A stretch of 64,000 bases of DNA from Pseudoxanthomonas kaohsiungensis (GTDB lineage: Bacteria; Pseudomonadota; Gammaproteobacteria; Xanthomonadales; Xanthomonadaceae), in assembly GCF_010211765.1 (NCBI RefSeq), contig NZ_PDWO01000001.1:1-64000 (forward strand). The letters are read 5' to 3'. Of the stretch, positions 1 through 64,000 are shown one piece after another. The translations under genes and the position numbers were made by a program. Position 1 is the first letter of the stretch; each line of letters begins with the position of its first letter. The notes below the pieces were generated by a model. The model worked only from the letters and a program-made list of their open reading frames with translations. It was not told the DNA's origin and ran no database searches.

Positions 1-2
1 CA

Positions 3-815
3 CCCACGCCGCCCCCCGCCGGCCCACCCACGACGGTGCCCGCGTGTATCGCGCCCGCTCCGTGGACGCAAACCGAAAACCGCAGCGCCAACTGCCCCGC
101 GGGTCAGTTCGGCGGCACTACCGAAAGCCGCAGCGCCCAGCACACCTTCGACTGTCCGGAAGCGTGGGACGCTCCGCGGGAAACCGTCGGCCCGTGGAGT
201 GCGTGGACCACCACCGGCGGCACCTGCGCATCGTGCCCAGCGCCCTTCACCCAGACGGAATCGCAATGGGTGCCCGGCGGCGCCCCCTGCCCGCCGGGTC
301 AGGTCGGATCGCACACCTGGGAGGCCGAGCAAACACGCTCACGCACGGGTTCCTACGACTGCCCCGCGGGCACCTCCTCGGTGCCTGCGCCGACGTTCTC
401 GGGTTGGGGCGGATGGACTGCGACGGGTGCCAGGCGCGGCGAAAGCAACACGTGCGCGCCGCCGGCGACGCCGCCGCCCACGCGCAACGAGCCCGGGCCG
501 GCCTGTGTCCAAACCTACTACTCAAATCAAAGCGCGGCGTTCCGGCGCATCATCCGGACGTTCGAGTCGGGCGCCAATTCGCCGGCCGCTTACACCATTC
601 AATGGTCTTCCGCGTGGTCGGCGTCGGGCAGCCCTACCTACAACGGGCACGCGTCGCCACCTTTCACAATCAACGCGCCCACGTCAATCACTTTTGACTG
701 GGTCTGTAACCTCAATGAAGAAGCGGATTTCTTTGCAACTATTTATAGCCGCGCGACCGGTGCGCACGTTGCAACACACAGCTATCACTGCATTTGCACG
801 GTAAACGGTTTCTAG
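3..815 (+). CDS. 3' part of a Cys/Trp-rich repeat protein (start lies outside the window)
   Basis: The reading frame is open from the first bases, so this is the C-terminal end of a longer gene; a GTG at 36 is an in-frame codon and probably not the true start. About 270 residues are visible. They contain degenerate repeats with W-x-x-W and Cys-Pro-x-G motifs (PWSAW, GWGGW, CPAGQ, CPPGQ, CPAGT), loosely like thrombospondin type-1 modules or the tip and adsorption proteins of pili and filamentous phages. The last ~100 residues are a different, Cys-containing domain, and base composition there is more AT-rich. No membrane anchor is visible at the end. I do not recognise a named family. An extracellular or surface role is an inference from the Cys/Trp pattern. 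Confidence 0.6.
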   Translation, partial: PTPPPAGPPTTVPACIAPAPWTQTENRSANCPAGQFGGTTESRSAQHTFDCPEAWDAPRETVGPWSAWTTTGGTCASCPAPFTQTESQWVPGGAPCPPGQVGSHTWEAEQTRSRTGSYDCPAGTSSVPAPTFSGWGGWTATGARRGESNTCAPPATPPPTRNEPGPACVQTYYSNQSAAFRRIIRTFESGANSPAAYTIQWSSAWSASGSPTYNGHASPPFTINAPTSITFDWVCNLNEEADFFATIYSRATGAHVATHSYHCICTVNGF

Positions 816-888
816 GCCAGCTTATTGGCTTATTGCTTGGGGGAGCGCTTGTGCCCACCCCCTTACGTTCCAATCCAACGCGAAGCCC

Positions 889-1482
889 TTACGGCATGAC
901 AGCGCGCGTTTGGCCGCCACCGTTGTGGTGAACAACGCCGTGAGGCGTCGCCAGATAACCGGCCTCACCCGCCAGATCCCGTTCGGAAAAGCGGAAGCGG
1001 TCCTGGCCGTGGAGCGTGCCGAACATGCGATGGCTCCGCGCGTCCTCGGACAGTCCCAAAAACCGGAGGTCGTTGCGGTTGAGGCGAGCCGCGCCCTTGC
1101 CATGCGAGTGAACCGTTTCTGCTGTCGAGACCATGCCCGCGGGAACCTTGTTACGAAACGAGGCGCAGGCCACATGGGAACGGTTTGTGCCGACGGCCAA
1201 CCCGAAGCGGTCACCGTTGCTGGCCAGCACACCGCATGCCTCAAATCCGGTGGTATCGCTGTAGGCGACGAGCCGCGGCGCGACCCGGATTACGAACGCA
1301 TCCAGGGTTTCACCCGGCTCGCTGACGGCCTCGAATAGGGGTTGGTAGTCGATGCTGCCAAGGCCGGCCACGACCACCCGCTGGACCTCGGCCGGTTGGG
1401 TTCCGCCAACCTCCATTGAACCGCTGCCCGCCCAGGCCTGCCCGCAGGCCAGCATTACCACCAACGCCAGGAACTTGCGCAT
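889..1482 (-). CDS. Secreted protein with a JAB/DUF4329-like domain
   Basis: The 197-residue protein starts with a clear Sec signal peptide (MRKFLALVVMLACGQAWA), so it should be exported. The C-terminal half has ETVHSHG near residue 120, followed some 45 residues later by FSERD and a GYLATPHGVV segment. This E...HxH...SxxD arrangement and the YLxTPxGxV ending resemble the JAB/DUF4329 metal-dependent isopeptidase or deamidase-like domain found in Rhs and effector proteins. That assignment rests on motif pattern only. The gene stands alone, with no co-directional neighbour within 200 bp downstream. Its substrate is unknown. Confidence 0.6.
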   Translation of the reverse strand: MRKFLALVVMLACGQAWAGSGSMEVGGTQPAEVQRVVVAGLGSIDYQPLFEAVSEPGETLDAFVIRVAPRLVAYSDTTGFEACGVLASNGDRFGLAVGTNRSHVACASFRNKVPAGMVSTAETVHSHGKGAARLNRNDLRFLGLSEDARSHRMFGTLHGQDRFRFSERDLAGEAGYLATPHGVVHHNGGGQTRAVMP

Positions 1483-1641
1483 GCCACTCTCCGAAGAGAG
1501 TGGCCGCCCACGAGCCCCTTACCTTAAGATGGTTGGGTATCGTTTGAGGTATCGCTTTGAGGGGACGGAACCGCTGCTTTTTCCTTGCATTTCAATGCGT
1601 TGGAAAGAGCACCGTTGCGTTCCGCCCACCTCCACCATCCA

Positions 1642-1681
1642 AAACGCGAAAGGCCGGGACATGTCCCGGCCTTTCGCGTTT
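1642..1681 (-). terminator. 40-bp perfect palindrome, probable intrinsic terminator
   Basis: Positions 1642-1661 and 1662-1681 are exact reverse complements (outer part AAACGCGAAAGGCCGGG), with no unpaired loop bases between them. On the minus strand the stem is followed by a run of T, and it lies 15 bp past the stop of the small gene at 1696-1908. A rho-independent terminator for that gene is the simplest reading. Confidence 0.7.
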
Positions 1682-1695
1682 CCTGGAGTCAGGCT

Positions 1696-1908
1696 TCAGG
1701 GGAAGGAAGCGACCAGCTCAAGCTCGCCGTCGTCGTTCTCCGCCTCGATCCGGGTCGGGATGAAGCGCAGGCCGGCGCGCGAATCGGCGATGACGCGGGC
1801 GATCTGCATGGCCTGTTCGCGCTCAAGGAACCAGAACGACGGCGTGCCATTGTCGATCAGGCGCCATCCGCCGTGGGATCCGACCAGTTGCAGGGTGCTC
1901 GGGGGCAT
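1696..1908 (-). CDS. Small conserved hypothetical protein (70 aa)
   Basis: The frame encodes a short soluble protein with a GGWRLIDNGTPSFWF core followed by a helix (REQAMQIARVIADSR) and a C-terminal strand. Small proteins with this kind of 'residue-by-residue display of the query value' pattern are common in Xanthomonadaceae, but no function is known to me. The ATG at 1908 (MPPSTLQ) is chosen because the 20 residues upstream of it in frame (from an alternative ATG at 1968) are Arg/Gly/Pro-rich and look non-coding. A perfect palindrome follows the gene. Confidence 0.5.
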   Translation of the reverse strand: MPPSTLQLVGSHGGWRLIDNGTPSFWFLEREQAMQIARVIADSRAGLRFIPTRIEAENDDGELELVASFP

Positions 1909-2070
1909 GGCGGTCCGTTCGCGGTGAGGGGCTCCCCGGCCCGGCGTCCTGCCGGCGACCTTGTCCATTGCAGAGCGGTTCCGTATCTAGCGGTGCAAGC
2001 CGTTCTGCCGGGGCGAAGGAAGCTTGCCCCGTGAAGGCGATACCACGCAGTCAGGGTACTCCCCACCGTG

Positions 2071-2090
2071 GGGTAGGAAATTTCCTACCC
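2071..2090. repeat. 20-bp perfect palindrome downstream of smpB
   Basis: The sequence GGGTAGGAAATTTCCTACCC is a perfect inverted repeat with an AT-rich centre. It sits in the ~190-bp gap between the 3' end of smpB (2162, minus strand) and the start of the small gene at 1908, overlapping a second small inverted repeat (CCCCACCGTGGGG). It could be an operator for the leftward gene or part of a transcription stop for smpB. No known regulator motif was recognised. Confidence 0.4.
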
Positions 2091-2161
2091 GGGGTCGCGG
2101 AGCGCAGGCGGCCGGGTCGCGCGCCCAGTCCCCAGGCATCCCCCGGGTTCTCCGTCCGCGC

Positions 2162-2677
2162 TCAGGCGTCCTTGTTGTGGCGGCGCATGGCGCGCTGCTT
2201 CTCGCGCTGCCAGTCGCGCTCCTTGGCGGTGTCGCGCTTGTCGTGCTCCTGCTTGCCCTTGGCCAGGGCGATCTCGAGCTTGACCTTGTTCTTGCTCCAG
2301 TACATCGCCGTTGGCACCAGGGTATAGCCGTCGCGCTGGACGCGGCCGATCAGCTTGTCGATCTCGTGCCGGTGCAGGAGCAGCTTGCGCGTGCGGCGAT
2401 CGTTGGCGATGACGTGGGTGGAGGCCTGGATCAGCGGGGTGATCTGCGCGCCGATCAGGTAGATCTCGCCGTCCTGGACGTAGGCGTAGCCGTCGGTCAG
2501 GTTGGCGCGGCCGGCGCGGATCGCCTTGACCTCCCAGCCCTGCAGGGCCAGGCCCGCTTCGACCCGGTCGACCAGGTGGTACTCGTGGCGGGCACGCTTG
2601 TTCAGCGCGATGGTGCGGTTGGCCGGCTCGGCCTTCGCCTTGGCCTTTGCCTTATCATGGCCCGGTTGCTTGCTCAT
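2162..2677 (-). CDS. smpB: SsrA-binding protein SmpB
   Basis: SmpB binds tmRNA (SsrA) and delivers it to stalled ribosomes for trans-translation in the cytoplasm. The 171-residue product has the family core: [16 protein letters not shown], then [44 protein letters not shown], and a basic C-terminal tail ([16 protein letters not shown]) that mimics codon-anticodon pairing in the A-site. The length is slightly above the usual ~160 because of a Lys/Ala-rich N-terminus. The start at 2677 (MSKQPGHDK) follows the family pattern. It is divergent from ratA-rnfH (49-bp gap), the usual gene order in gammaproteobacteria. No tmRNA gene is visible next to it. Confidence 0.97.
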
Positions 2678-2725
2678 CCTGCCATTGTCGCCCAATTCGG
2701 GCGCCGGAAGACGCCCGCCCCGTCC

Positions 2726-3154
2726 ATGCCCAGCATCCACCGCAGCGCCCTGGTCGAGCATTCGGCCGCCCGCATGTTCGACCTGGTCAACGACGTGGCC
2801 GCCTATCCCAGGCGCTTCGCCTGGTGCGAGCAGGCGCACGTGCTGGAGCAGGACGAAACGCGGATGCTGGCGCGCCTGGACCTGGGGCTGGGTTCGTTGC
2901 GGACCTGGTTCACCACCGAGAACCGTCTGGAACGGCCGCATCGCATCGACATGCAGTTGCGCGAGGGCCCGTTCCGGAAGCTGCACGGCGTCTGGACCTT
3001 CCATGCACTCGACGAGGCGTCGTGCAAGGTCGCCCTGACCCTGGATTTCGAGCCTAAGTCGCGGCTGCTGGTGCCGGTCCTCACGCTCGGCTTCCAGGGC
3101 CTGGCCGATCGCATGGTCGACGACTTCGTACGCGTGGCCGACCGCGGGGACTGA
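2726..3154 (+). CDS. ratA: RatA / coenzyme Q-binding START-domain protein
   Basis: The 142-residue product is a single START/SRPBCC (COQ10-like) domain: [18 protein letters not shown] near the N-terminus, [16 protein letters not shown], then [12 protein letters not shown] and a C-terminal amphipathic helix with [13 protein letters not shown]. In E. coli the homologue RatA was described as inhibiting 70S ribosome assembly, while the COQ10 relatives bind ubiquinone; which role applies here cannot be told from sequence. The ATG at 2726 starts the conserved region. The gene is divergent from smpB and is followed after 2 bp by rnfH, so the two are probably co-transcribed. Confidence 0.88.
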
Positions 3155-3156
3155 TC

Positions 3157-3423
3157 GTGCCCCGCGTGCAGGTGGTGATCGCCTGGCCGCACCGGCACGA
3201 GCAGCGCGACCTGCGGCTGGCGGACGGGGCGACTGTGGGCGATGCGCTGCGAGCGGCGGCGCTGGCCGACGAGGCGGATCTGGCCGGGGTGGCGGTGTTC
3301 GGCGTGCTGGCGGACCGCTCCACCGTGTTGCGCGAAGGCGACCGGGTCGAACTGCTCAGGCCGCTGCTGGTGGATCCGAAGGAGGCGCGGCGCCGGCGCG
3401 CGCTGCGCCAGCGCGAAGGCTGA
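3157..3423 (+). CDS. rnfH: RnfH/RatB family ubiquitin-fold protein
   Basis: This 88-residue acidic/basic protein begins with a GTG codon and has the beta-grasp UPF0125 (RnfH) pattern: [25 protein letters not shown] written over two strands and a helix, then [26 protein letters not shown], a '[13 protein letters not shown]' basic C-terminus. RnfH proteins belong to the ThiS/MoaD fold family and their exact role is unsettled. It follows ratA by 2 bp, and the stop is only 6 bp from the convergent bamE gene. Confidence 0.9.
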
Positions 3424-3429
3424 GCCCGG

Positions 3430-3834
3430 TCAGCGGCGACCGCCGCGCTTTTCTTCCTTGGGCAGGTTGGGCCCGAACTGGCGGTTGGCGCTGCGTGCCA
3501 GCTCGAGATCCTGTTCCGGGAAATAGTCACCTTCCCAGCGGACCAGGGTGTCGTTCTCGAAATGCAGGGTGAGGGTCTTGCTTTCGGTGGTGCCGCGGCG
3601 ATTGGTCCGCTCGGTGGCGCTGTAGTCCCAGCGCTGGGCGTGGAACGGATCCTGGACCGAAGGCGTCCCCAGCAGGCCGGCGACCTGCTGCTTGCTGAGG
3701 CCCGGCTTGAGCTGGTCGACCGCTTCCTTCTCCAGCAGGTTGCCCTGGTAGATCGGCTGTTTGTACAGCACGCCGCAACCGGCGATGGCGAGCGAAAGAG
3801 GGGCGATCAGCAGCAGGCGGCGGAAGCTGGGCAT
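3430..3834 (-). CDS. bamE: Outer-membrane assembly lipoprotein BamE (SmpA/OmlA)
   Basis: BamE is the small lipoprotein of the BAM complex that inserts beta-barrel proteins into the outer membrane. The 134-residue product has a signal peptide with lipobox I-A-G-C (Cys20), the family core YKQPIYQGNLL, DQLKPGLSKQQVAGLLGTPSV and HAQRWDYSATE, and a C-terminal strand (LTLHFENDTLVRWEGDYFP). The ATG at 3834 gives the complete signal peptide. It is divergent from fur, an arrangement widespread in gammaproteobacteria (known in Xanthomonas as omlA-fur). Confidence 0.95.
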   Translation of the reverse strand: MPSFRRLLLIAPLSLAIAGCGVLYKQPIYQGNLLEKEAVDQLKPGLSKQQVAGLLGTPSVQDPFHAQRWDYSATERTNRRGTTESKTLTLHFENDTLVRWEGDYFPEQDLELARSANRQFGPNLPKEEKRGGRR

Positions 3835-3951
3835 TGCGGGCACGCGGGACGGAAAGTCGGCCGATGATACACTCCCGGCGCGCCCGGGGGCCGCCGACAC
3901 GCGACTGGCGGTAAACCGGCAGTAAATGGATGGGTTGAACGGAGAGGGGCT

Positions 3952-4359
3952 ATGGAATCGAACGATCTGCGCCGCGTCGGGCTGAAGGTCACCCATCCGC
4001 GGATGCGCATCCTCGAGCTGCTGGAGGAGAAACAGCCCCAGCACCACCTCACCGCCGAGGACATCTACCGCCGGCTGCTCGAGCATGGCGACGAGATCGG
4101 CCTGGCCACGGTCTATCGCGTGCTGACCCAGTTCGAGGCGGCCGGGCTCGTGATCAAGCACAACTTCGAAGGCGGCCAGGCCATGTACGAACTGGACCGC
4201 GGCGGCCACCACGACCACATGGTGGACGTGGACACCGGCAAGATCATCGAGTTCGAGAGCCCGGAGATCGAGAAGCTCCAGCGCGAGATCGCGGCCCGGC
4301 ACGGCTATGAGCTGGAAGAGCACTCGCTGGTCCTGTACGTGCGCAAGAAGCGCCGCTGA
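3952..4359 (+). CDS. fur: Ferric uptake regulator Fur
   Basis: Fur is the iron-responsive repressor of iron uptake genes. The 135 residues contain the winged-helix DNA-binding part (THPRMRILELLEE ... LATVYRVLTQFEAAGL) and the metal/dimerisation part with HHDHM at residues 86-90 and an ELEEHSLVLYV C-terminus. The E. coli-type structural zinc motif CxxC after HHDH is absent: the segment reads VDVDTGK, as in several other proteobacterial Fur proteins. It is divergent from bamE with a 117-bp intergenic region. A probable target, feoAB with a Fur-box-like promoter, lies at 23.0 kb in this window. Confidence 0.97.
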   Translation: MESNDLRRVGLKVTHPRMRILELLEEKQPQHHLTAEDIYRRLLEHGDEIGLATVYRVLTQFEAAGLVIKHNFEGGQAMYELDRGGHHDHMVDVDTGKIIEFESPEIEKLQREIAARHGYELEEHSLVLYVRKKRR

Positions 4360-4414
4360 CCTGCCTGCGGACGCGCCCTGGCGTCCGCCCCGCACCCGTC
4401 CTGCAACGAGACGA

Positions 4415-6136
4415 TCAGCGCGAGCGCGCGCCGGCGCGCCGTGGCGTCCGCGTGACGGCCTGGTCGGCGTCCACCGCGCCGTCCAGCAGGCGCCGCGCCG
4501 CGGCGTGCGCTTCGGGGCCGATCGACACGCCGCCCAGCATGCGCGCCAGCTCCTGCTCGCGGCCCGCGTCGTCGAGCAGTTCCACCGCGCTGCGGGTGAT
4601 GCCTTCGACCGGCGCCTTGCTGACCCGGTAATGGGCATGCCCCTGCGCCGCCACCTGCGGCAGGTGGGTCACGCACAGCACCTGCCGCGCGCGACCCAGT
4701 GCGCGCAGCTTGCGCCCGACGATCTCGGCCACCGCGCCGCCGATGCCCGAATCCACTTCGTCGAACACCATCGTCGGCACCGCGTCCGAGCCGAGCGCGG
4801 CCACTTCGATCGCCAGCGAGATGCGCGACAGCTCGCCACCGGAGGCGACCTTGCGCAGCGGCCGCGGCGGCTGCCCGGCATTGGCGGCGACCAGGAACTC
4901 GACGCGCTCGGCGCCGTTGGGATCGGGGCGCCCGGTCGCGGCCGGTTCCAGCTCGACCAGGAAGCGGCCGCCGCCCATGCCCAGCTCGGCCACCAGCGCG
5001 GTAGTGGCCGTGGCCAGGGCGTCGCCCGCACGGCGGCGGCTGGCGCTGAGTGCATCGGCCGCTCTCTGCCAGGCGGCGGCGGCGGTGGCGATCTCGCCGT
5101 CCAGGCGATCCAGGCGCTCGCCGGCGCCGCGCAGCGTCGCCAGTTCGTCGGCCACCCGGTCGCGATGGGCGGCCAGTTCGGCCGGGGCGAGGCGGTGCTT
5201 GCGGGCCAGGTCGTGGACCCGGCCCAGGCGCCGCTCCAGCTCGTCGAAGCGCGCCGGATCCAGTTCCAGGTCGTCGCGGATGCGGCCGACCAGGGCCAGC
5301 GCCTCCTCGATCTGCACGCCGGCGCCTTCGAGCAGGCCGTCGGCCTCGCCCAGCCGCGGCTCATGCGCGGCCGCGCGGCCCAGCACGCCGCGGACCTGCT
5401 GCAGCAGGCTCGCCAGGGAGGGCGATTCCTCGCCGCCGAGCCGGGCCACCGCATCCTCGCAGGCGGCGATCAGGCCGGCGGCATTGGCATGGCGGCGGTG
5501 GGCCAGGTCGAGCGCCTCCAGCGCGGCCGGGTCCAGGTCCTCGCGTTCCAGTTCGGCCAGCTGGTGTTCGAGCCAGCCGATCCGGTCGGATACGTCGCCC
5601 TGGGCGAGCAGGTGCTCGCGCTCGGCCAGCAGCGCCTGCCAGGCCGCCGCGGCGGTGCGCACCGCCGCGCGTTCGGCATCGTTGCCGGCATGGCCATCGA
5701 GCAGGGCCAGCTGGCTGGCGCGCGACAGCAGCGACTGGTGTTCGTGCTGGCCGTGGATCTCCACCAGCAGGCCGGCCAGTTCGGCCAACTGCGCCAGGGT
5801 CACCGGCCGCCCGTTGATCCAGGCGCGCGAGCCGCCGTCGCCGCGGATGACGCGGCGCAGCTGGCACTGGCCGTCCTCGTCCAGTTCGTTCTCGTGCAGC
5901 CAGGCCTGGGCGGCGGCGTTGCCGGCCAGGTCGAACCCGGCCGCCAGTTCGGCGCGTTCGCAGCCATGGCGGACCACGCCGCTGTCGGCGCGCAGGCCGG
6001 ACAGGAATCCCAGCGCATCGACCAGCAACGACTTGCCGGCGCCGGTCTCGCCGGAAACCACTGTCATTCCGGGGCCGAACTCCAGCTCGGTGGCGCGGAC
6101 GACGGCGAAGTCTTTCAGGGCGAGGTGGGTCAGCAT
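4415..6136 (-). CDS. recN: DNA repair protein RecN
   Basis: RecN is an SMC-like ATPase used in recombinational repair of double-strand breaks. The 573-residue product carries a Walker A (SGETGAGKSLLVDALGF, residues ~29-45), long central coiled-coil arms, the ABC signature SGGELSRISLAI, Walker B (TMVFDEVDSGIGG) and the C-terminal CVTHLPQVAAQGHAHYRV. The length is close to the family's usual ~555. The start at 6136 (MLTHLALKDF) matches the conserved N-terminus; the frame stays open upstream but reads as non-coding. An 8-G run lies just upstream. No SOS box was recognised. Confidence 0.96.
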   Translation of the reverse strand: MLTHLALKDFAVVRATELEFGPGMTVVSGETGAGKSLLVDALGFLSGLRADSGVVRHGCERAELAAGFDLAGNAAAQAWLHENELDEDGQCQLRRVIRGDGGSRAWINGRPVTLAQLAELAGLLVEIHGQHEHQSLLSRASQLALLDGHAGNDAERAAVRTAAAAWQALLAEREHLLAQGDVSDRIGWLEHQLAELEREDLDPAALEALDLAHRRHANAAGLIAACEDAVARLGGEESPSLASLLQQVRGVLGRAAAHEPRLGEADGLLEGAGVQIEEALALVGRIRDDLELDPARFDELERRLGRVHDLARKHRLAPAELAAHRDRVADELATLRGAGERLDRLDGEIATAAAAWQRAADALSASRRRAGDALATATTALVAELGMGGGRFLVELEPAATGRPDPNGAERVEFLVAANAGQPPRPLRKVASGGELSRISLAIEVAALGSDAVPTMVFDEVDSGIGGAVAEIVGRKLRALGRARQVLCVTHLPQVAAQGHAHYRVSKAPVEGITRSAVELLDDAGREQELARMLGGVSIGPEAHAAARRLLDGAVDADQAVTRTPRRAGARSR

Positions 6137-6268
6137 GGCCGGTATTGTAGGGGGGGGCACGGTGCCCGGATGGTGCGTGGCGCCTGTCGCAGTCGCCGCG
6201 ACGGGATGTGGGAAGCGGCTTCGCCGAACGGCGGCTGACCCGCTGGTTTCCGCCATTGCGTGCGAAGA

Positions 6269-6293
6269 GCAGGGGGGCAAGCCCCGCTCTACG
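6269..6293. repeat. REP-type palindrome (GGGGCAAGCCCCGCTCTACG family)
   Basis: A single copy of the short palindromic repeat that recurs at 36.2, 41.6, 43.56 and 62.2 kb. Its core is GGGGCAAGCCCC followed by GCTCTACG. It sits between recN and hrcA, about 70 bp before hrcA. Confidence 0.75.
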
Positions 6294-6362
6294 GACGCAT
6301 CGTCGCGGCCCGGAAGGACAAGGGCGCTTGCGGCGCGGCGCGGCGGCCGCTATCTATTCGCC

Positions 6363-7430
6363 ATGACCGTGCCCGCCACGCCGCCGCTCGACCCCCGTGC
6401 CCGCCAGCTGCTGCGCACGCTGATCGGGCGCTACATCCGCGACGGCGAGCCGGTCGGCTCGCAGACCCTGGCCCGGCATGCCGGCCTGGACGTGAGTCCG
6501 GCCACGATCCGCAACATCCTCGCCGACCTGGAGGACAGCGGCCTGCTCAGCTCGCCGCACACCTCGGCCGGCCGCGTGCCCACCGCACAGGGCTACCGGG
6601 TGTTCGTCGACAGCCTGTTGCAGGTCAGGTCGCTGGGCGAGCGCGAGGTCGCGCGCCTGCGCGCCGAGCTGACCGTCGGCGCCGGCGGCACCCAGGCGCT
6701 GCTGGGCAACGCCTCGGAACTGCTGTCGGCGATGACCCATTTCGTGGGCGTGGTCGGCGCGCCGCGGCGCGAACAGTTCGCCTTCCGCCAGATCGACTTC
6801 GTGCCCCTGGGCGGCCGGCGGGTGCTGGCGATCGTGGTCTTCGCCGACGGCGAGGTGCAGAACCGGGTGGTGGAGCCGCAGCGGGCGTTCGAGCCGGCCG
6901 AGCTGGAGAAGGTCGCCAACTACCTCAACACCCATTGCGCCGGCCGTCCGCTGGCGCAGATCCGCACGACCCTGCTGCACGAGTTGCGCCAGGCCCGCGA
7001 CGAGATGGAACAGTTGCTGGCGCAGTCGGTGGAGCTGGCCGAGCAGGCGCTGGAGCCGCCCGGCGACGACATGGTCCTGGCCGGGCAGACCCGGCTGATG
7101 GGCCTGCAGGACCTGTCCGACGTGGACCGGCTGCGCGAACTGTTCGAGGCCTTCGCCCGCAAGCGCGAGATCCTGCAGCTGCTGGAACGCACCCAGCGCG
7201 CGCCGGGCGTGCGCATCTTCATCGGCGAGGAAACCGGCCTGGCACCGCTGGACGGGGTTTCGCTGGTAACCGCGCCCTACGGCGCCGGCGGCCAGGTGCT
7301 GGGCGTGCTCGGGGTCATCGGGCCGACCCGGATGGCCTACGACAAGGTGATCCCGGTGGTCCAGGCCGCGGCCGACGTGCTCGGCTCGGCGCTGCAGGGG
7401 CCCCGGACCGACCGCGACACGGCGGCCTGA
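6363..7430 (+). CDS. hrcA: Heat-inducible transcription repressor HrcA
   Basis: HrcA represses heat-shock genes by binding CIRCE operators, with GroEL as co-factor. The 355-residue product has the N-terminal winged helix ([55 protein letters not shown]) and the GAF-like and dimerisation parts ([38 protein letters not shown]). The ATG at 6363 fits the conserved start. No CIRCE sequence (TTAGCACTC-N9-GAGTGCTAA) is visible in front of hrcA, grpE or dnaK in this window, so its operator is probably elsewhere, for example at groES. A weak sigma-32-like pair (CTTGCG 6327-6332, CGCTATCT 6348-6355) would give an almost leaderless mRNA. Confidence 0.96.
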
Positions 7431-7476
7431 GCGGCCGGGTTGCCATCGCGGGCACCCGTGCGACCGGGGCGAGTGC

Positions 7477-7503
7477 CTTGAAACGCTCCGTTCCGGCCCC
7501 CAT
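7477..7503 (+). promoter_or_regulatory. Sigma-32 (RpoH) type promoter of grpE
   Basis: CTTGAA at 7477-7482 and CCCCAT at 7498-7503, separated by 15 bp, match the sigma-32 consensus (CTTGAA, 13-15 bp, CCCCAT) at every core position. Transcription would begin near 7510, just upstream of the chosen grpE start at 7549. Confidence 0.75.
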
Positions 7504-7548
7504 TGGGCCCGGATGGGCGGCCGGGAGCGCCGCCACGGAGCCGATTGC

Positions 7549-8064
7549 ATGACCCACAACGACACCCCGACCCCGACCGTCCCCGACGCCGACGCCAGCC
7601 TCGAGTCGCAACTGCGCGACGAGATCGAAGCCCTGCGCGGCGAGCTCGAGCAGGTCCGGGCCGATTCCCTGCGCGAGCGCGCCGATCTCGAGAACCAGCG
7701 CAAGCGCGTCGCCCGGGACGTCGAGCAGGCCCGCCGCTTCGCCAACGAACGCCTGCTGGGCGAGCTGCTGCCGGTATTCGACAGCCTGGATGCCGGCCTG
7801 GCCGCGGCGGGCGAGCAGGGCGGGCCGTTGAAGGACGGCATGGAGCTGACCTACCGCCAGCTGCTGAAGGTCGCCGCGGACAACGGCCTGGTCGTGGTCG
7901 ATCCCGCGGGGCAGCCGTTCAACCCCGAGCACCACCAGGCGATCAGCCAGGCCGATCCGGGCGATGCCGCGCCGGGCAGCGTGCTGCAGGTGTTCCAGAA
8001 GGGCTACCTGCTCAACGACCGCCTGCTGCGCCCGGCGCTGGTCGTGGTCGCCCGCCACGACTGA
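7549..8064 (+). CDS. grpE: Nucleotide exchange factor GrpE
   Basis: GrpE releases ADP from DnaK in the cytoplasmic Hsp70 chaperone cycle. The 171-residue product has the usual long N-terminal helix ([20 protein letters not shown] written over ~60 residues, ending [12 protein letters not shown]), the four-helix dimer region ([20 protein letters not shown]) and the beta-wing ([30 protein letters not shown]). The ATG at 7549 is preceded by GGAG at a good spacing (7537-7540); an upstream in-frame ATG at 7513 would lie at the predicted transcript start and is less likely. It lies between hrcA and dnaK. Confidence 0.95.
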
Positions 8065-8092
8065 ACACTTCTCTTCCCGGTTGAGACGCCCA

Positions 8093-8120
8093 CTTGAACG
8101 GCGCCGCCAGGACCCTATCT
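8093..8120 (+). promoter_or_regulatory. Sigma-32 (RpoH) type promoter of dnaK
   Basis: CTTGAA at 8093-8098 and CCCTATCT at 8113-8120 with a 14-bp spacer differ from the sigma-32 consensus at one core base. The promoter lies 56 bp upstream of the dnaK ATG and gives dnaKJ a heat-shock start of its own, separate from the grpE promoter. Confidence 0.75.
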
Positions 8121-8176
8121 AGCGAACAAGGCCATCGCGCCAACGGCCGCACACATTCCCGAGGGAGCAAGACACA

Positions 8177-10102
<1,926 letters not shown>

Positions 10103-10134
10103 GTCGCGACGGCGCCCCGGCGCCGGCGGCCTCG

Positions 10135-10167
10135 CAGCCCGCGCCATCGATACGGTGGCGCGGGCTG
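10135..10167 (+). other. Stem-loop between dnaK and dnaJ
   Basis: CAGCCCGCGCCA (10135-10146) pairs exactly with TGGCGCGGGCTG (10156-10167) around a 9-nt loop. No T-run follows, so it is not a classic terminator. It may limit read-through or mark an mRNA processing or stability boundary that lowers dnaJ relative to dnaK. Confidence 0.55.
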
Positions 10168-10193
10168 TCGCCTGACAGACGCATGGAAACCCG

Positions 10194-11321
10194 ATGAGCA
10201 AGCGCGACTACTACGAAGTCCTGGGCGTGGCCCGCAACGCCAGCGACGAAGAGCTGAAGAAGGCCTATCGCCGCTGCGCGATGAAGCACCACCCGGACCG
10301 CAACCCGGGCGACGCGGTCGCCGAGGCCGCGTTCAAGGAATGCAAGGAGGCCTACGAGGTCCTGTCCGACGCCGGCAAGCGCCGCGCCTACGACGCGCAC
10401 GGCCATGCCGCGTTCGAGCACGGCATGGGCGGCGGTGGCGGCCCGGGGCCGGACATGGGCGACATCTTCGGCGACATCTTCGGCACGATCTTCGGCGGTG
10501 CCGGCGGCGGCGGACGCGCGGCGCGCCGCGGCGCCGACATCGGCTACGTGATGGAACTGGACCTGGAGGAGGCGGTCGCCGGGATCGAGAAGCGGATCGA
10601 GATCCCCACGCTGTCCGAGTGCGGCCATTGCCATGGCAGCGGTTCGGAGGACGGCAAGGTCGAGTCCTGCAACACCTGCCACGGCCGCGGCCAGGTGCGT
10701 TTCCAGCGCGGCATCTTCACCATGCAGCAGGCCTGTCCGGAATGCGGCGGGCGCGGCCAGGTGGTGCGCAATCCCTGCCGGGAATGCCACGGCGCGGGCC
10801 GCATCGAGGACGAGAAGGTCCTGTCGGTGAAGATTCCCGCGGGCGTGGACAGCGGCGACCGCATCCGCCTCACCGGCGAAGGCGAGGCCGGTCCGCCCGG
10901 CACGCCGCCGGGCGACCTGTACGTGGAAGTGCGCGTGCGCGAGCACGACATCTTCCGCCGCGACGGCGACGACCTGCACTGCGAAGTGCCGATCCGCATC
11001 TCGCAGGCCGCGCTGGGCGACGTGGTCAACGTGCCCACGCTGGACGGCGAGGCGGAGATCCGCATCCCGGCCGAGACCCAGGCCGGCAAGGTCTTCCGCC
11101 TGCGCGGCAAGGGCGTCAAGTCGGTGCGCAGCCGCAGCGCCGGCGACCTGTACTGCCGCGTGGTGGTGGAAACGCCGGTCAACCTCACCGCCGAGCAGCG
11201 CGAGCTGCTGGAGAAGTTCGAGGCGACCTTTTCCGGCGAAGAAGGCCGTCGGCACTCGCCGCGTTCGGCCACGTTCCTGGACGGGGTCAAGTCGTTCCTC
11301 GGGCGCATCACCTCGTCCTGA
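10194..11321 (+). CDS. dnaJ: Co-chaperone DnaJ (type I Hsp40)
   Basis: DnaJ delivers substrates to DnaK and stimulates its ATPase. The 375-residue product has the J domain with the HPD motif ([10 protein letters not shown], residues ~31-40), a Gly-rich stretch with repeated GDIFGDIFG, the zinc centre with four Cys repeats ([32 protein letters not shown]), and the C-terminal substrate-binding domains. It is the last gene of the heat-shock cluster; the next gene (pdxY) starts 151 bp later. Confidence 0.98.
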
Positions 11322-11472
11322 TCGCAGCTTGCGTGCCGCGCCGGACGTCGCGTTCGGCGCAAACGTGCGGAAAATCCGCGGGAATCGGCCTATATCCGTT
11401 GCAGCTGAAACGCTGCGCGCGACCGGCGGTGCCACGCGCTAGCATGCGTGGCCCCGCATCCATGGCCGATCG

Positions 11473-12378
11473 ATGAGCGACGCGCTGGAAAGCCACCTGG
11501 TCCACGAACGAGGCAACCGGCCTCCGCTGCCGGCGCCGGTGGACCTGGTGTCGGTGCAGTCGCAACTGGCCTACGGCCATGCCGGCAACAGCGCGGCCAT
11601 TCCCGTGCTGCGCATGCTCGGCGTGCGCGTGGCCGGCGTGCCCACCACGCTGCTGAGCAACACTCCCTTCTACGCGACCCTGCGCGGCAAGGTGCTGCCG
11701 GCCGAGTGGCTGGCCGACCTGCTGCGCGGGCTGGACGAGCGCGGCGTGAGCCGGCGCGCGTCGATGCTGCTGTCGGGCTACTTCGGCAGCGTCGCCAACG
11801 GCGAGGCGTTCGCCGGATGGCTCGAGGCGCACCGCGATGCCGGCACCGCGCCGCGCTACCTGCTGGACCCGGTGATCGGCGACACCCATACCGGCGCCTA
11901 TGTCGAGCCGGGGCTGGAAACGGTGTTCGCCGAACGCCTGCTGCCGCTGGCGTGGATGGTCACGCCCAACGCCTTCGAACTCGGGCGCCTCACGGGCCGG
12001 GCGGCGTTGCAGGAGGCCGACGCGCTCGTGGCCGCGCGCGCGCTGCTGGAGCGCGGACCGGAGTGGGTGCTGGCGCACAGCGTGGCCGGCGAGGGCGGCG
12101 ACCTGGTGACCCTGCTGGTCGGCCGCGATGCGGCCTGGCGCATCCGTTCACCGCGACTGGACGTCGACGTCGCCGGTACCGGCGACGTGCTCGCCGCCCT
12201 GCTGGCCACCTTCCTCCTGCGCGGCGAGCCGCCGCAGCGTGCAGCCGAACGCGCGCTGGCCGGCGTCCACGCGGCGCTGGAGTCGACCCTGGCCAATGGC
12301 TGGGAGGAACTCGACGTACTGGCCGCCCCGGCCGCCGCGCTGGCCGATGTGGTGCGTTTCCAGGCGGTGCCGGTTTGA
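11473..12378 (+). CDS. pdxY: Pyridoxal kinase PdxY
   Basis: PdxY phosphorylates pyridoxal with ATP in the vitamin B6 salvage pathway. The 301-residue product is a ribokinase-fold kinase: SVQSQLAYGHAGNSAAIPVL near the N-terminus, PTTLLSNTPFY, LLDPVIGDTHTGAYV, VTPNAFELGRLTG, and the anion-hole/catalytic motif DVAGTGDVLAALL. The length fits the family (~290). Its TGA overlaps the TTG proposed as the start of the next gene (tyrA), so the two are probably translationally coupled. Confidence 0.93.
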   Translation: MSDALESHLVHERGNRPPLPAPVDLVSVQSQLAYGHAGNSAAIPVLRMLGVRVAGVPTTLLSNTPFYATLRGKVLPAEWLADLLRGLDERGVSRRASMLLSGYFGSVANGEAFAGWLEAHRDAGTAPRYLLDPVIGDTHTGAYVEPGLETVFAERLLPLAWMVTPNAFELGRLTGRAALQEADALVAARALLERGPEWVLAHSVAGEGGDLVTLLVGRDAAWRIRSPRLDVDVAGTGDVLAALLATFLLRGEPPQRAAERALAGVHAALESTLANGWEELDVLAAPAAALADVVRFQAVPV

Positions 12379-13511
12379 ACAGGCAGGGCGACCGCCAGGT
12401 GGACCAGCCGGTGATCGGCATCGTCGGCAGCGCCGGGGCCTATGGCGTATGGCTGCGGCGCTTCTTCGAACAGCGCATGGGCCTGGGCGTGCTCGGCCAC
12501 GACCCGGCCGACGCCGGCAGCGACCCGCCCGCGCGCCTGATCGAAGAGGCGGACGTGTTGGTGTTCGCCGCACCGATCCGGCAGACGCCTGCGCTGATCA
12601 GCCGATACGCGCAGATGAGCGCCGGGCGCGAACGCGGCCGGTTGTGGCTCGACATCACCTCGCTCAAGCAGGCGCCGGTGGCGGCGATGCTGGAATCGCA
12701 GGCCGAGGTGGTCGGCCTGCACCCGATGACCGCACCGCTGAAGACGCCCACGCTCAAGGGCCGCGTCGTGGTGGTCTGCGAGGCGCGCCTGGATGCGTGG
12801 CGGCCATGGCTGCGCACGCTGATGGAAGCGCTGCAGGGCGAGTACGTGCGCACCTCCCCGGCGCACCACGACCGGGTGATGGCGCTGGTGCAGGCGATGG
12901 TGCACGCCGCGCACCTGGGCCAGGCCGGCGTGCTGCGCAGTTTCGCCGACAGCCTCGGCGGACCGGCGGCGCTGATGCCCTACCGCTCGATCGGGTTCGA
13001 GATGGACGCCGCGGTCATCGCGCGGATCCTGTCGCTCAATCCGGAGATCTACGAGGACATCCAGTTCGGCAACCCGCATACGGGCGAGATGCTCGAACGC
13101 CTGGGCGCGGAGATCACCCGCCTGCGCACCCTGGTCTCGCGCGGCGACGAGGCCGCGCGCGCGGAGTTCCGCTCGCACTACCTCGCCGGCAACCGCGACT
13201 GCTGGGGCGACGAAGCGGTCGCCGAGGGCAGCTACACCTTCGAGCGGGTCGGCTACCTGCTGGCCGACCTCACCGAGACGCGCCGGCTGAGCGTCCATCT
13301 GCCGCAGGACCGCGCCGGCTCGCTGCGTGCGCTGCTGCACGTGTTCGAGGCCCAGGGCATCAGCCTGTCCTCGATCCATTCCTCGCGCACGCCGTCCGGA
13401 GAAGTGCATTTCCGCATCGGCTTCGACGACGGGGCCGACCTCGATGCGCTACGCCGGGCGGCCGAGGCGATCGACAGCAGCGGCGTCGGCCGGGTGCTCG
13501 AGCGCCCCTGA
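12375..13511 (+). CDS. tyrA: Prephenate dehydrogenase with C-terminal ACT domain
   Basis: The enzyme oxidatively decarboxylates prephenate to 4-hydroxyphenylpyruvate in tyrosine synthesis. The 378-residue product has an N-terminal NAD-binding region (VIGIVGSAGAYGVWLRRFF), the substrate-binding LHPMTAPLK segment, the helical dimer domain (QAMVHAAHLGQAGVLRSFA), and a C-terminal ACT domain (RLSVHLPQDRAGSLRALLHVF ... SSIHSSRTP) that likely mediates tyrosine feedback. There is no chorismate mutase domain. The start is uncertain: TTG at 12375 overlaps the pdxY stop, and GTG at 12399 is an equally reasonable choice, just before the conserved region. Confidence 0.9.
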   Translation: MNRQGDRQVDQPVIGIVGSAGAYGVWLRRFFEQRMGLGVLGHDPADAGSDPPARLIEEADVLVFAAPIRQTPALISRYAQMSAGRERGRLWLDITSLKQAPVAAMLESQAEVVGLHPMTAPLKTPTLKGRVVVVCEARLDAWRPWLRTLMEALQGEYVRTSPAHHDRVMALVQAMVHAAHLGQAGVLRSFADSLGGPAALMPYRSIGFEMDAAVIARILSLNPEIYEDIQFGNPHTGEMLERLGAEITRLRTLVSRGDEAARAEFRSHYLAGNRDCWGDEAVAEGSYTFERVGYLLADLTETRRLSVHLPQDRAGSLRALLHVFEAQGISLSSIHSSRTPSGEVHFRIGFDDGADLDALRRAAEAIDSSGVGRVLERP

Positions 13512-13513
13512 CC

Positions 13514-13536
13514 GTAGAGCCGGGCTCGCCCGGCTG
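13514..13536. repeat. REP-type palindrome between convergent genes
   Basis: GTAGAGCCGGGCTCGCCCGG plus CTG is a copy of the family-A repeat. A second hairpin (GCCGCCGGA / TCCGGCGGC, about 13540-13562) follows at once. Both lie between the 3' ends of tyrA (+) and the small minus-strand gene at 13623, where they could act as a bidirectional transcription barrier. Confidence 0.7.
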
Positions 13537-13622
13537 CCCGCCGCCGGAACCCGTCCGGCGGCACCGCAGCGGCGGGGTGCACCCCGTGCGGCGACATCGG
13601 TCGCCCGCGCGCGGCAGACCCC

Positions 13623-13814
13623 TCAATCGGCGGTCAGCACCAGCGTACTGTCGGCGTTGGCGAAGCGGTCGTCCTTGCGCTGCAGGCGCTGGCCGTCGGC
13701 CAGTTCGTAGCGCAACGACGGCTTGCCGTCCGGGCCGCCGTGCTCGTCGTGGAACTCGAGGATGATGTAGGCGTTGCCATCGTTGCCGGTGGCTGGAAAC
13801 TGGCGAAAGGACAT
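13623..13814 (-). CDS. Small conserved hypothetical protein (63 aa)
   Basis: A short polar protein (MSFRQFPATGNDGNAYIILE to the C-terminus STLVLTAD) preceded by a perfect AGGAGG SD seven bases before the ATG at 13814. The pattern of a compact beta-rich protein with YIILEF and a C-terminal strand suggests a small single-sheet fold; no family name or function is known to me. It is divergent from the aminotransferase at 13969. Confidence 0.65.
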   Translation of the reverse strand: MSFRQFPATGNDGNAYIILEFHDEHGGPDGKPSLRYELADGQRLQRKDDRFANADSTLVLTAD

Positions 13815-13968
13815 GGGGCCTCCTGGTTCTACGGCGGGGCGCCGCCCCGTCCCGCGATTATTCCGCCAGCGCCTTAAGGGATCGTGGCAAAGGCGTGAAG
13901 TTCCCGTGGCGCGCCGGCCTCGGGCGTGCCCGGGACCGGGTCGTGGCCGACCCGCTACAATGCCGGCC

Positions 13969-15168
13969 ATGACGACCCAATACACCCTGTCGCGCCGTGC
14001 CCAGGCGCTCACGAGTTCGGCCATCCGCGAGATCCTCAAGGTCACCGAGCGTCCCGAAGTCATTTCCTTCGCCGGCGGCCTGCCGTCCCCGGCCACCTTC
14101 CCGGTCGAGCGCATGCGCGAGGCGACCGAAAAGGTCCTGCGCGACGCTCCGCAAGCTGCGCTGCAGTACGGGCCGACCGAGGGCTTCACCCCCCTGCGCG
14201 AATGGATCGCCGCGCGCCTGAGCCATGGCGGCGCCGTCGTGCCGGCCTCGCGGGTGTTGATCACCACCGGTTCGCAGCAGGGCCTGGACCTGCTGGGCAA
14301 GGTGCTGATCGACGAGGGCAGCAAGGTCCTGGTCGAAACCCCGAGCTACCTCGGCGCGCTGCAGGCGTTCTCGCTGTTCGCCCCGCAGTTCGCCTCGCTG
14401 CCCAGCGACGAGCAGGGCATCGTCACCGACGGCCTCGACGCCGAGCAGCTGGCCGGCGCGCGGTTCCTGTACTGCCTGCCCAACTTCCAGAACCCGACCG
14501 GCCGGCGCATGCCGCTGGAACGGCGCAAGGCGCTGGTGGCGCTGGCCAGCGCCACCGGCGTGCCGCTGGTCGAGGATGATCCGTACGGGGAGCTGTCCTA
14601 CGGCGGCGAGGCGCTGCCGAGCCTGCTGTCGATGAATCCCGACGGGGTGATCTACATGGGCTCGTTCTCCAAGGTGCTGGCCCCGGGCCTGCGCCTGGGC
14701 TATGTCGTGGCGCCGGAGCCGGTGTTCGGCAAGATGGTCCAGGCCAAGCAGGCCGCGGACCTGCATACGCCGTCCTTCTCGCAGCGCATCGTCTACGAGG
14801 CGGTGCAGGATGGCTTCCTCGACGCGCACATCCCCTCGATCCGCACGCTCTACGGGCAGCAGTGCGAACGCATGCTCGCCGCGCTGGAGCGCGAATTCCC
14901 CAAGCAGGTCACCTGGAACCGCCCGGACGGCGGCATGTTCATCTGGGTGGACCTGCCCGAGGGCGTGGACAGCGGCGCGCTGCTGGCCAAGGCGATCGAG
15001 CGCAACGTGGCCTTCGTGCCGGGCGCGCCGTTCTACGCGGTCGATCCGAAGAAGAACACCTTGCGCCTGTCGTTCGTCACCGTGCCGGGCGAGAAGATCG
15101 ACGCCGGGGTGAAGATCCTCGGCGAACTGCTCAAGGCCGAGATCGCCGCGCTGCCGGCGGCGGCCTGA
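13969..15168 (+). CDS. PLP-dependent class I/II aminotransferase (LysN-like)
   Basis: The 399-residue product belongs to the fold-type I aminotransferases related to 2-aminoadipate/aromatic transaminases and the catalytic half of MocR regulators. Visible motifs are ISFAGGLPSPATFPV, LQYGPTEGFTPLREWIA, ITTGSQQGLDLLGKVL, the PLP-contacting NFQNPTGRRM and DDPYGELSY, and the Schiff-base lysine in MGSFSKVLAPGLRLGYV. It lacks any N-terminal GntR domain, so it is an enzyme rather than a regulator. An in-frame ATG nine bases upstream (13960) is an alternative start. The substrate could be 2-aminoadipate, aromatic or branched-chain amino acids; context does not decide. Confidence 0.9.
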   Translation: MTTQYTLSRRAQALTSSAIREILKVTERPEVISFAGGLPSPATFPVERMREATEKVLRDAPQAALQYGPTEGFTPLREWIAARLSHGGAVVPASRVLITTGSQQGLDLLGKVLIDEGSKVLVETPSYLGALQAFSLFAPQFASLPSDEQGIVTDGLDAEQLAGARFLYCLPNFQNPTGRRMPLERRKALVALASATGVPLVEDDPYGELSYGGEALPSLLSMNPDGVIYMGSFSKVLAPGLRLGYVVAPEPVFGKMVQAKQAADLHTPSFSQRIVYEAVQDGFLDAHIPSIRTLYGQQCERMLAALEREFPKQVTWNRPDGGMFIWVDLPEGVDSGALLAKAIERNVAFVPGAPFYAVDPKKNTLRLSFVTVPGEKIDAGVKILGELLKAEIAALPAAA

Positions 15169-15194
15169 GAACGGGCAGGCGCGGCGCGCGGACA

Positions 15195-15893
15195 ATGACC
15201 ACGCGCCCGTCGGCCATCATCGACGCGGTGTTGACCGGACGGGCGGTGGACTACACCCGGCCGGGCAGTCGCAGCGCGATCGACAAGCGGGCGGTCGAAG
15301 GGCCGGTCCGGATCGGCCCCGAGGGGTTGGCCGGCGACGAGCAGGGCGACCGCCGCGTGCATGGCGGGCCGGACAAGGCCATCCACCACTATCCGCGCGA
15401 CCACTACGCGAGCTGGCAAGGCGAGGTCGGTGCGCATGCGCTGCTGCAGGCGGCCGGCGCGTTCGGCGAGAACATCAGCACGGCCGGCATCACCGAGGCC
15501 GATATATGCCTGGGCGACCGCCTGCGCCTGGGGTCGGCGCTGGTGGAGGTGTCGCAGGCGCGGCAGCCGTGCTGGAAGCTGTCCGACCGTTTCGGCATCG
15601 CCGACATGGCCCGGCGCGTGCAGGACAGCGGCCGCAGCGGCTGGTACTACCGCGTCCTCGAAACCGGGACCGTGCAGGCCGGCGACACGCTGGCCGTGGT
15701 CGACCGCCCGCATCCGGACTGGCCGCTGCCGCGCCTGTCCGAGCTGTTGTACCGGCGCACGCTGGACCGCGACGAACTGCAGGGCGCACTGGCGCTGCCG
15801 CTGGTGCCGTCGTGGCGGAAGCTGTTCGAACGCCGGGTGCAGCAGGGCGACACCGAGAGCTGGGATTCGCGGCTCGGCGGGCCGGCACGCTGA
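15195..15893 (+). CDS. MOSC domain protein (YiiM-like)
   Basis: The 232-residue product is a MOSC-domain protein of the YiiM type, a family implicated in molybdenum-cofactor-dependent reduction of N-hydroxylated compounds. Visible features are GLAGDEQGDRRVHGGPDKAIHHYP, GAFGENISTAGITEADICLGD and the conserved cysteine in SQARQPCWKLSDRFG. The ATG at 15195 is 27 bp past the aminotransferase stop, so the two may be co-transcribed. It converges with the frameshifted gene at 15915. Confidence 0.85.
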   Translation: MTTRPSAIIDAVLTGRAVDYTRPGSRSAIDKRAVEGPVRIGPEGLAGDEQGDRRVHGGPDKAIHHYPRDHYASWQGEVGAHALLQAAGAFGENISTAGITEADICLGDRLRLGSALVEVSQARQPCWKLSDRFGIADMARRVQDSGRSGWYYRVLETGTVQAGDTLAVVDRPHPDWPLPRLSELLYRRTLDRDELQGALALPLVPSWRKLFERRVQQGDTESWDSRLGGPAR

Positions 15894-15914
15894 CGGGCGG
15901 CCCGGGCCCTGTGC

Positions 15915-16252
15915 TCAGGTTCGCCGGAACAGCAGCGTGCGGGCGCCCGCGCAGGCCGCCTGCGCGATCGATCCGCGCCAGCCGCCACGGACGGGAACAC
16001 GGCGCGAGCCGCCGCCTCGAGCAGGGCGAAGCCCGGCTGCCGCTCGCCCACCGCCATCCGTTCCCCGGCGGCCACGAACTCGAGCGACGCCCCGCCGTCT
16101 GCGTCCGGGCAACCCCATATCTCGTGCACGGCCTGCCAGGCCACGGTGCGTCCACCGACGGTGAAGCCGTAGGCGCTGGCGATGACGGCGCCGCGGTCGT
16201 CCCGGCGCTGCAGGCGCGGCGACCGGTCGGCCAGGCGGGTGATCGAGCCCAC
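15915..16252 (-). pseudogene. Frameshifted small hypothetical gene
   Basis: Reading leftwards from GTG 16252 gives a good protein-like sequence (TRLADRSPRLQRRDDRGAV, AYGFTVGGRTVAWQAVHEIW, ERMAVGERQPGFALLEAAAR AVFPSV). After about 15990 this frame becomes Arg/Pro-rich nonsense, while a neighbouring frame continues sensibly (GWRGSIAQAACAGARTLLFRRT) to a stop at 15915. A missing base near GTGGCGGCTGGC (about 15985-15995) would explain this; a sequencing error is equally possible. The start is 17 bp after the stop of the GGDEF-EAL gene, so it was probably its operon partner. Function unknown. Confidence 0.5.
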
Positions 16253-16268
16253 GGTCGGTGCGCCTGCG

Positions 16269-18824
16269 TCAGCGGCCGCCGGCTGCCGCCAGCCGCCGGG
16301 CCAGTTCGTCCGGCGGCAGGCCCGGGGCGAACAGGAAGCCCTGGCCGACCGGCACGCCCAGCTCGAGCAGGAAGCGGCGTTGCGATTCCAGCTCCACGCC
16401 TTCGGCGACCAGGCCCAGGCCCAGGCTGCGCGCGATCGCGGTGACCGCTTCGCACACCGCCACGTCGGACCGGTTCTCCGGGACGCCCTCGACGAACAGC
16501 TGGCTGAGCTTGAGTCCGTGGATCGGCAGCCGGCGCAGGTAGTTCAGCGCGCTGTAGCCCTCGCCGAAATCGTCGATGGTCAGGACCACGCCCATCCTGC
16601 GCAGCTCGGCGAAGGTGCGCAGCGTGGCCGGCGCGTCCTCGATCAGCACCCGTTCGGTGAACTCGAGCTCCAGCGCCGAGCCGGGCAGGGCGAACTCGCG
16701 CAGGGTCTCGGCGACCTTGACCGCCAGGTCCTCGGCGACGAACTGGCGGTAGGAGACGTTGATCGCCACGCGGACGATGCCCAGGCCCTGCTCGCGCCAT
16801 TCGCAGACCTGGCGGCAGGCCTCGCGCAGCACCCAGTCGCCGATGCCGACGATGTCGCCGGTGGTCTCGGCGTGGCTGATGAACAGGTCCGGGCGCAGCT
16901 CGCCCAGCTGGTGGCTCTGCCAACGGATCAGCGCCTCGGCGGCGACGATGCGGCCATGGCGCAGGTCCACCTGCGGCTGGTAGACCAGGCGGAACTCGGC
17001 GTTGTCGAGCGCGCGGCGCAGCTGCGTCTCGATCTGCAGCCGGTCCTGCTGCTTGCGCGCCAGGTCGGGGGTGAACACCTGCCAGTCGTTTCGGCTGCGG
17101 CGCTTGCAGTCGTACATGGCGATGTCGGCGTTCTGGATCAGCTGCTGCGGTCGGCTGCCGTCGGCCGGCGCATAGGCAATACCGATGCTGGCGCCGATGG
17201 TGAACTCGTCGTCGCCGAACAGGAACGGCCGCGACAGCGCCTGCAGGATGGCATCGGCCAGGCGCGGCGCCTGGCCCGGTTCGGCACCGTCGCACAGCAC
17301 GAGGAACTCGTCGCCGCCGAAGCGCGCCAGCAGGCCTTCGGTACCGATCGCATGGGCGATGCGCTGGCCGGTGCGCACCAGCAGCTCGTCGCCGGCGCCG
17401 TGGCCGAGCACGTCGTTGACGGTCTTGAACCGGTCCAGGTCGATGTACAGCACGGCGACCTCGGCCTGGGCCGGTTCTCGCAGGCGAGCGTCCAGCTCGC
17501 CCAGGATCGCGTCGCGGTTGAGGATGCCGGTGAGCGGGTCGGTCCGCGCCTGGATGCGCAGCGTTTCCTCGGCCTGTTTGCGCTCGGTGATGTCCTGCAG
17601 GGTGCCGGCCACGCGTGGCGAGACATGGTTGCCGGGCTCGACCTCGCCGATCATGCGGACCCAGAACGAGTGGCCGTCGCCGCGCTGGCCCTGCAGCTCC
17701 AGGTCGAAACCGTCGCGCAGGCCGAAGGCGCGTTCCAGCGCGCCTTCCAGCCGGATCCGGTCGCCGGTGCGCAGGCGCGCCAGCAGGTCTTCCATGCCGT
17801 GGTGGAACGGCTCCAGGTCGACGATGCGCAGTGCCTCGCCGGTGAGGTACAGGCGCTGGCGGCCGCGGTCCCATTCCCAGCCGCCGATGTGCGCCAGCGA
17901 CTGGGCGCGGTCGAACAGGGTGCTGTCGCGCTTGAGTTCGGTGATGTCGCTGAACAGCACGAACACGTGGTCGGCCTCGTCGCGGCCGGAGGAGAACACC
18001 GGCACCGTGGTCGCCGAGATCCAGACCATGCGGTCGCTGGCCAGGTGGTGCAGGCCGATGGTGGTGCTGGGGATGATCTGGCCGGTGCGCAGCGAGCGCT
18101 GCGCCGGCCACTGGTCTTCCGGCAGCACGCGCCCGTGTTCGTCCAGGATGGTCCACTCGCGGGTGTGCGAGCGCATGTCGGCTTCCAGGCCCGCACCGAG
18201 GATGCGGTGCGCGGCCGGATTGGCCGACAGCAGGTTGAACTGCCGGTCCAGCAGCAGCACGCCCTTGTCGATCGATTCCATCAGCAGGCGATAGCGCGAT
18301 TCGGCCTGCCAGCGGCCGCTGAGGTCGCGCGCCACCGCGACGATGCAGCGCCGGCCGGCGTGCTCGAACCCGGCCGAATGCACCTCGACCGGGAAGCGGC
18401 TGCCGTCGCCGCGCATGTTGGTGACCTCGATGACGTAGGTCTCGCCGCGGTTGAGCGTTTCCCAGACCGGCTTGAGGTGGTCCGGCGGCAGGTCCGGGTT
18501 GAGCGTCTCGATCGGCTGGCCGACGATCTCATCGCGCGGCCGGTGGTAGGCGCGGATGCCGGCCTTGTTGAGGTCCAGCACGATCCCGGTTTCGCTGAGG
18601 ATGCTGACCGGGTCGGGGACCGCGTCGAACAGGGCGTGGTAGCGCAGCCGCGCCGATTCGCCTTCGGCCAGCGCGTGGTGCAGGGCGTCGCAGGCCTGCT
18701 GCAGGAGCAGGCGCGTGCCGGCGGGCAGGGCGCGGTCGCGCAGGGCCTGCTCCAGTTCGGCCAAAACCGCCTCCGGGTCCGCCTGCGGCGCGGACGCGGA
18801 GACGGCCTGGCCGGCGGCGTTCAT
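16269..18824 (-). CDS. PAS-GGDEF-EAL cyclic-di-GMP signalling protein
   Basis: The 851-residue protein has no clear membrane segment. From N to C it holds at least three PAS-type sensor modules (RYHALFDAVPDPVSILSETG near residue 63, LLLDRQFNLLSANPAAHRIL around 200, HIGGWEWDRGRQRLYL around 315), a GGDEF domain with an intact RFGGDEF (residues 501-507), and an EAL domain with intact AAEALIRWQ (E630) plus the TIDDFGEGYSAL loop. Both catalytic signatures are complete, so it could make and break c-di-GMP. The ATG at 18824 overlaps the HMG-CoA lyase stop by 4 bp, placing a signalling gene at the end of a leucine-catabolic operon. Confidence 0.93.
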   Translation of the reverse strand: MNAAGQAVSASAPQADPEAVLAELEQALRDRALPAGTRLLLQQACDALHHALAEGESARLRYHALFDAVPDPVSILSETGIVLDLNKAGIRAYHRPRDEIVGQPIETLNPDLPPDHLKPVWETLNRGETYVIEVTNMRGDGSRFPVEVHSAGFEHAGRRCIVAVARDLSGRWQAESRYRLLMESIDKGVLLLDRQFNLLSANPAAHRILGAGLEADMRSHTREWTILDEHGRVLPEDQWPAQRSLRTGQIIPSTTIGLHHLASDRMVWISATTVPVFSSGRDEADHVFVLFSDITELKRDSTLFDRAQSLAHIGGWEWDRGRQRLYLTGEALRIVDLEPFHHGMEDLLARLRTGDRIRLEGALERAFGLRDGFDLELQGQRGDGHSFWVRMIGEVEPGNHVSPRVAGTLQDITERKQAEETLRIQARTDPLTGILNRDAILGELDARLREPAQAEVAVLYIDLDRFKTVNDVLGHGAGDELLVRTGQRIAHAIGTEGLLARFGGDEFLVLCDGAEPGQAPRLADAILQALSRPFLFGDDEFTIGASIGIAYAPADGSRPQQLIQNADIAMYDCKRRSRNDWQVFTPDLARKQQDRLQIETQLRRALDNAEFRLVYQPQVDLRHGRIVAAEALIRWQSHQLGELRPDLFISHAETTGDIVGIGDWVLREACRQVCEWREQGLGIVRVAINVSYRQFVAEDLAVKVAETLREFALPGSALELEFTERVLIEDAPATLRTFAELRRMGVVLTIDDFGEGYSALNYLRRLPIHGLKLSQLFVEGVPENRSDVAVCEAVTAIARSLGLGLVAEGVELESQRRFLLELGVPVGQGFLFAPGLPPDELARRLAAAGGR

Positions 18825-19735
18825 GCGGCCGCCAGCGCCCGTCCGACCTTGCTGCCGGTCGACCGGCCCAGCCGCGACGCCAGCCAGCGGCCGGTGTCGG
18901 CCAGTGCCTCCAGGTCGATGCCGGTCTCGATGCCCATGCCGCGCAGCATATACACCAGGTCCTCGCTGGCAACATTGCCGCTGGCCCCCTTGGCATACGG
19001 GCAGCCACCGGTGCCGGCCACGGCCGAATCGGCCACCCGCACCCCGGCCTCGACGCAGGCGGCCACGTTGGCCAGGGCCTGCCCATAGGTGTCGTGGAAG
19101 TGCACGGCCAGCGCCGGCATCGGCACTTCGGTCGCCACCGCCAGCAGCATCTCCCGTGCCTGGTGCGGGGTGCCGACGCCGATGGTGTCGCCCAGCGAGA
19201 TCTCGTAGCAGCCGAGCGCATGCAGGCGCCGCGCCACGCGCACCACCTCGGCCACCGGCACCTCGCCCTGGTAGGGACAGCCGAGCACGGTGGAGACGTA
19301 GCCGCGCACCCGCACCCCGTCCTCGCGGGCGCGGGCCAGCACCGGCGCGAATCGCTCGATCGATTCGTCGATCGAGGCGTTGATGTTGCGCCGGTTGAAC
19401 GCTTCCGAGGCGGCGGTGAACACCGCGACTTCGTCGGCGCCGGCGGCGCGGGCACGCTCGTAGCCCTGTTCGTTCGGCACCAGGACCGGATAGGAGACGC
19501 CGGGAAGGCGGTGGATGCCGGCCATCACCTCGGCCGCGTCGGCCAGCTGCGGTACCCATCGCGGGCTGACGAAGCTGGTCGCCTCGATGCTGCGCAGGCC
19601 GGTCGCCGACAGCCGGTCCACCAGCTCGATCTTGTCGGCGGTGGCGACCATCGCCGACTCGTTCTGGAGGCCATCGCGTGGGCCGACCTCGACGATGCGG
19701 ACGAAATCGCCGGCGGCGGAAGCGTGCGGCTGCAT
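18821..19735 (-). CDS. mvaB: Hydroxymethylglutaryl-CoA lyase
   Basis: This enzyme cleaves HMG-CoA to acetyl-CoA and acetoacetate, the last dedicated step of leucine breakdown (LiuE in Pseudomonas). The 304-residue product shows the TIM-barrel signature RIVEVGPRDGLQNE, PRWVPQLADA, FHDTYGQALANV with the metal-binding histidine, and the Cys-containing loop GTGGCPYAKGASGNVASED. It starts 3 bp downstream of the acyl-CoA carboxylase alpha gene and overlaps the GGDEF-EAL gene, so the three form one transcript. Confidence 0.95.
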   Translation of the reverse strand: MQPHASAAGDFVRIVEVGPRDGLQNESAMVATADKIELVDRLSATGLRSIEATSFVSPRWVPQLADAAEVMAGIHRLPGVSYPVLVPNEQGYERARAAGADEVAVFTAASEAFNRRNINASIDESIERFAPVLARAREDGVRVRGYVSTVLGCPYQGEVPVAEVVRVARRLHALGCYEISLGDTIGVGTPHQAREMLLAVATEVPMPALAVHFHDTYGQALANVAACVEAGVRVADSAVAGTGGCPYAKGASGNVASEDLVYMLRGMGIETGIDLEALADTGRWLASRLGRSTGSKVGRALAAA

Positions 19736-19738
19736 CGG

Positions 19739-21736
19739 TTACTCCGCCGCCACCCGGGCGAGCACCGTGTCGGCTTCGACGAAATCGCCGGCCACGGCGC
19801 GAAGCTCGGCGACGATGCCTTCGCGCGGCGCCCGCACCGTCAGCTCCATCTTCATCGCCTCCATCACCAGCAGTTCGGCCCCCGCGGCCACGGCCTGGCC
19901 GGCGGTGGCCTTCACCAGTACCACGCGCCCGGGCATGGGCGCCAGCACCCGGCCGTCGCCGCTGGACTCGTCGCCCCCTTCGCCGCGCTCGGCCGGCAGC
20001 CAGTGCACCGGCAACCGCCGGCGGCCATCGTGCAGCTCGACCGTGTCGCCGTCGAAGAACGCCGGGACCCGGCGTCCCTGACCGTCGATACGCAAGTCCA
20101 TCACGCCGTCGGCCAGGCGCGCGCCGGAGATCGCGAAACGGCTGCCATCGACCTCGAGCGTCCAGTCGCCATCCTGGCCGGTGGCCAGCAGGGCGTGGAC
20201 CTGGCCGCCGGCCTGCAGGCGCAAGCGCCGCGGGGCACGGCCATGCAGGCGCCAGCCATCGGCCCGCGCCCACGGCGAATGGGGTTCGGCCGCGGCGGCC
20301 CGCCGGCGCTCCTCCGCCTGCTGCCGAAGCAGGAACGCGGTCGCGGCCGCGGCGAGCAGGCTGCGCGCAGGCGGTTCGCCGGGTTTGGTGAACTCGTCCA
20401 GGTGGCGATCCAGGTAGCCGGTATCGATCCGCGCCTCGACCACCGCCGGATGGCGCGCCAGCGCCTCGAGGAAGCCGAGGTTGGTCTTGGTGCCGGCGAC
20501 ATGGCACTGCGCCAGCGCGCCGCGCAGGCGGGCCAGCGCATGCGCGCGGTCGGCGTCGTGGACGATGAGCTTGGCGATCATGGGGTCGTAGAACACCGTC
20601 ACCGTGTCGCCGGCCTCCACGCCCGCGTCGATGCGCACGTGCGCCGAAGGCGGCGGCAGCTGCAGCGCGCGCAGCGTGCCGGAGGCCGGCAGGAAGCCGG
20701 ATTCGGGATCCTCCGCGTACAGCCGCACCTCGATCGCATGGCCCTGCTGCGGCACCTGCGCCTGGGCCAGCGGCAGCGGTTCGCCGGCGGCCACGCGCAG
20801 CTGCCACTCGACCAGGTCCAGGCCGGTGACCATCTCGGTGACCGGATGCTCGACCTGCAGGCGGGTGTTGATCTCCATGAAGTAGAACGCGCCGTCCGGA
20901 TCGACGATGAACTCGACCGTGCCGGCGTTGACGTAGTCGATCGCCCGCGCGGCCAGCACCGCCGCCTCGCCCATGGCCTGGCGCAGCTGCGGGGTCAGGA
21001 ACGGGGAGGGCGACTCCTCCAGCACCTTCTGGTAGCGGCGCTGCGCCGAGCATTCGCGCTCGTTGAGGTGGATCACGTTGCCATGGGTGTCGCCGAACAC
21101 CTGGATCTCGATGTGGCGCGGCGAGGACACGTAGCGTTCCAGCAGAACGCGGTCGCGGCCGAAGGCGCCGAGCGCCTCGCGCTGGCAGCTCTCCAGCGCC
21201 GGCACGAAGTCCTCCAGCCGGTGGACCACGCGCATGCCCTTGCCACCGCCGCCGTGGGCGGCCTTGACCATCAGCGGGAAACCGGTGCGTGCGGCTTCGC
21301 GCGACAGCGTCGCCAGCGCCTGGTCCTCGCCGTTGTAGCCGGGCACCACCGGCACGCCGGCTTGCGCCATCAGCTGCTTGGCGCCGGCCTTGCTGCCCAT
21401 GCGCCGCATCGAGCCGGCGCCGGGCCCGATGAACACCAGGCCGGCGGCCGCGACCGCCTCGGCGAACGCGGCGTTCTCCGACAGGAAGCCGTAGCCGGGA
21501 TGGATCGCCTGGGCGCCACTGTCGAGCGCGGCCTGGATCACCGCGTCGCCGCGCAGGTAGCTGTCGGCCGGGGCCGGGCCGCCGATGCAGTACGCCTCGT
21601 CGGCCAGGCGCACATGCAGGGCGGCGGCGTCGGCCTCGGAGTAGACCGCCACGCTGGCGATGCCCAGCCGGCGGCAGGTGCGGATCACGCGGCAGGCGAT
21701 TTCGCCGCGGTTGGCGATCAGGATCTTCTCGAACAT
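19739..21736 (-). CDS. liuD: Biotin-dependent acyl-CoA carboxylase alpha subunit (methylcrotonyl-CoA carboxylase)
   Basis: This subunit carboxylates its biotin using ATP and bicarbonate and, with the beta subunit, converts 3-methylcrotonyl-CoA to 3-methylglutaconyl-CoA. The 665-residue product has the biotin carboxylase N-domain (MFEKILIANRGEIACRVIRT), ATP-grasp motifs (GGGGKGMR, FFMEINTRLQVEHPVTE written FYFMEINTRLQVEHPVTEM) and a C-terminal biotinyl domain with the acceptor lysine in VMEAMKMELTV. The assignment to methylcrotonyl-CoA rather than another acyl-CoA rests on the neighbouring liuC/mvaB and the beta subunit at 29.2 kb. ATG 21736 matches the conserved start. Confidence 0.92.
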   Translation of the reverse strand: MFEKILIANRGEIACRVIRTCRRLGIASVAVYSEADAAALHVRLADEAYCIGGPAPADSYLRGDAVIQAALDSGAQAIHPGYGFLSENAAFAEAVAAAGLVFIGPGAGSMRRMGSKAGAKQLMAQAGVPVVPGYNGEDQALATLSREAARTGFPLMVKAAHGGGGKGMRVVHRLEDFVPALESCQREALGAFGRDRVLLERYVSSPRHIEIQVFGDTHGNVIHLNERECSAQRRYQKVLEESPSPFLTPQLRQAMGEAAVLAARAIDYVNAGTVEFIVDPDGAFYFMEINTRLQVEHPVTEMVTGLDLVEWQLRVAAGEPLPLAQAQVPQQGHAIEVRLYAEDPESGFLPASGTLRALQLPPPSAHVRIDAGVEAGDTVTVFYDPMIAKLIVHDADRAHALARLRGALAQCHVAGTKTNLGFLEALARHPAVVEARIDTGYLDRHLDEFTKPGEPPARSLLAAAATAFLLRQQAEERRRAAAAEPHSPWARADGWRLHGRAPRRLRLQAGGQVHALLATGQDGDWTLEVDGSRFAISGARLADGVMDLRIDGQGRRVPAFFDGDTVELHDGRRRLPVHWLPAERGEGGDESSGDGRVLAPMPGRVVLVKATAGQAVAAGAELLVMEAMKMELTVRAPREGIVAELRAVAGDFVEADTVLARVAAE

Positions 21737-21753
21737 GGGGTCCTGCGGTCGGC

Positions 21754-22140
21754 CTATTCGGGGTGGTGGCACACGGCTTCGACGTTGTGTCCGTCCGGGT
21801 CGCGGACGAAGGCGCCGTAGTAGTTGGGGTGGTAATGCGGGCGCAGGCCGGGCGCGCCGTTGTCGACGCCGCCGGCGGCCAGGGCGGCCCGGTGGAAGGC
21901 ATCGACGGCCGCGCGCGAGCGCGCCAGGAACGCCACGTGCACGCCCGCGGCGACCGCTCCGCCGTCGCCGATCCAGAAGAACGGCTTGCCTTCGCTGCCG
22001 AAGCCGGCGTGCGCGCTGCCGCCGGTCAGCGAGGAATCGACCTCCATCGCGACATCGATGCCCAGCGGCGCCAGGGCGAGGCGGTAGAACGCCAGGCTGC
22101 GGGCGAAGTCGGCGACGGTGACCCCCACGTGGTCGAGCAT
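21754..22140 (-). CDS. VOC (glyoxalase/bleomycin resistance) family protein
   Basis: A 128-residue single-chain VOC protein with MLDHVGVTVADFARSLAFYR at the start, a central FFWIG strand, a HVAFLARSRAAVDAFHRAAL helix, and HYHPNYYGAFVRDPDGHNVE at the C-terminus. His and Glu residues at the usual metal positions are kept. It lies between liuC (4-bp gap) and the carboxylase alpha gene (17 bp), so it is part of the liu transcript, but a role in leucine breakdown is not established. Many such proteins are of unknown function. Confidence 0.85.
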   Translation of the reverse strand: MLDHVGVTVADFARSLAFYRLALAPLGIDVAMEVDSSLTGGSAHAGFGSEGKPFFWIGDGGAVAAGVHVAFLARSRAAVDAFHRAALAAGGVDNGAPGLRPHYHPNYYGAFVRDPDGHNVEAVCHHPE

Positions 22141-22144
22141 CGGA

Positions 22145-22933
22145 CTAGCCCCGTGCCGCCCAGGCCGGCGGACGTTTTTCGAGGAACGCACCGATGCCTT
22201 CCTGGCCTTCCGGCGACACCCGCAGGCGCGCGATCAGGTCGGCATTCGCGCGGTCGCGGGCGGGCGCGTCGTCGCGGCCGGCCGCGTCGCGCACCAGCAC
22301 CTTGGCCAGCGCCGTGGCATGGGGGGCGGCCCGGCACAGCAGGTCCACCTGCGCGGCCACCGCCGCGTCCAGCGCCGCGGCGTCCACGACCTGGTGCAGC
22401 AGGCCGACCTGCAGGGCGGTGGTGGCATCGAAGGTCTCGGCGGTGGCGAACCAGCGGCGGGCCTGGCGCGGGCCGATCGCATCGATCACGTAGGGCGAGA
22501 TCACCGCCGGCAGCAGCCCGAGCCGGCTCTCGGTCAGGCCGAAGCGCGCCTGCGGCGTGCCGATGGCGATGTCGCAGCAGGCCACGAGGCCGACGCCGCC
22601 ACCGAAGGCCGGCCCGTGCACGCGGGCGATGGTCGGCCGCGGCAGTTCGTCCAGGGTGCGCATGAGGCGGGCCAGGGCGAGGGCGTCGGCACGGTTCTCG
22701 TCCTCGCTGGCCGCGGCCATGCCACGCATCCATTGCAGGTCCGCGCCGGCGGAAAAGGAAGGGCCTTCGCCCTCCAGGACCACCACCCGGACCGCGGTGT
22801 CGTCGCAGGCGGCCCGCAGCGCGGCGGTGAGCGCGGCGATCAGCGCCGGATCGAACGCATTGTGCAGGTGCGGCCGGTTCATGCGCAGGCGCAGCGCGGG
22901 GCCGGCGTGTTCGATCAGCAGCGGTTCGGCCAT
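22145..22933 (-). CDS. liuC: Enoyl-CoA hydratase (methylglutaconyl-CoA hydratase)
   Basis: A 262-residue crotonase. Visible are the oxyanion-hole motif FSAGADLQWMRGMA, the second loop with HGPAFGGGVGLVACCDIAIG and the catalytic Glu region RFGLTESRLGLLPAVISPYV. In this neighbourhood it would hydrate 3-methylglutaconyl-CoA to HMG-CoA. The ATG at 22933 is used; the frame is open further but reads as non-coding. It is the first gene of the minus-strand block liuC-VOC-liuD-mvaB-GGDEF/EAL and is divergent from feoAB. Confidence 0.9.
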   Translation of the reverse strand: MAEPLLIEHAGPALRLRMNRPHLHNAFDPALIAALTAALRAACDDTAVRVVVLEGEGPSFSAGADLQWMRGMAAASEDENRADALALARLMRTLDELPRPTIARVHGPAFGGGVGLVACCDIAIGTPQARFGLTESRLGLLPAVISPYVIDAIGPRQARRWFATAETFDATTALQVGLLHQVVDAAALDAAVAAQVDLLCRAAPHATALAKVLVRDAAGRDDAPARDRANADLIARLRVSPEGQEGIGAFLEKRPPAWAARG

Positions 22934-23024
22934 CGTCGTTTCCGGGACATCGCAGCCCCGGATGATAGCCGCGCGGCCGCATCCGGCCATGACGCGCCGC
23001 GGCGCGAGGCCGGCCACCGGATGC

Positions 23025-23046
23025 TACAATTGAGAACAGTTCTTGA
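23025..23046 (+). promoter_or_regulatory. feoAB promoter with a Fur-box-like inverted repeat
   Basis: A -10-like TACAAT (23025-23030) is followed directly by TTGAGAACAGTTCTTGA, an imperfect palindrome with exact AGAAC/GTTCT arms. This resembles the GAGAATNATTCTC core of proteobacterial Fur boxes and overlaps the expected transcript start, 14 bp before the GTG of feoA. With fur in the same window and feo genes downstream, iron repression is likely. Confidence 0.6.
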
Positions 23047-23059
23047 TACCGGATCCCCC

Positions 23060-23320
23060 GTGACGCTGTCCGACCTGCCGCCACGCACGCCCGTCGTCGT
23101 CGAGTCCGTCGAGGACCGGCACCCGCACGACCCCATTGCCCGCCGCCTGCGCGAACTGGGCTTCGTCGCCGGCGAACCGGTCCAGGTGGTCGCGCAGGGT
23201 CCGTTCGGTGCCGAACCGCTGCTGGTCCAGGTCGGCTATACGCGCTTCGCCCTGCGTCGCGCCGAGGCGGCGCGCGTGCGGGTGAGCGCCTCGGCGGCCG
23301 GCCGGGAGGCCGGTGCATGA
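23060..23320 (+). CDS. feoA: Ferrous iron transport protein FeoA
   Basis: FeoA is a small cytoplasmic SH3-like partner of the FeoB ferrous iron transporter. The 86-residue product begins with GTG and has MTLSDLPPRTPVVV, RLRELGFVAGEPVQVVAQGPFG and LLVQVGYTRFALRRAEAARV, the usual pattern. Its TGA overlaps the ATG of feoB (ATGA), so the two are coupled. Confidence 0.92.
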   Translation: MTLSDLPPRTPVVVESVEDRHPHDPIARRLRELGFVAGEPVQVVAQGPFGAEPLLVQVGYTRFALRRAEAARVRVSASAAGREAGA

Positions 23321-25176
23321 GCGCGCAGGCCGTTCCGATGCGCCTGGCGCTGCTGGGCAATCCCAATTCCGGCAAGACCGCGCTGTTCAACCAGCTCACC
23401 GGCAGCCGGCAGAAGGTCGCCAATTACGCCGGCGTCACCGTCGAGCGCAAGGAGGGGCGGCTGCACTCGCCGGGCGGGCATGCCTACGCCGTCCTGGACC
23501 TGCCCGGGGCGTACAGCCTGACGCCGGCCAGCCTGGACGAGGCGATCACCCGCGACCTGTGCCGCGGCTTCTATCCCGGCGAAGCGGCCCCCGACGTGCT
23601 GGTCTGCGTGGTCGATGCGACCAACCTGCGCCTGCACCTGCGCTTCGTGCTGGAGGTGCGGCAGATGGGCAAGCCGATGATCGTGGCGCTGAACATGAGC
23701 GACGCCGCCCAGCGCCGCGGCATCGCCATCGACCGCGCCGCGCTGGAGCACGAGCTGGGCGTTCCGGTGGTGGAGACGGTCGCCATCCGCCACCACGGCG
23801 CGCGCGCGCTCGTGGAACGCATCGACCAGGTAGCCGCCCATCCGCATCCGCCCGGCGTGCATCTGTCCGCCGATGCCGACCTGCACGCCGAGACCCGGCG
23901 CCTGCTCGCGGCCACGGTCAGCATGCCCACCCGCACGGCGAGGATCGACGACGCGCTGGACCGCTGGCTGCTGCATCCGCTGTTCGGGCTGCTCACGCTG
24001 GCGGTGGTGATGTTCCTGATCTTCCAGGCCGTCTACGCCTGGGCCACCCCGGTCATGGACCTCATCGAGGCCGGCACCGTTGCGCTGGGCGAATGGGTGG
24101 GCGCGCGCATGGGCGAGGGGCCGCTGGCCAGCCTGATGGTCGACGGCATCATCGCCGGGCTGGGCGGGGTGATCGTGTTCCTGCCGCAGATCCTGGTGCT
24201 GTTCGCCTTCATCCTGGCGCTGGAGGAGTCGGGCTACCTGCCGCGCGCGGCGTTCCTGCTCGACCGCATGATGGCCGGCGCCGGCCTGTCGGGGCGCTCG
24301 TTCATCCCGTTGCTGTCCAGCTTCGCCTGCGCCATTCCCGGGATCATGGCCACCCGCAGCATCCAGGACCCGCGCGACCGCCTGGCCACCATCCTGGTCG
24401 CGCCGCTGATGACCTGCTCGGCGCGACTGCCGGTGTACGCGCTGCTGATCGGCGCCTTCATCCCGGCACGCCAGGTGTGGGGCGGCTTCAACTTGCAGGG
24501 ACTGGTGCTGTTCGGCCTGTACATGGCCGGCATCCTCAGCGCGCTGGCGGTGTCGTGGGTGATGAAGAAGTGGCGCCGCGACAAGGGCGAGCACCCGCTG
24601 ATGCTGGAACTGCCGTCCTACCGCCTGCCCAATCCGCGCGACCTGCTGATCGGCCTGTACGAGCGCGGCATGATCTTCCTCAAGCGCGTGGGCGGAATCA
24701 TCTTCGCCCTGACCGTGCTGCTGTGGGTGCTGCTGTCGTTCCCGGCCGCGCCGCCTGACGCGACCATGCCGGCGATCGACTACAGCTTCGCCGGCCGCAT
24801 CGGCCACGCGCTGGCGGTGGTGTTCGCGCCGCTGGGGTTCAACTGGCAGATCTGCATCGCGCTGATCCCGGGCCTGGCCGCGCGCGAAGTGGCGGTGTCG
24901 TCGCTGGCCACGGTCTACGCGCTGTCGGCCGCCGACGACGACGCGGCCGCGCAGGCGCTGCTGCCGCTGCTGCAGGATGGCTGGTCGCTGGCCACCGGCC
25001 TGTCGCTGCTGGTGTGGTTCATCTATGCGCCGCAATGCATCGCCACCTGGGCGGCGATCAAGCGCGAGACCGGTTCGTGGAAGACGATGGCGATCGCGGC
25101 CGGTTACCTGTTCGCGCTGGCCTACCTGGCGTCGCTGCTGACCTACCAGGTCGCCGTGCGGCTGGGTGGCGGCTAG
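23317..25176 (+). CDS. feoB: Ferrous iron transporter FeoB
   Basis: FeoB is the GTP-linked inner-membrane permease for Fe(II). The 619-residue product carries the N-terminal G domain with G1 (LLGNPNSGKTALFNQLTG), G3 (LDLPGAYSL) and G4 (ALNMSD), then a core of membrane segments with the two Gate regions (SFIPLLSSFACAIPGIMATR; GLAAREVAVSS). It is at the short end of the family (often 650-780 residues), with a reduced C-terminus, so FeoC-like sequence is missing here. ATG 23317 overlaps feoA. Confidence 0.96.
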   Translation: MSAQAVPMRLALLGNPNSGKTALFNQLTGSRQKVANYAGVTVERKEGRLHSPGGHAYAVLDLPGAYSLTPASLDEAITRDLCRGFYPGEAAPDVLVCVVDATNLRLHLRFVLEVRQMGKPMIVALNMSDAAQRRGIAIDRAALEHELGVPVVETVAIRHHGARALVERIDQVAAHPHPPGVHLSADADLHAETRRLLAATVSMPTRTARIDDALDRWLLHPLFGLLTLAVVMFLIFQAVYAWATPVMDLIEAGTVALGEWVGARMGEGPLASLMVDGIIAGLGGVIVFLPQILVLFAFILALEESGYLPRAAFLLDRMMAGAGLSGRSFIPLLSSFACAIPGIMATRSIQDPRDRLATILVAPLMTCSARLPVYALLIGAFIPARQVWGGFNLQGLVLFGLYMAGILSALAVSWVMKKWRRDKGEHPLMLELPSYRLPNPRDLLIGLYERGMIFLKRVGGIIFALTVLLWVLLSFPAAPPDATMPAIDYSFAGRIGHALAVVFAPLGFNWQICIALIPGLAAREVAVSSLATVYALSAADDDAAAQALLPLLQDGWSLATGLSLLVWFIYAPQCIATWAAIKRETGSWKTMAIAAGYLFALAYLASLLTYQVAVRLGGG

Positions 25177-25185
25177 GGCCGGGCG

Positions 25186-25446
25186 ATGACCTTGGAGCTG
25201 CCGCTGTGGCTGCAGTACCTGGTGGTCGGCGTCATCGTCGCGGCCGCGCTGTGGATCTTCGCCAGGAAGCAGCTGCCGGGCCCGCTGCGCCGCGCGCGGG
25301 TGGCGCTGGCCGCGCCGCTGGTGCGCGACGGCCGCCCGGCGTGGATGCGCTCGCTGGCGCGGCGCATCGCGCCGCCGGGATCGGGCGACGGCGCATCGGC
25401 CTGCGGCGGCTGCGACAACTGCGGGCCGGAGCCGAAGCAGCGCTGA
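25186..25446 (+). CDS. Small membrane protein with a C-terminal Cys cluster
   Basis: The 86-residue protein has one N-terminal membrane segment (WLQYLVVGVIVAAALWIF), a basic linker and a C-terminal CGGCDNCG motif. It starts 9 bp after feoB and is surely co-transcribed. Proteins of this layout (DUF6587-type) accompany feoAB in Xanthomonadaceae, and a FeoC-like or iron/redox role is an inference from position and the cysteines; the Cys set could bind a metal or an Fe-S cluster. Confidence 0.75.
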   Translation: MTLELPLWLQYLVVGVIVAAALWIFARKQLPGPLRRARVALAAPLVRDGRPAWMRSLARRIAPPGSGDGASACGGCDNCGPEPKQR

Positions 25447-25481
25447 CCGCCGAGGGGATGGCGTCGTCGCGGCCGGAAAGG

Positions 25482-25668
25482 CAGCCGGCCAGGGCCGGCT
25501 CTACGAAGAGCGCCTTGCGCCGCGGTATGGACCGACACTTCCCCTTCTGTAGGACCGGGCCCGGTTAGGTGGCCATTGGACGGTCCGTGGCCCGCACCTG
25601 CGACTCCTTGCACACCCGTTCCCCAGCCGCGGCCTGCGGCTCCACGTAGAGCCGGCCCTGGCCGGCTG
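25482..25668. repeat. Inverted pair of REP-type palindromes
   Basis: CAGCCGGCCAGGGCCGGCTC (25482 onward, ending TACG at 25505) and its inverted counterpart GTAGAGCCGGCCCTGGCCGG (25646-25668) flank a ~140-bp spacer in the gap between the feo operon and the GH8 gene, whose 3' ends converge. The rest of this gap shows no gene. Confidence 0.65.
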
Positions 25669-25702
25669 CTCTCGCGACGCCCACCCTCGGTCGTTGGCTT
25701 GC

Positions 25703-27040
25703 CTAGTTCCCGTCGTCTGCATGCTCCGGCAGCCAAGCCCGGAAGTCGCCGCTGCAGTGGAGCAGGGCCATCAGGTAGAGCATGCCGTCGTAGTAGCGAT
25801 GCTGGCCGCTGGGCACCGGCTGTTCCCACAGCGCGCGCACGAACGCCAGCCGGCGCGGATGGTCGGCGGCCAGGCTGGCCACCGCGTTGGTCGCGACCAG
25901 GCCGGTGGTCTGGCCGCCGCCCAGCGGCTTGCCGTCGAGCGTGTACAGGCTCTGGTAGTCCGCCATGCCCTGGGCTTCGAAGAACGCCTGCAGGCGGTTG
26001 CTCATCGCGACCTGGCGCGGATCGAGCGCCCACCACGACCAGTCCACCGACCAGTTCATCGCGCTGCGCCAGGCGTCGTAGCGGAAGTCCGCCGACTCCG
26101 GCCGCCACGGCGCCGCCCAGGGCGTGCCGTCGAAGTTGCCGTAGTCGGGGGTCAGCGCGGTCTGCGGATGGGCGGCTTTGGCGAAATAGTCGCGGCTGAC
26201 CTGCGCGGCCTCGCGCCAGAACGCCCGGTCGGCCTGCGGGCCCACCCGTGCCCAGACCTCGTAGAACGCAGGCAGGTGGTAGGACGCATCGGTGTGCGCC
26301 GCGTTGGCCAGGTCGGGGGTGAAACGCACCATCTTCGCGTCGTGGTCGAACAGGTTGACCGCGGTCATCTGGCCGCGCGCGGTCTTGCCGGTGATGGGCT
26401 GGCGATGGAGGACGTCGGCCAGCAGGCGCTCGGCGTGGGCGCGGTAGTCGTAGCGGCCTTCGCCATCCCCCCAGCGCTGGGCGGCGAAGTAGAGCGCGGT
26501 GATGAAGTATTCCTCGCCGTCGGGCGCGGGCATCTCGTCGATCGGCACGCCGTCGGTGCGCACCGACCAGGCGAAGTAGCCGTAAGCCGGATGCGCCGGA
26601 TCGTCCTGGTACATGTGGGTCACGGCCCAGTTCCAGATCGCGTCGAACTCCGCCTTCCGGTCCAGCTGCACGGCGATCATCATCCCGTAGGACATGCCTT
26701 CCGAGCGCACGTCGCCGCTGTTGACGTCGTGGATGTAGGCGAGCGGGCCGTGCTCGTTGCTGCCGTCCTCGTAGTAAACCGCCTGCTGCGCCTGGTCGCC
26801 GTGGAACAGCTGCTGGAAGGCGGCCTGGATCTTCGCTTCGACCTCGGCGCGGGCATAACCGGCTTCGGCGAACAGGTCCGGATAGGCGCCAGTGGCCACT
26901 GCGCCGGCCGGCGCGGTGGCGCTCGCGGCCGGTGTCGCCGCAGGCGCTGCGGGCCCGGCTCCGGTCCGCGTGCATGCCGCGGCGAGCAGGGCGAGCAGCA
27001 GCATGCCGGTGGAGCGGGCGGTACGAAGGCGGGCGGTCAT
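25703..27040 (-). CDS. Glycoside hydrolase family 8 (exo-oligoxylanase-like) lipoprotein
   Basis: A 445-residue exported protein with a signal peptide ending AAAC (Cys23), probably a lipoprotein, then an Ala/Pro linker and a GH8 (alpha/alpha)6 domain. The sequence DVNSGDVRSEGMSYGMMIA contains the general-acid Glu, and FRYDAWRSAMNWSVDW contains the likely catalytic base Asp. These motifs resemble reducing-end xylose-releasing exo-oligoxylanases (Rex) more than GH8 cellulases, so xylo-oligosaccharides are the likely substrate. The GH11 xylanase at 54.0 kb would produce such oligosaccharides. ATG 27040 gives the cleanest signal peptide. Confidence 0.85.
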   Translation of the reverse strand: MTARLRTARSTGMLLLALLAAACTRTGAGPAAPAATPAASATAPAGAVATGAYPDLFAEAGYARAEVEAKIQAAFQQLFHGDQAQQAVYYEDGSNEHGPLAYIHDVNSGDVRSEGMSYGMMIAVQLDRKAEFDAIWNWAVTHMYQDDPAHPAYGYFAWSVRTDGVPIDEMPAPDGEEYFITALYFAAQRWGDGEGRYDYRAHAERLLADVLHRQPITGKTARGQMTAVNLFDHDAKMVRFTPDLANAAHTDASYHLPAFYEVWARVGPQADRAFWREAAQVSRDYFAKAAHPQTALTPDYGNFDGTPWAAPWRPESADFRYDAWRSAMNWSVDWSWWALDPRQVAMSNRLQAFFEAQGMADYQSLYTLDGKPLGGGQTTGLVATNAVASLAADHPRRLAFVRALWEQPVPSGQHRYYDGMLYLMALLHCSGDFRAWLPEHADDGN

Positions 27041-27137
27041 GCGGGTCCTGCGTGGGCGAGGGCGACGGGCCGTCGACGCTAGCAGAACGGCCACGCCGTG
27101 CGCACCGGCATGGAATGGCGTCGTGTCCCTCCGCCGG

Positions 27138-27587
27138 TCATTCGTCCGGGATTTCCGGCTCGACCAGCCGGGCCAGTTGCTCCAGCGATTCCTGCCAGCC
27201 CAGGTAGCACATCTCCACCGGGATCGCCTCGGGGATGCCCTCCTGCATGACCTGCACGTCGGTGCCGCACAGCACGGCCTTCAGCGACACGGTGACCTGC
27301 ATCTCGCCGGGCAGGTTCGGATCGTCGAAGCGGTCGACGTAGCGGACCCGTTCGTCCTGCACCAGCTCCAGGTACTCGCCGCCGAAGGAATGGCTGTGCC
27401 CGGTGCCGAAGTTGGTGAAGGCCATGCGGAAGCGGCCGCCAACGCGCGCTTCCATCTGCTCGACGCGGGCGGTGAAGCCATGCGGCGGCAGCCACTTGGC
27501 CATCGCCTCGGCTTCCAGGAAGGCGCGATAGACGCGCTCGGGCGGGCAGCGCAGGACGCGATGCAGGCGGACGGTTCCGGTGGCCAT
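27138..27587 (-). CDS. SRPBCC/AHSA1 family protein
   Basis: A 149-residue START-like protein: VRLHRVLRCPPERVYRAFLE at the N-terminus, AMAKWLPPHGFTARVEQME, GGRFRMAF and a C-terminal helix (MCYLGWQESLEQLARLVEPE). This is the Aha1-C/polyketide-cyclase-like pattern (DUF1987-like activator of Hsp90 homologues), a family of small ligand-binding proteins with no assigned reaction. It starts at 27587 and lies between the GH8 gene and the SDR at 27673; nothing ties it to either pathway. Confidence 0.85.
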   Translation of the reverse strand: MATGTVRLHRVLRCPPERVYRAFLEAEAMAKWLPPHGFTARVEQMEARVGGRFRMAFTNFGTGHSHSFGGEYLELVQDERVRYVDRFDDPNLPGEMQVTVSLKAVLCGTDVQVMQEGIPEAIPVEMCYLGWQESLEQLARLVEPEIPDE

Positions 27588-27672
27588 GGGATTCTCCTGT
27601 CGGTGGCTTTGGGGTTTGTTCCGGGACGACGCGCCAGCCATGCGCGGATCGACACGCGCACGGGCAGCGTGT

Positions 27673-28449
27673 TCAGCGCATGCCCTTGTGCTGGCCGCCA
27701 TCGATCGGCACGCACGCGCCGGTGATCCATTGCGCGCGCGGCGAAGCCAGGAACACCGCGACATCGGCCACTTCCTGCGGCGTGCCCATGCGGCCCCAGG
27801 GAATGGTGCCGCGCACGGCTTCGTAGCGCGGCGGATCCTGCCGCCGGACCTGGTCCCACAGCCCGCCCTCGAATTCGATCGAGCCCGGCGCGATCGCGTT
27901 GGCGCGGATCCGGTCCGGGCCGTGGAAAATCGACAGCTTCTTGGCGTAGGCGATCAGCGCGGCCTTGGCCGAGGCATAGCCGAAGTCCGGTCCGGGGCTG
28001 GCCTCCAGGCCGGAAATCGAGGCGACCAGGACGATGCTGCCGCCGCCGGCGGCCTTCATCCAGGGGATCACCTGCGCGCAGGCGCGGGCTGCCGCCAGCA
28101 CGTCCAGCTGCAGGCTCGCCTCGAAATCGGCTACCGACGGGCCCAGTGCCAGCGCCGAGGCGTTGTGCACGAGCACGTCCACCCCGCCCAGCGCCTGCCG
28201 CGTGCCGTCCAGGAACTCCGCCAGCGACGCGGCGTCGGCCAGGTCGCAACGGCGCACGTGCGCCCGCCGCCCCTGCGCGCGCAGCGACGCCTCGACCTCG
28301 TCCAGTGCATTGCGTCCACGGGCACCGGCGCCGCGCGCGCAGACCGCCACGTCCGCGCCCTCCGCGGCCAGGCCAAGCGCGATCGCGCGGCCGATGCCGC
28401 GGCTGCCGCCCAGCACCACGCAGCGCTTGTCTTGCAACTGCAGGTCCAT
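27673..28449 (-). CDS. SDR family oxidoreductase
   Basis: A 258-residue classical short-chain dehydrogenase: Rossmann motif VVLGGSRGIGRAIALG, the NAS motif (VLVHNASALAL), catalytic Ser in SISG and the YxxxK pair in YASAKAAL, ending with ITGACVPIDGGQ. A strong SD (AGGAGG) precedes ATG 28449. It follows another SDR and the carboxylase beta subunit in the same direction, so a role on a CoA-ester or hydroxyacyl substrate is possible, but the substrate is unknown. Confidence 0.88.
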   Translation of the reverse strand: MDLQLQDKRCVVLGGSRGIGRAIALGLAAEGADVAVCARGAGARGRNALDEVEASLRAQGRRAHVRRCDLADAASLAEFLDGTRQALGGVDVLVHNASALALGPSVADFEASLQLDVLAAARACAQVIPWMKAAGGGSIVLVASISGLEASPGPDFGYASAKAALIAYAKKLSIFHGPDRIRANAIAPGSIEFEGGLWDQVRRQDPPRYEAVRGTIPWGRMGTPQEVADVAVFLASPRAQWITGACVPIDGGQHKGMR

Positions 28450-28490
28450 AGGGTTCCTCCTCCGGTCCGCCCAGATCGCGATCCGCGTGC

Positions 28491-29249
28491 TCAGCGGCCG
28501 CCGGCCACGTCGATGAAGCCGCCCGTGCTGTAAGAGGCCTCGTCCGAAAGCAGCCACACGATCGCCTGCGCCACTTCCTCGGGCTGGCCCCCGCGACGCA
28601 TCGGTATGAACGCCTTGACCCGGTCGACCCGGCCGGGCTCGCCACCGCTGGCGTGCATGCCGGTGTAGATGAAACCCGGCCGCACGCCATTGACGCGGAT
28701 GCCTTCCTGCGCCACCTCATGGGCCAGTCCGCGGGTCAGCGTGTCCAGCGCCCCCTTGGAGGCGGCGTAGTCGACGTACTCGCCAGGAGAGCCTGTCAAC
28801 GCAGCCACCGACGACACGTTGACGATTGCGCCTCCCTGGCCGCCATGCCGGGTGGACATCCGCCGGACGGCCTCGCGGCAGCAGAGCAGGGGACCGACCA
28901 CGTTCGCGTCGAGCACCCGGCGCACGCGCGCCGCGTCCATGGATTCCAGCCGCATCTGGGTTTCCAGCACGCCGGCGTTGTTCACCAGCGCATCGAGCCG
29001 GCCGAAACGGGCGTCCAGCCGGGCGAAAAGGCCGGCCACCTGCGCCTCGACCGCGACGTCGGCCTGCAGGGCGGTCGCCTCGCCGCCGTCGGCGACGATC
29101 CGCGCGACCACCTCGTCGGCCGCGCCGGCATCGCGCAGGTAGTTCACCGCGACCGCATAGCCGCGCCTGGCGGCCAGCAGCGCGGTCGCCGCGCCGATGC
29201 CGCGCCCGCCGCCGGTCACGAGCACCACCTTGCGCATCGCCGCGGTCAC
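28491..29249 (-). CDS. SDR family oxidoreductase (FabG/glucose-dehydrogenase type)
   Basis: A 252-residue classical SDR with [41 protein letters not shown], the catalytic [10 protein letters not shown] and GVRPGFIYT. The GTG at 29249 overlaps the TGA of the carboxylase beta gene (GTGA); ATG 29237 four codons later is an alternative. The overlap implies coupling to the beta subunit gene, which suggests a role alongside leucine catabolism. Confidence 0.88.
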
Positions 29250-30853
29250 ATCCGGAACACGCCGAACCGCGCCGGCTCGATCGGCGCGTTGAGCGAGGCC
29301 GACAGTGCCAGGCCCAGCACGCGGCGGGTGTCGGCCGGGTCGATGATGCCGTCGTCCCACAGCCGCGCGGTGGCGTACCACGGGCTGCCCTGCTGTTCGT
29401 ACTGCTCGCGAATCGGCGCCTTGAAGGCCTCTTCCTCGTCGGCGCTCCACTGGCCGCCACCGGCCTCGATCGCATCGCGGCGCACGGTCGCCAGCACGCT
29501 GGCGGCCTGCTCGCCGCCCATCACGCTGATCCGCGCATTCGGCCACATCCACAGGAAGCGGGCGCCATAGGCGCGGCCGCACATGGCGTAGTTGCCCGCG
29601 CCGAAGCTGCCGCCGATGACCACCGTGAACTTGGGCACCGAGGAACAGGCTACCGCGGTGACCATCTTGGCCCCGTCCTTGGCGATGCCGGCGTTCTCGT
29701 ACTTGCGGCCGACCATGAAGCCGGTGATGTTCTGCAGGAACACCAGCGGGATGCCGCGCTGGTTGCACAGCTCGATGAAGTGCGCGCCCTTGAGCGCGCT
29801 TTCGGCGAACAGGATGCCGTTGTTGGCGACGATGCCGACCGGGCAGCCGTGGATGTGGGCGAAGCCGGTGACCAGGGTCTTGCCGTAGCGCGCCTTGAAC
29901 TCGTCGAACTCGCTGCCGTCCACCAGGCGGGCGATGACTTCGCGGATGTCGAACGGGCGGCGCGTGTCCGCCGGCACGATGCCGTAGAGTTCCTCGGCCG
30001 GATACAGCGGCTCGCGCGGTTCGCGCAGCGCCACCGGCACCGTCTTGGCGCGGTTGAGGTGGCCGACGATGCCGCGCGCGATCTGCAGCGCGTGCGCGTC
30101 GTCCTCGGCGTAGTGGTCGGCCACGCCCGACACCGCCGTGTGCACGTCGGCGCCGCCCAGCGCCTCGGCATCGACCACCTCGCCGGTGGCGGCCTTCACC
30201 AGCGGCGGGCCGCCGAGGAAGATCGTGCCCTGGTCGCGCACGATCACCGACTCGTCGCACATCGCCGGCACGTAGGCGCCACCGGCGGTGCAGCTGCCCA
30301 TCACCACCGCGACCTGCGGGATGTTGTCGGCGCTCAGCCGCGCCTGGTTGTAGAAGATCCGGCCGAAATGCTCGCGATCGGGGAACACCTCGTCCTGCAG
30401 CGGCAGGAACGCGCCGCCGGAGTCGACCAGGTAGACGCACGGCAGCCGGTTCTCGCGGGCGATTTCCTGCGCGCGCAGGTGCTTCTTGACCGTCATCGGG
30501 AAGTAGGTGCCGCCCTTGACCGTGGCGTCGTTGGCCACGACCACCACCTCCTGGCCCATCACCCGGCCGATGCCGCAGACCATGCCTGCGGCGGGCGCGG
30601 CGCCGTCGTACATGTCTTCGGCCGCGAGCGGGGCGATTTCCAGGAACGGCGAACCGGGGTCGAGCAGGGTGTCGATGCGTTCGCGGGCGAGCAGCTTGCC
30701 GCGCTCGGTATGGCGTTGCCGCGCCTTGTCGCCGCCACCGGCAGCCGCTCGCGCCAGGCGGCGGTGGAGTTCATCGGCCAGCGCGCGGTGGTGCTCGGCG
30801 TGCGCGGCGAATTCGGGGGACCGGGGATCGATCTGGCTGCGGAGGGGAGGCAT
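29246..30853 (-). CDS. liuB: Acyl-CoA carboxylase beta subunit (methylcrotonyl-CoA carboxylase)
   Basis: The carboxyltransferase subunit of methylcrotonyl-CoA carboxylase. The 535-residue product has [19 protein letters not shown], the crotonase-like halves with [75 protein letters not shown] and [17 protein letters not shown], and a C-terminal helix. These motifs favour methylcrotonyl/geranyl-CoA over propionyl-CoA carboxylases. Unusually it is 7.5 kb from the alpha subunit gene, with feoAB, GH8 and SDR genes between. Confidence 0.93.
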
Positions 30854-30974
30854 GGGCGTCCTGGCGTGCGGATGCCCGAAGGATACGTGAGGTCGCGCGC
30901 GCGGCCTTCTGGCGGCGCAGCAAGGCGCGCCCGCTGCGCGGATCCGCCGGCGGGCCGGCGGATCCGCGGGGACG

Positions 30975-31376
30975 TCAGTTTTCCTCGGCCTTGCGCTCGG
31001 CGGCTTCGGCCGCTTCGCGGGCCTCGGCGGCGGTGCGCTCGGCCGCGTCGGCGGTGGCATCGGCGGCGCGAGCGGTGGCGTCGGCGGTCGCGTCGGCTGC
31101 ACGGCTGGCCGCATCGCGCGTCGCCGCTGCCGCGTCCGCGAGCGCCTGCTCGGTGTTGGCCGCGGCCTGCTCGGCCTGCGCTTCGGCCTTGGCGCCGGCT
31201 TCCTGGGCCGCGTCGACGGCGTTGGCGGCGGCATGCTCGGTGGCCGCGGCGGCGTGGTCGGCCGCGGCGGCGGCATGCTCGCCCGCGCGCTCGGCTTCGG
31301 TCTGGGCCGGCTGGTTGCAGGCGGCCAGGGGAATGGCCAGGAAGGCGGTGGCCAGCAGTAGGGTGCGGTGCTTCAT
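30975..31376 (-). CDS. Ala-rich lipoprotein, coiled-coil type
   Basis: The 133-residue product has a lipoprotein signal (lipobox region LAACN, Cys20) and a mature part made almost entirely of Ala with regularly spaced Glu, Asp, Lys and Arg (for example [20 protein letters not shown]), giving a long helix or coiled coil. It resembles Lpp-like envelope lipoproteins only in composition. The next gene upstream on the same strand (31525-31878) is a shorter protein of the same kind, so they look like tandem duplicates. Envelope or periplasmic location is likely. Confidence 0.75.
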
Positions 31377-31472
31377 CGGATGCTCCTTTGGGTTGGCGGG
31401 ACGCGTCGGAGCTTGCCGCGGCCGGGTTCATGGCGCCGTGAATCCCGCGCGTCGTGCGGATCCCGGAAAGAG

Positions 31473-31500
31473 AAAAGCCGCCGGTTTCCCGGCGGCTTTT
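31473..31500 (-). terminator. Intrinsic terminator of the Ala-rich lipoprotein gene
   Basis: AAAAGCCGCCGG pairs with CCGGCGGCTTTT around a 4-base loop. It lies 25 bp past the stop of the gene at 31525 and ends in a T-run on the minus strand; the A/T tails on both sides make it usable in either direction. Confidence 0.8.
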
Positions 31501-31524
31501 CGGTACAGCAGGAAGGCCAGCAAA

Positions 31525-31878
31525 TTACTGCTTGACTTCTTCCTTGGCCTCTTCGGCAGCCGACTGGGCCTGCTCGGCGACGTCGGCAGCAGCCTCGGCG
31601 GCGTTCTGCGCGGCGTTGGCAGCTTCCTCGGTGGTGGCGCCGGCGGTAGCGGCAGCGGCGTCCGCGGCGGTGTCGGCGGCAGCGGCAGCGGCGTCAGCAG
31701 CGCCCTGGGCAGCGTCGGCGGTGGCGGCGCCGGCAGCAGCGGCCGAATCGGCGGCAGCCTGGGCCTCGGCAGCGGCCTCGTTCGCCTCGGCGGCGGCGTC
31801 AGCAGCGCGCTCTTCCTTCGAGCACGCGGCCATGGCCAGAACCAGAGCCGAAGCGATCAGCAGCTTGTTGATGCTCAT
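31525..31878 (-). CDS. Ala-rich lipoprotein, coiled-coil type (second copy)
   Basis: A 117-residue lipoprotein (signal MSINKLLIASALVLAMAACS, Cys19) with an Ala-rich, Glu/Asp-containing helical mature part (ADAAAEANEAAAEAQAAADS and similar to the end). The start has a good SD (GAGGAA). It has its own promoter-like sequence upstream and a strong terminator downstream, so it is a single-gene unit and could be highly expressed. Function unknown; related in layout to the gene at 30975. Confidence 0.8.
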   Translation of the reverse strand: MSINKLLIASALVLAMAACSKEERAADAAAEANEAAAEAQAAADSAAAAGAATADAAQGAADAAAAAADTAADAAAATAGATTEEAANAAQNAAEAAADVAEQAQSAAEEAKEEVKQ

Positions 31879-31931
31879 GTTGGATATTCCTCGTCGTTAG
31901 TTTGGGCAACGCGCGGTTGCGCGCCGGCAAC

Positions 31932-31959
31932 ATGATGACAAGCCCGTTTCCGCTGTCAA
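31932..31959 (-). promoter_or_regulatory. Sigma-70-like promoter of the Ala-rich lipoprotein gene
   Basis: On the minus strand TTGACA (31959-31954) and CATCAT (31937-31932) are separated by 16 bp: a perfect -35 hexamer and a 4-of-6 -10. It lies about 55 bp upstream of the start at 31878. Confidence 0.5.
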
Positions 31960-32000
31960 GCGGGCGTTGGTCATCTTCGTGGAAATGCCGTGAAAAACGA

Positions 32001-33176
32001 TTACAGCACTTCCAGGGCGATCGCGGTAGCCTCGCCGCCGCCGATGCACAGCGCCGCCACGCCCCGCTTGAGCCCCCGCGTGCGCAGGGCGTTGACCAGG
32101 GTCACCACCAGGCGGGCGCCGGAAGCGCCGATCGGATGGCCCAGCGCACAGGCACCCCCGTTGACGTTGACCTTGGCGTGGGGGATGCCCAGCTCCTTGA
32201 TCGGCGCCATGGCCACGACCGCGAACGCCTCGTTGATTTCGAACAGGTCCACGTCCCCGACCTTCCAGCCGGCCTTGTCGAGGAGGGTGGAGATGGCGCC
32301 GACCGGCGCCGTGGTGAACCACTCCGGCTGTTGCGAGAAGGTGGCGTGGGCGACGATCCGGGCCAGCGGCTGCAGGCCCCGGCGCGCGGCTTCGTCGGCC
32401 GACAGCAGCACGGTGGCGGCTGCGCCGTCGGAGATCGACGAGGAGCTGGCCGCGGTAACGCTGCCGTCCTTCTTGAACGCCGGCTTCAAGGTCGGGATCT
32501 TGGCCACGTCGGACTTGCCCGGCTGTTCGTCGCTGGCCACCTCAACCTCGCCCTTGCGGGTGGCCACCCTGACCGGGACGATCTCGCCGTCGAACGCACC
32601 CGAGGCCTGCGCGGCCTGCGAGCGCTTGACCGATTCGATCGCGAACGCGTCCTGCTCCTCGCGGGTGAAGCCGTACTTGGCCACGGTCGCCTCGGCGAAC
32701 ACGCCCATCGCCTGGCCGTCGTAAGGGTTGGTCAGGCCGTCCCAGGCCATGTGGTCCACGGCCTGGAAGCCGCCATAGCGGTTGCCGGTGCGCGAGTTGG
32801 GAATCAGGTGCGGCGCATTGGTCATCGACTCCATGCCGCCGGCGACCACGATGCTGGCCGAGCCGGCCTTGATCAGGTCGTGGCCGAGCATGATCGCCTT
32901 CATGCCCGAGCCGCAGACCTTGTTGATGGTGGTGGCGCCGGTGGCGGTCGGCAGGCCGGCGGCCAGCGCCGCCTGGCGGGCGGGCGCCTGGCCGAGGTTG
33001 GCCGGCAGCACGCAGCCCATGATCACCTCGGACACGTCGGCCGCCGGGATGCCGGACTGATCCAGCGCCGCCGAAATCGCCGCGGCCCCCAGGGTCGGGG
33101 TGGGCACGCCGGTGAACTGGCCGAGGAAGGAGCCGATGGCGGTGCGCTTGGCCGCGGCGATGACGATGTCGGACAT
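32001..33176 (-). CDS. atoB: Acetyl-CoA acetyltransferase (thiolase)
   Basis: The 391-residue thiolase condenses or cleaves acetoacetyl-CoA. Catalytic residues are in place: the nucleophile Cys in TINKVCGSGMKAIML, the His in the GHPIGASGAR loop, and the second Cys in VAALCIGGGEATAI; FEINEAFAVVA is also intact. As the end point of leucine breakdown gives acetoacetate, the enzyme may help convert it to acetyl-CoA, but biosynthetic roles (PhaA-like) are equally possible. It is a single-gene unit on the minus strand, divergent from the autotransporter. Confidence 0.95.
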   Translation of the reverse strand: MSDIVIAAAKRTAIGSFLGQFTGVPTPTLGAAAISAALDQSGIPAADVSEVIMGCVLPANLGQAPARQAALAAGLPTATGATTINKVCGSGMKAIMLGHDLIKAGSASIVVAGGMESMTNAPHLIPNSRTGNRYGGFQAVDHMAWDGLTNPYDGQAMGVFAEATVAKYGFTREEQDAFAIESVKRSQAAQASGAFDGEIVPVRVATRKGEVEVASDEQPGKSDVAKIPTLKPAFKKDGSVTAASSSSISDGAAATVLLSADEAARRGLQPLARIVAHATFSQQPEWFTTAPVGAISTLLDKAGWKVGDVDLFEINEAFAVVAMAPIKELGIPHAKVNVNGGACALGHPIGASGARLVVTLVNALRTRGLKRGVAALCIGGGEATAIALEVL

Positions 33177-33349
33177 GGGGGATTCCTCTGCAGGTGGAGC
33201 GGATTCGAAGCACCGATTATCGGCGCAGCCGGCAAGCGCCGCCAGCGTCCACCCGGGCAGGCGACAGTGGACGGTGTTTGCGGTATAGATCGGGCATGTC
33301 CGGGGGCGGGCGGTGCGAGCCGTCCAGGATCAACGAATCAGGTGACGTA

Positions 33350-36226
33350 ATGCACATATTCGGCAATGAAGGCGCTCGCGGCGGCGTGGCGCGCTCGCTG
33401 TTGGCGGTCGCCATCGCAACCACGCTGGCGACCGGACTGGCCGCCTGTGGGGGCGGTGGCGGTGGCAACCTGAGGGCTGGGGCGCCGACCTCGCCACCGG
33501 TCTCGCCGCCACCCCCGCCACCTCCGCCGAGCTCGCCGCCGCCGCCGCCGCTGGTGCAGCCGCCGATCGACGCCCACCTGGCCCTGACCCACGCCACTGC
33601 CACCGAGCGCCAGGGCTATACCGGCGCTGGCTACCGCATCGGCGTGATCGACACCGGCGTCAACCGCAACCATCCCTCGCTCGCCGGGCGGGTGGCGGCC
33701 AACCTGACCTACGTGAGCGCCAGTCGCAACGACCTCAGCGTGGACGACAAGGTCGGCCACGGCACCACGGTGTCGCTGCTGGCTGCCGGTGCCGCCTATG
33801 GCAGCTGGCCGGGTGGCGTCGCCCCCGGGGCCTCGATCCTGTCGGCGCGGATCATCAACGACGAGCGCCCCACCGACGACGGCTCGGGCCAGGGCAACGA
33901 GGTCACCGGCGCCCTGGGCCTGAAGCCGATCCACCAGGACCTGCTGGCCCGCGGCATGCGGATCATGAACAACTCCTGGGGCGGCCTGTACTGGACCCAG
34001 GCCAGCGCCACCGCGCCGATCGCCGACGAATACCGCTTCTTCATCGTCGACAACGACGGCCTGGTGGTGTTCGCCACCGGCAACGAGAGCCGCGCCGATC
34101 CGACCGACATGTCCTCGCTGCCCAGCCAGCCCGGCCCCAACGGCACGATGCCGGCGGCCGACCTGGAACGCGGCTGGCTGGCGGTGGCGGCGCTGGACAC
34201 GTCCGATCCGACCCGCCTGATGTACTACTCCAACGCCTGCGGCCTGGCCAAGGACTACTGCCTGGTCGCACCGGGCACGGCGGTGTTCCCCTCGCATACC
34301 GACACCGGGACCACGCCCAACCTGCGCTACGGCAGCGGCACCTCGTACGCGGCGCCGCTGGTCTCCGGTGCCGCCGCGGTGGTCTGGCAGAAGTTCCCGT
34401 ACTTCACCAACGACCTGGTGCGGCAGACCCTGCTGGGCACGGCCACCGACCTGGGCGCGGCCGGCCCGGATGCGGTGTTCGGGTATGGCCTGCTCAACCT
34501 GGGCAAGGCGCTGGGCGGCCCCGCCAAGTTCGACTGGGGCGACGTCACCGTCAATTTCGCCGGCGAGTCGACCTGGACCAACCCGATCACCGGCGACGGT
34601 GGCCTGGTCAAGCAGGGCGGCGGCACGCTAAGCCTGGGCGGGACGGGCGCAGGGCTGGATTACGCCGGCAACACGCGGGTGCAGGGCGGCACGCTGAAGG
34701 TCCTGGGGGCTGTGCGCAGCTCGGACGTCTTCGTGGAGGCCGGCGGCCGCCTGGAGGGTGCCGCCCAGCTCGGCGGCGACCTGACCAACGCCGGCGTCGT
34801 GCATATCGGCGAGGCCAATGCGGGAGGCACGGGGATCAGCGTGGACGGCAACTACGTGCAGCGGGCGGGAAGCCAGCTGTCGATGGTGCTGGGCTACGGC
34901 CACCTCCAGGTCGACGGCACCGCCACGCTGGAGGGCGGCAACGTGCACGTGGCAGGCGTGCGATCCGGGTACGTGACCCAGGCCCGGGAGGACGTGCTCA
35001 GCGCCACGGGCGGCATCAGCGGGCAGTTCGCCGGGGTGACCAGCGCCTCGACCATATTCCTCGACGCCTCGCTGCTGTACACCCCCACGGCTGCCTGGCT
35101 CGACATCCGCCGCCTCGACGTCACCGCCGCGGCGTTGAGCCTGGCCGACATCACCCCGGCGGCCTTCGGCGCTGCGCAGCGGGTGGAAACCGCGTTCGAC
35201 GGCATCGACGACCAGCAACGCGACGGCACCGGTGCGATATCCGACGGCTTCATCCGCATCGCCGGCGACTTCCAGAACACCGCCAGCGCCGGTGCGGCCT
35301 CGGCCTCGCTGCGCAGCCTGTCGGGCGAAGTGCACGCGGCCGCCGCGGCGGCGACCTACGACACGCTGGACCTGGGGCGGCGGGCGCTGTCCGCGCGTTT
35401 CGACGACCTGGCCTCGGGCGGCCGTCGTGCAGGCGGCTGGATGGAAGCGCTCGGTGGCGCGGCCTCGCTGGGCAACGGGGTGGACGCGCAGGTCGATGGC
35501 TGGCTGGCCGGCCACGACATGGCCCTGGACGGCACGATGGTCGCCGGCCTGGCCTTCGGCGAGTCGCGCATCGACAGCCGCATCGACGGGCTGGCCGACC
35601 GCAGCCGCGAGCGGCAGGCGCAGGCGCAGGCCTACCTCGGTCGACACTGGAACCAGGCCTACCTGATGGGCCAGTTCGGTGCCGGCCAGTGGCAGCGGCA
35701 GATCGACCGCGAGCTGTTGCTGGGCGCCAGCCGTTACGGCGTGCACAGCGACTATGACGGCGACTTTGCTGTGGCCGGATTCGAGGCGGGCTACCGCTTC
35801 GACGGCGCCGCCGGCTCGCTGGTGCCGTATGTGGGCACCGAGCACGCGCAGGTGCGCAGCGACGGGTTTTACGAGCAGGGCGCGGCCGGATTCGGGCTGC
35901 GCACGGGCGACAGCACGTCCTGGCGTACCCAGGCCATTGCCGGGCTGCGCGCCAGCCACGACTGGCGGCGTTTCAGCGTGAGCGGTTACGCCGAGTGGCA
36001 GCAGACCCTGGCCAGTGATGGACTGGAACTGTCGGCCAGCTTCGTCGGCGTGGACAGCTGGTCGCCGCTGGCGGCTTCCGACCCGGCGCTGTCGGGTGGC
36101 ATGGTTGGGCTGCAGGCCTCGGCCTGGCTGGGCGCGCACTCGACGCTGTCGTTCGGCTACGACCAGCGATTCGGCCCGCGTGGGGACGCGAGCCTGGTGT
36201 CGCTGAAGTACGCGTTCGGGTTCTGA
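33350..36226 (+). CDS. Subtilisin-family autotransporter serine protease
   Basis: A 958-residue type V-secreted protease. Domains in order: N-terminal signal with a Cys (lipobox-like LAAC), a Pro-rich linker, an S8 peptidase domain with the complete triad D101 (GVIDTGVN), H137 (GHGTTVS) and S332 (GTSYAAPLVSGAAA), a beta-helix passenger with a PATR-like GGLVKQGGGTLSLGG segment, and a C-terminal ~280-residue beta-barrel translocator ending in the aromatic-terminated SLKYAFGF. It resembles the SphB1/Ssp-like autotransporters of Xanthomonadaceae. The ATG 33350 has an AGGTGA SD. It sits alone, followed by the REP array. Confidence 0.93.
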   Translation: MHIFGNEGARGGVARSLLAVAIATTLATGLAACGGGGGGNLRAGAPTSPPVSPPPPPPPPSSPPPPPLVQPPIDAHLALTHATATERQGYTGAGYRIGVIDTGVNRNHPSLAGRVAANLTYVSASRNDLSVDDKVGHGTTVSLLAAGAAYGSWPGGVAPGASILSARIINDERPTDDGSGQGNEVTGALGLKPIHQDLLARGMRIMNNSWGGLYWTQASATAPIADEYRFFIVDNDGLVVFATGNESRADPTDMSSLPSQPGPNGTMPAADLERGWLAVAALDTSDPTRLMYYSNACGLAKDYCLVAPGTAVFPSHTDTGTTPNLRYGSGTSYAAPLVSGAAAVVWQKFPYFTNDLVRQTLLGTATDLGAAGPDAVFGYGLLNLGKALGGPAKFDWGDVTVNFAGESTWTNPITGDGGLVKQGGGTLSLGGTGAGLDYAGNTRVQGGTLKVLGAVRSSDVFVEAGGRLEGAAQLGGDLTNAGVVHIGEANAGGTGISVDGNYVQRAGSQLSMVLGYGHLQVDGTATLEGGNVHVAGVRSGYVTQAREDVLSATGGISGQFAGVTSASTIFLDASLLYTPTAAWLDIRRLDVTAAALSLADITPAAFGAAQRVETAFDGIDDQQRDGTGAISDGFIRIAGDFQNTASAGAASASLRSLSGEVHAAAAAATYDTLDLGRRALSARFDDLASGGRRAGGWMEALGGAASLGNGVDAQVDGWLAGHDMALDGTMVAGLAFGESRIDSRIDGLADRSRERQAQAQAYLGRHWNQAYLMGQFGAGQWQRQIDRELLLGASRYGVHSDYDGDFAVAGFEAGYRFDGAAGSLVPYVGTEHAQVRSDGFYEQGAAGFGLRTGDSTSWRTQAIAGLRASHDWRRFSVSGYAEWQQTLASDGLELSASFVGVDSWSPLAASDPALSGGMVGLQASAWLGAHSTLSFGYDQRFGPRGDASLVSLKYAFGF

Positions 36227-36228
36227 CC

Positions 36229-36562
36229 GTAGAGCGGGGCTTGCCCCGCTGTGCCGTACGGCGTCCCCATCAGCCGGGCAAGCCCGGCTCTACGGGTGCG
36301 GAGTGGTGTGCCGTTGCGTAGAGCGGGGCTTGCCCCGCTGTGCCGTACGACGTCCCCCCAGCCGGGCAAGCCCGGCTCTACGGGTGCGCAGTGGTGTGCC
36401 GTTGCGTAGAGCGGGGCTTGCCCCGCTGCGCCGTGCGACGTCCCCCCAGCCGGGCAAGCCCGGCTCTACGGGTGCGCAGCGATGTGCCGTTGCGTAGAGC
36501 GGGGCTTGCCCCGCTGTGCCGTGCGACGTCCCTCAGCCGGGCAAGCCCGGCTCTACGGGTGC
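36229..36562. repeat. Tandem array of double REP palindromes (88-89 bp period, nearly four copies)
   Basis: Each unit contains GTAGAGCGGGGCTTGCCCCG-CTG followed ~25 bp later by the inverted palindrome CAGCCGGGCAAGCCCGGCTC-TACG and a TGCCGTTGCG spacer. Units start near 36229, 36318, 36406 and 36494; the last is truncated. The two palindromes differ in one base pair (GGGGC versus CCGGG), so each unit is an inverted REP pair (BIME-like). It fills the gap between the autotransporter and the convergent isovaleryl-CoA dehydrogenase gene. No protein-coding gene is present. Confidence 0.9.
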
Positions 36563-36564
36563 GG

Positions 36565-37737
36565 TCAGCCGCGGCCGTCGAACAGCTCGCGGCCGATCAG
36601 CATGCGCCGGATCTCGTTGGTGCCGGCGCCGATCGCGTAGAGCTTGGCGTCGCGCAGGATGCGGCCGGTGGCGAACTCGTTGATGTAGCCGTTGCCGCCC
36701 AGCGCCTGGATCGCTTCCAGCGCCACCTGCACCGCCGCTTCGGACGCGTGCAGCAGGCAGCCGGCGGCGGCCGCGCGCGAGGCGTGGCCGGCGTCGAAGT
36801 CGCGCGCCACCTGGTAGGCGAACGCACGCGAGGACTGCAGCGCGGTGTACATGTCGGCGAGCTTGCCCTGCATCAGGCTGAAGGTGCCGATCGCCTGGTC
36901 GAACTGCTTGCGCTCGCGCACGTAGGGCAGGGCGATGTCCATCGCCGCCTGCATCAGGCCGATCGGGCCGCCGGTCAGCACCAGCCGCTCGGTATTGAGG
37001 CCGCTCATCAGCACCCGCACGCCCTGGTTCACTTCACCGAGCACGTTTTCCTGCGGGATCGCGCAGTCCTCGAACACCAGCTCGCAGGTGTTGGAGCCAC
37101 GCATGCCGAGCTTGTCCAGCTTCTGCGCGGTGGAGAAGCCCTTCATCCCGCGCTCGACGATGAAGGCGGTCATGCAGCGGCTGCCCGCGTCCTTGCCGGC
37201 GGTGCGCATGTACACGACCAGCACGTCAGCCTCGGGACCGTTGGTGATCCACATCTTGTTGCCGTTGGCGATCCAGACGCCGTCGCGCCCCGCTCTTGTC
37301 TCAAGCTGGGCGCTGCAGCGCATCGAGCCGACCACGTCCGAGCCGGCGCCCGGTTCGCTCATCGCCAGCGCGCCCTTCCACTCGCCGCTGCACAGCTTGG
37401 GCAGGTACTTCCGACGCTGGGCCTCGTTGCCGTTGAGGTAGAGGTTGGACACGCACAGGTTGGAGTGGGCGCCGTAGCTCAGGCCGACCGACCCGGACGC
37501 GCGCGAGATCTCCTCCATCGCCACCAGGTGGGCGAGGTAGCCCATCTCGCTGCCGCCGTACTCGGCCGGCACGGTCATGCCCAGCAGGCCCAGCTCGCCC
37601 AGCTTGGGCCACAGGTCCTGCGGGAACACGTTTTCCTCGTCGATCGCCGCCGCCCGCGGCGCGATCTCGGCCTCGGCGAACCGGCGCACCGCCTCGCGCA
37701 GGGCGTCGATCTCCTCTCCCAGCTGGAACGCGTGCAT
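36565..37737 (-). CDS. liuA: Isovaleryl-CoA dehydrogenase
   Basis: This flavoprotein oxidises isovaleryl-CoA to 3-methylcrotonyl-CoA in leucine breakdown. The 390-residue product is a full acyl-CoA dehydrogenase: [17 protein letters not shown] and [17 protein letters not shown] in the middle domain, then [19 protein letters not shown], and [21 protein letters not shown]. The catalytic Glu is in the isovaleryl-specific position ([16 protein letters not shown]) rather than near the C-terminus as in most acyl-CoA dehydrogenases, which supports the substrate. ATG 37737. It stands apart from the other liu genes, next to leucine dehydrogenase. Confidence 0.95.
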
Positions 37738-37920
37738 CGGATCCCCTGATGGTTACATGTGCACCCATTGTAGGTGGCCGCCGCCCCGGCCACACGTGCG
37801 GCTGCACAAAAGGGATGGACCCGGATCAGGGGGGCGTTGGGATCGAGCGGTGGCCTAGGACAACGCGGCGGTCCAGGCTTCCATGACCCGCAAAACCCTG
37901 CATACGCGGTTCCCTGGTTC

Positions 37921-38142
37921 GTAGGAGCCCATCCTCATGGGCGACCGGGGCGTCGGACGTGCGATGGCGTCGCCTGTGCCGAGGGCGTCGGGTCGCCGAT
38001 GAATCGGCTCCTACAGGGCGGCCCGGTTCGGGCGCGGTTTCCCCACTTGTAGGAGCCCATCCTCATGGGCGACCGGGACGTCGGACGTGCGATGGCGTCG
38101 CCTGTGCCGAGGGCGCCGGGTCGCCGATAAATCGGCTCCTAC
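37921..38142. repeat. Two direct copies of a 94-bp family-B repeat
   Basis: Copies at 37921-38014 and 38049-38142 (period 128 bp) begin GTAGGAGCCCATCCTCATGG and end GGCTCCTAC, with a long identical interior. They belong to the same family as the elements inside icmF, but the arms differ slightly (CCCATCCTCATGGG left, CCGATGAATCGG right), so the stem is imperfect. They occupy the 439-bp gap between liuA and the leucine dehydrogenase gene, which has no coding capacity. Confidence 0.85.
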
Positions 38143-38176
38143 AATGCGACGCCCGCATCGAGGCGACAGGCGAGCC

Positions 38177-39277
38177 TCAGTGCTCCCCGCGCAGGTGCCC
38201 CATCCGCGGGCGGGTGCGGCCCATCGGCAGCTTGAGCTTGCCGATCGCGGCCAGGCGCGCCTCGGCGATGCGGTCGGCGGCGTACTGCGGGCTGATCTTC
38301 TCCTTCTCGGACAGGTCGAAGATCTTCGAGACGTTGTAGTAGATGCTGCGGATCAGCCGCATCGCCCGCTCGCGGTTGTAGCCGTCGATCTCCAGCGACA
38401 CGTTCATCACGCCACCGGCGTTGACCGCGTAGTCCGGCGCATACAGGATCCCGCGCCGGTACAGCTCGTCGCCGATCGCATGGCTGGCCAGCTGGTTGTT
38501 GGCCGAACCGCAGACGATCTTGACCTTCAGCCGTTCCAGGGTCTGCGCATCGATGCTGCCTTCCATCGCGCACGGCGCGAACACGTCGGCCGCCACGTCG
38601 TAGATGTCGCTGCACGACACCGCCTCGGCGCCGTACTCGCTCACCGCGCGCTCCACCAGCTGCGGGTCCAGGTCGGCGACGAACAGCTTGGCGCCGCGCT
38701 CCTTGAGCAGCTTCACCAGTTCCATGCCGATGTGGCCCAGGCCTTGGATCGCGATGCTGGTCTTGCCCACTTCCTCGTGGCCGAACTTGCGCTGCAGCGA
38801 AGCCATCAGCCCCTGCAGGGTGCCGTAGGCGGTGAACGGGGCCGGGTCGCCGGAGCCGCCATGCACCTGGTGCACACCGGTGACGAACTCGGTCTCCAGG
38901 TAGATCTGCTCCATGTCGTTGACGTCGGTGCCGACGTCCTCGGCGGTGATGTAGCGCCCGCCCAGCGCCTCGACCGCGCGGCCGAAGGCGCGGAACAGCA
39001 CCTCGCTCTTGTCGGTCTTCGGGTCGCCCAGGATCACCGCCTTGCCGCCGCCGATGTTCAGCCCGGCCAGCGCGTTCTTGTAGGTCATCGTCCGGCTCAG
39101 GCGCAGCACGTCGCGCACCGCGTCGGCCTCGTTGGCGTAGTGGCGCATGCGCACGCCGCCGACCGCCGGGCCGAGCACGGTGTTGTGCACGCCGATGATC
39201 GCCTTCAGGCCGGCCTCCGGGTTGTTGCAGAAGACGACCTGCTCGTGGCCGGAAGTGGCGAGGGTTTCGAAAAGCAT
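38177..39277 (-). CDS. ldh: Leucine/branched-chain amino acid dehydrogenase
   Basis: NAD-dependent Leu/Val/Phe dehydrogenase of the Glu/Leu/Phe/Val family, oxidatively deaminating branched-chain amino acids to keto acids. The 366-residue product has GPAVGGVRMRHYANEADAV, the catalytic lysine in GLNIGGGKAVILGD, the Rossmann motif IAIQGLGHIGMELVKLL, and SANNQLA and PDYAVNAGGVMNVS. It would supply 4-methyl-2-oxopentanoate to the liu pathway once a branched-chain keto-acid dehydrogenase (not in this window) has acted. ATG 39277 used; an in-frame ATG five codons upstream is an alternative. Confidence 0.93.
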   Translation of the reverse strand: MLFETLATSGHEQVVFCNNPEAGLKAIIGVHNTVLGPAVGGVRMRHYANEADAVRDVLRLSRTMTYKNALAGLNIGGGKAVILGDPKTDKSEVLFRAFGRAVEALGGRYITAEDVGTDVNDMEQIYLETEFVTGVHQVHGGSGDPAPFTAYGTLQGLMASLQRKFGHEEVGKTSIAIQGLGHIGMELVKLLKERGAKLFVADLDPQLVERAVSEYGAEAVSCSDIYDVAADVFAPCAMEGSIDAQTLERLKVKIVCGSANNQLASHAIGDELYRRGILYAPDYAVNAGGVMNVSLEIDGYNRERAMRLIRSIYYNVSKIFDLSEKEKISPQYAADRIAEARLAAIGKLKLPMGRTRPRMGHLRGEH

Positions 39278-39466
39278 CGGAAGGCTCCGCATCGTGTCGC
39301 GTGCGTCGGCGGGCAGGTCGCGACAGTGGCCGTGTGGCTTGGGTGGCTGGACATCGCCCGGCATTACCGGGCCCCAGAAAACAAAAATGCGACGTGGCCA
39401 GGGGGAGGGGCGGTCGTCGCAGGGCGCATTCTAACCCCAGCCTTGTGACGCTGTTCGCCATGGGGG

Positions 39467-39498
39467 CTTGAATGATACGAACGGTCGTGCTATTCAAG
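39467..39498. promoter_or_regulatory. 32-bp inverted repeat, probable TetR operator
   Basis: CTTGAAT and ATTCAAG form the outer arms around an inner ACGAACGGTCGT, the type of short palindrome bound by TetR-family repressors. It ends 5 bp before the TetR start codon at 39504 and lies in the divergent region between leucine dehydrogenase and the tetR-hydrolase pair, so it could control both directions. A -10/-35 pair is not obvious. Confidence 0.7.
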
Positions 39499-39503
39499 CC
39501 GCC

Positions 39504-40148
39504 ATGACCCCGGCCGCCGCCGCTACCGCCAGTACCGCCAAGGGCGCCAGCACCCGCGGGATGCTGCTGGAACGCGCCTGCGGCATGGCCGCCAAGGTCG
39601 GCCTGGAAGGGCTGACGATCGGCGAGCTGGCCAGCGCGGCCGGCATGTCCAAGAGCGGGGTGTTCGCCCATTTCGGCTCGCGCGAGGACCTGGTCCGGCA
39701 GACCCTGGACTGGGCCGCCGGGCAGTTCATCGCCGAGGTGATGACCCCGGCGCTGCGGCTGCCGCGCGGCATGCCGCGGCTGCGCGCGATCGGCAACGCC
39801 TGGCTGGCCTGGATCAGCGAGCATCCGGACGGTTGCGTGTTCCTCGGCGCGGCGATGGAGTACGACGGCCGTCCCGGGCCGATGCGCGACCACGTCGCCA
39901 GCATGCTCGAGTCCTGGCGCGCCGCGCTCGAGCGCGCGGTGGCCCTGGCGGTCGAGGAAGGCCACCTGCGTGCGGGCACCGACCCGGCGCTGGTCGCGTT
40001 CCAGTTCCAGGCACTGATGCAGGGCTACCACCACGCCCGCATGCACCACCCGCAGTCCGCGCGCACGCTGACCGAGCGCGCCATTGCCGACCTGTTCGCG
40101 CGCTACCAGGCCGACGCGCCCGCGCCGGCCGCCTCCCCCCGTCCCTAA
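39504..40148 (+). CDS. TetR family transcriptional regulator
   Basis: A 214-residue repressor with an N-terminal helix-turn-helix (MLLERACGMAAKVGLEGLTI, ELASAAGMSKSGVFAHFGSR) and a C-terminal ligand domain (TetR_C_16-like, WLAWISEHPDGCVFLGAAME). The start at ATG 39504 lies right after the operator-like repeat; TTG 39468 inside that repeat is unlikely. It is followed after 21 bp by an alpha/beta hydrolase, so it probably represses itself and that gene, and perhaps leucine dehydrogenase. Confidence 0.9.
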   Translation: MTPAAAATASTAKGASTRGMLLERACGMAAKVGLEGLTIGELASAAGMSKSGVFAHFGSREDLVRQTLDWAAGQFIAEVMTPALRLPRGMPRLRAIGNAWLAWISEHPDGCVFLGAAMEYDGRPGPMRDHVASMLESWRAALERAVALAVEEGHLRAGTDPALVAFQFQALMQGYHHARMHHPQSARTLTERAIADLFARYQADAPAPAASPRP

Positions 40149-40168
40149 GTCCCGCAGGAGCCCTCGCC

Positions 40169-41107
40169 ATGGCCGCCGTCGCGCCCGTCTCGCCGCCGCA
40201 AAAAAGCACGACCGTTCGCACGCCCGCCGCGCCGCGGCTGCTGCGCGCCGCCTTCGCCATCGGCAGCTGGGTGGTGCCCGAGGCCACCGTGCGCCGCGCC
40301 TCGCGCCTGTTCGGTACGCCGATGGCGTCCTCGCGCAGCCGCGCCCTGGCGGCCGAGGCCGGCGACGCGCGCGTGGGCGAGGTGATGAGCGAAGGCCACG
40401 CCGTCGCCACCTACACCTGGGGCGATCCGGCCACGCAGCCCTACGTGCTGTTCTCGCACGGCTGGTCCAGCTTCGGCCTGCGCTGCCGGCCGTGGATCGC
40501 GCCGCTGCGCGAGGCCGGCTATGCGGTGGTCGCGTTCGACCATCCCGCCCACGGCCGCAACGAAGGCGGGCGGGCGATCCTGCCGTCGTTCGCGGCGGCG
40601 CTGGCCGCGGTCGCGCGCCCGCACGGCGCACCGGCGGCGCTGGTCGCCCATTCGATGGGCGGCGCGGCGGCGCTGCTGGCGCTCAGCGCCGGGCTGCGCG
40701 CCGGCCACGTGGTGCTGGTCGCCCCGGCGGCCGACCTGCGCGCGGCCGGTGGCCGCTTCGGCCGCATGATCGGCCTGGCGCCGCCGCTGGTGGCGCGGAT
40801 GTTCGAGGGCTTCGAGCGCCAGATCGGCCTGCCGGTCGACAGCTTCGCCGCGCAGCACCACGCCCCGCGCATGGCCGCGCCGGCGCTGGTCGTGCACGAC
40901 CTGGAAGACGACGACGTGCCGTGGGAGGAGGGCGAACGCTACGCCCGCCTGTGGCCCGGCGCGCGCCTGCTCAGCACCACCGGCCTGGGCCACCACCGCA
41001 TCGCTGGCGATGCCACGGTGATCGACGCGGCGCTGCGCTTCCTGCGTGGCGAGGCGGTGGGCGAGCGCGTGGTGTCCTCGCCGAACCTGCCGTTCGGGTT
41101 CGAGTGA
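40169..41107 (+). CDS. Alpha/beta hydrolase
   Basis: A 312-residue alpha/beta-hydrolase fold protein: oxyanion motif LFSHGWSSFG, VVAFDHPAHGRNEGG, the nucleophile elbow VAHSMGGAAALLA and a late HRIAGDATVIDAALRFL with the catalytic His in GLGHHR. An SD (GCAGGAG) precedes ATG 40169. It follows the TetR gene by 21 bp and is likely its target. Substrate unknown; the N-terminal ~60 residues upstream of the fold are a helical extension with no clear signal peptide. Confidence 0.85.
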   Translation: MAAVAPVSPPQKSTTVRTPAAPRLLRAAFAIGSWVVPEATVRRASRLFGTPMASSRSRALAAEAGDARVGEVMSEGHAVATYTWGDPATQPYVLFSHGWSSFGLRCRPWIAPLREAGYAVVAFDHPAHGRNEGGRAILPSFAAALAAVARPHGAPAALVAHSMGGAAALLALSAGLRAGHVVLVAPAADLRAAGGRFGRMIGLAPPLVARMFEGFERQIGLPVDSFAAQHHAPRMAAPALVVHDLEDDDVPWEEGERYARLWPGARLLSTTGLGHHRIAGDATVIDAALRFLRGEAVGERVVSSPNLPFGFE

Positions 41108-41340
41108 GGGTGCCGGGCAGGGCGGATAGGGCGGTGGCGGCCGCATGCGCAGGCGGGGTGAAGATGCCGGCGCGAGCACATGGGCACCCCGCCGGAGCGA
41201 TCCGGCGTCGCCGCGTGCGTGGGTAAGGGAAGGAGATCAGCGCGGAGCGGCATTGATGGACGAGCGAGCGTGGGGGACCAGACAGCGGGCGGATCCACGA
41301 GCGCCAGGCGCCCGGGTCTGCAGCGCCGCCTGTCGCCGCG

Positions 41341-41690
41341 CCGCCGGCAAGCCCGCCCCCTCGATGGGCGGTCTCCCCAGGGCGCCCGATGGCCGGGCGG
41401 GGCGGGCTTGCCGGCGGCGTGGCCGTCGCTCTTATGGGCTCCGATTGGCCGGCGACCCAATGGAGCCAAGCTACGCTCCCCTGTAGGAGCCGATTCATCG
41501 GCGACCCGGCGCCGTCGGCACCGCGACACCCGCCCATCCCCGCCGTCGATGCCTGTCGCCGGTGCGTGCCCCCGATGCGTGCCCCCGTAGAGCCGGGCTT
41601 GCCCGGCTGAACCGCCCGCCGCGCACCAGCCGGGCAAGCCCGGCTCTACGAGACGGCACCAGCCGGGCAAGCCCGGCTCTACGAGGCGCC
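41341..41690. repeat. Cluster of REP palindromes in a 690-bp gene-free gap
   Basis: Between the hydrolase (41107) and icmF (41799) no gene is visible. The gap holds a hairpin with 19-bp perfect arms (41341-41359 and 41399-41417, core GCCGGCAAGCCCGCC), a half copy of the family-B repeat (GTAGGAGCCGATTCATCGGC at 41483), and three family-A copies between about 41588 and 41690, one forward and two inverted. Confidence 0.75.
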
Positions 41691-41798
41691 GCCGGTCACG
41701 CGCCGGCGCTTCGACCAAAGTCACGCTGCAGCGCACCCATACGTTTCGCGTGCAAGCACTAGAATCGGGCCCAAGTCCTTGATTCCAGCAGCGCACGC

Positions 41799-44700
41799 AT
41801 GAGCACGCCCGCCAGCCAGATCCCTCAGCCGCATCCCGACGCCACCCCGTTGCGCTTCGTCACCGCCGCCAGCCTGTTCGACGGCCACGACGCGGCGATC
41901 AACATCATGCGCCGGCTGATCCAGGCCCAGGGCGCCGAGGTCATCCACCTGGGCCACAACCGCAGCGTCGAGGACGTCGTGCGCGCCGCGCTGCAGGAAG
42001 ACGCCGACGCGATCGCGCTGTCCAGCTACCAGGGCGGCCACGTCGAGTACTTCAAGTACATGGTCGACATGCTCAAGGAGCACGGTGCCAGCCACATCCG
42101 CGTGTTCGGCGGCGGCGGCGGCACGATCACGCCGGAGGAGATCCGCGAGCTCGAAGCCTACGGCGTCGAACGCATCTACCACCCCAACGACGGCATGAAG
42201 ATGGGGCTGGTGGAGATGATCGAGGACGTCGTCGCCCGCGCCAGCGCCGCGCGCGAATCACGCGCCGCGCGCGTGGCGCTGACTGTAGGAGCCCATCTCA
42301 TGGGCGGCACGGGCAATGAAACCGCGAAGGCGTCGGGGGAGTCGTCCGCGCTGGCGAACGCCGGGGAATCCGGCGGTGTCGGGTCGCCCATGAGATGGGC
42401 TCCTACCGTGGATGAAATCACCATCGGCCGCGCGCTCAGCGCGATCGAGGACGGCGAACACACCGACGCCGACCTGGCCAAGCTGCGCAAGCACTGGCAG
42501 CTCGCCGCCGGCCGCACCCCGGTCATCGGCATCACCGGCACCGGCGGCGCCGGCAAGTCCTCGGTCACCGACGAACTGCTCAACCGCTTCCTCTCCAGCT
42601 TCCCGGCCATGCGGATTGCCGTGGTCTCGGTCGACCCGACCCGCCGCCGCAGCGGTGGCGCGCTGCTGGGCGACCGCATCCGCATGAACTCCTTGAGGTC
42701 CCATCGCGTCTACATGCGCTCGATGGCCACCCGCCGGCAGAACGTGGCCACCAACGCGGTGCTCAAGGACTGCGTGGCCTACCTCAAGTCGCTGGACTTC
42801 GACCTGGTGATCGTGGAGACCGCCGGCATCGGCCAGTCGGACTCGGAGATCGTCGACCTGGTCGACTTCCCGATGTACGTGATGACCTCCGACTACGGCG
42901 CGGCCAGCCAGCTCGAGAAGATCGACATGCTCGACTACGCCGAGCTGATCGTGCTCAACAAGTACGACCGCCGCGGCGCCGAAGACGCGTTGCGCGACGT
43001 GCGCAAGCAGTGGAAGCGCAACCGCGTGGCCTTCAACGTCAAGGACGAGGACATCCCGGTCTACCCGACCATCGCCAGCCAGTTCAACGACCCCGGCATC
43101 AGCTGGATGTTCGCCAACCTGTGCCGGCTGCTGCGGCAGAAGCTCGGCCTGTCCAACCGCGACGCCCCCCCTGTAGGAGCCCATCTCATGGGCGACACGG
43201 GCAATGGAGCGACGAAGCCGTCGGATACCCATGCCACGCCGCAGAACGCGGGCCAGGATGCGTCCGTCGGGTCGCCCATGAGATGGGCTCCTACGACGGC
43301 GGGGCGCTGCGACTTCCAGCCGCAGATCGACACCACGCTCAAGGAGCCGCGCGCCACCGTGCTGATCCCCGGCGCGCGCGTGCGCTACCTGGCCGAGATC
43401 GCCGAGCAAGGCCGGGCGATCAACCGCCGCATCGAGATGGAAGCGGAGACCGCCAGCCGCGCGCAGTCGTATTGGGAGTCGCTGCGCGACCTGGGCGACG
43501 AGCGCCTGCCCGAACCGCTGGGCCTGTATCCGGCCGATGCCTTGCTGCCAGCGAACCAGGGCAGCGGGGCAAGCCCCGCTCTACGCGGCGGCGCCTTGGC
43601 CGCCGATGCCGGCCCCGACCATGGGGGATCCCCTGTAGGAGCCCATCTCATGGGCGACACGGGCAATGGAACGGCGAAGGCGTCGGATGTGCCGGCTACG
43701 CTGGCGAACGCGGGGCAGGGCGAGGCCGTCGGGTCGCCCATGAGATGGGCTCCTACAGAACAGGACGCGCCGGACCGCTCGTTGCTCACCCTGCGCCAGC
43801 GCTACAACGACGCCGTGCAGTCGCTGTCCAGCGAATCCCTGCGCAACCTGCGCGAGTGGCCGCAGCGCCTGAAGTCCATCACCGACGAGTTCACCGAATA
43901 CCAGGTCCGCAACAAGGCCATCCGCGTCGAGAACTACCGCGAGTCGCTCAGCCACCAGAAGGTCCCCAAGATCGCCGCCCCCACCTACAAGTCCTGGGGC
44001 GAGCTGCTGACCTTCCTCGGCAAGGAGAACCTGCCGGGCAGCTACCCCTACACCGGCGGCGTCTACCCGTACCGCCGCACCGGCGAAGACCCGATCCGCA
44101 TGTTCGCCGGCGAGGGCACGCCCGAGCGCACCAACCGCCGCTTCCACTACCTGTCCGCCGGCCAGCCGGCCGCGCGCCTGTCCACCGCGTTCGACTCGGT
44201 CACCCTGTACGGCGAAGACCCGGCAAAGCGCCCGGACATCTACGGCAAGATCGGCAACTCCGGGGTCAACATCCCCACGCTGGACGACATGAAGAAGCTG
44301 TACTCCGGCTTCGACCTGTGCGCGCCGACCACCAGCGTGTCGATGACCATCAACGGCCCGGCGCCGATCATCCTGGCGATGTTCATGAACACCGCCATCG
44401 ACCAGCAGGTGGAGAAGTACCTCAAGGCCGACCCGCAGCGCTGGGCCGATGCGCAGAGGAAGATCGACGCGTTCTTCGAAGGCCGCGACGGGTCCAATAG
44501 AAGCCGGCCGCGCTACCACGGCGACCTGCCGCCCGGTAACGACGGCCTGGGCCTGGGCCTGCTCGGCGTCACCGGCGAGCAGCTGCTCGATGCCGACACC
44601 TATGCGGCGATCAAGGCCGAGACGCTCAAGACCGTGCGCGGCACCGTGCAGGCCGACATCCTCAAGGAAGACCAAGCCCAGAACACCTGCATCTTCAGCA

Positions 44701-45818
44701 CCGAGTTCGCCCTGCGGATGATGGGCGACATCCAGCAGTACTTCGTCGACCACCAGGTCCGCAATTTCTACTCGGTGTCCATCTCCGGCTACCACATCGC
44801 CGAGGCCGGGGCGAACCCGATCAGCCAGCTCGCCTTCACCCTGTCCAACGGCTTCACCATCGTCGAGTACTACCTGGCCCGCGGCATGCACATCGACGAC
44901 TTCGCGCCCAACCTGAGCTTCTTCTTCAGCAACGGCATGGACCCGGAGTACACCGTCATCGGCCGCGTCGCCCGCCGCATCTGGGCCCGCGCCATGCGCG
45001 AGCGCTACCAGGGCAACGAGCGCAGCCAGATGATGAAGTACCACATCCAGACCAGCGGCCGCTCACTGCACGCGCAGGAGATCCAGTTCAACGACATCCG
45101 CACCACGCTGCAGGCCCTGTACGCGCTGTTCGACAACTGCAACAGCCTGCACACCAACGCCTACGACGAAGCCATCACCACGCCCACCGAAGAGAGCGTG
45201 CGCCGCGCGGTGGCCATCCAGATGATCATCAACAAGGAGCTGGGGCTGAACTTCTGCGAGAACCCCTGGCAGGGCAGCTTCGCCGTGGAGTACCTGACCG
45301 ACCTGGTCGAAGAAGCCGTCTACAAGGAGTTCGAGGCCATCAGCGAACGCGGCGGCGTGCTCGGCGCCATGGACACCATGTACCAGCGCGGCAAGATCCA
45401 GGAAGAGTCCCTCTATTACGAACACAGGAAGCACGACGGCTCGCTGCCCCTGGTGGGCGTCAACACCTTCCTGCCCAAGGGACACGCCGGCGAAGTCGCC
45501 ACCGAGATCGAGCTGATCCGCTCCACCGAGGGCGAGAAGGCCCAGCAGATCGCGAACGTCGCCGGCTGGCAGGCCAACCGCAACCGCCTGGCCCCGGAAG
45601 GGGAGACCGCCACCGGCCATATCGCCGGGGCCGAGGAGTCAGGCAGCGGCCTGGCCGAGGCCGTTCACGACGGCCACGGCCTGGCGTATCTTCAGGACAC
45701 GGCGCGCAGGCGGGGGAACGTCTTCGCGGCGCTGGTGGAAGCGGTCAAGACCCACAGCCTCGGTCAGATCAGCCATGCGCTGTATGACGTGGGCGGGGAG
45801 TACCGAAGGAATATGTAA
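41799..45818 (+). CDS. icmF: Fused B12-dependent acyl-CoA mutase (isobutyryl-CoA mutase, IcmF) with in-frame repeat insertions
   Basis: IcmF joins the small and large mutase subunits and the MeaI chaperone GTPase in one chain, interconverting isobutyryl- and n-butyryl-CoA (or related pairs) with adenosylcobalamin. The 1339-residue product has a B12 domain ([15 protein letters not shown], ~20-160), MeaI with Walker [13 protein letters not shown] (~245), and a C-terminal mutase TIM barrel ([19 protein letters not shown] to the end). It is about 240 residues longer than characterised IcmF proteins (near 1,090). Three 41-residue segments (residues 163-203, 459-499, 613-653; VGAHLMG ... GSPMRWAPT) and a short REP-encoded [10 protein letters not shown] near 588 are repeat-derived. 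They fall in linkers between domains, so the enzyme may still work. Confidence 0.92.
42285..42406 (+). repeat. In-frame palindromic element 1 in icmF
   Basis: A 122-bp element with perfect 22-bp inverted arms (GTAGGAGCCCATCTCATGGG plus CG; 42285-42306 and 42385-42406), read in frame as 41 codons, between the B12 and GTPase domains. Its arm sequence is the same as in copies 2 and 3 and closely matches the intergenic repeats at 37.9 kb. Confidence 0.95.
43173..43294 (+). repeat. In-frame palindromic element 2 in icmF
   Basis: Second 122-bp copy with the same perfect 22-bp arms (43173-43194 and 43273-43294), again with GTA as the first codon. It lies in the linker between the MeaI GTPase part and the following [10 protein letters not shown] helix region. 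Confidence 0.95.
43561..43585 (+). repeat. In-frame REP palindrome in icmF
   Basis: A copy of the family-A REP (GGGGCAAGCCCCGCTCTACG) inside the reading frame, translated as SGASPALRG. The same sequence occurs in intergenic regions at 6.27, 36.2 and 62.2 kb. It lies 50 bp upstream of element 3, so this linker has been hit at least twice. Confidence 0.85.
43635..43756 (+). repeat. In-frame palindromic element 3 in icmF
   Basis: Third 122-bp copy, same orientation, same frame, perfect 22-bp arms (43635-43656 and 43735-43756). The interior is similar to copies 1 and 2 but diverged (several substitutions, no indels), which suggests that the insertions are old and length has been kept by selection on the frame. 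Confidence 0.95.
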
Positions 45819-45858
45819 AGCAATCGAGCTGCCATAGGGCATCTATGCGGGGGGGGGT

Positions 45859-46989
45859 ATGGAGCACGATCCGAATCGATTCTTGAGCGCTCTAGCCGCA
45901 AAGCTAGCGACTAGAAGTAGGCATGTTTGTTTTCTGCTCGGTGCGGGGGTCTCTCGAGCATGCAATCTTCCTGACCTCAAGGGGTTGGAAGCGGAGGTGC
46001 TTGCTGGCTTGTCTATAGATGAGCGGAATAAGTTCTCGCCACTTATCGAAGCTCATGGTCTCGAGAACGCGCTGAGTCGACTTCGTGCAATGTCGGGATT
46101 GCTTAAAGTTGGGCAGATTCTCGATGGCTTGACTAAAGACGATGCCGATAAACTAGATAGAAGCGTTTGCCTTCAAATAGTGAAGGGAGTTGATGTTGGC
46201 GGCGCTGACCTGCTGCCTGTGCGAAGGTTCGCAGCGTGGGTAAAGCGAGCGCAGTACGAGTCAGCTGTTGAGGTATTTACGACCAATTACGATCTTCTCC
46301 TCGAGACCGCTTTCGATACGGAGTCCGTTCTTTACTTCGATGGATTCTCGGGAGTGCTCCGAGCGCCATTTCGGATAGAGCTTGTCGATCCTGGCCAAGT
46401 GCAGGTGCGTGAAGAAATACCTAGCCTCTTTACGAGGCTCTGGAAGTTGCACGGTTCTGTTAACTGGGCATGGGATGGTGTCAACGTTCGTCGTTTGGGG
46501 GCTGCCGCTGAGCATAAGGATGTAGCGGCCATCTACCCTTCGCAGGCTAAATACGATCAATCGCGGCGCTATCCTTTCGTGGTTCTGCAAGATCGATTCA
46601 GGCGTGCATTGAATGTCCCTGAGACCATTACAGTCATAAGTGGTTATGCTTTTGGCGATCAGCATCTAAACGAGATTATTTTTGATGCTGCCGCACGCCG
46701 GGAGCGATCCGAAATCATTGTCTTCTCCTACGATCCGATACAAGACGACTTAGCTCAGCGCGCATCGATAACGCCGAATCTTCAGGTAATTCATTCAAGT
46801 GAGGCCATCATTGGTGGAGTGAGGGCGCCTTGGGCTAAAACAGAGGCTGAGTGTGCTTACTGGAAAGCCGACAAGTTGGTAATCGCTGACTTCGCCCAGC
46901 TTGGTGATTTCCTCGCGAGGGTGCATGCGGGAAGTTCTGCGCAGGATCCCAGCCTAACTGAGCTGCTGGGCGGAGGAGTGGAGCAATGA
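45859..46989 (+). CDS. SIR2-domain NADase-like defence protein (SIR2 of a SIR2-HerA pair)
   Basis: The 376-residue protein has an N-terminal SIR2 fold: NAD-binding FLLGAGVSRACNLP (residues 25-38), the catalytic TTNYD (N143) and KLHGSVNW (H198), and a late VISGYAFGDQHLNEIIFDAA. In characterised SIR2-HerA antiphage systems the SIR2 partner cleaves NAD+ and forms a large complex with the HerA ATPase. Its TGA overlaps the herA ATG. A run of nine G (45849-45857) occupies the SD region directly before the ATG. Codon use is visibly more AT-rich than in icmF, 40 bp upstream, indicating acquired DNA. Confidence 0.88.
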   Translation: MEHDPNRFLSALAAKLATRSRHVCFLLGAGVSRACNLPDLKGLEAEVLAGLSIDERNKFSPLIEAHGLENALSRLRAMSGLLKVGQILDGLTKDDADKLDRSVCLQIVKGVDVGGADLLPVRRFAAWVKRAQYESAVEVFTTNYDLLLETAFDTESVLYFDGFSGVLRAPFRIELVDPGQVQVREEIPSLFTRLWKLHGSVNWAWDGVNVRRLGAAAEHKDVAAIYPSQAKYDQSRRYPFVVLQDRFRRALNVPETITVISGYAFGDQHLNEIIFDAAARRERSEIIVFSYDPIQDDLAQRASITPNLQVIHSSEAIIGGVRAPWAKTEAECAYWKADKLVIADFAQLGDFLARVHAGSSAQDPSLTELLGGGVEQ

Positions 46990-48743
46990 TTAACCGTGAA
47001 CCAACATGTGTGGGCACGGTTAAGCATGTGCTTGGTTCGACCGTGACCGTAGCTTTAGATCCCGAGATGGCCGGCATATCGCCTATATTTCGCGGCGAAG
47101 TTGTATCGGTGGGTCAGATTGGTTCGATCGTTCGCATACCGCAAGGCCTAGTCGACCTAATCGGCTCTGTGAGTCTTGTTGGAATTGCAGAACTTGTCAC
47201 CAGTTTGAAGCCATCAAGTGCGACGACAGTGGGTGAGCGGTGGCTGCAGGTACAGTTGGTCGGCCAGATTGATAGGACATCTGGTGCTTTTCGCCGGGGG
47301 GTGGCCTGCTATCCTGGCTTGGACGATCCAGTTCACTTCGCTACCACTGATCAACTGCTTCCTCTGTTCCCGGCGGCAGACGAGAGGCGGCTAAGAATCG
47401 GGCGGCTGGCTGCGGCGGAGGGGTTGACCGTTAGCCTTGACGCAGCACGACTGGTTGTAAGGCATGCGGCAATCGTGGGCTCGACAGGATCCGGAAAGAC
47501 CAGTTGCGTGTCGTCCTTGTTGCAAGGCTTCGTCTCTGGGGGGTGGTCGTCGTCCAATATCATTGTTGTCGATCCGCATGGAGAGTATTCACGGGCGCTA
47601 GGCGACAGCGCTCGAGTCTGAAGCGTGTTGGGCGACGGCGAAGGTGCATTGCATGTGCCTTTCTGGGCTTTGCCAGCGGTTGAGATACTGCGAATATTCG
47701 CAGGTGGCACCGGTGGTGCAACTTTCTTGGGTAGGTTTGTCGAACTAGTCGGGAAGTATCGAAAGCAGTTCGTTACGGCATCCGCTTGGCTCAAGATGGA
47801 TGCGAGCGCGGTGACCCCAGACACGCCTGTGCCGTTCGACATCAACTTGGTATGGTTCGAGTTGGATTCCGAGAACCGCGAAACGTTAACGGTTAAGGCG
47901 GATCCGACTACCCGCGCCGTAGTCAATCTCGGTGATGCTTCGGCCTTGAGATCAACAGTGTTTAGTCCGTATGGCGCTGGGGCCGCAGCTCCCTTCAAGG
48001 GGGCGATGTACGGAGTTCACGGGACCATGCCGGACCTGCTGCGTCTCGGATTGAGAGATCCAAGGCTTCAGTTCTTGCTAAAGCCGAAAGCAACCTTTGC
48101 GGGTCCGGACCCGATGGTGCACGCAATTATCGAGTGGCTCGGTCGCGACAAGCCAATAGCGGTTCTCGATTTCTCTGGGGTACCCCCGGAGGCTGCTGAC
48201 GCAGCCATCGGCGTTGTTCTTAGCTTGATCTTACAAGTGGCTATGCGCGCTCCGGATGGCGATCAAGCGATTGGAAAAAACCTTCCAGTTCTTCTTGTCC
48301 TTGAGGAGGCTCATCGGTATCTGAGTGAAGGTGCCTCTATGCTGACGCGAGAATCGGCGAACAAGATCGCGCGTGAGGGACGAAAGTATGGGGTCGGGAT
48401 GTGGTTAGTCTCGCAGCGCCCAACCGAGTTGCCCGAAACTGCTTTAGCTCAATGTGGAACCTTGATCGCTCTACGATTGACAAATAGTGCAGATCAGGGC
48501 GCCGTGAAGACTGCGTTGCCGGACGACGTTTCTGGCCTTTCGGCGGTTTTGCCAGCGCTGAGGACGGGCGAAGCGCTCGTCAGTGGCGAGGCCGCGGTAA
48601 TTCCGACGAGGACGGTTCTCGATGTCCCGAGCCCATTCCCGAAAGCCGAAGATCCTAGCCTTGCAGGTTGGAGGAAGGATCTGAAGGAGTTTCAGGTCGA
48701 TCAAGCAATTTCCTCGTGGCGTGGCACTTACGGAGAAGAGTGA
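46986..48743 (+). pseudogene. HerA-family ATPase/translocase, interrupted by an in-frame TGA
   Basis: The two parts share one frame: 46986-47621 (211 codons, HAS-barrel and Walker A GSTGSGKTSCVSSLL, residues 165-179) and, after a TGA at 47619-47621 (codon 212), 47622-48743 with Walker B LLVLEEAHRYL, GVGMWLVSQRPTELPE and ALRTGEALV. Joined, they give ~585 residues, the usual HerA length. HerA is the hexameric ATPase that partners SIR2. A GTG one codon after the stop (47625) could allow reinitiation and a split protein, but no SD is seen. A nonsense mutation, or a base-call error, is the simplest explanation. Confidence 0.85.
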
Positions 48744-48964
48744 TGTTGGTATGGCAGCCAGTAGATTCGAGTTGGGTTTCCGCGGAGGCGTATAGCGCCG
48801 ACGAGGAGACCATCTATGTCCGATTCAAAGACGGAACTTCTTGGGCCTATCGCGCATGTCCGCCTCATGTTTGGGCCGAGTTCACGGCGCCCGGGCAGTC
48901 GCGTGGAAGGTACATTAATGAGGTGCTCAAGCAGAAGCCAGGTGGTAAATACATGGATCAGTGA
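48743..48964 (+). CDS. KTSC-domain protein
   Basis: The 73-residue product is a single KTSC domain: SSWVSAEAYSADEETIYVRF, then GTSWAYRACPPHVWAEF and GRYINEVLKQK, the pattern of a small beta-barrel domain also found fused to other proteins, where RNA- or protein-binding is proposed. The ATG at 48743 overlaps the herA stop (TGATG), so it is the third gene of the SIR2-HerA operon. It is not part of the usual two-gene SIR2-HerA description known to me. Confidence 0.75.
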   Translation: MLVWQPVDSSWVSAEAYSADEETIYVRFKDGTSWAYRACPPHVWAEFTAPGQSRGRYINEVLKQKPGGKYMDQ

Positions 48965-49030
48965 GAGAGGTGGCTTGAGGTAGATTTCGCTCCCGAAACC
49001 ATGGTGGGAATGCGCCTGTTATGTGCACGA

Positions 49031-49792
49031 TCAACGGGGGCGAATGGCGTCGAGTAGCTTGCTTTCTTTGATCTCGGCGGAAGGCGCAAATTTGTGCGCC
49101 AATGCCTCGACTATTAGGCGGTCAGCAGGTGCTCGCAGCGGGCCCAAGGTTATTTGTATGTTCGATAGCGCCTCGTCGACAATTGGAACATCGATATGCA
49201 TAAACGGTGGTGGGGGCGGCACTGCCGCTTCTGAGTGCTTCGACGAGCGTCCCTGCGCCATAAGAACAAACCTGTGCTCCTTTTGAAATGACCATGCTTT
49301 TCCCTTGAAGCGTGCCAGTGCGCATGGATCTTCTGCGACGAACGAGTTTGCGCCGGTCAAGATGACGCGGCTTTGCCAAATGGCTTCTACGTCATCTACG
49401 TACTCAACTTCTTGGAAGAAATGCGACCGTTCATAGAACGGCCGGACCTTGTATGTTTCGCCTATGGCCTGATCCATAGGCATGGGTATCTCTGTCTCAA
49501 CTGCAATATCGCCGGGAAGGGGCTGGTATCGGTGCCACTTGAATGGGTGCTGCGGAAGAGATATGCGAACACCACGCATGGCATCCCCGTACATGGACCA
49601 CTGAGGTAAGTCCTCTTCCTCGTTAGTAGTCCAACTACTCGCGAAGAGGAGTTGGCCAAAGTCGAACTTTCCGACTGACTGCGCCTCGTACACGTCGTCA
49701 AATTGATCCAGACGAGTGAAGCGAAATTTGCGCGACTTCAGGATCAACGCAAGAGAGCGAGCATTCGTGTAGTGGAAGATTCGATGATGCAT
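49031..49792 (-). CDS. DUF2971 family protein
   Basis: A 253-residue protein with the DUF2971 pattern: HHRIFHYTNARSLALILKSR, KFRFTRLDQFDDVYEAQ, a SSWTTNEEEDLPQWSMYGD segment and a C-terminal KEHRFVLMAQG. DUF2971 proteins occur in defence and mobile regions; their biochemical role is unknown. It converges with the KTSC gene. Its start at 49792 is ~70 bp from the IS5-family element, which therefore lies upstream, where its promoter would be. Composition is AT-rich like the SIR2-HerA genes. Confidence 0.75.
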   Translation of the reverse strand: MHHRIFHYTNARSLALILKSRKFRFTRLDQFDDVYEAQSVGKFDFGQLLFASSWTTNEEEDLPQWSMYGDAMRGVRISLPQHPFKWHRYQPLPGDIAVETEIPMPMDQAIGETYKVRPFYERSHFFQEVEYVDDVEAIWQSRVILTGANSFVAEDPCALARFKGKAWSFQKEHRFVLMAQGRSSKHSEAAVPPPPPFMHIDVPIVDEALSNIQITLGPLRAPADRLIVEALAHKFAPSAEIKESKLLDAIRPR

Positions 49793-49865
49793 CTTTGATT
49801 ATCTGCTTGGAAGGAAGGTAACGGAGTCAGGTTCACTTTCCGGGTTGGGGATGTAATTCCCCTAG

Positions 49866-51018
49866 GGATGCTCTGAACAAATCCCTTCGGCGACAATAGC
49901 GCAAGGTTCGACGGATGACGACGATGCAGCTGAGCTTCGGGGACGCGGAACACACGGGCAAGCGCAAGAAGACGCGGCGCGAGGTCTTCCTGGCGGAGAT
50001 GGAGCAGGTGGTGCCGTGGAACGCATTGCTGGCGCTGATCGCACCGCACTACCCGAAGATGGGCCAGCGCGGCCGGCAGCCGTATCCCTTGGCGACGATG
50101 CTGCGCATCCACTTCCTGCAGCAGTGGTACTCGCTGAGCGACCCTGGCATGGAAGAGACGCTGTACGAGATGCCGGTGATGCGCCGCTTTGCCCGCCTGG
50201 GCGGGCTGGACAACATCCCGGACGAGACCACGATCCTCAACTTCCGCCGGCTGCTGGAGACGCATGATCTGGCGCCGCAGCTCCTGGAGCGCGTGAACGC
50301 TCACCTGGCGCGCAAGGGCCAGAGCTTGAAGGCCGGCACGATCGTGGACGCCACGATCATCGCGGCGCCGAGTTCGACCAAAAACAGGGGCGGCGAACGC
50401 GATCCGGAGATGCACCAGACGAAGAAGGGTAACCAGTGGCACTTCGGGATGAAGGCGCACATTGGCGTGGACGAGGAGTCGGGCCTGGTGCACCACGTGG
50501 AGTGCACGGCGGCGAACGTGAATGACGTGACGCAGGTGCACAAGCTGCTGCACGGCAAGGAAGATACGATCTGCGGCGACAGCGGCTACACCGGCGCGGA
50601 CAAGCGCGAGGAGCTGCAAGGCGTGGAGGCTGCGTTTTGGATCGCGGAGAAGCCCTCGAAATTGCGAGCGCTGAAGAACAAGCGCGAGCGCAAGTACGCC
50701 GAGCGCTGGGAGCACTTCAAGGCCAGTTTAAGGGCAAAGGTTGAGCACCCGTTCCGGGTGGTGAAGCGGCAGTTCGGTTACACCAAGGTGCGCTACCGCG
50801 GCTTGGCGAAGAACACGGCGCAGGTGCTGACGCTGTTCGCGCTGTCGAACCTGTGGATAGCGCGGCGACGTCTGTTGCTGCCGACGGGCTAAATCCGTCC
50901 GTTGGACGGGGAAACCCGTAGAAAAGCGCCAGAAATGGCGAGAAAGTGATCACATCGAGGTCGATCAGGCGCCTTGGCGCTGAAATCTAAGCATCAGCGC
51001 GCTTTGATCAGACCTTCC
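49866..51018 (+). mobile_element. Complete IS5-family insertion sequence (1153 bp) with CTAG target duplication
   Basis: Imperfect terminal inverted repeats GGATGCTCTGAACAAA (49866-49881) and, reversed, GGAAGGTCTGATCAAA (51003-51018) match at 13 of 16 positions. CTAG flanks both ends (49862-49865, 51019-51022) as a 4-bp target duplication, typical of the IS5 group. The element holds one full transposase gene. It is inserted exactly at the stop codon of the NERD gene. Confidence 0.92.
49915..50892 (+). CDS. IS5-family transposase
   Basis: A 325-residue DDE transposase: N-terminal DUF772-type region (WNALLALIAPHYPKMGQRGR, ETTILNFRRLLE), then the catalytic Asp residues in AGTIVDATIIAAPSS and CGDSGYTGADKREE, and the C-terminal Glu in KVEHPFRVVKRQFGYTKVRYRG. 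Full length and uninterrupted, so the element may still be active. GC content is high, unlike the flanking AT-rich defence genes, which suggests a separate arrival. Confidence 0.95.
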   Translation: MTTMQLSFGDAEHTGKRKKTRREVFLAEMEQVVPWNALLALIAPHYPKMGQRGRQPYPLATMLRIHFLQQWYSLSDPGMEETLYEMPVMRRFARLGGLDNIPDETTILNFRRLLETHDLAPQLLERVNAHLARKGQSLKAGTIVDATIIAAPSSTKNRGGERDPEMHQTKKGNQWHFGMKAHIGVDEESGLVHHVECTAANVNDVTQVHKLLHGKEDTICGDSGYTGADKREELQGVEAAFWIAEKPSKLRALKNKRERKYAERWEHFKASLRAKVEHPFRVVKRQFGYTKVRYRGLAKNTAQVLTLFALSNLWIARRRLLLPTG

Positions 51019-51906
51019 CTAGTCGACGCTCGGATACTTCTGAGAGACGGCCTGGGCGACAAGCGATCGCATAGCAGGCACAAGGTTTTCCTCGCCGTCG
51101 AGTAGGAACTCGGCACCACGCCCCATTGGTGTGAAGACGCGCACGTCGCTGCGGCGTGCGGCGTCGGTGCGTTCGATCCACCAGCCGGGAAGAGCGACGG
51201 CCGGGACGACGGGTACTTCCTGCCCGAGGCTTTCCTTGAGATATCGAGCTAACCACTGGGCTTGGCGGCGGGCCTGTTCGACGGCCTTGGTGTCCACGAA
51301 GTCGGGGAACCTCAGCGCGGCTCCGTCGAAGGCAACCTTGTAATGGCTGTCGTCGTCGGAGTTGCGCGGCTTGCGGAACGACTTGGTCTCCACGGCGTAC
51401 ACGCAGCGCGGTGCGATCACCACGTGGTCGATGTTGAAGCCTTCGCAAGGTACATCGTGGGCGACGACGCAGCGGGGTCCGACTAGGCGGTTGAGCAACT
51501 GGCCGGTGACCTGCTCGGCGAGTTGGCCTTCCTTGGCGCGCAGGTAAGCCCTGAGGTTACGCACGTAGGACCAGAGGCCAAAGGCGAATATCGCCAATCC
51601 CGCAGCTAGAAACATGGCCTCGACAACGCCAAACTTGAATCTGGTCCAGTCGACGCGCCCTATCGCCCAGGCAAAGAGCATCATCGGCAGCGACAGGTAC
51701 ATGACCATGAAGGCCGCGATCATGTCGTCGCCGTGATCGCTGATCCGCGCCATGAGTTGCTGGCCGGGAAGGTTCGCAATCTTCTTCCCCTGCAGCGGGG
51801 ATCGCCTGCTGCTGCGCTTGCGGATCAGTTTGGCGAGCGCGGCGCAGGCGATGATCAAGGCCGATGTGATCAGGAACGCTGAAAGGAAGATGAGGTTGGA
51901 GAGCAT
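51019..51906 (-). CDS. Membrane protein with NERD nuclease-related domain
   Basis: A 295-residue protein with an N-terminal membrane segment (LIFLSAFLITSALIIACAAL), a second hydrophobic stretch around residues 62-110 (MVMYLSLPMMLFAWAIG; AMFLAAGLAIFAFGLW), and a cytoplasmic NERD domain: GQLAEQVTGQLLNRL, CEGFNIDHVVIAPRCVYAVETKSF with the D...ExK pattern of PD-(D/E)XK folds. NERD proteins are proposed DNA-processing enzymes often found on mobile DNA. The stop TAG is formed by the CTAG target duplicated by the adjoining IS, so the protein is not truncated. Confidence 0.85.
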   Translation of the reverse strand: MLSNLIFLSAFLITSALIIACAALAKLIRKRSSRRSPLQGKKIANLPGQQLMARISDHGDDMIAAFMVMYLSLPMMLFAWAIGRVDWTRFKFGVVEAMFLAAGLAIFAFGLWSYVRNLRAYLRAKEGQLAEQVTGQLLNRLVGPRCVVAHDVPCEGFNIDHVVIAPRCVYAVETKSFRKPRNSDDDSHYKVAFDGAALRFPDFVDTKAVEQARRQAQWLARYLKESLGQEVPVVPAVALPGWWIERTDAARRSDVRVFTPMGRGAEFLLDGEENLVPAMRSLVAQAVSQKYPSVD

Positions 51907-51928
51907 GGTCGGATCCTTCCGTTTCGAT

Positions 51929-52780
51929 TCAGCCCGCTAACCTGGCCAGGTAAGAAACCGCATCCAACTGGCAGTGCGCGGCGATGGCGCCCGGGAGACT
52001 GAACACCCGCGGCTTATCGCGGAAGTCGAACAGTCGGTAAAGCTGGTACTGCGCGGCGTCGCGCTCGGACCGCGCCAGTTCGTTGCGGGTGACGTAGAAC
52101 GGGGTCAGCTCGCCGAAGGCTGTGGTTTTGACTTCGATCAGGCGTTCGCGGCCGTCCTCCTCGAACGAGCGCACGTCGTACCCCAGGCCGTCGCCCTGGG
52201 TGGCCGCCACATGTTCGATGCGTTCGCTTAGTGCTTTCCTGCCGGCGGCGTGTAGACGCCGGGCTTCCAGCTTAAGCACGAATAGCTCGCCGGCGCGGCC
52301 GAGCGAACGATTGCGTGCCTCTTGGGCTAGGTAGTCGCGACGGGCCGCAGAGAAGCGGGAAGCATAGTCGGCGGGCGCTTCCCGGACTTTTGAAGGCCGG
52401 GGTGGCGCCACCCAGACGGCGGCGCCGTCGGTCACGGCGACATCGGCGGCCGGGCGCAGGACGGCCGCCTGTGCCGCCTCCTGCAGGAGTGCGTTGCCGT
52501 CCAACTGTGCTGCGACCACGTCCGCCAGGAGCGCCTGGTAGTTGCCGCGAGGTTTGTAGCCGTCGATGTAGGGATAGCCCAGCGCCAGCATCACCGCGCT
52601 GATGTTGCAGTGCTTGAACTCCAGGGAGGGGCGACTGCGGCCGTCCAATGTCTGCAGCAGCGCACGGGCGTGTTCGGTCTTGCTGTAGCTCTGGCCATTG
52701 AGTTCTAAAGTCAGCATCCGCAGGTAGTCGGCCACGCAGGCCTCCACCTCGATTCGCGACCAGTCTTCGCCTTTAGCCAT
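51929..52780 (-). CDS. DUF3883 protein with PD-(D/E)XK-like nuclease motif
   Basis: The 283-residue protein has an N-terminal helical region seen in related defence proteins (VEACVADYLRMLTLELNGQS, HCNISAVMLALGYPYIDGYK) and a C-terminal DUF3883 domain: GLGYDVRSFEEDGRERLIEV-KTT, i.e. D-x(n)-E-x-K as in restriction-type nucleases, followed by FYVTRNELARSERDAAQYQL. DUF3883 domains occur in restriction and helicase systems, so a defence role is likely. ATG 52780; the NERD gene starts 22 bp after its stop, so the pair is probably an operon. Confidence 0.8.
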   Translation of the reverse strand: MAKGEDWSRIEVEACVADYLRMLTLELNGQSYSKTEHARALLQTLDGRSRPSLEFKHCNISAVMLALGYPYIDGYKPRGNYQALLADVVAAQLDGNALLQEAAQAAVLRPAADVAVTDGAAVWVAPPRPSKVREAPADYASRFSAARRDYLAQEARNRSLGRAGELFVLKLEARRLHAAGRKALSERIEHVAATQGDGLGYDVRSFEEDGRERLIEVKTTAFGELTPFYVTRNELARSERDAAQYQLYRLFDFRDKPRVFSLPGAIAAHCQLDAVSYLARLAG

Positions 52781-53002
52781 CCGTCCGCTCCCCTTCGTGC
52801 GGCCTTCGGTTAGGTGCCAGGTTAACCCGGAGGCAGGCCTGGATGGCCTCATTCCTACCCCCGGCTCAGAAAATTCCTACACGAATCCCAGCCACTTCCC
52901 ACACGCCAGCGCGGCCAAGGCCGACTACGCCCGCGGCCCTTTCCGTTGACCCTGCGTCCGTCCAGCCAACCCCGGCTGGCGCACCGGAAAAGGAGAACCG
53001 TC

Positions 53003-53473
53003 GTGTCGCAGAACAACGTGTCCCTGGAACTGAGCAACGAGCAACTGTCGCAGGCCGCGCAGGCCATCACCACGCTGGAGCAGGCCTTCGCCGGGCTGGT
53101 GTCGCTGGCGCCGGCCGAGCGCCGGCGGCTGGTGAAGATGGGCCAGAAGTCGGAAGTGTTCTGCCGGCAGGCTTTGCGCCTGCTGGCGCAGAACCCGCAG
53201 GTGGTGCCGCCGGGGCTGGACCTGGCCGAGGCGCAGGCCGACCTGCTTGCGCTGGACCAGCTGGCGCCGTTGCTGGACCGGCTGCAGCGCCTGGCCGAGC
53301 GCGGCCGCGACACGGAGATGGCGCTGGGCGCCGATGTGATGGACGCGGCGCTGGAAGGCTATGGCCTGCTGCGGGTGTCCGGCCGCCAGCAGGGGCTCGA
53401 TGGCCTGCGCAAGGAGCTGTCCAACCGCTGGGCCCGCCGCAGCAGCGCCGAAGTGGAGCCGGTCGAAGCCTGA
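53003..53473 (+). CDS. Helical hypothetical protein next to a tandem-repeat tract
   Basis: A 156-residue, almost entirely helical protein: VSLELSNEQLSQAAQAITTL, LVSLAPAERRRLVKMGQKSE, FCRQALRLLAQNPQVVPPGL, DLAEAQADLLALDQLAPLLD and a C-terminal GLRKELSNRWARR. It starts at GTG with a strong AAGGAGAA SD. The pattern (N-terminal strand, helices, conserved LVKMGQKSE and NPQVVPPGLDL) recalls small proteins of unknown function that I associate mainly with Bacteroidetes, but I cannot confirm this here. No catalytic motif is visible. It is followed within 150 bp by the 42-bp repeats at 53625. Confidence 0.7.
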   Translation: MSQNNVSLELSNEQLSQAAQAITTLEQAFAGLVSLAPAERRRLVKMGQKSEVFCRQALRLLAQNPQVVPPGLDLAEAQADLLALDQLAPLLDRLQRLAERGRDTEMALGADVMDAALEGYGLLRVSGRQQGLDGLRKELSNRWARRSSAEVEPVEA

Positions 53474-53624
53474 CCTGCGTTCCTTTGCACGACTTCCCCG
53501 CCGGCGCTGTCTCTCCCCCGCGCCGGGGTGCAGCGGAGCCCAACCCCCGGGCCAAACCCCTCGTTGCACCTTCCACGGCCGCCCCGCCCACCTGGCGCGC
53601 GCGGCCGTTTCTTTTGCAACGGTC

Positions 53625-53876
53625 AGGGAAAATAACTCGGCGCTCGGAGCTCCGAGCTCGGCGGTCGGACAAATTTTCACCATCGCCAGGGCTCTGGGCT
53701 CCGGCGTTGGACAAAATTTCACCGACGGCGGAGCTTTTTTCTCGGGCGTCGGACAAAATTTCAGCGACGTCGGAGCCTTTTTCTCGGCGGTCGGACAAAT
53801 TTTCAGCGACGTCGCAGTTCAAAGCTCGGCGCGTCGAGCTTTTTTCCTTGGTGATGGAGAAAAAAGCTCTGAGGGG
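53625..53876. repeat. 42-bp tandem repeat (about four good and two degenerate copies)
   Basis: GTCGGACAAAATTTCAGCGA-type units recur with an exact 42-bp spacing (GGAC at 53667, 53709, 53751, 53793), with diverged copies on both sides. Each unit is two 21-bp halves. In one plus frame they read as heptads (SGVGQNF, TDGGAFF, SDVGAFF, SAVGQIF), and on the minus strand as 14-residue repeats such as SDVAEILSDAREKS. Both strands are open across the tract. The remaining part of the 53474-54039 gap shows no gene. This stretch is notably AT-rich in its core. Confidence 0.85.
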
Positions 53877-54039
53877 CTGAGGCGGGAGTCATGGGTCAGG
53901 TTCAGCCCCAGGGAGGTGCGGGGCTGGCGCGGGGCGACGCGTTCACCCGTCCCGTATCCGGCCATGATGGTGAACATCGGGGCGACGGATGCTACGGTCG
54001 GTCTTCCGTGCAGAAACCGAAGAGTTGCGACGTTCCCTC

Positions 54040-54864
54040 ATGACCTGCCGCCTCACGACCTCGATCCTGACCTCCGCCCTGATCCTCGGCTTCGCCGGCT
54101 GCGCCGCGCCCGCGGCCTCCGATGCGCCGACTCCCCAAGCTGTTGCTGCGGTCCCGGCCAAGCCCCCGATCACCAAGTTCAAGGCCTACACCCGGCGCTT
54201 TGCCGGCGAGACGCTGCTCACCCAGAGCCATGCGACCGGCCATGTGGGCGACTTGTTCTTCACCCACTGGAAGGACGGCGGCGAGGCCTCGTTCAAGCTG
54301 GACGAGCAGGGCCACTTCAAGATCGACTGGATCGGCGGCGACTACAACTATGTCGGCGGCCCGGGCTGGGAGAGCGGCGACCGCAACCGCGTGATCGGCT
54401 ACCGCCTCGACGAGGACGCCGGCGCCAGCTACGTGACCCTCTATGGCTGGGGCTACGACAAGGACATGGATCCGGCCGACCCCGCCCACCTGGTCGAGTA
54501 CTACATCATCCAGCGCTGGGTCCGCACCCCGGCCCAGGGCGGCGAGCAGGGCGTGACCTTCACCAGCAACGGCGTGGAGTACACCACGTACCGCACCGTG
54601 CGCCGGGAAAAGCCCTCGATCAACAACACCGAGACGTTCTACCAGTACTGGAGCAAGCCTAAGGAGCAGATGCCGCTCGGGGTCGACCACAAGATCATCT
54701 TCGCCGACCACGTGAAGGCCTGGGAAGCCAACGGCTGGAAGCTCCCCGACCTGGACAACTTCGACGCCAGCGACGACCCCACCTACCAGGTCTTCGCGGT
54801 CGAGGTGTTCCTGGTGGAGAAGGGTGGCAGCGTGTCGGGGCGGGTGTGGGATGCGGGCAAGTAG
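54040..54864 (+). CDS. GH11 endo-1,4-beta-xylanase (lipoprotein)
   Basis: The 274-residue product has a lipoprotein signal (LILGFAGCAAP) and a GH11 beta-jelly-roll: GDLFFTHWKDGGEASFKL, GGPGWESGDRNRVIGYR, LYGWGYDKD, the first catalytic Glu in HLVEYYIIQRW, PSINNTETFYQYWSK, and the second near VFAVEVFLVEK. It is longer than minimal GH11 domains (~190) by an N-terminal linker. It would cut xylan chains; the GH8 enzyme at 25.7 kb could process the products. Its position inside the defence block suggests an independent insertion or an island boundary. ATG 54040 gives the signal peptide. Confidence 0.85.
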   Translation: MTCRLTTSILTSALILGFAGCAAPAASDAPTPQAVAAVPAKPPITKFKAYTRRFAGETLLTQSHATGHVGDLFFTHWKDGGEASFKLDEQGHFKIDWIGGDYNYVGGPGWESGDRNRVIGYRLDEDAGASYVTLYGWGYDKDMDPADPAHLVEYYIIQRWVRTPAQGGEQGVTFTSNGVEYTTYRTVRREKPSINNTETFYQYWSKPKEQMPLGVDHKIIFADHVKAWEANGWKLPDLDNFDASDDPTYQVFAVEVFLVEKGGSVSGRVWDAGK

Positions 54865-54866
54865 GC

Positions 54867-54893
54867 GTAAACCGGGGTCCGTAAACCGGGGTC
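54867..54893. repeat. Direct repeat GTAAACCGGGGTC downstream of the xylanase
   Basis: GTAAACCGGGGTC occurs at 54867-54879 and 54881-54893, continuing into CAGAGTGCACTTCT. A similar GGTCAG-G/AGT-containing stretch is found near 49.8 kb (GGAGTCAGGTTCACTTTCCG). Such 'GGGGTCAGAGT' blocks recur in related genomes and may mark repeat or transposition scars. Evidence is limited to these copies. Confidence 0.4.
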
Positions 54894-55020
54894 AGAGTGC
54901 ACTTCTGAGCCGTTGCGCTTTGCCAAACGCGGGCCGGCGATGCGGTGTTAGATCGGGTCCGCACGACGAAGCGGGGTAGAGGGCTGCGGCGGCAAGCCGC
55001 GCCTGAGTGAAGGGGGATCG

Positions 55021-55878
55021 ATGCACGGGCTGAAGCGGGTCAAGAATCGGCGCGAGGATGGGGTGTCCGCCATCCCTTGGGATCGCCTGGAGGCTCTCCT
55101 CGCCGAGTACTACGCCGGCCAGGGGTACCACGTCGAGCATGTGGGGACGGGTCGTACCGCCAAGCGTTTCGATGGCGGTATCGATCTCAAGCTACGCAAG
55201 GAGGACCAGTACGTCCTGGTCCAGTGCAAGGGCTGGAACGCCTACCAGGTGCCGCACAACGAGGTACACCAGCTGATCGGACTGGTGGTCAACGAAGGCG
55301 CGACCGGCGCCATTCTCGTCACCGCCGGTGAGTTCACGCGGGCCGCCATCGACGCCGCGGCCAAAGGCGGCCACGTTCAATTGGTAGATGGCGATGCCCT
55401 GCGCGAGATGCTTGAGCCTCTGTTGGAGCCGGAGGATTTGCTGCGGCGTGCCTATGGTCTTCCGGGTGCGGACGGAGCCGGCGCCGGGCTCGGCCAGATG
55501 CGTCCGGCCCCGGATCGTCGGGGGCAAGGCAAGGCGCGTCTCGGGCGTGGCCGGACTGGCGCGGCCGCTGGGGTGGGCGGCGCCGGCCTGGGCCGTCGAC
55601 TGGCGCTCGCCCTGCTGTCGATCGCGATCTTTCTCTTGGCGCCATTCCTTGCAATGAATGTGCTGCGATCGGGGCTCGGTTCGCTGGTGCCGGGGAGCAG
55701 TGGCCTAGAGGCAGTCACCGATGGAGTTGTCCCGCCGGAAGTTTCGCCTTCCAAGAATCGGGCGTCCCCTGCTGCCGACACTGCACCGCGACCGCAAACG
55801 GAAGAGGAGATCCGTGAATCCCAGCGCAAGGCCGAGGAGGCCATGAAGGTCATCGAGGCCACGACGCCGGAGGTCTAA
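55021..55878 (+). CDS. Mrr-like restriction endonuclease domain protein with a membrane segment
   Basis: The 285-residue protein has an N-terminal Mrr/PD-(D/E)XK domain: LEALLAEYYAGQGYHVEHVG, the motif DGGIDLKLRKEDQYVLVQCK (D...QxK) and TGAILVTAGEFTRAAIDAA. After a Gly-rich linker there is one membrane segment (LALALLSIAIFLLAPFLAMN) and a charged C-terminus. Mrr-type enzymes cut modified DNA; with a membrane anchor this resembles 'restriction endonuclease' family proteins of unknown activity. It starts with ATG 55021 and converges with the DUF429 gene. Confidence 0.82.
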   Translation: MHGLKRVKNRREDGVSAIPWDRLEALLAEYYAGQGYHVEHVGTGRTAKRFDGGIDLKLRKEDQYVLVQCKGWNAYQVPHNEVHQLIGLVVNEGATGAILVTAGEFTRAAIDAAAKGGHVQLVDGDALREMLEPLLEPEDLLRRAYGLPGADGAGAGLGQMRPAPDRRGQGKARLGRGRTGAAAGVGGAGLGRRLALALLSIAIFLLAPFLAMNVLRSGLGSLVPGSSGLEAVTDGVVPPEVSPSKNRASPAADTAPRPQTEEEIRESQRKAEEAMKVIEATTPEV

Positions 55879-55945
55879 GGCAAGTTTCAAGCGAGGCGAG
55901 GGACGGGCGATCTTCGCCGGCGGGACTATGAAGGAGTTCCGCCGT

Positions 55946-56878
55946 TCAACTGCCAGGTCCCGGCTTCGCTGCCGTGGTCCCGATCACTCGCACCCAGGCG
56001 GACGGATCCCTGGCGGACGCGGTGCAGCGTGATTCGAGTTCAGTCCTGAGAGTGGGGCAATGCGGCGCGATGATGTAGCCGTGCTCTACGTCGCCAACCA
56101 TGAGGCAGGTGCGGCCTTCGGCGACATGGACGGCCACGAGTAGGCACAGGCATGCATCCAGCCTGTCCTGGTCGGATTTGTTCGGTTTTTCCTTGCGGCC
56201 GATTCCGTCAATCCACGCCGCAGTGTCCGATAACCCGGTCGCGCGGAAAAATACGGCTGCCGATTGACAGACGTACTGCCAATCGTGAATCGAGAAGGTC
56301 TTTCTGCGCTCGGGGTTGTACTTGGGCAGTCTTCCGTGCGGTCGTGAATCTTCGCGAACCCAACCGAGAGCGATCATTGCGAGCACAGGATAGGTTTCAA
56401 GTACTGAGACTGTTCGAGGCTCGGGGGCCAGCGGGTTTGCGGCGCCGCCGAACTGGCCGAGGAATCGCCATACGGGCGCCGCATGTCCGAACATTTCAGC
56501 CCTGGCAGTATTGGCTGGCTGCATGCCGCCCCTGCGACGACTGACGCTGGCGCAGACGATGTTCTCTACCGGACGCTGGCCAGAGCCGTTCACCACGATG
56601 GTGGGCTGGTCGATGAGGATGATCGTCGATTGAGGACTGTGGTGCGCTTGCCAGTCGAGGATTTCGGCCTGGGCTTGTGGGAAGTCGGCCGCCTGGGGAG
56701 CAGTGATTTCCTGGAATGAACCGTCGCGCCGGCGAAGCGCTGCCGTGATGGCGCCCCGATTTCCGGGCGTCCATGTGCTGGACGGGCTCGAGTTCGGGCT
56801 GCAGCCCGGCCAGGACCTGGTGCTGGAGACTACCGTCTGCCGCGAGCTGCGCCCGGGCCGGACCACCAGCTTCGGCAA
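55946..56878 (-). pseudogene. DUF429 (RNase H-like) gene joined at its 5' end to foreign antisense DNA
   Basis: From about 56760 leftwards the frame encodes a DUF429-like protein: STIILIDQPTIVVNGSGQRP, PVWRFLGQFGG, VLETYPVLAMIALGW, KYNPERRK and the late DQDRLDACLCLLVAVHV with acidic residues typical of RNase H folds. The ~40 residues before this (to ATG 56878) are the antisense of a GAF coding sequence and look unrelated, and the usual N-terminal first strand (GIDxxxGxW-type) is missing. It is therefore a 5'-truncated or chimeric gene. Function of DUF429 is unknown; a nuclease is predicted. Confidence 0.6.
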
Positions 56879-57104
56879 GGCCAGCGCGCACCCGGTGTAC
56901 AGCGCCCATCCGGCGCCGCGGATCTACGGCTTCGAGAGCCACATCTCCATCCCGCTGGTGCTGGCCGACGGCAGCCTGTTCGGCTCGCTGTGCGCGCTCG
57001 ACCCGCGGCCGGCGACGCTGGATGCGGCGGTGATGCAGAAGGTGGAGGCGCTGGCCGCCTCGATCGCCGCGCAGCTCAAGCTGGAGGCGGCGTCGGCCGC
57101 CTGA
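56755..57104 (+). pseudogene. 5'-truncated GAF-domain gene remnant
   Basis: The plus strand reads VHVLDGLEFGLQPGQDLVLE, TTVCRELRPG, RIYGFESHISIPLVLADGSL and FGSLCALDPRPATLDAA, i.e. the C-terminal half of a GAF sensor domain, then a helix and a stop at 57104. In intact relatives this is the N-terminal part of a GAF or GAF-kinase protein and begins further upstream; here it is cut at about 56755, exactly where the DUF429 sequence begins on the other strand. The junction looks like a recombination scar. Confidence 0.65.
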
Positions 57105-57176
57105 TCCGGCGCGTCACCGGAGGGCGAGGCACGGTCCACCGCCTGGTCCGCCGCGCAGTTCGAAGTCCGGGCGTCG

Positions 57177-57869
57177 TCAGCCGTCGCCGGTTGGGCCGCG
57201 CGCACCGGAGGCGGACTCGCCCAGCGCGTTGATCCGTGCGTTCTCCACCACCGGCGGCGGATCGGGCATCGCCGCCAGCACCAGCAGCGCCCGGCCCACG
57301 TGCGCGGTGCTGGTCATTACCCCCGGCATCAGCCGCACGCCTACGCCCATCGCCGGCGCGGCCAGCCGGTAGAACGGCCGCATCCACCCATGCGGGCTGC
57401 GTTCGCCATGCGCGGGCTGGATGCCGCCGGGGCGCAGCATCACGGTGGTGATGGGCAGGGCGCGCAGGGCGGCTTCGGTCTCGCCCTTGATCCGCATCGG
57501 CATCAGCATGCTGGCCGGGTCGGCATGCGCGCCGGAGATGTAGAGCAGCCGCGCGGTGGGGTTCTGCTGGGCGAAGGCGCGTGCCACGTGCAGGGTCAGG
57601 TCCAGGGTCACGTGGCGATAGGTCGCCTCCGGCGTGCCCAGCGGCGGCGCCCCGGCGCAGTAGAAGCAGGCATCGAAGGGCGCCAGCCGCGCGTGCACGG
57701 CGGACACGTCGTCGAAGCGTTCCACCACCAGGTCTTCCACCCGCGGGTCGGGATGCGCGAGCGCGCGACGGCCCAGCACCGCCACGCGGGTCACCGAGGC
57801 ATCGGCCAGGGCCTCGTGCAGCACGCCCTGGCCGAGCAGTCCGGTGGCGCCGGTCATCAGGATGCGCAT
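57177..57869 (-). CDS. NAD(P)-binding epimerase-like protein
   Basis: A 230-residue Rossmann protein: MRILMTGATGLLGQGVLHEA at the N-terminus (TGATGLLGQG), LVVERFDDVSAVH, FDACFYCAGAPPLG, RLLYISGAHADP and TVMLRPGGIQP. It is of the atypical extended SDR / NAD-dependent epimerase type without a standard YxxxK pair, so catalysis is doubtful; a NAD-binding or quinone-linked role is possible. ATG 57869. Convergent with the GAF remnant and divergent from the PIN-like gene; function unknown. Confidence 0.8.
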   Translation of the reverse strand: MRILMTGATGLLGQGVLHEALADASVTRVAVLGRRALAHPDPRVEDLVVERFDDVSAVHARLAPFDACFYCAGAPPLGTPEATYRHVTLDLTLHVARAFAQQNPTARLLYISGAHADPASMLMPMRIKGETEAALRALPITTVMLRPGGIQPAHGERSPHGWMRPFYRLAAPAMGVGVRLMPGVMTSTAHVGRALLVLAAMPDPPPVVENARINALGESASGARGPTGDG

Positions 57870-58015
57870 GGAGCCTCCGTCGCGGGGCGATGCGGGGAGT
57901 CTAGCGAAAACGGGTGCAGGTCCCGTGCAGGCTCCGGAACGTGGGGCACCCCGGACAGGTGCAGGCAGGCGAACGGGATGACATAGTTCGGCCGGGGCAG
58001 AGGGGAGGCGCGGGT

Positions 58016-58744
58016 CTGGACGTATTCCTGATCGATTTCGAGAACGTGCAGCCGGCGGGTGTTGGCCGGCTAGTGCCTGGCAGTTGCAGGATCAAGCTGT
58101 TCCTGGGCCAGAACCAGGCCAAGGTGCCGGTGGCGCTGATGCAGGCGTTGCAGCCTTTCGGCAGCGATGTGGAGTACGTGCAGATCGTAGGCAGCGGCCC
58201 CAACGCGGTGGACTTCCACGTCGCGTTCTACATCGGGCGCCTGGCGAGCGAGGATCCGGCGGCGAACTACGTGATCGTCTCGCGCGATACCGGATTCGAT
58301 CCGCTGGTGCGGCACCTGGGGTCGCTGAAGATCAAGTGCAGGCGCGTCGGTGCGTTGCCGGGGGATGTGGCGGGGTCACAGGGCAAGCCAGCCGCGGCTG
58401 CCGCCAAGCCCGCGGCCAAAGCAGGTGTATCGGCCAAGCCTGTGGCGCAACCGGCCGCCAAGGCGAAGAAGGCGGTGGCCATCACCGTGCCGCCGGTGAA
58501 CGGGACGCCGCCGGCCAACGGAGCTGGTTCGGACGCGGTGGCGAAGCTCACCGAGCTGGCAGTCGCGCGCCTCAAATCGCAGAAAGCGGGCAGGCCCGCC
58601 ACGGTCAAGACACTGCAATCCTCGTTGAAGTCCTGGGCACCTGACGCATTCGACGCCGCGATGCTGGCTCGCGTGATGGACCAGCTGCGCAAGCTCAACG
58701 TCGTGATGGTGAACGGTACCAAGGTGTCGTACCGGTTGGGGTAG
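58016..58744 (+). CDS. PIN-like (NYN/PIN7) ribonuclease-type protein, probable CTG start
   Basis: The product has the PIN-like core LDVFLIDFENVQPAGVGRLV with the first acidic pair, KLFLGQNQAKVPVAL, and YVIVSRDTGFDPLVRHL with the late Asp; after an Ala/Lys-rich linker there is a C-terminal helix-turn-helix-like domain (AVARLKSQKAGRPATVKTLQ ... LRKLNVVMVNGTKVSYRLG). Such proteins are predicted RNases. No ATG/GTG/TTG lies near the conserved start; instead AGGGGAGG (58001-58008) precedes CTG at 58016 by 7 bp. An earlier in-frame ATG (57914) would add an unlikely Gly/Arg-rich leader. 242 residues from CTG. Confidence 0.75.
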   Translation: MDVFLIDFENVQPAGVGRLVPGSCRIKLFLGQNQAKVPVALMQALQPFGSDVEYVQIVGSGPNAVDFHVAFYIGRLASEDPAANYVIVSRDTGFDPLVRHLGSLKIKCRRVGALPGDVAGSQGKPAAAAAKPAAKAGVSAKPVAQPAAKAKKAVAITVPPVNGTPPANGAGSDAVAKLTELAVARLKSQKAGRPATVKTLQSSLKSWAPDAFDAAMLARVMDQLRKLNVVMVNGTKVSYRLG

Positions 58745-58834
58745 GACCATTCAGAACGAGTGCCGCCTGCAGCAATGCGGGCGCTGGATGGTGGGTCGGG
58801 CGGCGGTAATGAATCATTGGCCACGGGGGACGTA

Positions 58835-60178
58835 ATGGGGTTCTGGTTGAGGGCGTGGAACGGCATCCGCAGCCTGGTGCAGGTCAACGCCTTTGCGACA
58901 CGGGTACTTCGTGCGCGCCGCTGGTGGGCGATCGCGCTCACCGTGTTCTTCTTCGCGCTGGGTGTCTTCCTCGCCGTCAGTGACTATTCCACCGGTGCCT
59001 GGCTGGCCTTCGCCGTCGGCGTCATCGGCCTGCTGCGCGAGGCCTGGCCGGCGATGGCGGACCTGTTCGGCACGCCCACCGCGCTGATCGAGCAGGACGA
59101 CGCGTTCGTCGACGAGCTCGTCGCCCAGGTCAGGCCGTCCGTGGAGGAGGAGCGCGACGGGTTTGCGGTCGCACGCGTGCCGCATCACCCGCGCGAGGTC
59201 GTGCTGCGTTCGGACCGGCTGGACCGGTGGCTGCGTACGACCTCGATCACGGCGGTGGAGGACGGGCAGAAGCGGCAGGACATGGAGGCACGGCTGCGCA
59301 GCCATGCGGCGATGCTCGAAGCGATGCTGCGTTGCCGCGCGCGCGAGTCCTATCGTTCCGATCCGTCGCGGGTGTTCTTCAACGGCGCCAAGTTCGGCCT
59401 GTCGGACGGCATGGCGATCGACAGGACGTCGGTGCGCTGCCACCAGGTCGACTACTTCCATGCGGTGGTCACCAACGAGGCCGTCAGCCGGCGGCTGGTA
59501 TCGGACGACGGCATCGCCCAGCAGGAATTCTCCGGCGCGGCCCAGTTTCCGGTGTCGCGCCAGCCGGCTCCGGACAGCGAGCGGTGGCGGCTGTGGCCAC
59601 TGTCGATGTCCGGAATGGCCGACCATGTCGGCATCAGCACGCTGGTGGTGACCCGCGACCGCAAGCTGGTGCTCTGGAACCAGAGCGGCAAGGCGCTGCA
59701 TTCGCGCAACCTGCTGGCGCCGACCGGGTCGGGCTCGTGCGACTGGAGCGATGTCGTCGCGCAGGGCGGTGCGGTGGACCTCAAGGCCACGCTGGTGCGG
59801 GCGATGGAGCGGGAGTTCGTCGAGGAATCCTTCGGCGGAAAGGCCTCGCAGGTCGGTTGCGATACACAGGTGCTGGGCTACTTCCGCTGGATCAGGCGGG
59901 GAGGTAAGCCGGAGTTCGTCGGCGTGACACGGGCGGACGTGGATTCCTTCCGCCTGCAGCCCAATCCGGCCGAAGTGAACCGGCGCGCCGGCGAGACCCT
60001 GCTGATGCATGACGTGCCGGACCTGACCGCCCTGCGCGCGTGCGTGGACCATCTTTGCGAACGGCCGGGCCTGTCGGTGCCGCTCTGGGTCAACCTCGTC
60101 GCACTGGCCCGGGCGATCGACGAAGACGCGGAACGATGGGCGCAGTTCCTGGGCCTGCCGGTGCGCGCATCGGCTTGA
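58835..60178 (+). CDS. Two-TM protein with a Nudix-like domain
   Basis: The 447-residue protein has two N-terminal membrane segments (WWAIALTVFFFALGVFLAV; WLAFAVGVIGLL), then a soluble region with a Nudix-like stretch: TLVVTRDRKLVLWNQSG and the box-like MEREFVEESFG (RE-x2-EE). The conserved Gly upstream of the box is weak, so activity is uncertain. The layout, two TM helices followed by a nucleotide-handling domain, is also seen in effector proteins of some nucleotide-signalling defence systems, but no cyclase is nearby. SD GGGGGAC before ATG 58835. It follows the PIN-like gene by 90 bp. Confidence 0.65.
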   Translation: MGFWLRAWNGIRSLVQVNAFATRVLRARRWWAIALTVFFFALGVFLAVSDYSTGAWLAFAVGVIGLLREAWPAMADLFGTPTALIEQDDAFVDELVAQVRPSVEEERDGFAVARVPHHPREVVLRSDRLDRWLRTTSITAVEDGQKRQDMEARLRSHAAMLEAMLRCRARESYRSDPSRVFFNGAKFGLSDGMAIDRTSVRCHQVDYFHAVVTNEAVSRRLVSDDGIAQQEFSGAAQFPVSRQPAPDSERWRLWPLSMSGMADHVGISTLVVTRDRKLVLWNQSGKALHSRNLLAPTGSGSCDWSDVVAQGGAVDLKATLVRAMEREFVEESFGGKASQVGCDTQVLGYFRWIRRGGKPEFVGVTRADVDSFRLQPNPAEVNRRAGETLLMHDVPDLTALRACVDHLCERPGLSVPLWVNLVALARAIDEDAERWAQFLGLPVRASA

Positions 60179-60333
60179 GCTGGCCTGCTCCTGGCCGCTG
60201 GTGGTGAAGCAACAGTGGCGCCTGGCTTTCGGGCTGCACTTCCGGCACATGAGGCCGGGCCGCGCGCGCGCCAGCATGGGCCATCCGCCACGCCTCGCGG
60301 CATGCCGCGAGGCCGCGCACCGGGAGCAAGACC

Positions 60334-61173
60334 ATGTCCAAGCGCCGTTCGCCGTATGTCGTCCTTCTCCTGTGCGTGGTCGCGTTCGCCATGCAGGCCG
60401 CCGCACCCGAACCCGCCGCCGCACCGGCGAAGGTGCCGGCGCCCGCGAAACTGATGCTGCTGGGCGTGTTCCACTTCGCCAATCCCGGCATGGACATGGT
60501 CAAGTCCGAGGTCATCGACGTCACTACGCCTGCCAACCAGGCCTACCTGGCGGGGTTGGCGCAGCGGCTGGCCGCGTTCGGCCCGACCGACGTGCTGGTG
60601 GAGTGCGATCCCGCCGCGCAGGCGCGGCAGGATGCACAGTTCGCGGCCTGGCGCGATGGCGATGCCGCGTTGACCGTCAACGAAGTGCAGCAGATCGGCT
60701 TCCGCGTGGCCGGTGAAGCCGGCCTGTCCACGGTGACCTGCTTCGACGAGGGCGGCGTGCAGTGGAAGGCCGGGCCGATGTTCGAGTACATGGCCGCACA
60801 CGCGCCCGAGCGCAAGGCGGCGATCGAGGCGCTGTTCGCCTCGCTGGCGGCGCGCCACACCCGCGAGCAGGCCACCTTGCCGCTGCCCGAGTTGCTGCGG
60901 CTGGCCAACGACCCGGCGCGCGACCGCGAGAACAAGGCGCTGTACATCGGCACCAACGACCTCGATGCCGGCGGCGGCTTCGCCGGCGCCGACGCGGCGG
61001 CCAGCTGGTGGCAGCGCAACTTCCGCATGTACGCCAACGTGCAACAGGCCGCCGCGCGCGGGCGCCGCGTGCTGGTGGTCGCCGGGCAGGGGCATACGGC
61101 CATCCTCCGTGACCTGCTCGCCCTCGATGGCGAGCGCCAGGCCGAGGACGTCATGCCGTATCTGGTGCCCTGA
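60334..61173 (+). CDS. Exported DUF5694 family protein
   Basis: A 279-residue protein with a signal peptide (SPYVVLLLCVVAFAMQAAA), then LMLLGVFHFANPGMDMVKSE, VLVECDPAAQARQD, EVQQIGFRVAGEAGLSTV, IGTNDLDAGGGFAGADAAA and the C-terminal VLVVAGQGHTAILRDLLA. The FHFxNPG...VxVE...GxGH layout is that of DUF5694/TraB-like putative hydrolases; the GxGH late histidine and early HF are the likely functional residues. Probably periplasmic. Substrate unknown. ATG 60334 gives the full signal peptide. Confidence 0.8.
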   Translation: MSKRRSPYVVLLLCVVAFAMQAAAPEPAAAPAKVPAPAKLMLLGVFHFANPGMDMVKSEVIDVTTPANQAYLAGLAQRLAAFGPTDVLVECDPAAQARQDAQFAAWRDGDAALTVNEVQQIGFRVAGEAGLSTVTCFDEGGVQWKAGPMFEYMAAHAPERKAAIEALFASLAARHTREQATLPLPELLRLANDPARDRENKALYIGTNDLDAGGGFAGADAAASWWQRNFRMYANVQQAAARGRRVLVVAGQGHTAILRDLLALDGERQAEDVMPYLVP

Positions 61174-61244
61174 AGGCGCCGCGGTTCACTTTCCGCGGCA
61201 GTTGCGCTTACGCTACCGGCATCTTTCGACGCCATGGTTGCTTG

Positions 61245-62171
61245 ATGCCTTCCAGCAGTTTCGCGACCACCCTGACGATGGCGCTGGCCGTGCTGCTTGC
61301 CGGCGGCACCCCGGCGACAGTGGCCGCCGGCGATGCGCGGAAGAGCTCGACACCGACCGGGTCCGTGGCTGCCCAGCCGGCTACCGCGGCGCGCGGGCCC
61401 GCCTTCGAATACGCCTACCGTCCGCCGTCCGCGCCGGACCTGCAGCCGATCTACCAGCGCGTGGTGGAGGCGGACCTGTGGCGGCAACTGCCGGAACTGC
61501 AGGAACTCGACGGCCTGTTTGCGCTGCCGCGCCGGCTGCGTTTCGTCACCGCCGAATGCGGCGAGCCCGGTGCGTTCTATCGCCCGGACCAGGGCGAGGT
61601 GGTGCTGTGCTACGAAAGCCTGCGCACGCTCTACGCGCAGGGCCAGGCGCACCGGCAGGCGCTGGGGTTGGCCGAGGACCATCCCTTGCGCTACCTGCGC
61701 GCCAACGTGCGCTTCATGGTCCTGCACGAGGCCGGGCACGCGCTGGTGGACCTGTTCGACCTGCCGGTCACCGGCCGCCAGGAGGATGCGGTGGACCAGC
61801 TCGCCGCGATCCTGATGCTGCGCTTCGGCGGGCGCGACGAGAGCCCGGGCGAGGTGATCGAGGACCTGCGCCTGGTCGCCAACTGGATGCTTTCGCGCAG
61901 CACCGGTGCCTACGACATCGACGCCTTCGCCGACGAGCACGCGCTGGGCGAACAGCGCTTCTTCAACCTGCAATGCCTGGTCTACGGCACCGACCCGGAC
62001 GCCTTCGCCGGCATGGTCGACGCCGGCGATCTCACCGCCGCGCGCGCCGCCGGCTGCCCGCGTGAAAGCCGCCAGACCAGCCGCGCCTGGGTGCGGCTGC
62101 TGCTGCCGTACCTGGCGCCCGGCGCGCAGGCGTACCGGGAAGAAGCGGCGGCGTTCCTGCGGCAACGGTAG
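61245..62171 (+). CDS. DUF4344 putative metallopeptidase
   Basis: A 308-residue exported protein with a signal peptide (TTLTMALAVLLAGGTPATVA) and the zinc motif FMVLHEAGHALVDLF (HExxH), followed by RQEDAVDQLAAILML with a Glu/Asp pair placed as a third ligand. The preceding VVLCYESLRTLY and the Cys pair (AECGE, RAAGCP) fit DUF4344. The real start is ATG 61245; a TTG immediately before it is in frame. Substrate unknown. It follows DUF5694 by 71 bp on the same strand and is followed by REP repeats. Confidence 0.85.
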   Translation: MPSSSFATTLTMALAVLLAGGTPATVAAGDARKSSTPTGSVAAQPATAARGPAFEYAYRPPSAPDLQPIYQRVVEADLWRQLPELQELDGLFALPRRLRFVTAECGEPGAFYRPDQGEVVLCYESLRTLYAQGQAHRQALGLAEDHPLRYLRANVRFMVLHEAGHALVDLFDLPVTGRQEDAVDQLAAILMLRFGGRDESPGEVIEDLRLVANWMLSRSTGAYDIDAFADEHALGEQRFFNLQCLVYGTDPDAFAGMVDAGDLTAARAAGCPRESRQTSRAWVRLLLPYLAPGAQAYREEAAAFLRQR

Positions 62172-62215
62172 GCGCCCGATCGCCGCAACGGCGGACCGGT
62201 ACGACGTAGAGCCGG

Positions 62216-62424
62216 GCTTGCCCGGCTGGCGGGGCGACGAGGGAAGCAGCGGGGCAAGCCCCGCTCTACGGGAGAAGGGCAGCGGGGCAAGCCCCGCTCT
62301 ACGGGGTGGATCGATGCGTCGTAGAGCCGGGCTTGCCCGGCTGGCGGGGCGACGGGAAGGGCAGCGGGGCAAGCCCCGCTCTACGAGGTGGCGAGAAGAG
62401 CAGCGGGGCAAGCCCCGCTCTACG
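62216..62424. repeat. Cluster of six REP palindromes
   Basis: Two copies of a composite unit: GTAGAGCCGGGCTTGCCCGG-CTGGCGGGGCGAC followed by two inverted GCAGCGGGGCAAGCCCCGCT-CTACG copies. All six belong to family A. They fill the gap between the DUF4344 gene and the convergent VOC gene, with no coding sequence. Confidence 0.9.
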
Positions 62425-62427
62425 GGG

Positions 62428-62907
62428 TCAGCCGCGGCGTGCCGCCTCGATCGCGGCCACGTCGATCTTGCGCATGGTCATCATCGCTTCGAAGGCGCGC
62501 TTGGCCGCGGCGCGGTCGGGGTCGCGGAAGGCCTCGGTCAGAACGCGCGGGGTGATCTGCCAGGACACGCCCCACTTGTCCTTGCACCAGCCGCATTCGC
62601 TTTCCTTGCCGCCGTTGCCGACGATGGCGTTCCAGTAGCGGTCGGTCTCGTCCTGGTCGTCGGTGGCCACCTGGAACGAGAAGGCCTCGGTCTGCGGGAA
62701 CACCGGACCACCATTGAGGCCCAGGCAGGGAATGCCGAGCACGGTGAACTGCACGGTGAGCACCTTGCCGGCCTGGCCGCCGGGGAAGTCGCCGGGGGCA
62801 TGGTGGACCTCGCCGACGGCGCTGTCGGGGAAGGTGGCGGCATAGAACTTCGCCGCATCGAGGGCGTCGTCGTTGAACCACAGGCAGATCGTGTTCTTGG
62901 GGATCAT
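62428..62907 (-). CDS. VOC family protein (PhnB/3-demethylubiquinone-like)
   Basis: A 159-residue VOC protein with MIPKNTICLWFNDDALDAAK, FYAATFPDSAVG, GKVLTVQFTVLGIPCLGLNG and the helix-rich C-terminus ITPRVLTEAFRDPDRAAAKR-AFEAMM. This is the '3-dmu-9_3-mt' type, with Cys-rich CGWCKDKWG in the middle. SD GAGGAG precedes ATG 62907. Function unknown; it stands 266 bp from the similar gene at 63174 on the same strand. Confidence 0.88.
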   Translation of the reverse strand: MIPKNTICLWFNDDALDAAKFYAATFPDSAVGEVHHAPGDFPGGQAGKVLTVQFTVLGIPCLGLNGGPVFPQTEAFSFQVATDDQDETDRYWNAIVGNGGKESECGWCKDKWGVSWQITPRVLTEAFRDPDRAAAKRAFEAMMTMRKIDVAAIEAARRG

Positions 62908-63173
62908 CAGGAACTCCTCGTCATGTCGGGCAGGCGCTGGACGCTGCCTTCCGCGCAAGAAAAACGGTCGGGTCACCATCGAATCGGCATCACCGGCTGC
63001 GCCAGGCACGTCACCGGGCCAGCGTCGAATCCGATGCGGCCGGCGGGCTGCGATGCCTGCGCGAACCCGGCGGCCCTTCCGGAACCTCGATCCTCCGCCC
63101 GGCCGGGAGGCCGGGCAGCGGCTGCGCCGGCCTGGGCCGGTCCTGGCGGTCGACTGCGACCCCGCTCTGGCGA

Positions 63174-63623
63174 TCAGGCGCCCTGCGTCGGCTTCCAGTC
63201 CGGACCGGCGTTGGTGTTGACCATCCACGGGATCCCGAAACGGTCGACCAGCGAGCCGAAGCCGGGGGACCAGAACGTTTCGGCGAACGGCATCACTTCC
63301 TTCCCGCCCGCGGCCAGTGCGTCGAACCAGCGGCGGGCCTGGTCGATGTCGTCGGTGTGCAGGGTGACGTCGAAGCCGTTCTTGGGCTTGTCGATGTTCG
63401 GCGCCCATTCCGGGGCCATGTCGGCGCCCATCAGCGACTGGTCGCCCACGTCCAGCCAGCAGTGCATCAGCCAGTCCTTCTGCTTCGGGTCGCTGACTTC
63501 CATGCCCGGCGGGCCGTCGCCATAGGGGAAGGCGGCGGTGATGCGGCCATCCAGCACCTTGGCGTAGAACTCGAACGCTTCACGGCATTGGCCCTGGAAG
63601 CTGAGGCTGGTCACGATCTTCAT
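63174..63623 (-). CDS. VOC family protein (PhnB-like)
   Basis: A 149-residue VOC protein: MKIVTSLSFQGQCREAFEFY, AKVLDGRITAAFPYGDGPPG, LMHCWLDVGDQSLMGADMAP, and FDVTLHTDDIDQARRWFDAL-AAGGKEVMPF ending WSPGFGSLVDRFGIPWMVN. It matches PhnB-like proteins of unknown function. It is paralogous in fold to the gene at 62428 and may be co-transcribed with it. Confidence 0.88.
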   Translation of the reverse strand: MKIVTSLSFQGQCREAFEFYAKVLDGRITAAFPYGDGPPGMEVSDPKQKDWLMHCWLDVGDQSLMGADMAPEWAPNIDKPKNGFDVTLHTDDIDQARRWFDALAAGGKEVMPFAETFWSPGFGSLVDRFGIPWMVNTNAGPDWKPTQGA

Positions 63624-63905
63624 GCGGTCTCCTTGGCGGTGTCGGGGGAAAGCTGGATCACGGGGTACGCCTGCGCGCGTTAGCCGGCCGCGAACGTCCG
63701 GTGTCCGGCGCGTGGCACGGCGGGCCGGGGCGTGCGCTTGCTGGCGTATCACAGGGCTACGACGGCCGGGCCGGTCGGGAATCGACATCACGGCGATGAA
63801 CGCGTCGCGAGAGGGAAGTGGACTGGGCTCGCTGGATAGCACTGCATGTCCGGTATGTCGTCGTGGTCTAGACTCCCGGGCCGATCCCGATCCCGGTGCC
63901 CAAGC

Positions 63906-64000
63906 ATGATCCGTTCCGCTGCCGCCCTGCTGCTGTGCCTGCTCGCCCAACACGCCGCCGCGCAGGTGCCGGTGTTCGACACCCACGTGCACCTGCGCGA
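63906..64000 (+). CDS. Start of an exported amidohydrolase-like protein (cut by the window end)
   Basis: Only 31 codons are present: a signal peptide (MIRSAAALLLCLLAQHAAA, cleavage after AAAQ) followed by VPVFDTHVHLR. The DxHxHL start is typical of TIM-barrel metal-dependent hydrolases, where the histidines bind metal. Nothing more can be said of its substrate. Confidence 0.55.
   Translation, partial: MIRSAAALLLCLLAQHAAAQVPVFDTHVHLR

Follow-up and report, generated by a model that had tools for sequence, protein, structure and literature searches.

The window analysed here, a 64,000-nt stretch of Pseudoxanthomonas kaohsiungensis DNA, carries at 41799..45818 on the forward strand the icmF gene, which encodes in a single open frame a fused isobutyryl-CoA mutase/GTPase of 1339 aa. 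The protein scores 1602 bits against NCBIfam NF045497 (cut-off 1500) and contains the Pfam domains B12-binding, MeaB, and MM_CoA_mutase. Its top match in the PDB is the solved Cupriavidus IcmF, 4xc6. Intrinsic terminators and sigma-70 promoters were searched for between 41700 and 46000 and none was found. In the mutase domain, a stretch of ~61 residues (window 44433-44633, residues about 879-945) varies little in length across the majority of our icmF genes and is nearly absent from the Cupriavidus protein; the window copy is 5 residues longer.

Palindromic elements in icmF

Three elements of 122 nt apiece lie within the icmF frame, in one orientation (+) and each with a whole GTA as first codon. 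The first (42285..42406, residues 163-203) occupies linker L1, between the B12-binding and GTPase domains; the second (43173..43294, residues 459-499) occupies L2, after the GTPase domain; and the third (43635..43756, residues 613-653) occupies L3, before the mutase domain. On the numbering of 4xc6, these places fall between residues 178-196, 436-459, and 495-524, respectively. Each element consists of two inverted REPs with arms of 22-26 nt and a spacer of 74-78 nt, and the three carry identical 22-nt arms. The GTAG-headed REP, GTAGGAGCCCATCTCATGGGC, has the stem GCCCAT/ATGGGC and the loop CTC. In the window we counted six matches to the arm, for 0.01 expected (21 nt searched, up to 3 mismatches). 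The three icmF elements are GTAG-type REP doublets, or REPINs. Viewed for a target-site duplication of the kind left by DNA-transposase MITEs, the bases beside the filled sites, ACT/CGT, CCT/GAC, and CCT/AGA, show by eye no direct repeat. L3 also contains a solitary REP, GTAGAGCGGGGCTTGCCCCGCTG, which belongs to a second GTAG family, on the reverse strand at 43562..43585 (residues about 588-596), which is identical to one arm (62280-62303) of another REP pair.

The first-pass annotation, made from the letters of this DNA, had described three 122-bp elements sharing orientation and phase, a fourth and unrelated REP palindrome, their location at the domain borders of a functional-looking icmF, and very stable hairpins in the transcript. 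All four points hold, the predicted RNA folds of the three doublets amounting to -83.9, -79.5, and -84.1 kcal/mol (z -7.8 to -8.8). It had also taken the extra base that completes the final Thr codon as a sign of selection or of a fixed insertion mechanism. This argument fails: any in-frame insertion needs that base, and the in-frame state proves neither, because out-of-frame insertions would simply be lost.

Against four relatives, the domains of IcmF have omega values of 0.215, 0.154, 0.267, and 0.095 and are under purifying selection, whereas the insert interiors (26 codons each) have values of 0.82-1.42 and evolve close to neutrality. An AlphaFold2 model of residues 1-700 (24 sequences, mean pLDDT 66.8) contains three long low-pLDDT stretches, 163-203, 455-501, and 588-657, which are the inserts, the last one including both the single REP and the third doublet. 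Besides these, it has seven short low-confidence stretches of 3-8 residues, and in its B12 and GTPase domains helices and strands are recognizable, with moderate confidence. Together, the constraint on the domains, the near-neutral interiors, and the low pLDDT of the inserts suggest that translation probably includes the inserts, as disordered linker, and that IcmF probably remains a working enzyme. We presume that the protein is made and functions. The genome being a draft of 85 contigs, the elements might be thought to come from misassembly, or the gene to be a pseudogene. We judge this very improbable in view of the intact 1339-aa frame, the low omega of the domains, and the like elements found in icmF of the single-contig genomes G011 and G006.

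The REP family and the relationships of its copies

A genome search with the 126-nt element returned 185 matches (E up to 1), mostly to the arms, with scoring applied to 40 of 147 first-look candidates. Outside icmF, 36 stretches of the genome together with a portion of the window yielded at least 52 GTAGGAGC..GCTCCTAC doublets of 91-143 nt. In the 52 listed doublets, the CCCAT-stem arms have 4-nt loops and the other arms a different stem. Two doublets of the family are found in the window, on the + strand at 37921..38014 and 38049..38142, neither in a coding-like frame. The first-pass annotation had called these the same repeats as those of icmF, which is right for the family and wrong for the sequence, since one of their arms has a 4-nt loop and the other arm another stem. 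We tested 48 REP clusters, a subset of all matches in which 8 are a single short motif match. Only the three icmF clusters are spanned by a frame that is coding-like on both sides; the other 45 lie outside any coding-like frame, so the family is mostly extragenic. A RAYT gene (NF047646, 127.5 bits, cut-off 80) is encoded on the reverse strand of contig C33 (locus L205, 223-699) and has same-family doublets on both sides. These doublets and the flanked RAYT gene identify the icmF elements as REPINs of a genome with its own REPtron. One of the doublets adjoining the RAYT gene (L205:1-960, contig C33) has in common with the icmF interiors their start, GCGACACGGGC.

Between the three icmF copies, the arms show 0-1 differences in 50 sites and the interiors diverge by 24-42%. 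Either they are old insertions whose arms have stayed alike, or they come from several differing donors, each inserting with its arms intact. A genome-wide search for the arm (3.76 Mb, up to 2 mismatches), a check put forward in the first-pass annotation, gave 7 matches, of which 6 are in icmF and one is on contig C8. All six icmF arms have the 3-nt loop CTC, which is seen in none of the 52 listed doublets and in one further arm of the genome, outside icmF. The three copies also have in common a 122-nt interior form that few other copies match over its length. These features would be explained if a single REPIN had entered from outside and had then spread, through local transposition or gene conversion, into the two remaining linkers. 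One repeat kind is likewise present in two linkers of the icmF genes of L051, G011, and G015. Moreover, the icmF interiors are closer to each other and to a related element in L3 of G002, a genome of the same genus, than to the compared copies elsewhere, and at least two of them may therefore stem from spreading inside icmF. However, the window interiors diverge from each other as far as from this G002 copy, which differs from the window L3 copy by 24% in the interior and 24% in the arms. Such divergence means that the spreading is old, or that the copies come from a varied donor pool. We give internal spreading a serious chance, if somewhat less than an even one; it bears on where the three icmF copies came from and agrees with insertion by a RAYT, the reading preferred below.

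In Pseudoxanthomonas koreensis (G004, locus L102), L1 contains half a related element, and the genome has one full-length element match, at 72%, outside icmF. The related copies in G002 and G004 have decayed with the frame kept. In line with the first-pass annotation, the 41-residue segments encoded by the elements were absent from homologues outside the genus among the matches listed and the best 5 candidates per genome.

Palindromic repeats in the icmF linkers of related bacteria

Our sample comprised at least 80 icmF loci from the genome collection, 15 same-genus regions, and the window, and the counted set 89 distinct icmF genes, mostly from Lysobacterales with some others. One partial gene (L115), one broken frame (G014), one gene at a contig end (G016), and the duplicates G004, G013, G012, and G008 were left out. 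L1, L2, and L3 have a common baseline near 20, 20, and 28 residues and reach up to 69, 94, and 122. Scoring ungapped inverted repeats (score of at least 14), we identified 48 linker palindromes: 9 in L1, 16 in L2, and 23 in L3 (1.27, 1.98, and 1.66 per kb). The remaining icmF coding DNA, 295 kb, has 12 (0.04 per kb), each with its first arm in L1 and its second in a further linker. Of the 89 genes, 35 carry one or more linker palindromes and 54 carry none by this test.

These linkers contain GTAG REPs of many stems, a GGTCAG type (GGGGTCAG..CTGACCCC), a CTCTCCC..GGGAGAG type, a TCACCCC/GATTCC type, and heptamer arrays. Forward matches to CTCTCCCGCNNGCGGGAGAGG number 76, 98, 49, 20, and 7 in the genomes of L047, L085, L098, L056, and L101; there are none in the genomes of L054 and L068 and none in the controls. 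On a tree of the conserved domains, the 9, 16, and 23 palindromes of L1, L2, and L3 require 9, 14, and 21 Fitch changes (44 in sum), against means of 8.9, 15.7, and 22.2 for shuffled labels. A scatter like that of shuffled labels indicates repeated gain or very fast turnover. The automatic kind labels on the tree are wrong for at least L054 L2 and L101 L3, both of GTAG type; the L1 of L060 includes two N, and the palindrome of L119, a Burkholderiales MAG, may not be a REP. Unrelated palindromic repeats have entered the same icmF linkers many times in related bacteria, and in view of these many entries the linkers look like a recurrent landing and retention zone. The first-pass annotation had raised the prospect of homologues outside the clade with the same segments at the same places: the segments differ, and the places do carry palindromic repeats.

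Linker L3 of a Balneolaceae MAG (L124) is lengthened in a non-palindromic way, by tandem EGSHEP-like peptide repeats. A common peptide pattern resembling [ED]RR..[DE]RR[KR]..F.W fills L3 of L053, L057, L058, L061, L063, L064, and L099.

Twelve icmF genes (L086, L090, L067, L098, L077, L122, L116, L118, L091, L052, L062, and G006) have heptamer arms in L1 and the complement 117-145 nt further on, in the linker before the P-loop, with a conserved coding stretch between. The heptamer varies by species (GGGAATC, GGGAACA, GGGACCG, GGGACTC, GTGATTC), the arms matching within a gene. Pairing was evaluated on 12 genes in which both arms are periodic, a set partly different from the former: arms score a mean of 20.75 with their own partner vs 10.5 with those of other genes, the own partner ranks first in 8 of the 12, and none of 20000 permutations scored as high. 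GGGAMYN heptamer arrays are dispersed in 10 of the 12 heptamer genomes, and none of the GGGAMYN form was found in L091 and L048. The window icmF is without a heptamer arm pair.

Heptamer arms that stay complementary in other species while their sequence changes (12 genes) would be expected if the repeats had a selected function, the mRNA hairpins slowing the ribosome for domain-by-domain folding or the extra peptide being useful. So would the placement of the window elements at domain borders, the stability of their predicted hairpins, and arms nearly identical beside divergent interiors. Yet the same test leaves 54 of the 89 genes without any linker palindrome, the related copies in G002 and G004 have decayed in an intact frame, and the insert interiors evolve near neutrality. 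Identical arms are equally expected if only copies with intact arms move from a pool. Selection for such a function thus appears unlikely to us.

Proposed insertion mechanism, possible target preference, and known systems

The icmF elements are best explained, and in our opinion with good probability, by RAYT-type insertion combined with a filter for open frames and with linkers that are permissive and perhaps preferred. REPINs, as mobile non-autonomous repeats, would travel in the form of single-stranded hairpins with the help of a RAYT (Y1-type) transposase, presumably the one encoded at L205 for the window copies, and would have inserted into the icmF coding sequence at interdomain linkers. 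Copies breaking the frame or bringing a stop would have been lost and in-frame, stop-free copies would have survived, since purifying selection acts on the fused enzyme, whose linkers can nevertheless accommodate additional disordered peptide. Unrelated repeat families would have repeated such entry in icmF of related bacteria. A passage of PMC8266576 reports that the TnpA-REP of S. maltophilia cuts single-stranded REP DNA at CT, as tested on the 3' side. CT directly precedes GTAG in the three window elements, but in only 5 of the 15 GTAG palindromes of the whole set. All 15 begin on a whole GTA or GTG codon, another open phase being available to 7 of them (log10 P -2.28), and the five GGTCAG elements are in one phase (log10 P -1.2). 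This sharing of phase is suggestive only.

Flexible linkers are also present in pyruvate dehydrogenase E2, InfB, and FtsK. Together with PolA, these proteins provided control genes from the same genus (64 genes, 141 kb), whose frames were guessed at contig ends, with one PolA frame of only 44 aa and one PolA locus left out. They contain no repeat elements; their three inverted repeats are GGC runs and all lie in FtsK loci, while same-genus icmF has 13 inverted repeats in 52 kb, in 7 of 14 genes. A compact hairpin in one InfB locus and a REP pair near ftsK of G011 (L287) lie outside the control frames. As a rough background, 308 flank genes include 7 inverted repeats, the caller having missed much coding DNA (331 kb coding vs 319 kb not). 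Linker DNA compared by BLAST with the DNA flanking the loci gave matches for 44 of the 89 genes vs 31 for control chunks, a weak contrast. Family counts by regular expression were rejected for GTAG as unusable (46 vs 29 expected in random chunks); for GGTCAG (20 vs 4) they are only fair, and our argument is not based on them.

Three of the 7 inverted repeats of flank genes lie in one frame of L053 (682-3435, reverse strand; 917 aa, provisional start codon). It encodes a Trans_reg_C domain and holds three different palindromic repeats, and is possibly a second multiply invaded gene.

In eight genomes, 18 of 138 GGTCAG-type arms (GGGGTCAG, exact pattern) are inside icmF: 2/2 in G010, 1/1 in L051, 2/4 in L063, 2/4 in L101, 2/6 in L055, 2/42 in G011, 4/17 in G015, and 3/62 in G006. 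These counts are biased, since the genomes were selected for an icmF holding the element and the exact pattern misses diverged arms; in L051, icmF holds two elements and the pattern finds one arm. In G010 and L051, all exact matches of the genome are in icmF. Uniform insertion would favor genomes with many copies, yet five of the eight have at most 6 arms. This is the main ground on which the data suggest an insertion preference on top of tolerance.

Tolerance might nonetheless suffice, insertion being random and the icmF linkers belonging to the rare coding locations that take up inserts harmlessly. In agreement with this, the inserts are of low confidence in the model, probably disordered, and near-neutral, and a passage of PMC3733652 suggests that genic REPs may sit in flexible linkers or loops. 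On the other hand, E2, InfB, and FtsK, in spite of their linkers, are devoid of repeat-type palindromes in the frames analysed from the same genus, and the genomes with at most 6 pattern matches have one element in icmF, though they were chosen for it. Tolerance by itself has, in our estimate, close to an even chance, and a bias of insertion going beyond it would be an addition to the preferred RAYT-based explanation. A far stronger proposal would be that unrelated hairpin repeats actively prefer the icmF linkers of Lysobacterales, that a resident palindrome attracts more of them, that the hairpins pace translation, and that arms stay complementary by following the current repeat dialect of the genome; we regard this whole as improbable.

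In-frame intragenic GTAG REPs are described in passages of Di Nocera et al. 2013 (PMC3733652) for several genera, Xanthomonas and Stenotrophomonas included. Some genes there hold two REP dimers, and in recB of X. campestris and X. oryzae roughly the same site is occupied by different REPs. Events of this kind are therefore already known, contrary to the first-pass annotation, to which no in-frame case in this family was known. The main text of this article mentions no mutase, and in searches of CC-licensed PMC papers we found no description of an icmF linker hotspot. What is apparently new, as we found no account of it, is that the linkers of a single gene have gathered many unrelated repeat kinds across many genera.

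icmF provides a series of natural insertions, apparently independent, at the same few positions of one protein, alongside relatives lacking them, and makes testable both the target choice of RAYT-type repeats and the conversion of mobile DNA into protein linker. It also serves as a warning: where predicted proteins have linkers like VGAHLMG...RWAPT or VGAASAAT...AAEAAPT, these peptides represent mobile DNA in translated form. Like other systems of a GTAG REPIN and its RAYT (REPtron), that of this genome has inverted GTAG pairs, many copies, and a RAYT gene flanked by repeats of the family; it differs by the icmF copies, in frame in one gene, whereas the 45 other tested clusters are not coding-like. 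Rickettsia palindromic elements (RPE) are spread over many genes of one genus, whereas in icmF many repeat kinds are found in one gene. Compared by description, from a summary in PMC3733652, RPEs resemble the icmF elements as palindromes in frame within protein genes. GGGAATC heptamer repeats and their convergent pairs were published for Xanthomonas (passages of PMC4692102); in some icmF genes the same repeat, convergent pairs included, occupies L1 and the linker that follows it. The published copies are described there as over-represented outside coding DNA, whereas the icmF pair flanks a conserved coding stretch. Close parallels in kind are the intragenic REPs, of GTAG and CGTC type, described by Di Nocera et al. 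2013, which, in the passages concerned (PMC3733652), are in frame, are sometimes two per gene, and are suggested to lie in flexible linkers; icmF differs from them in having been invaded at three to four linkers by unrelated repeat kinds in many genera.
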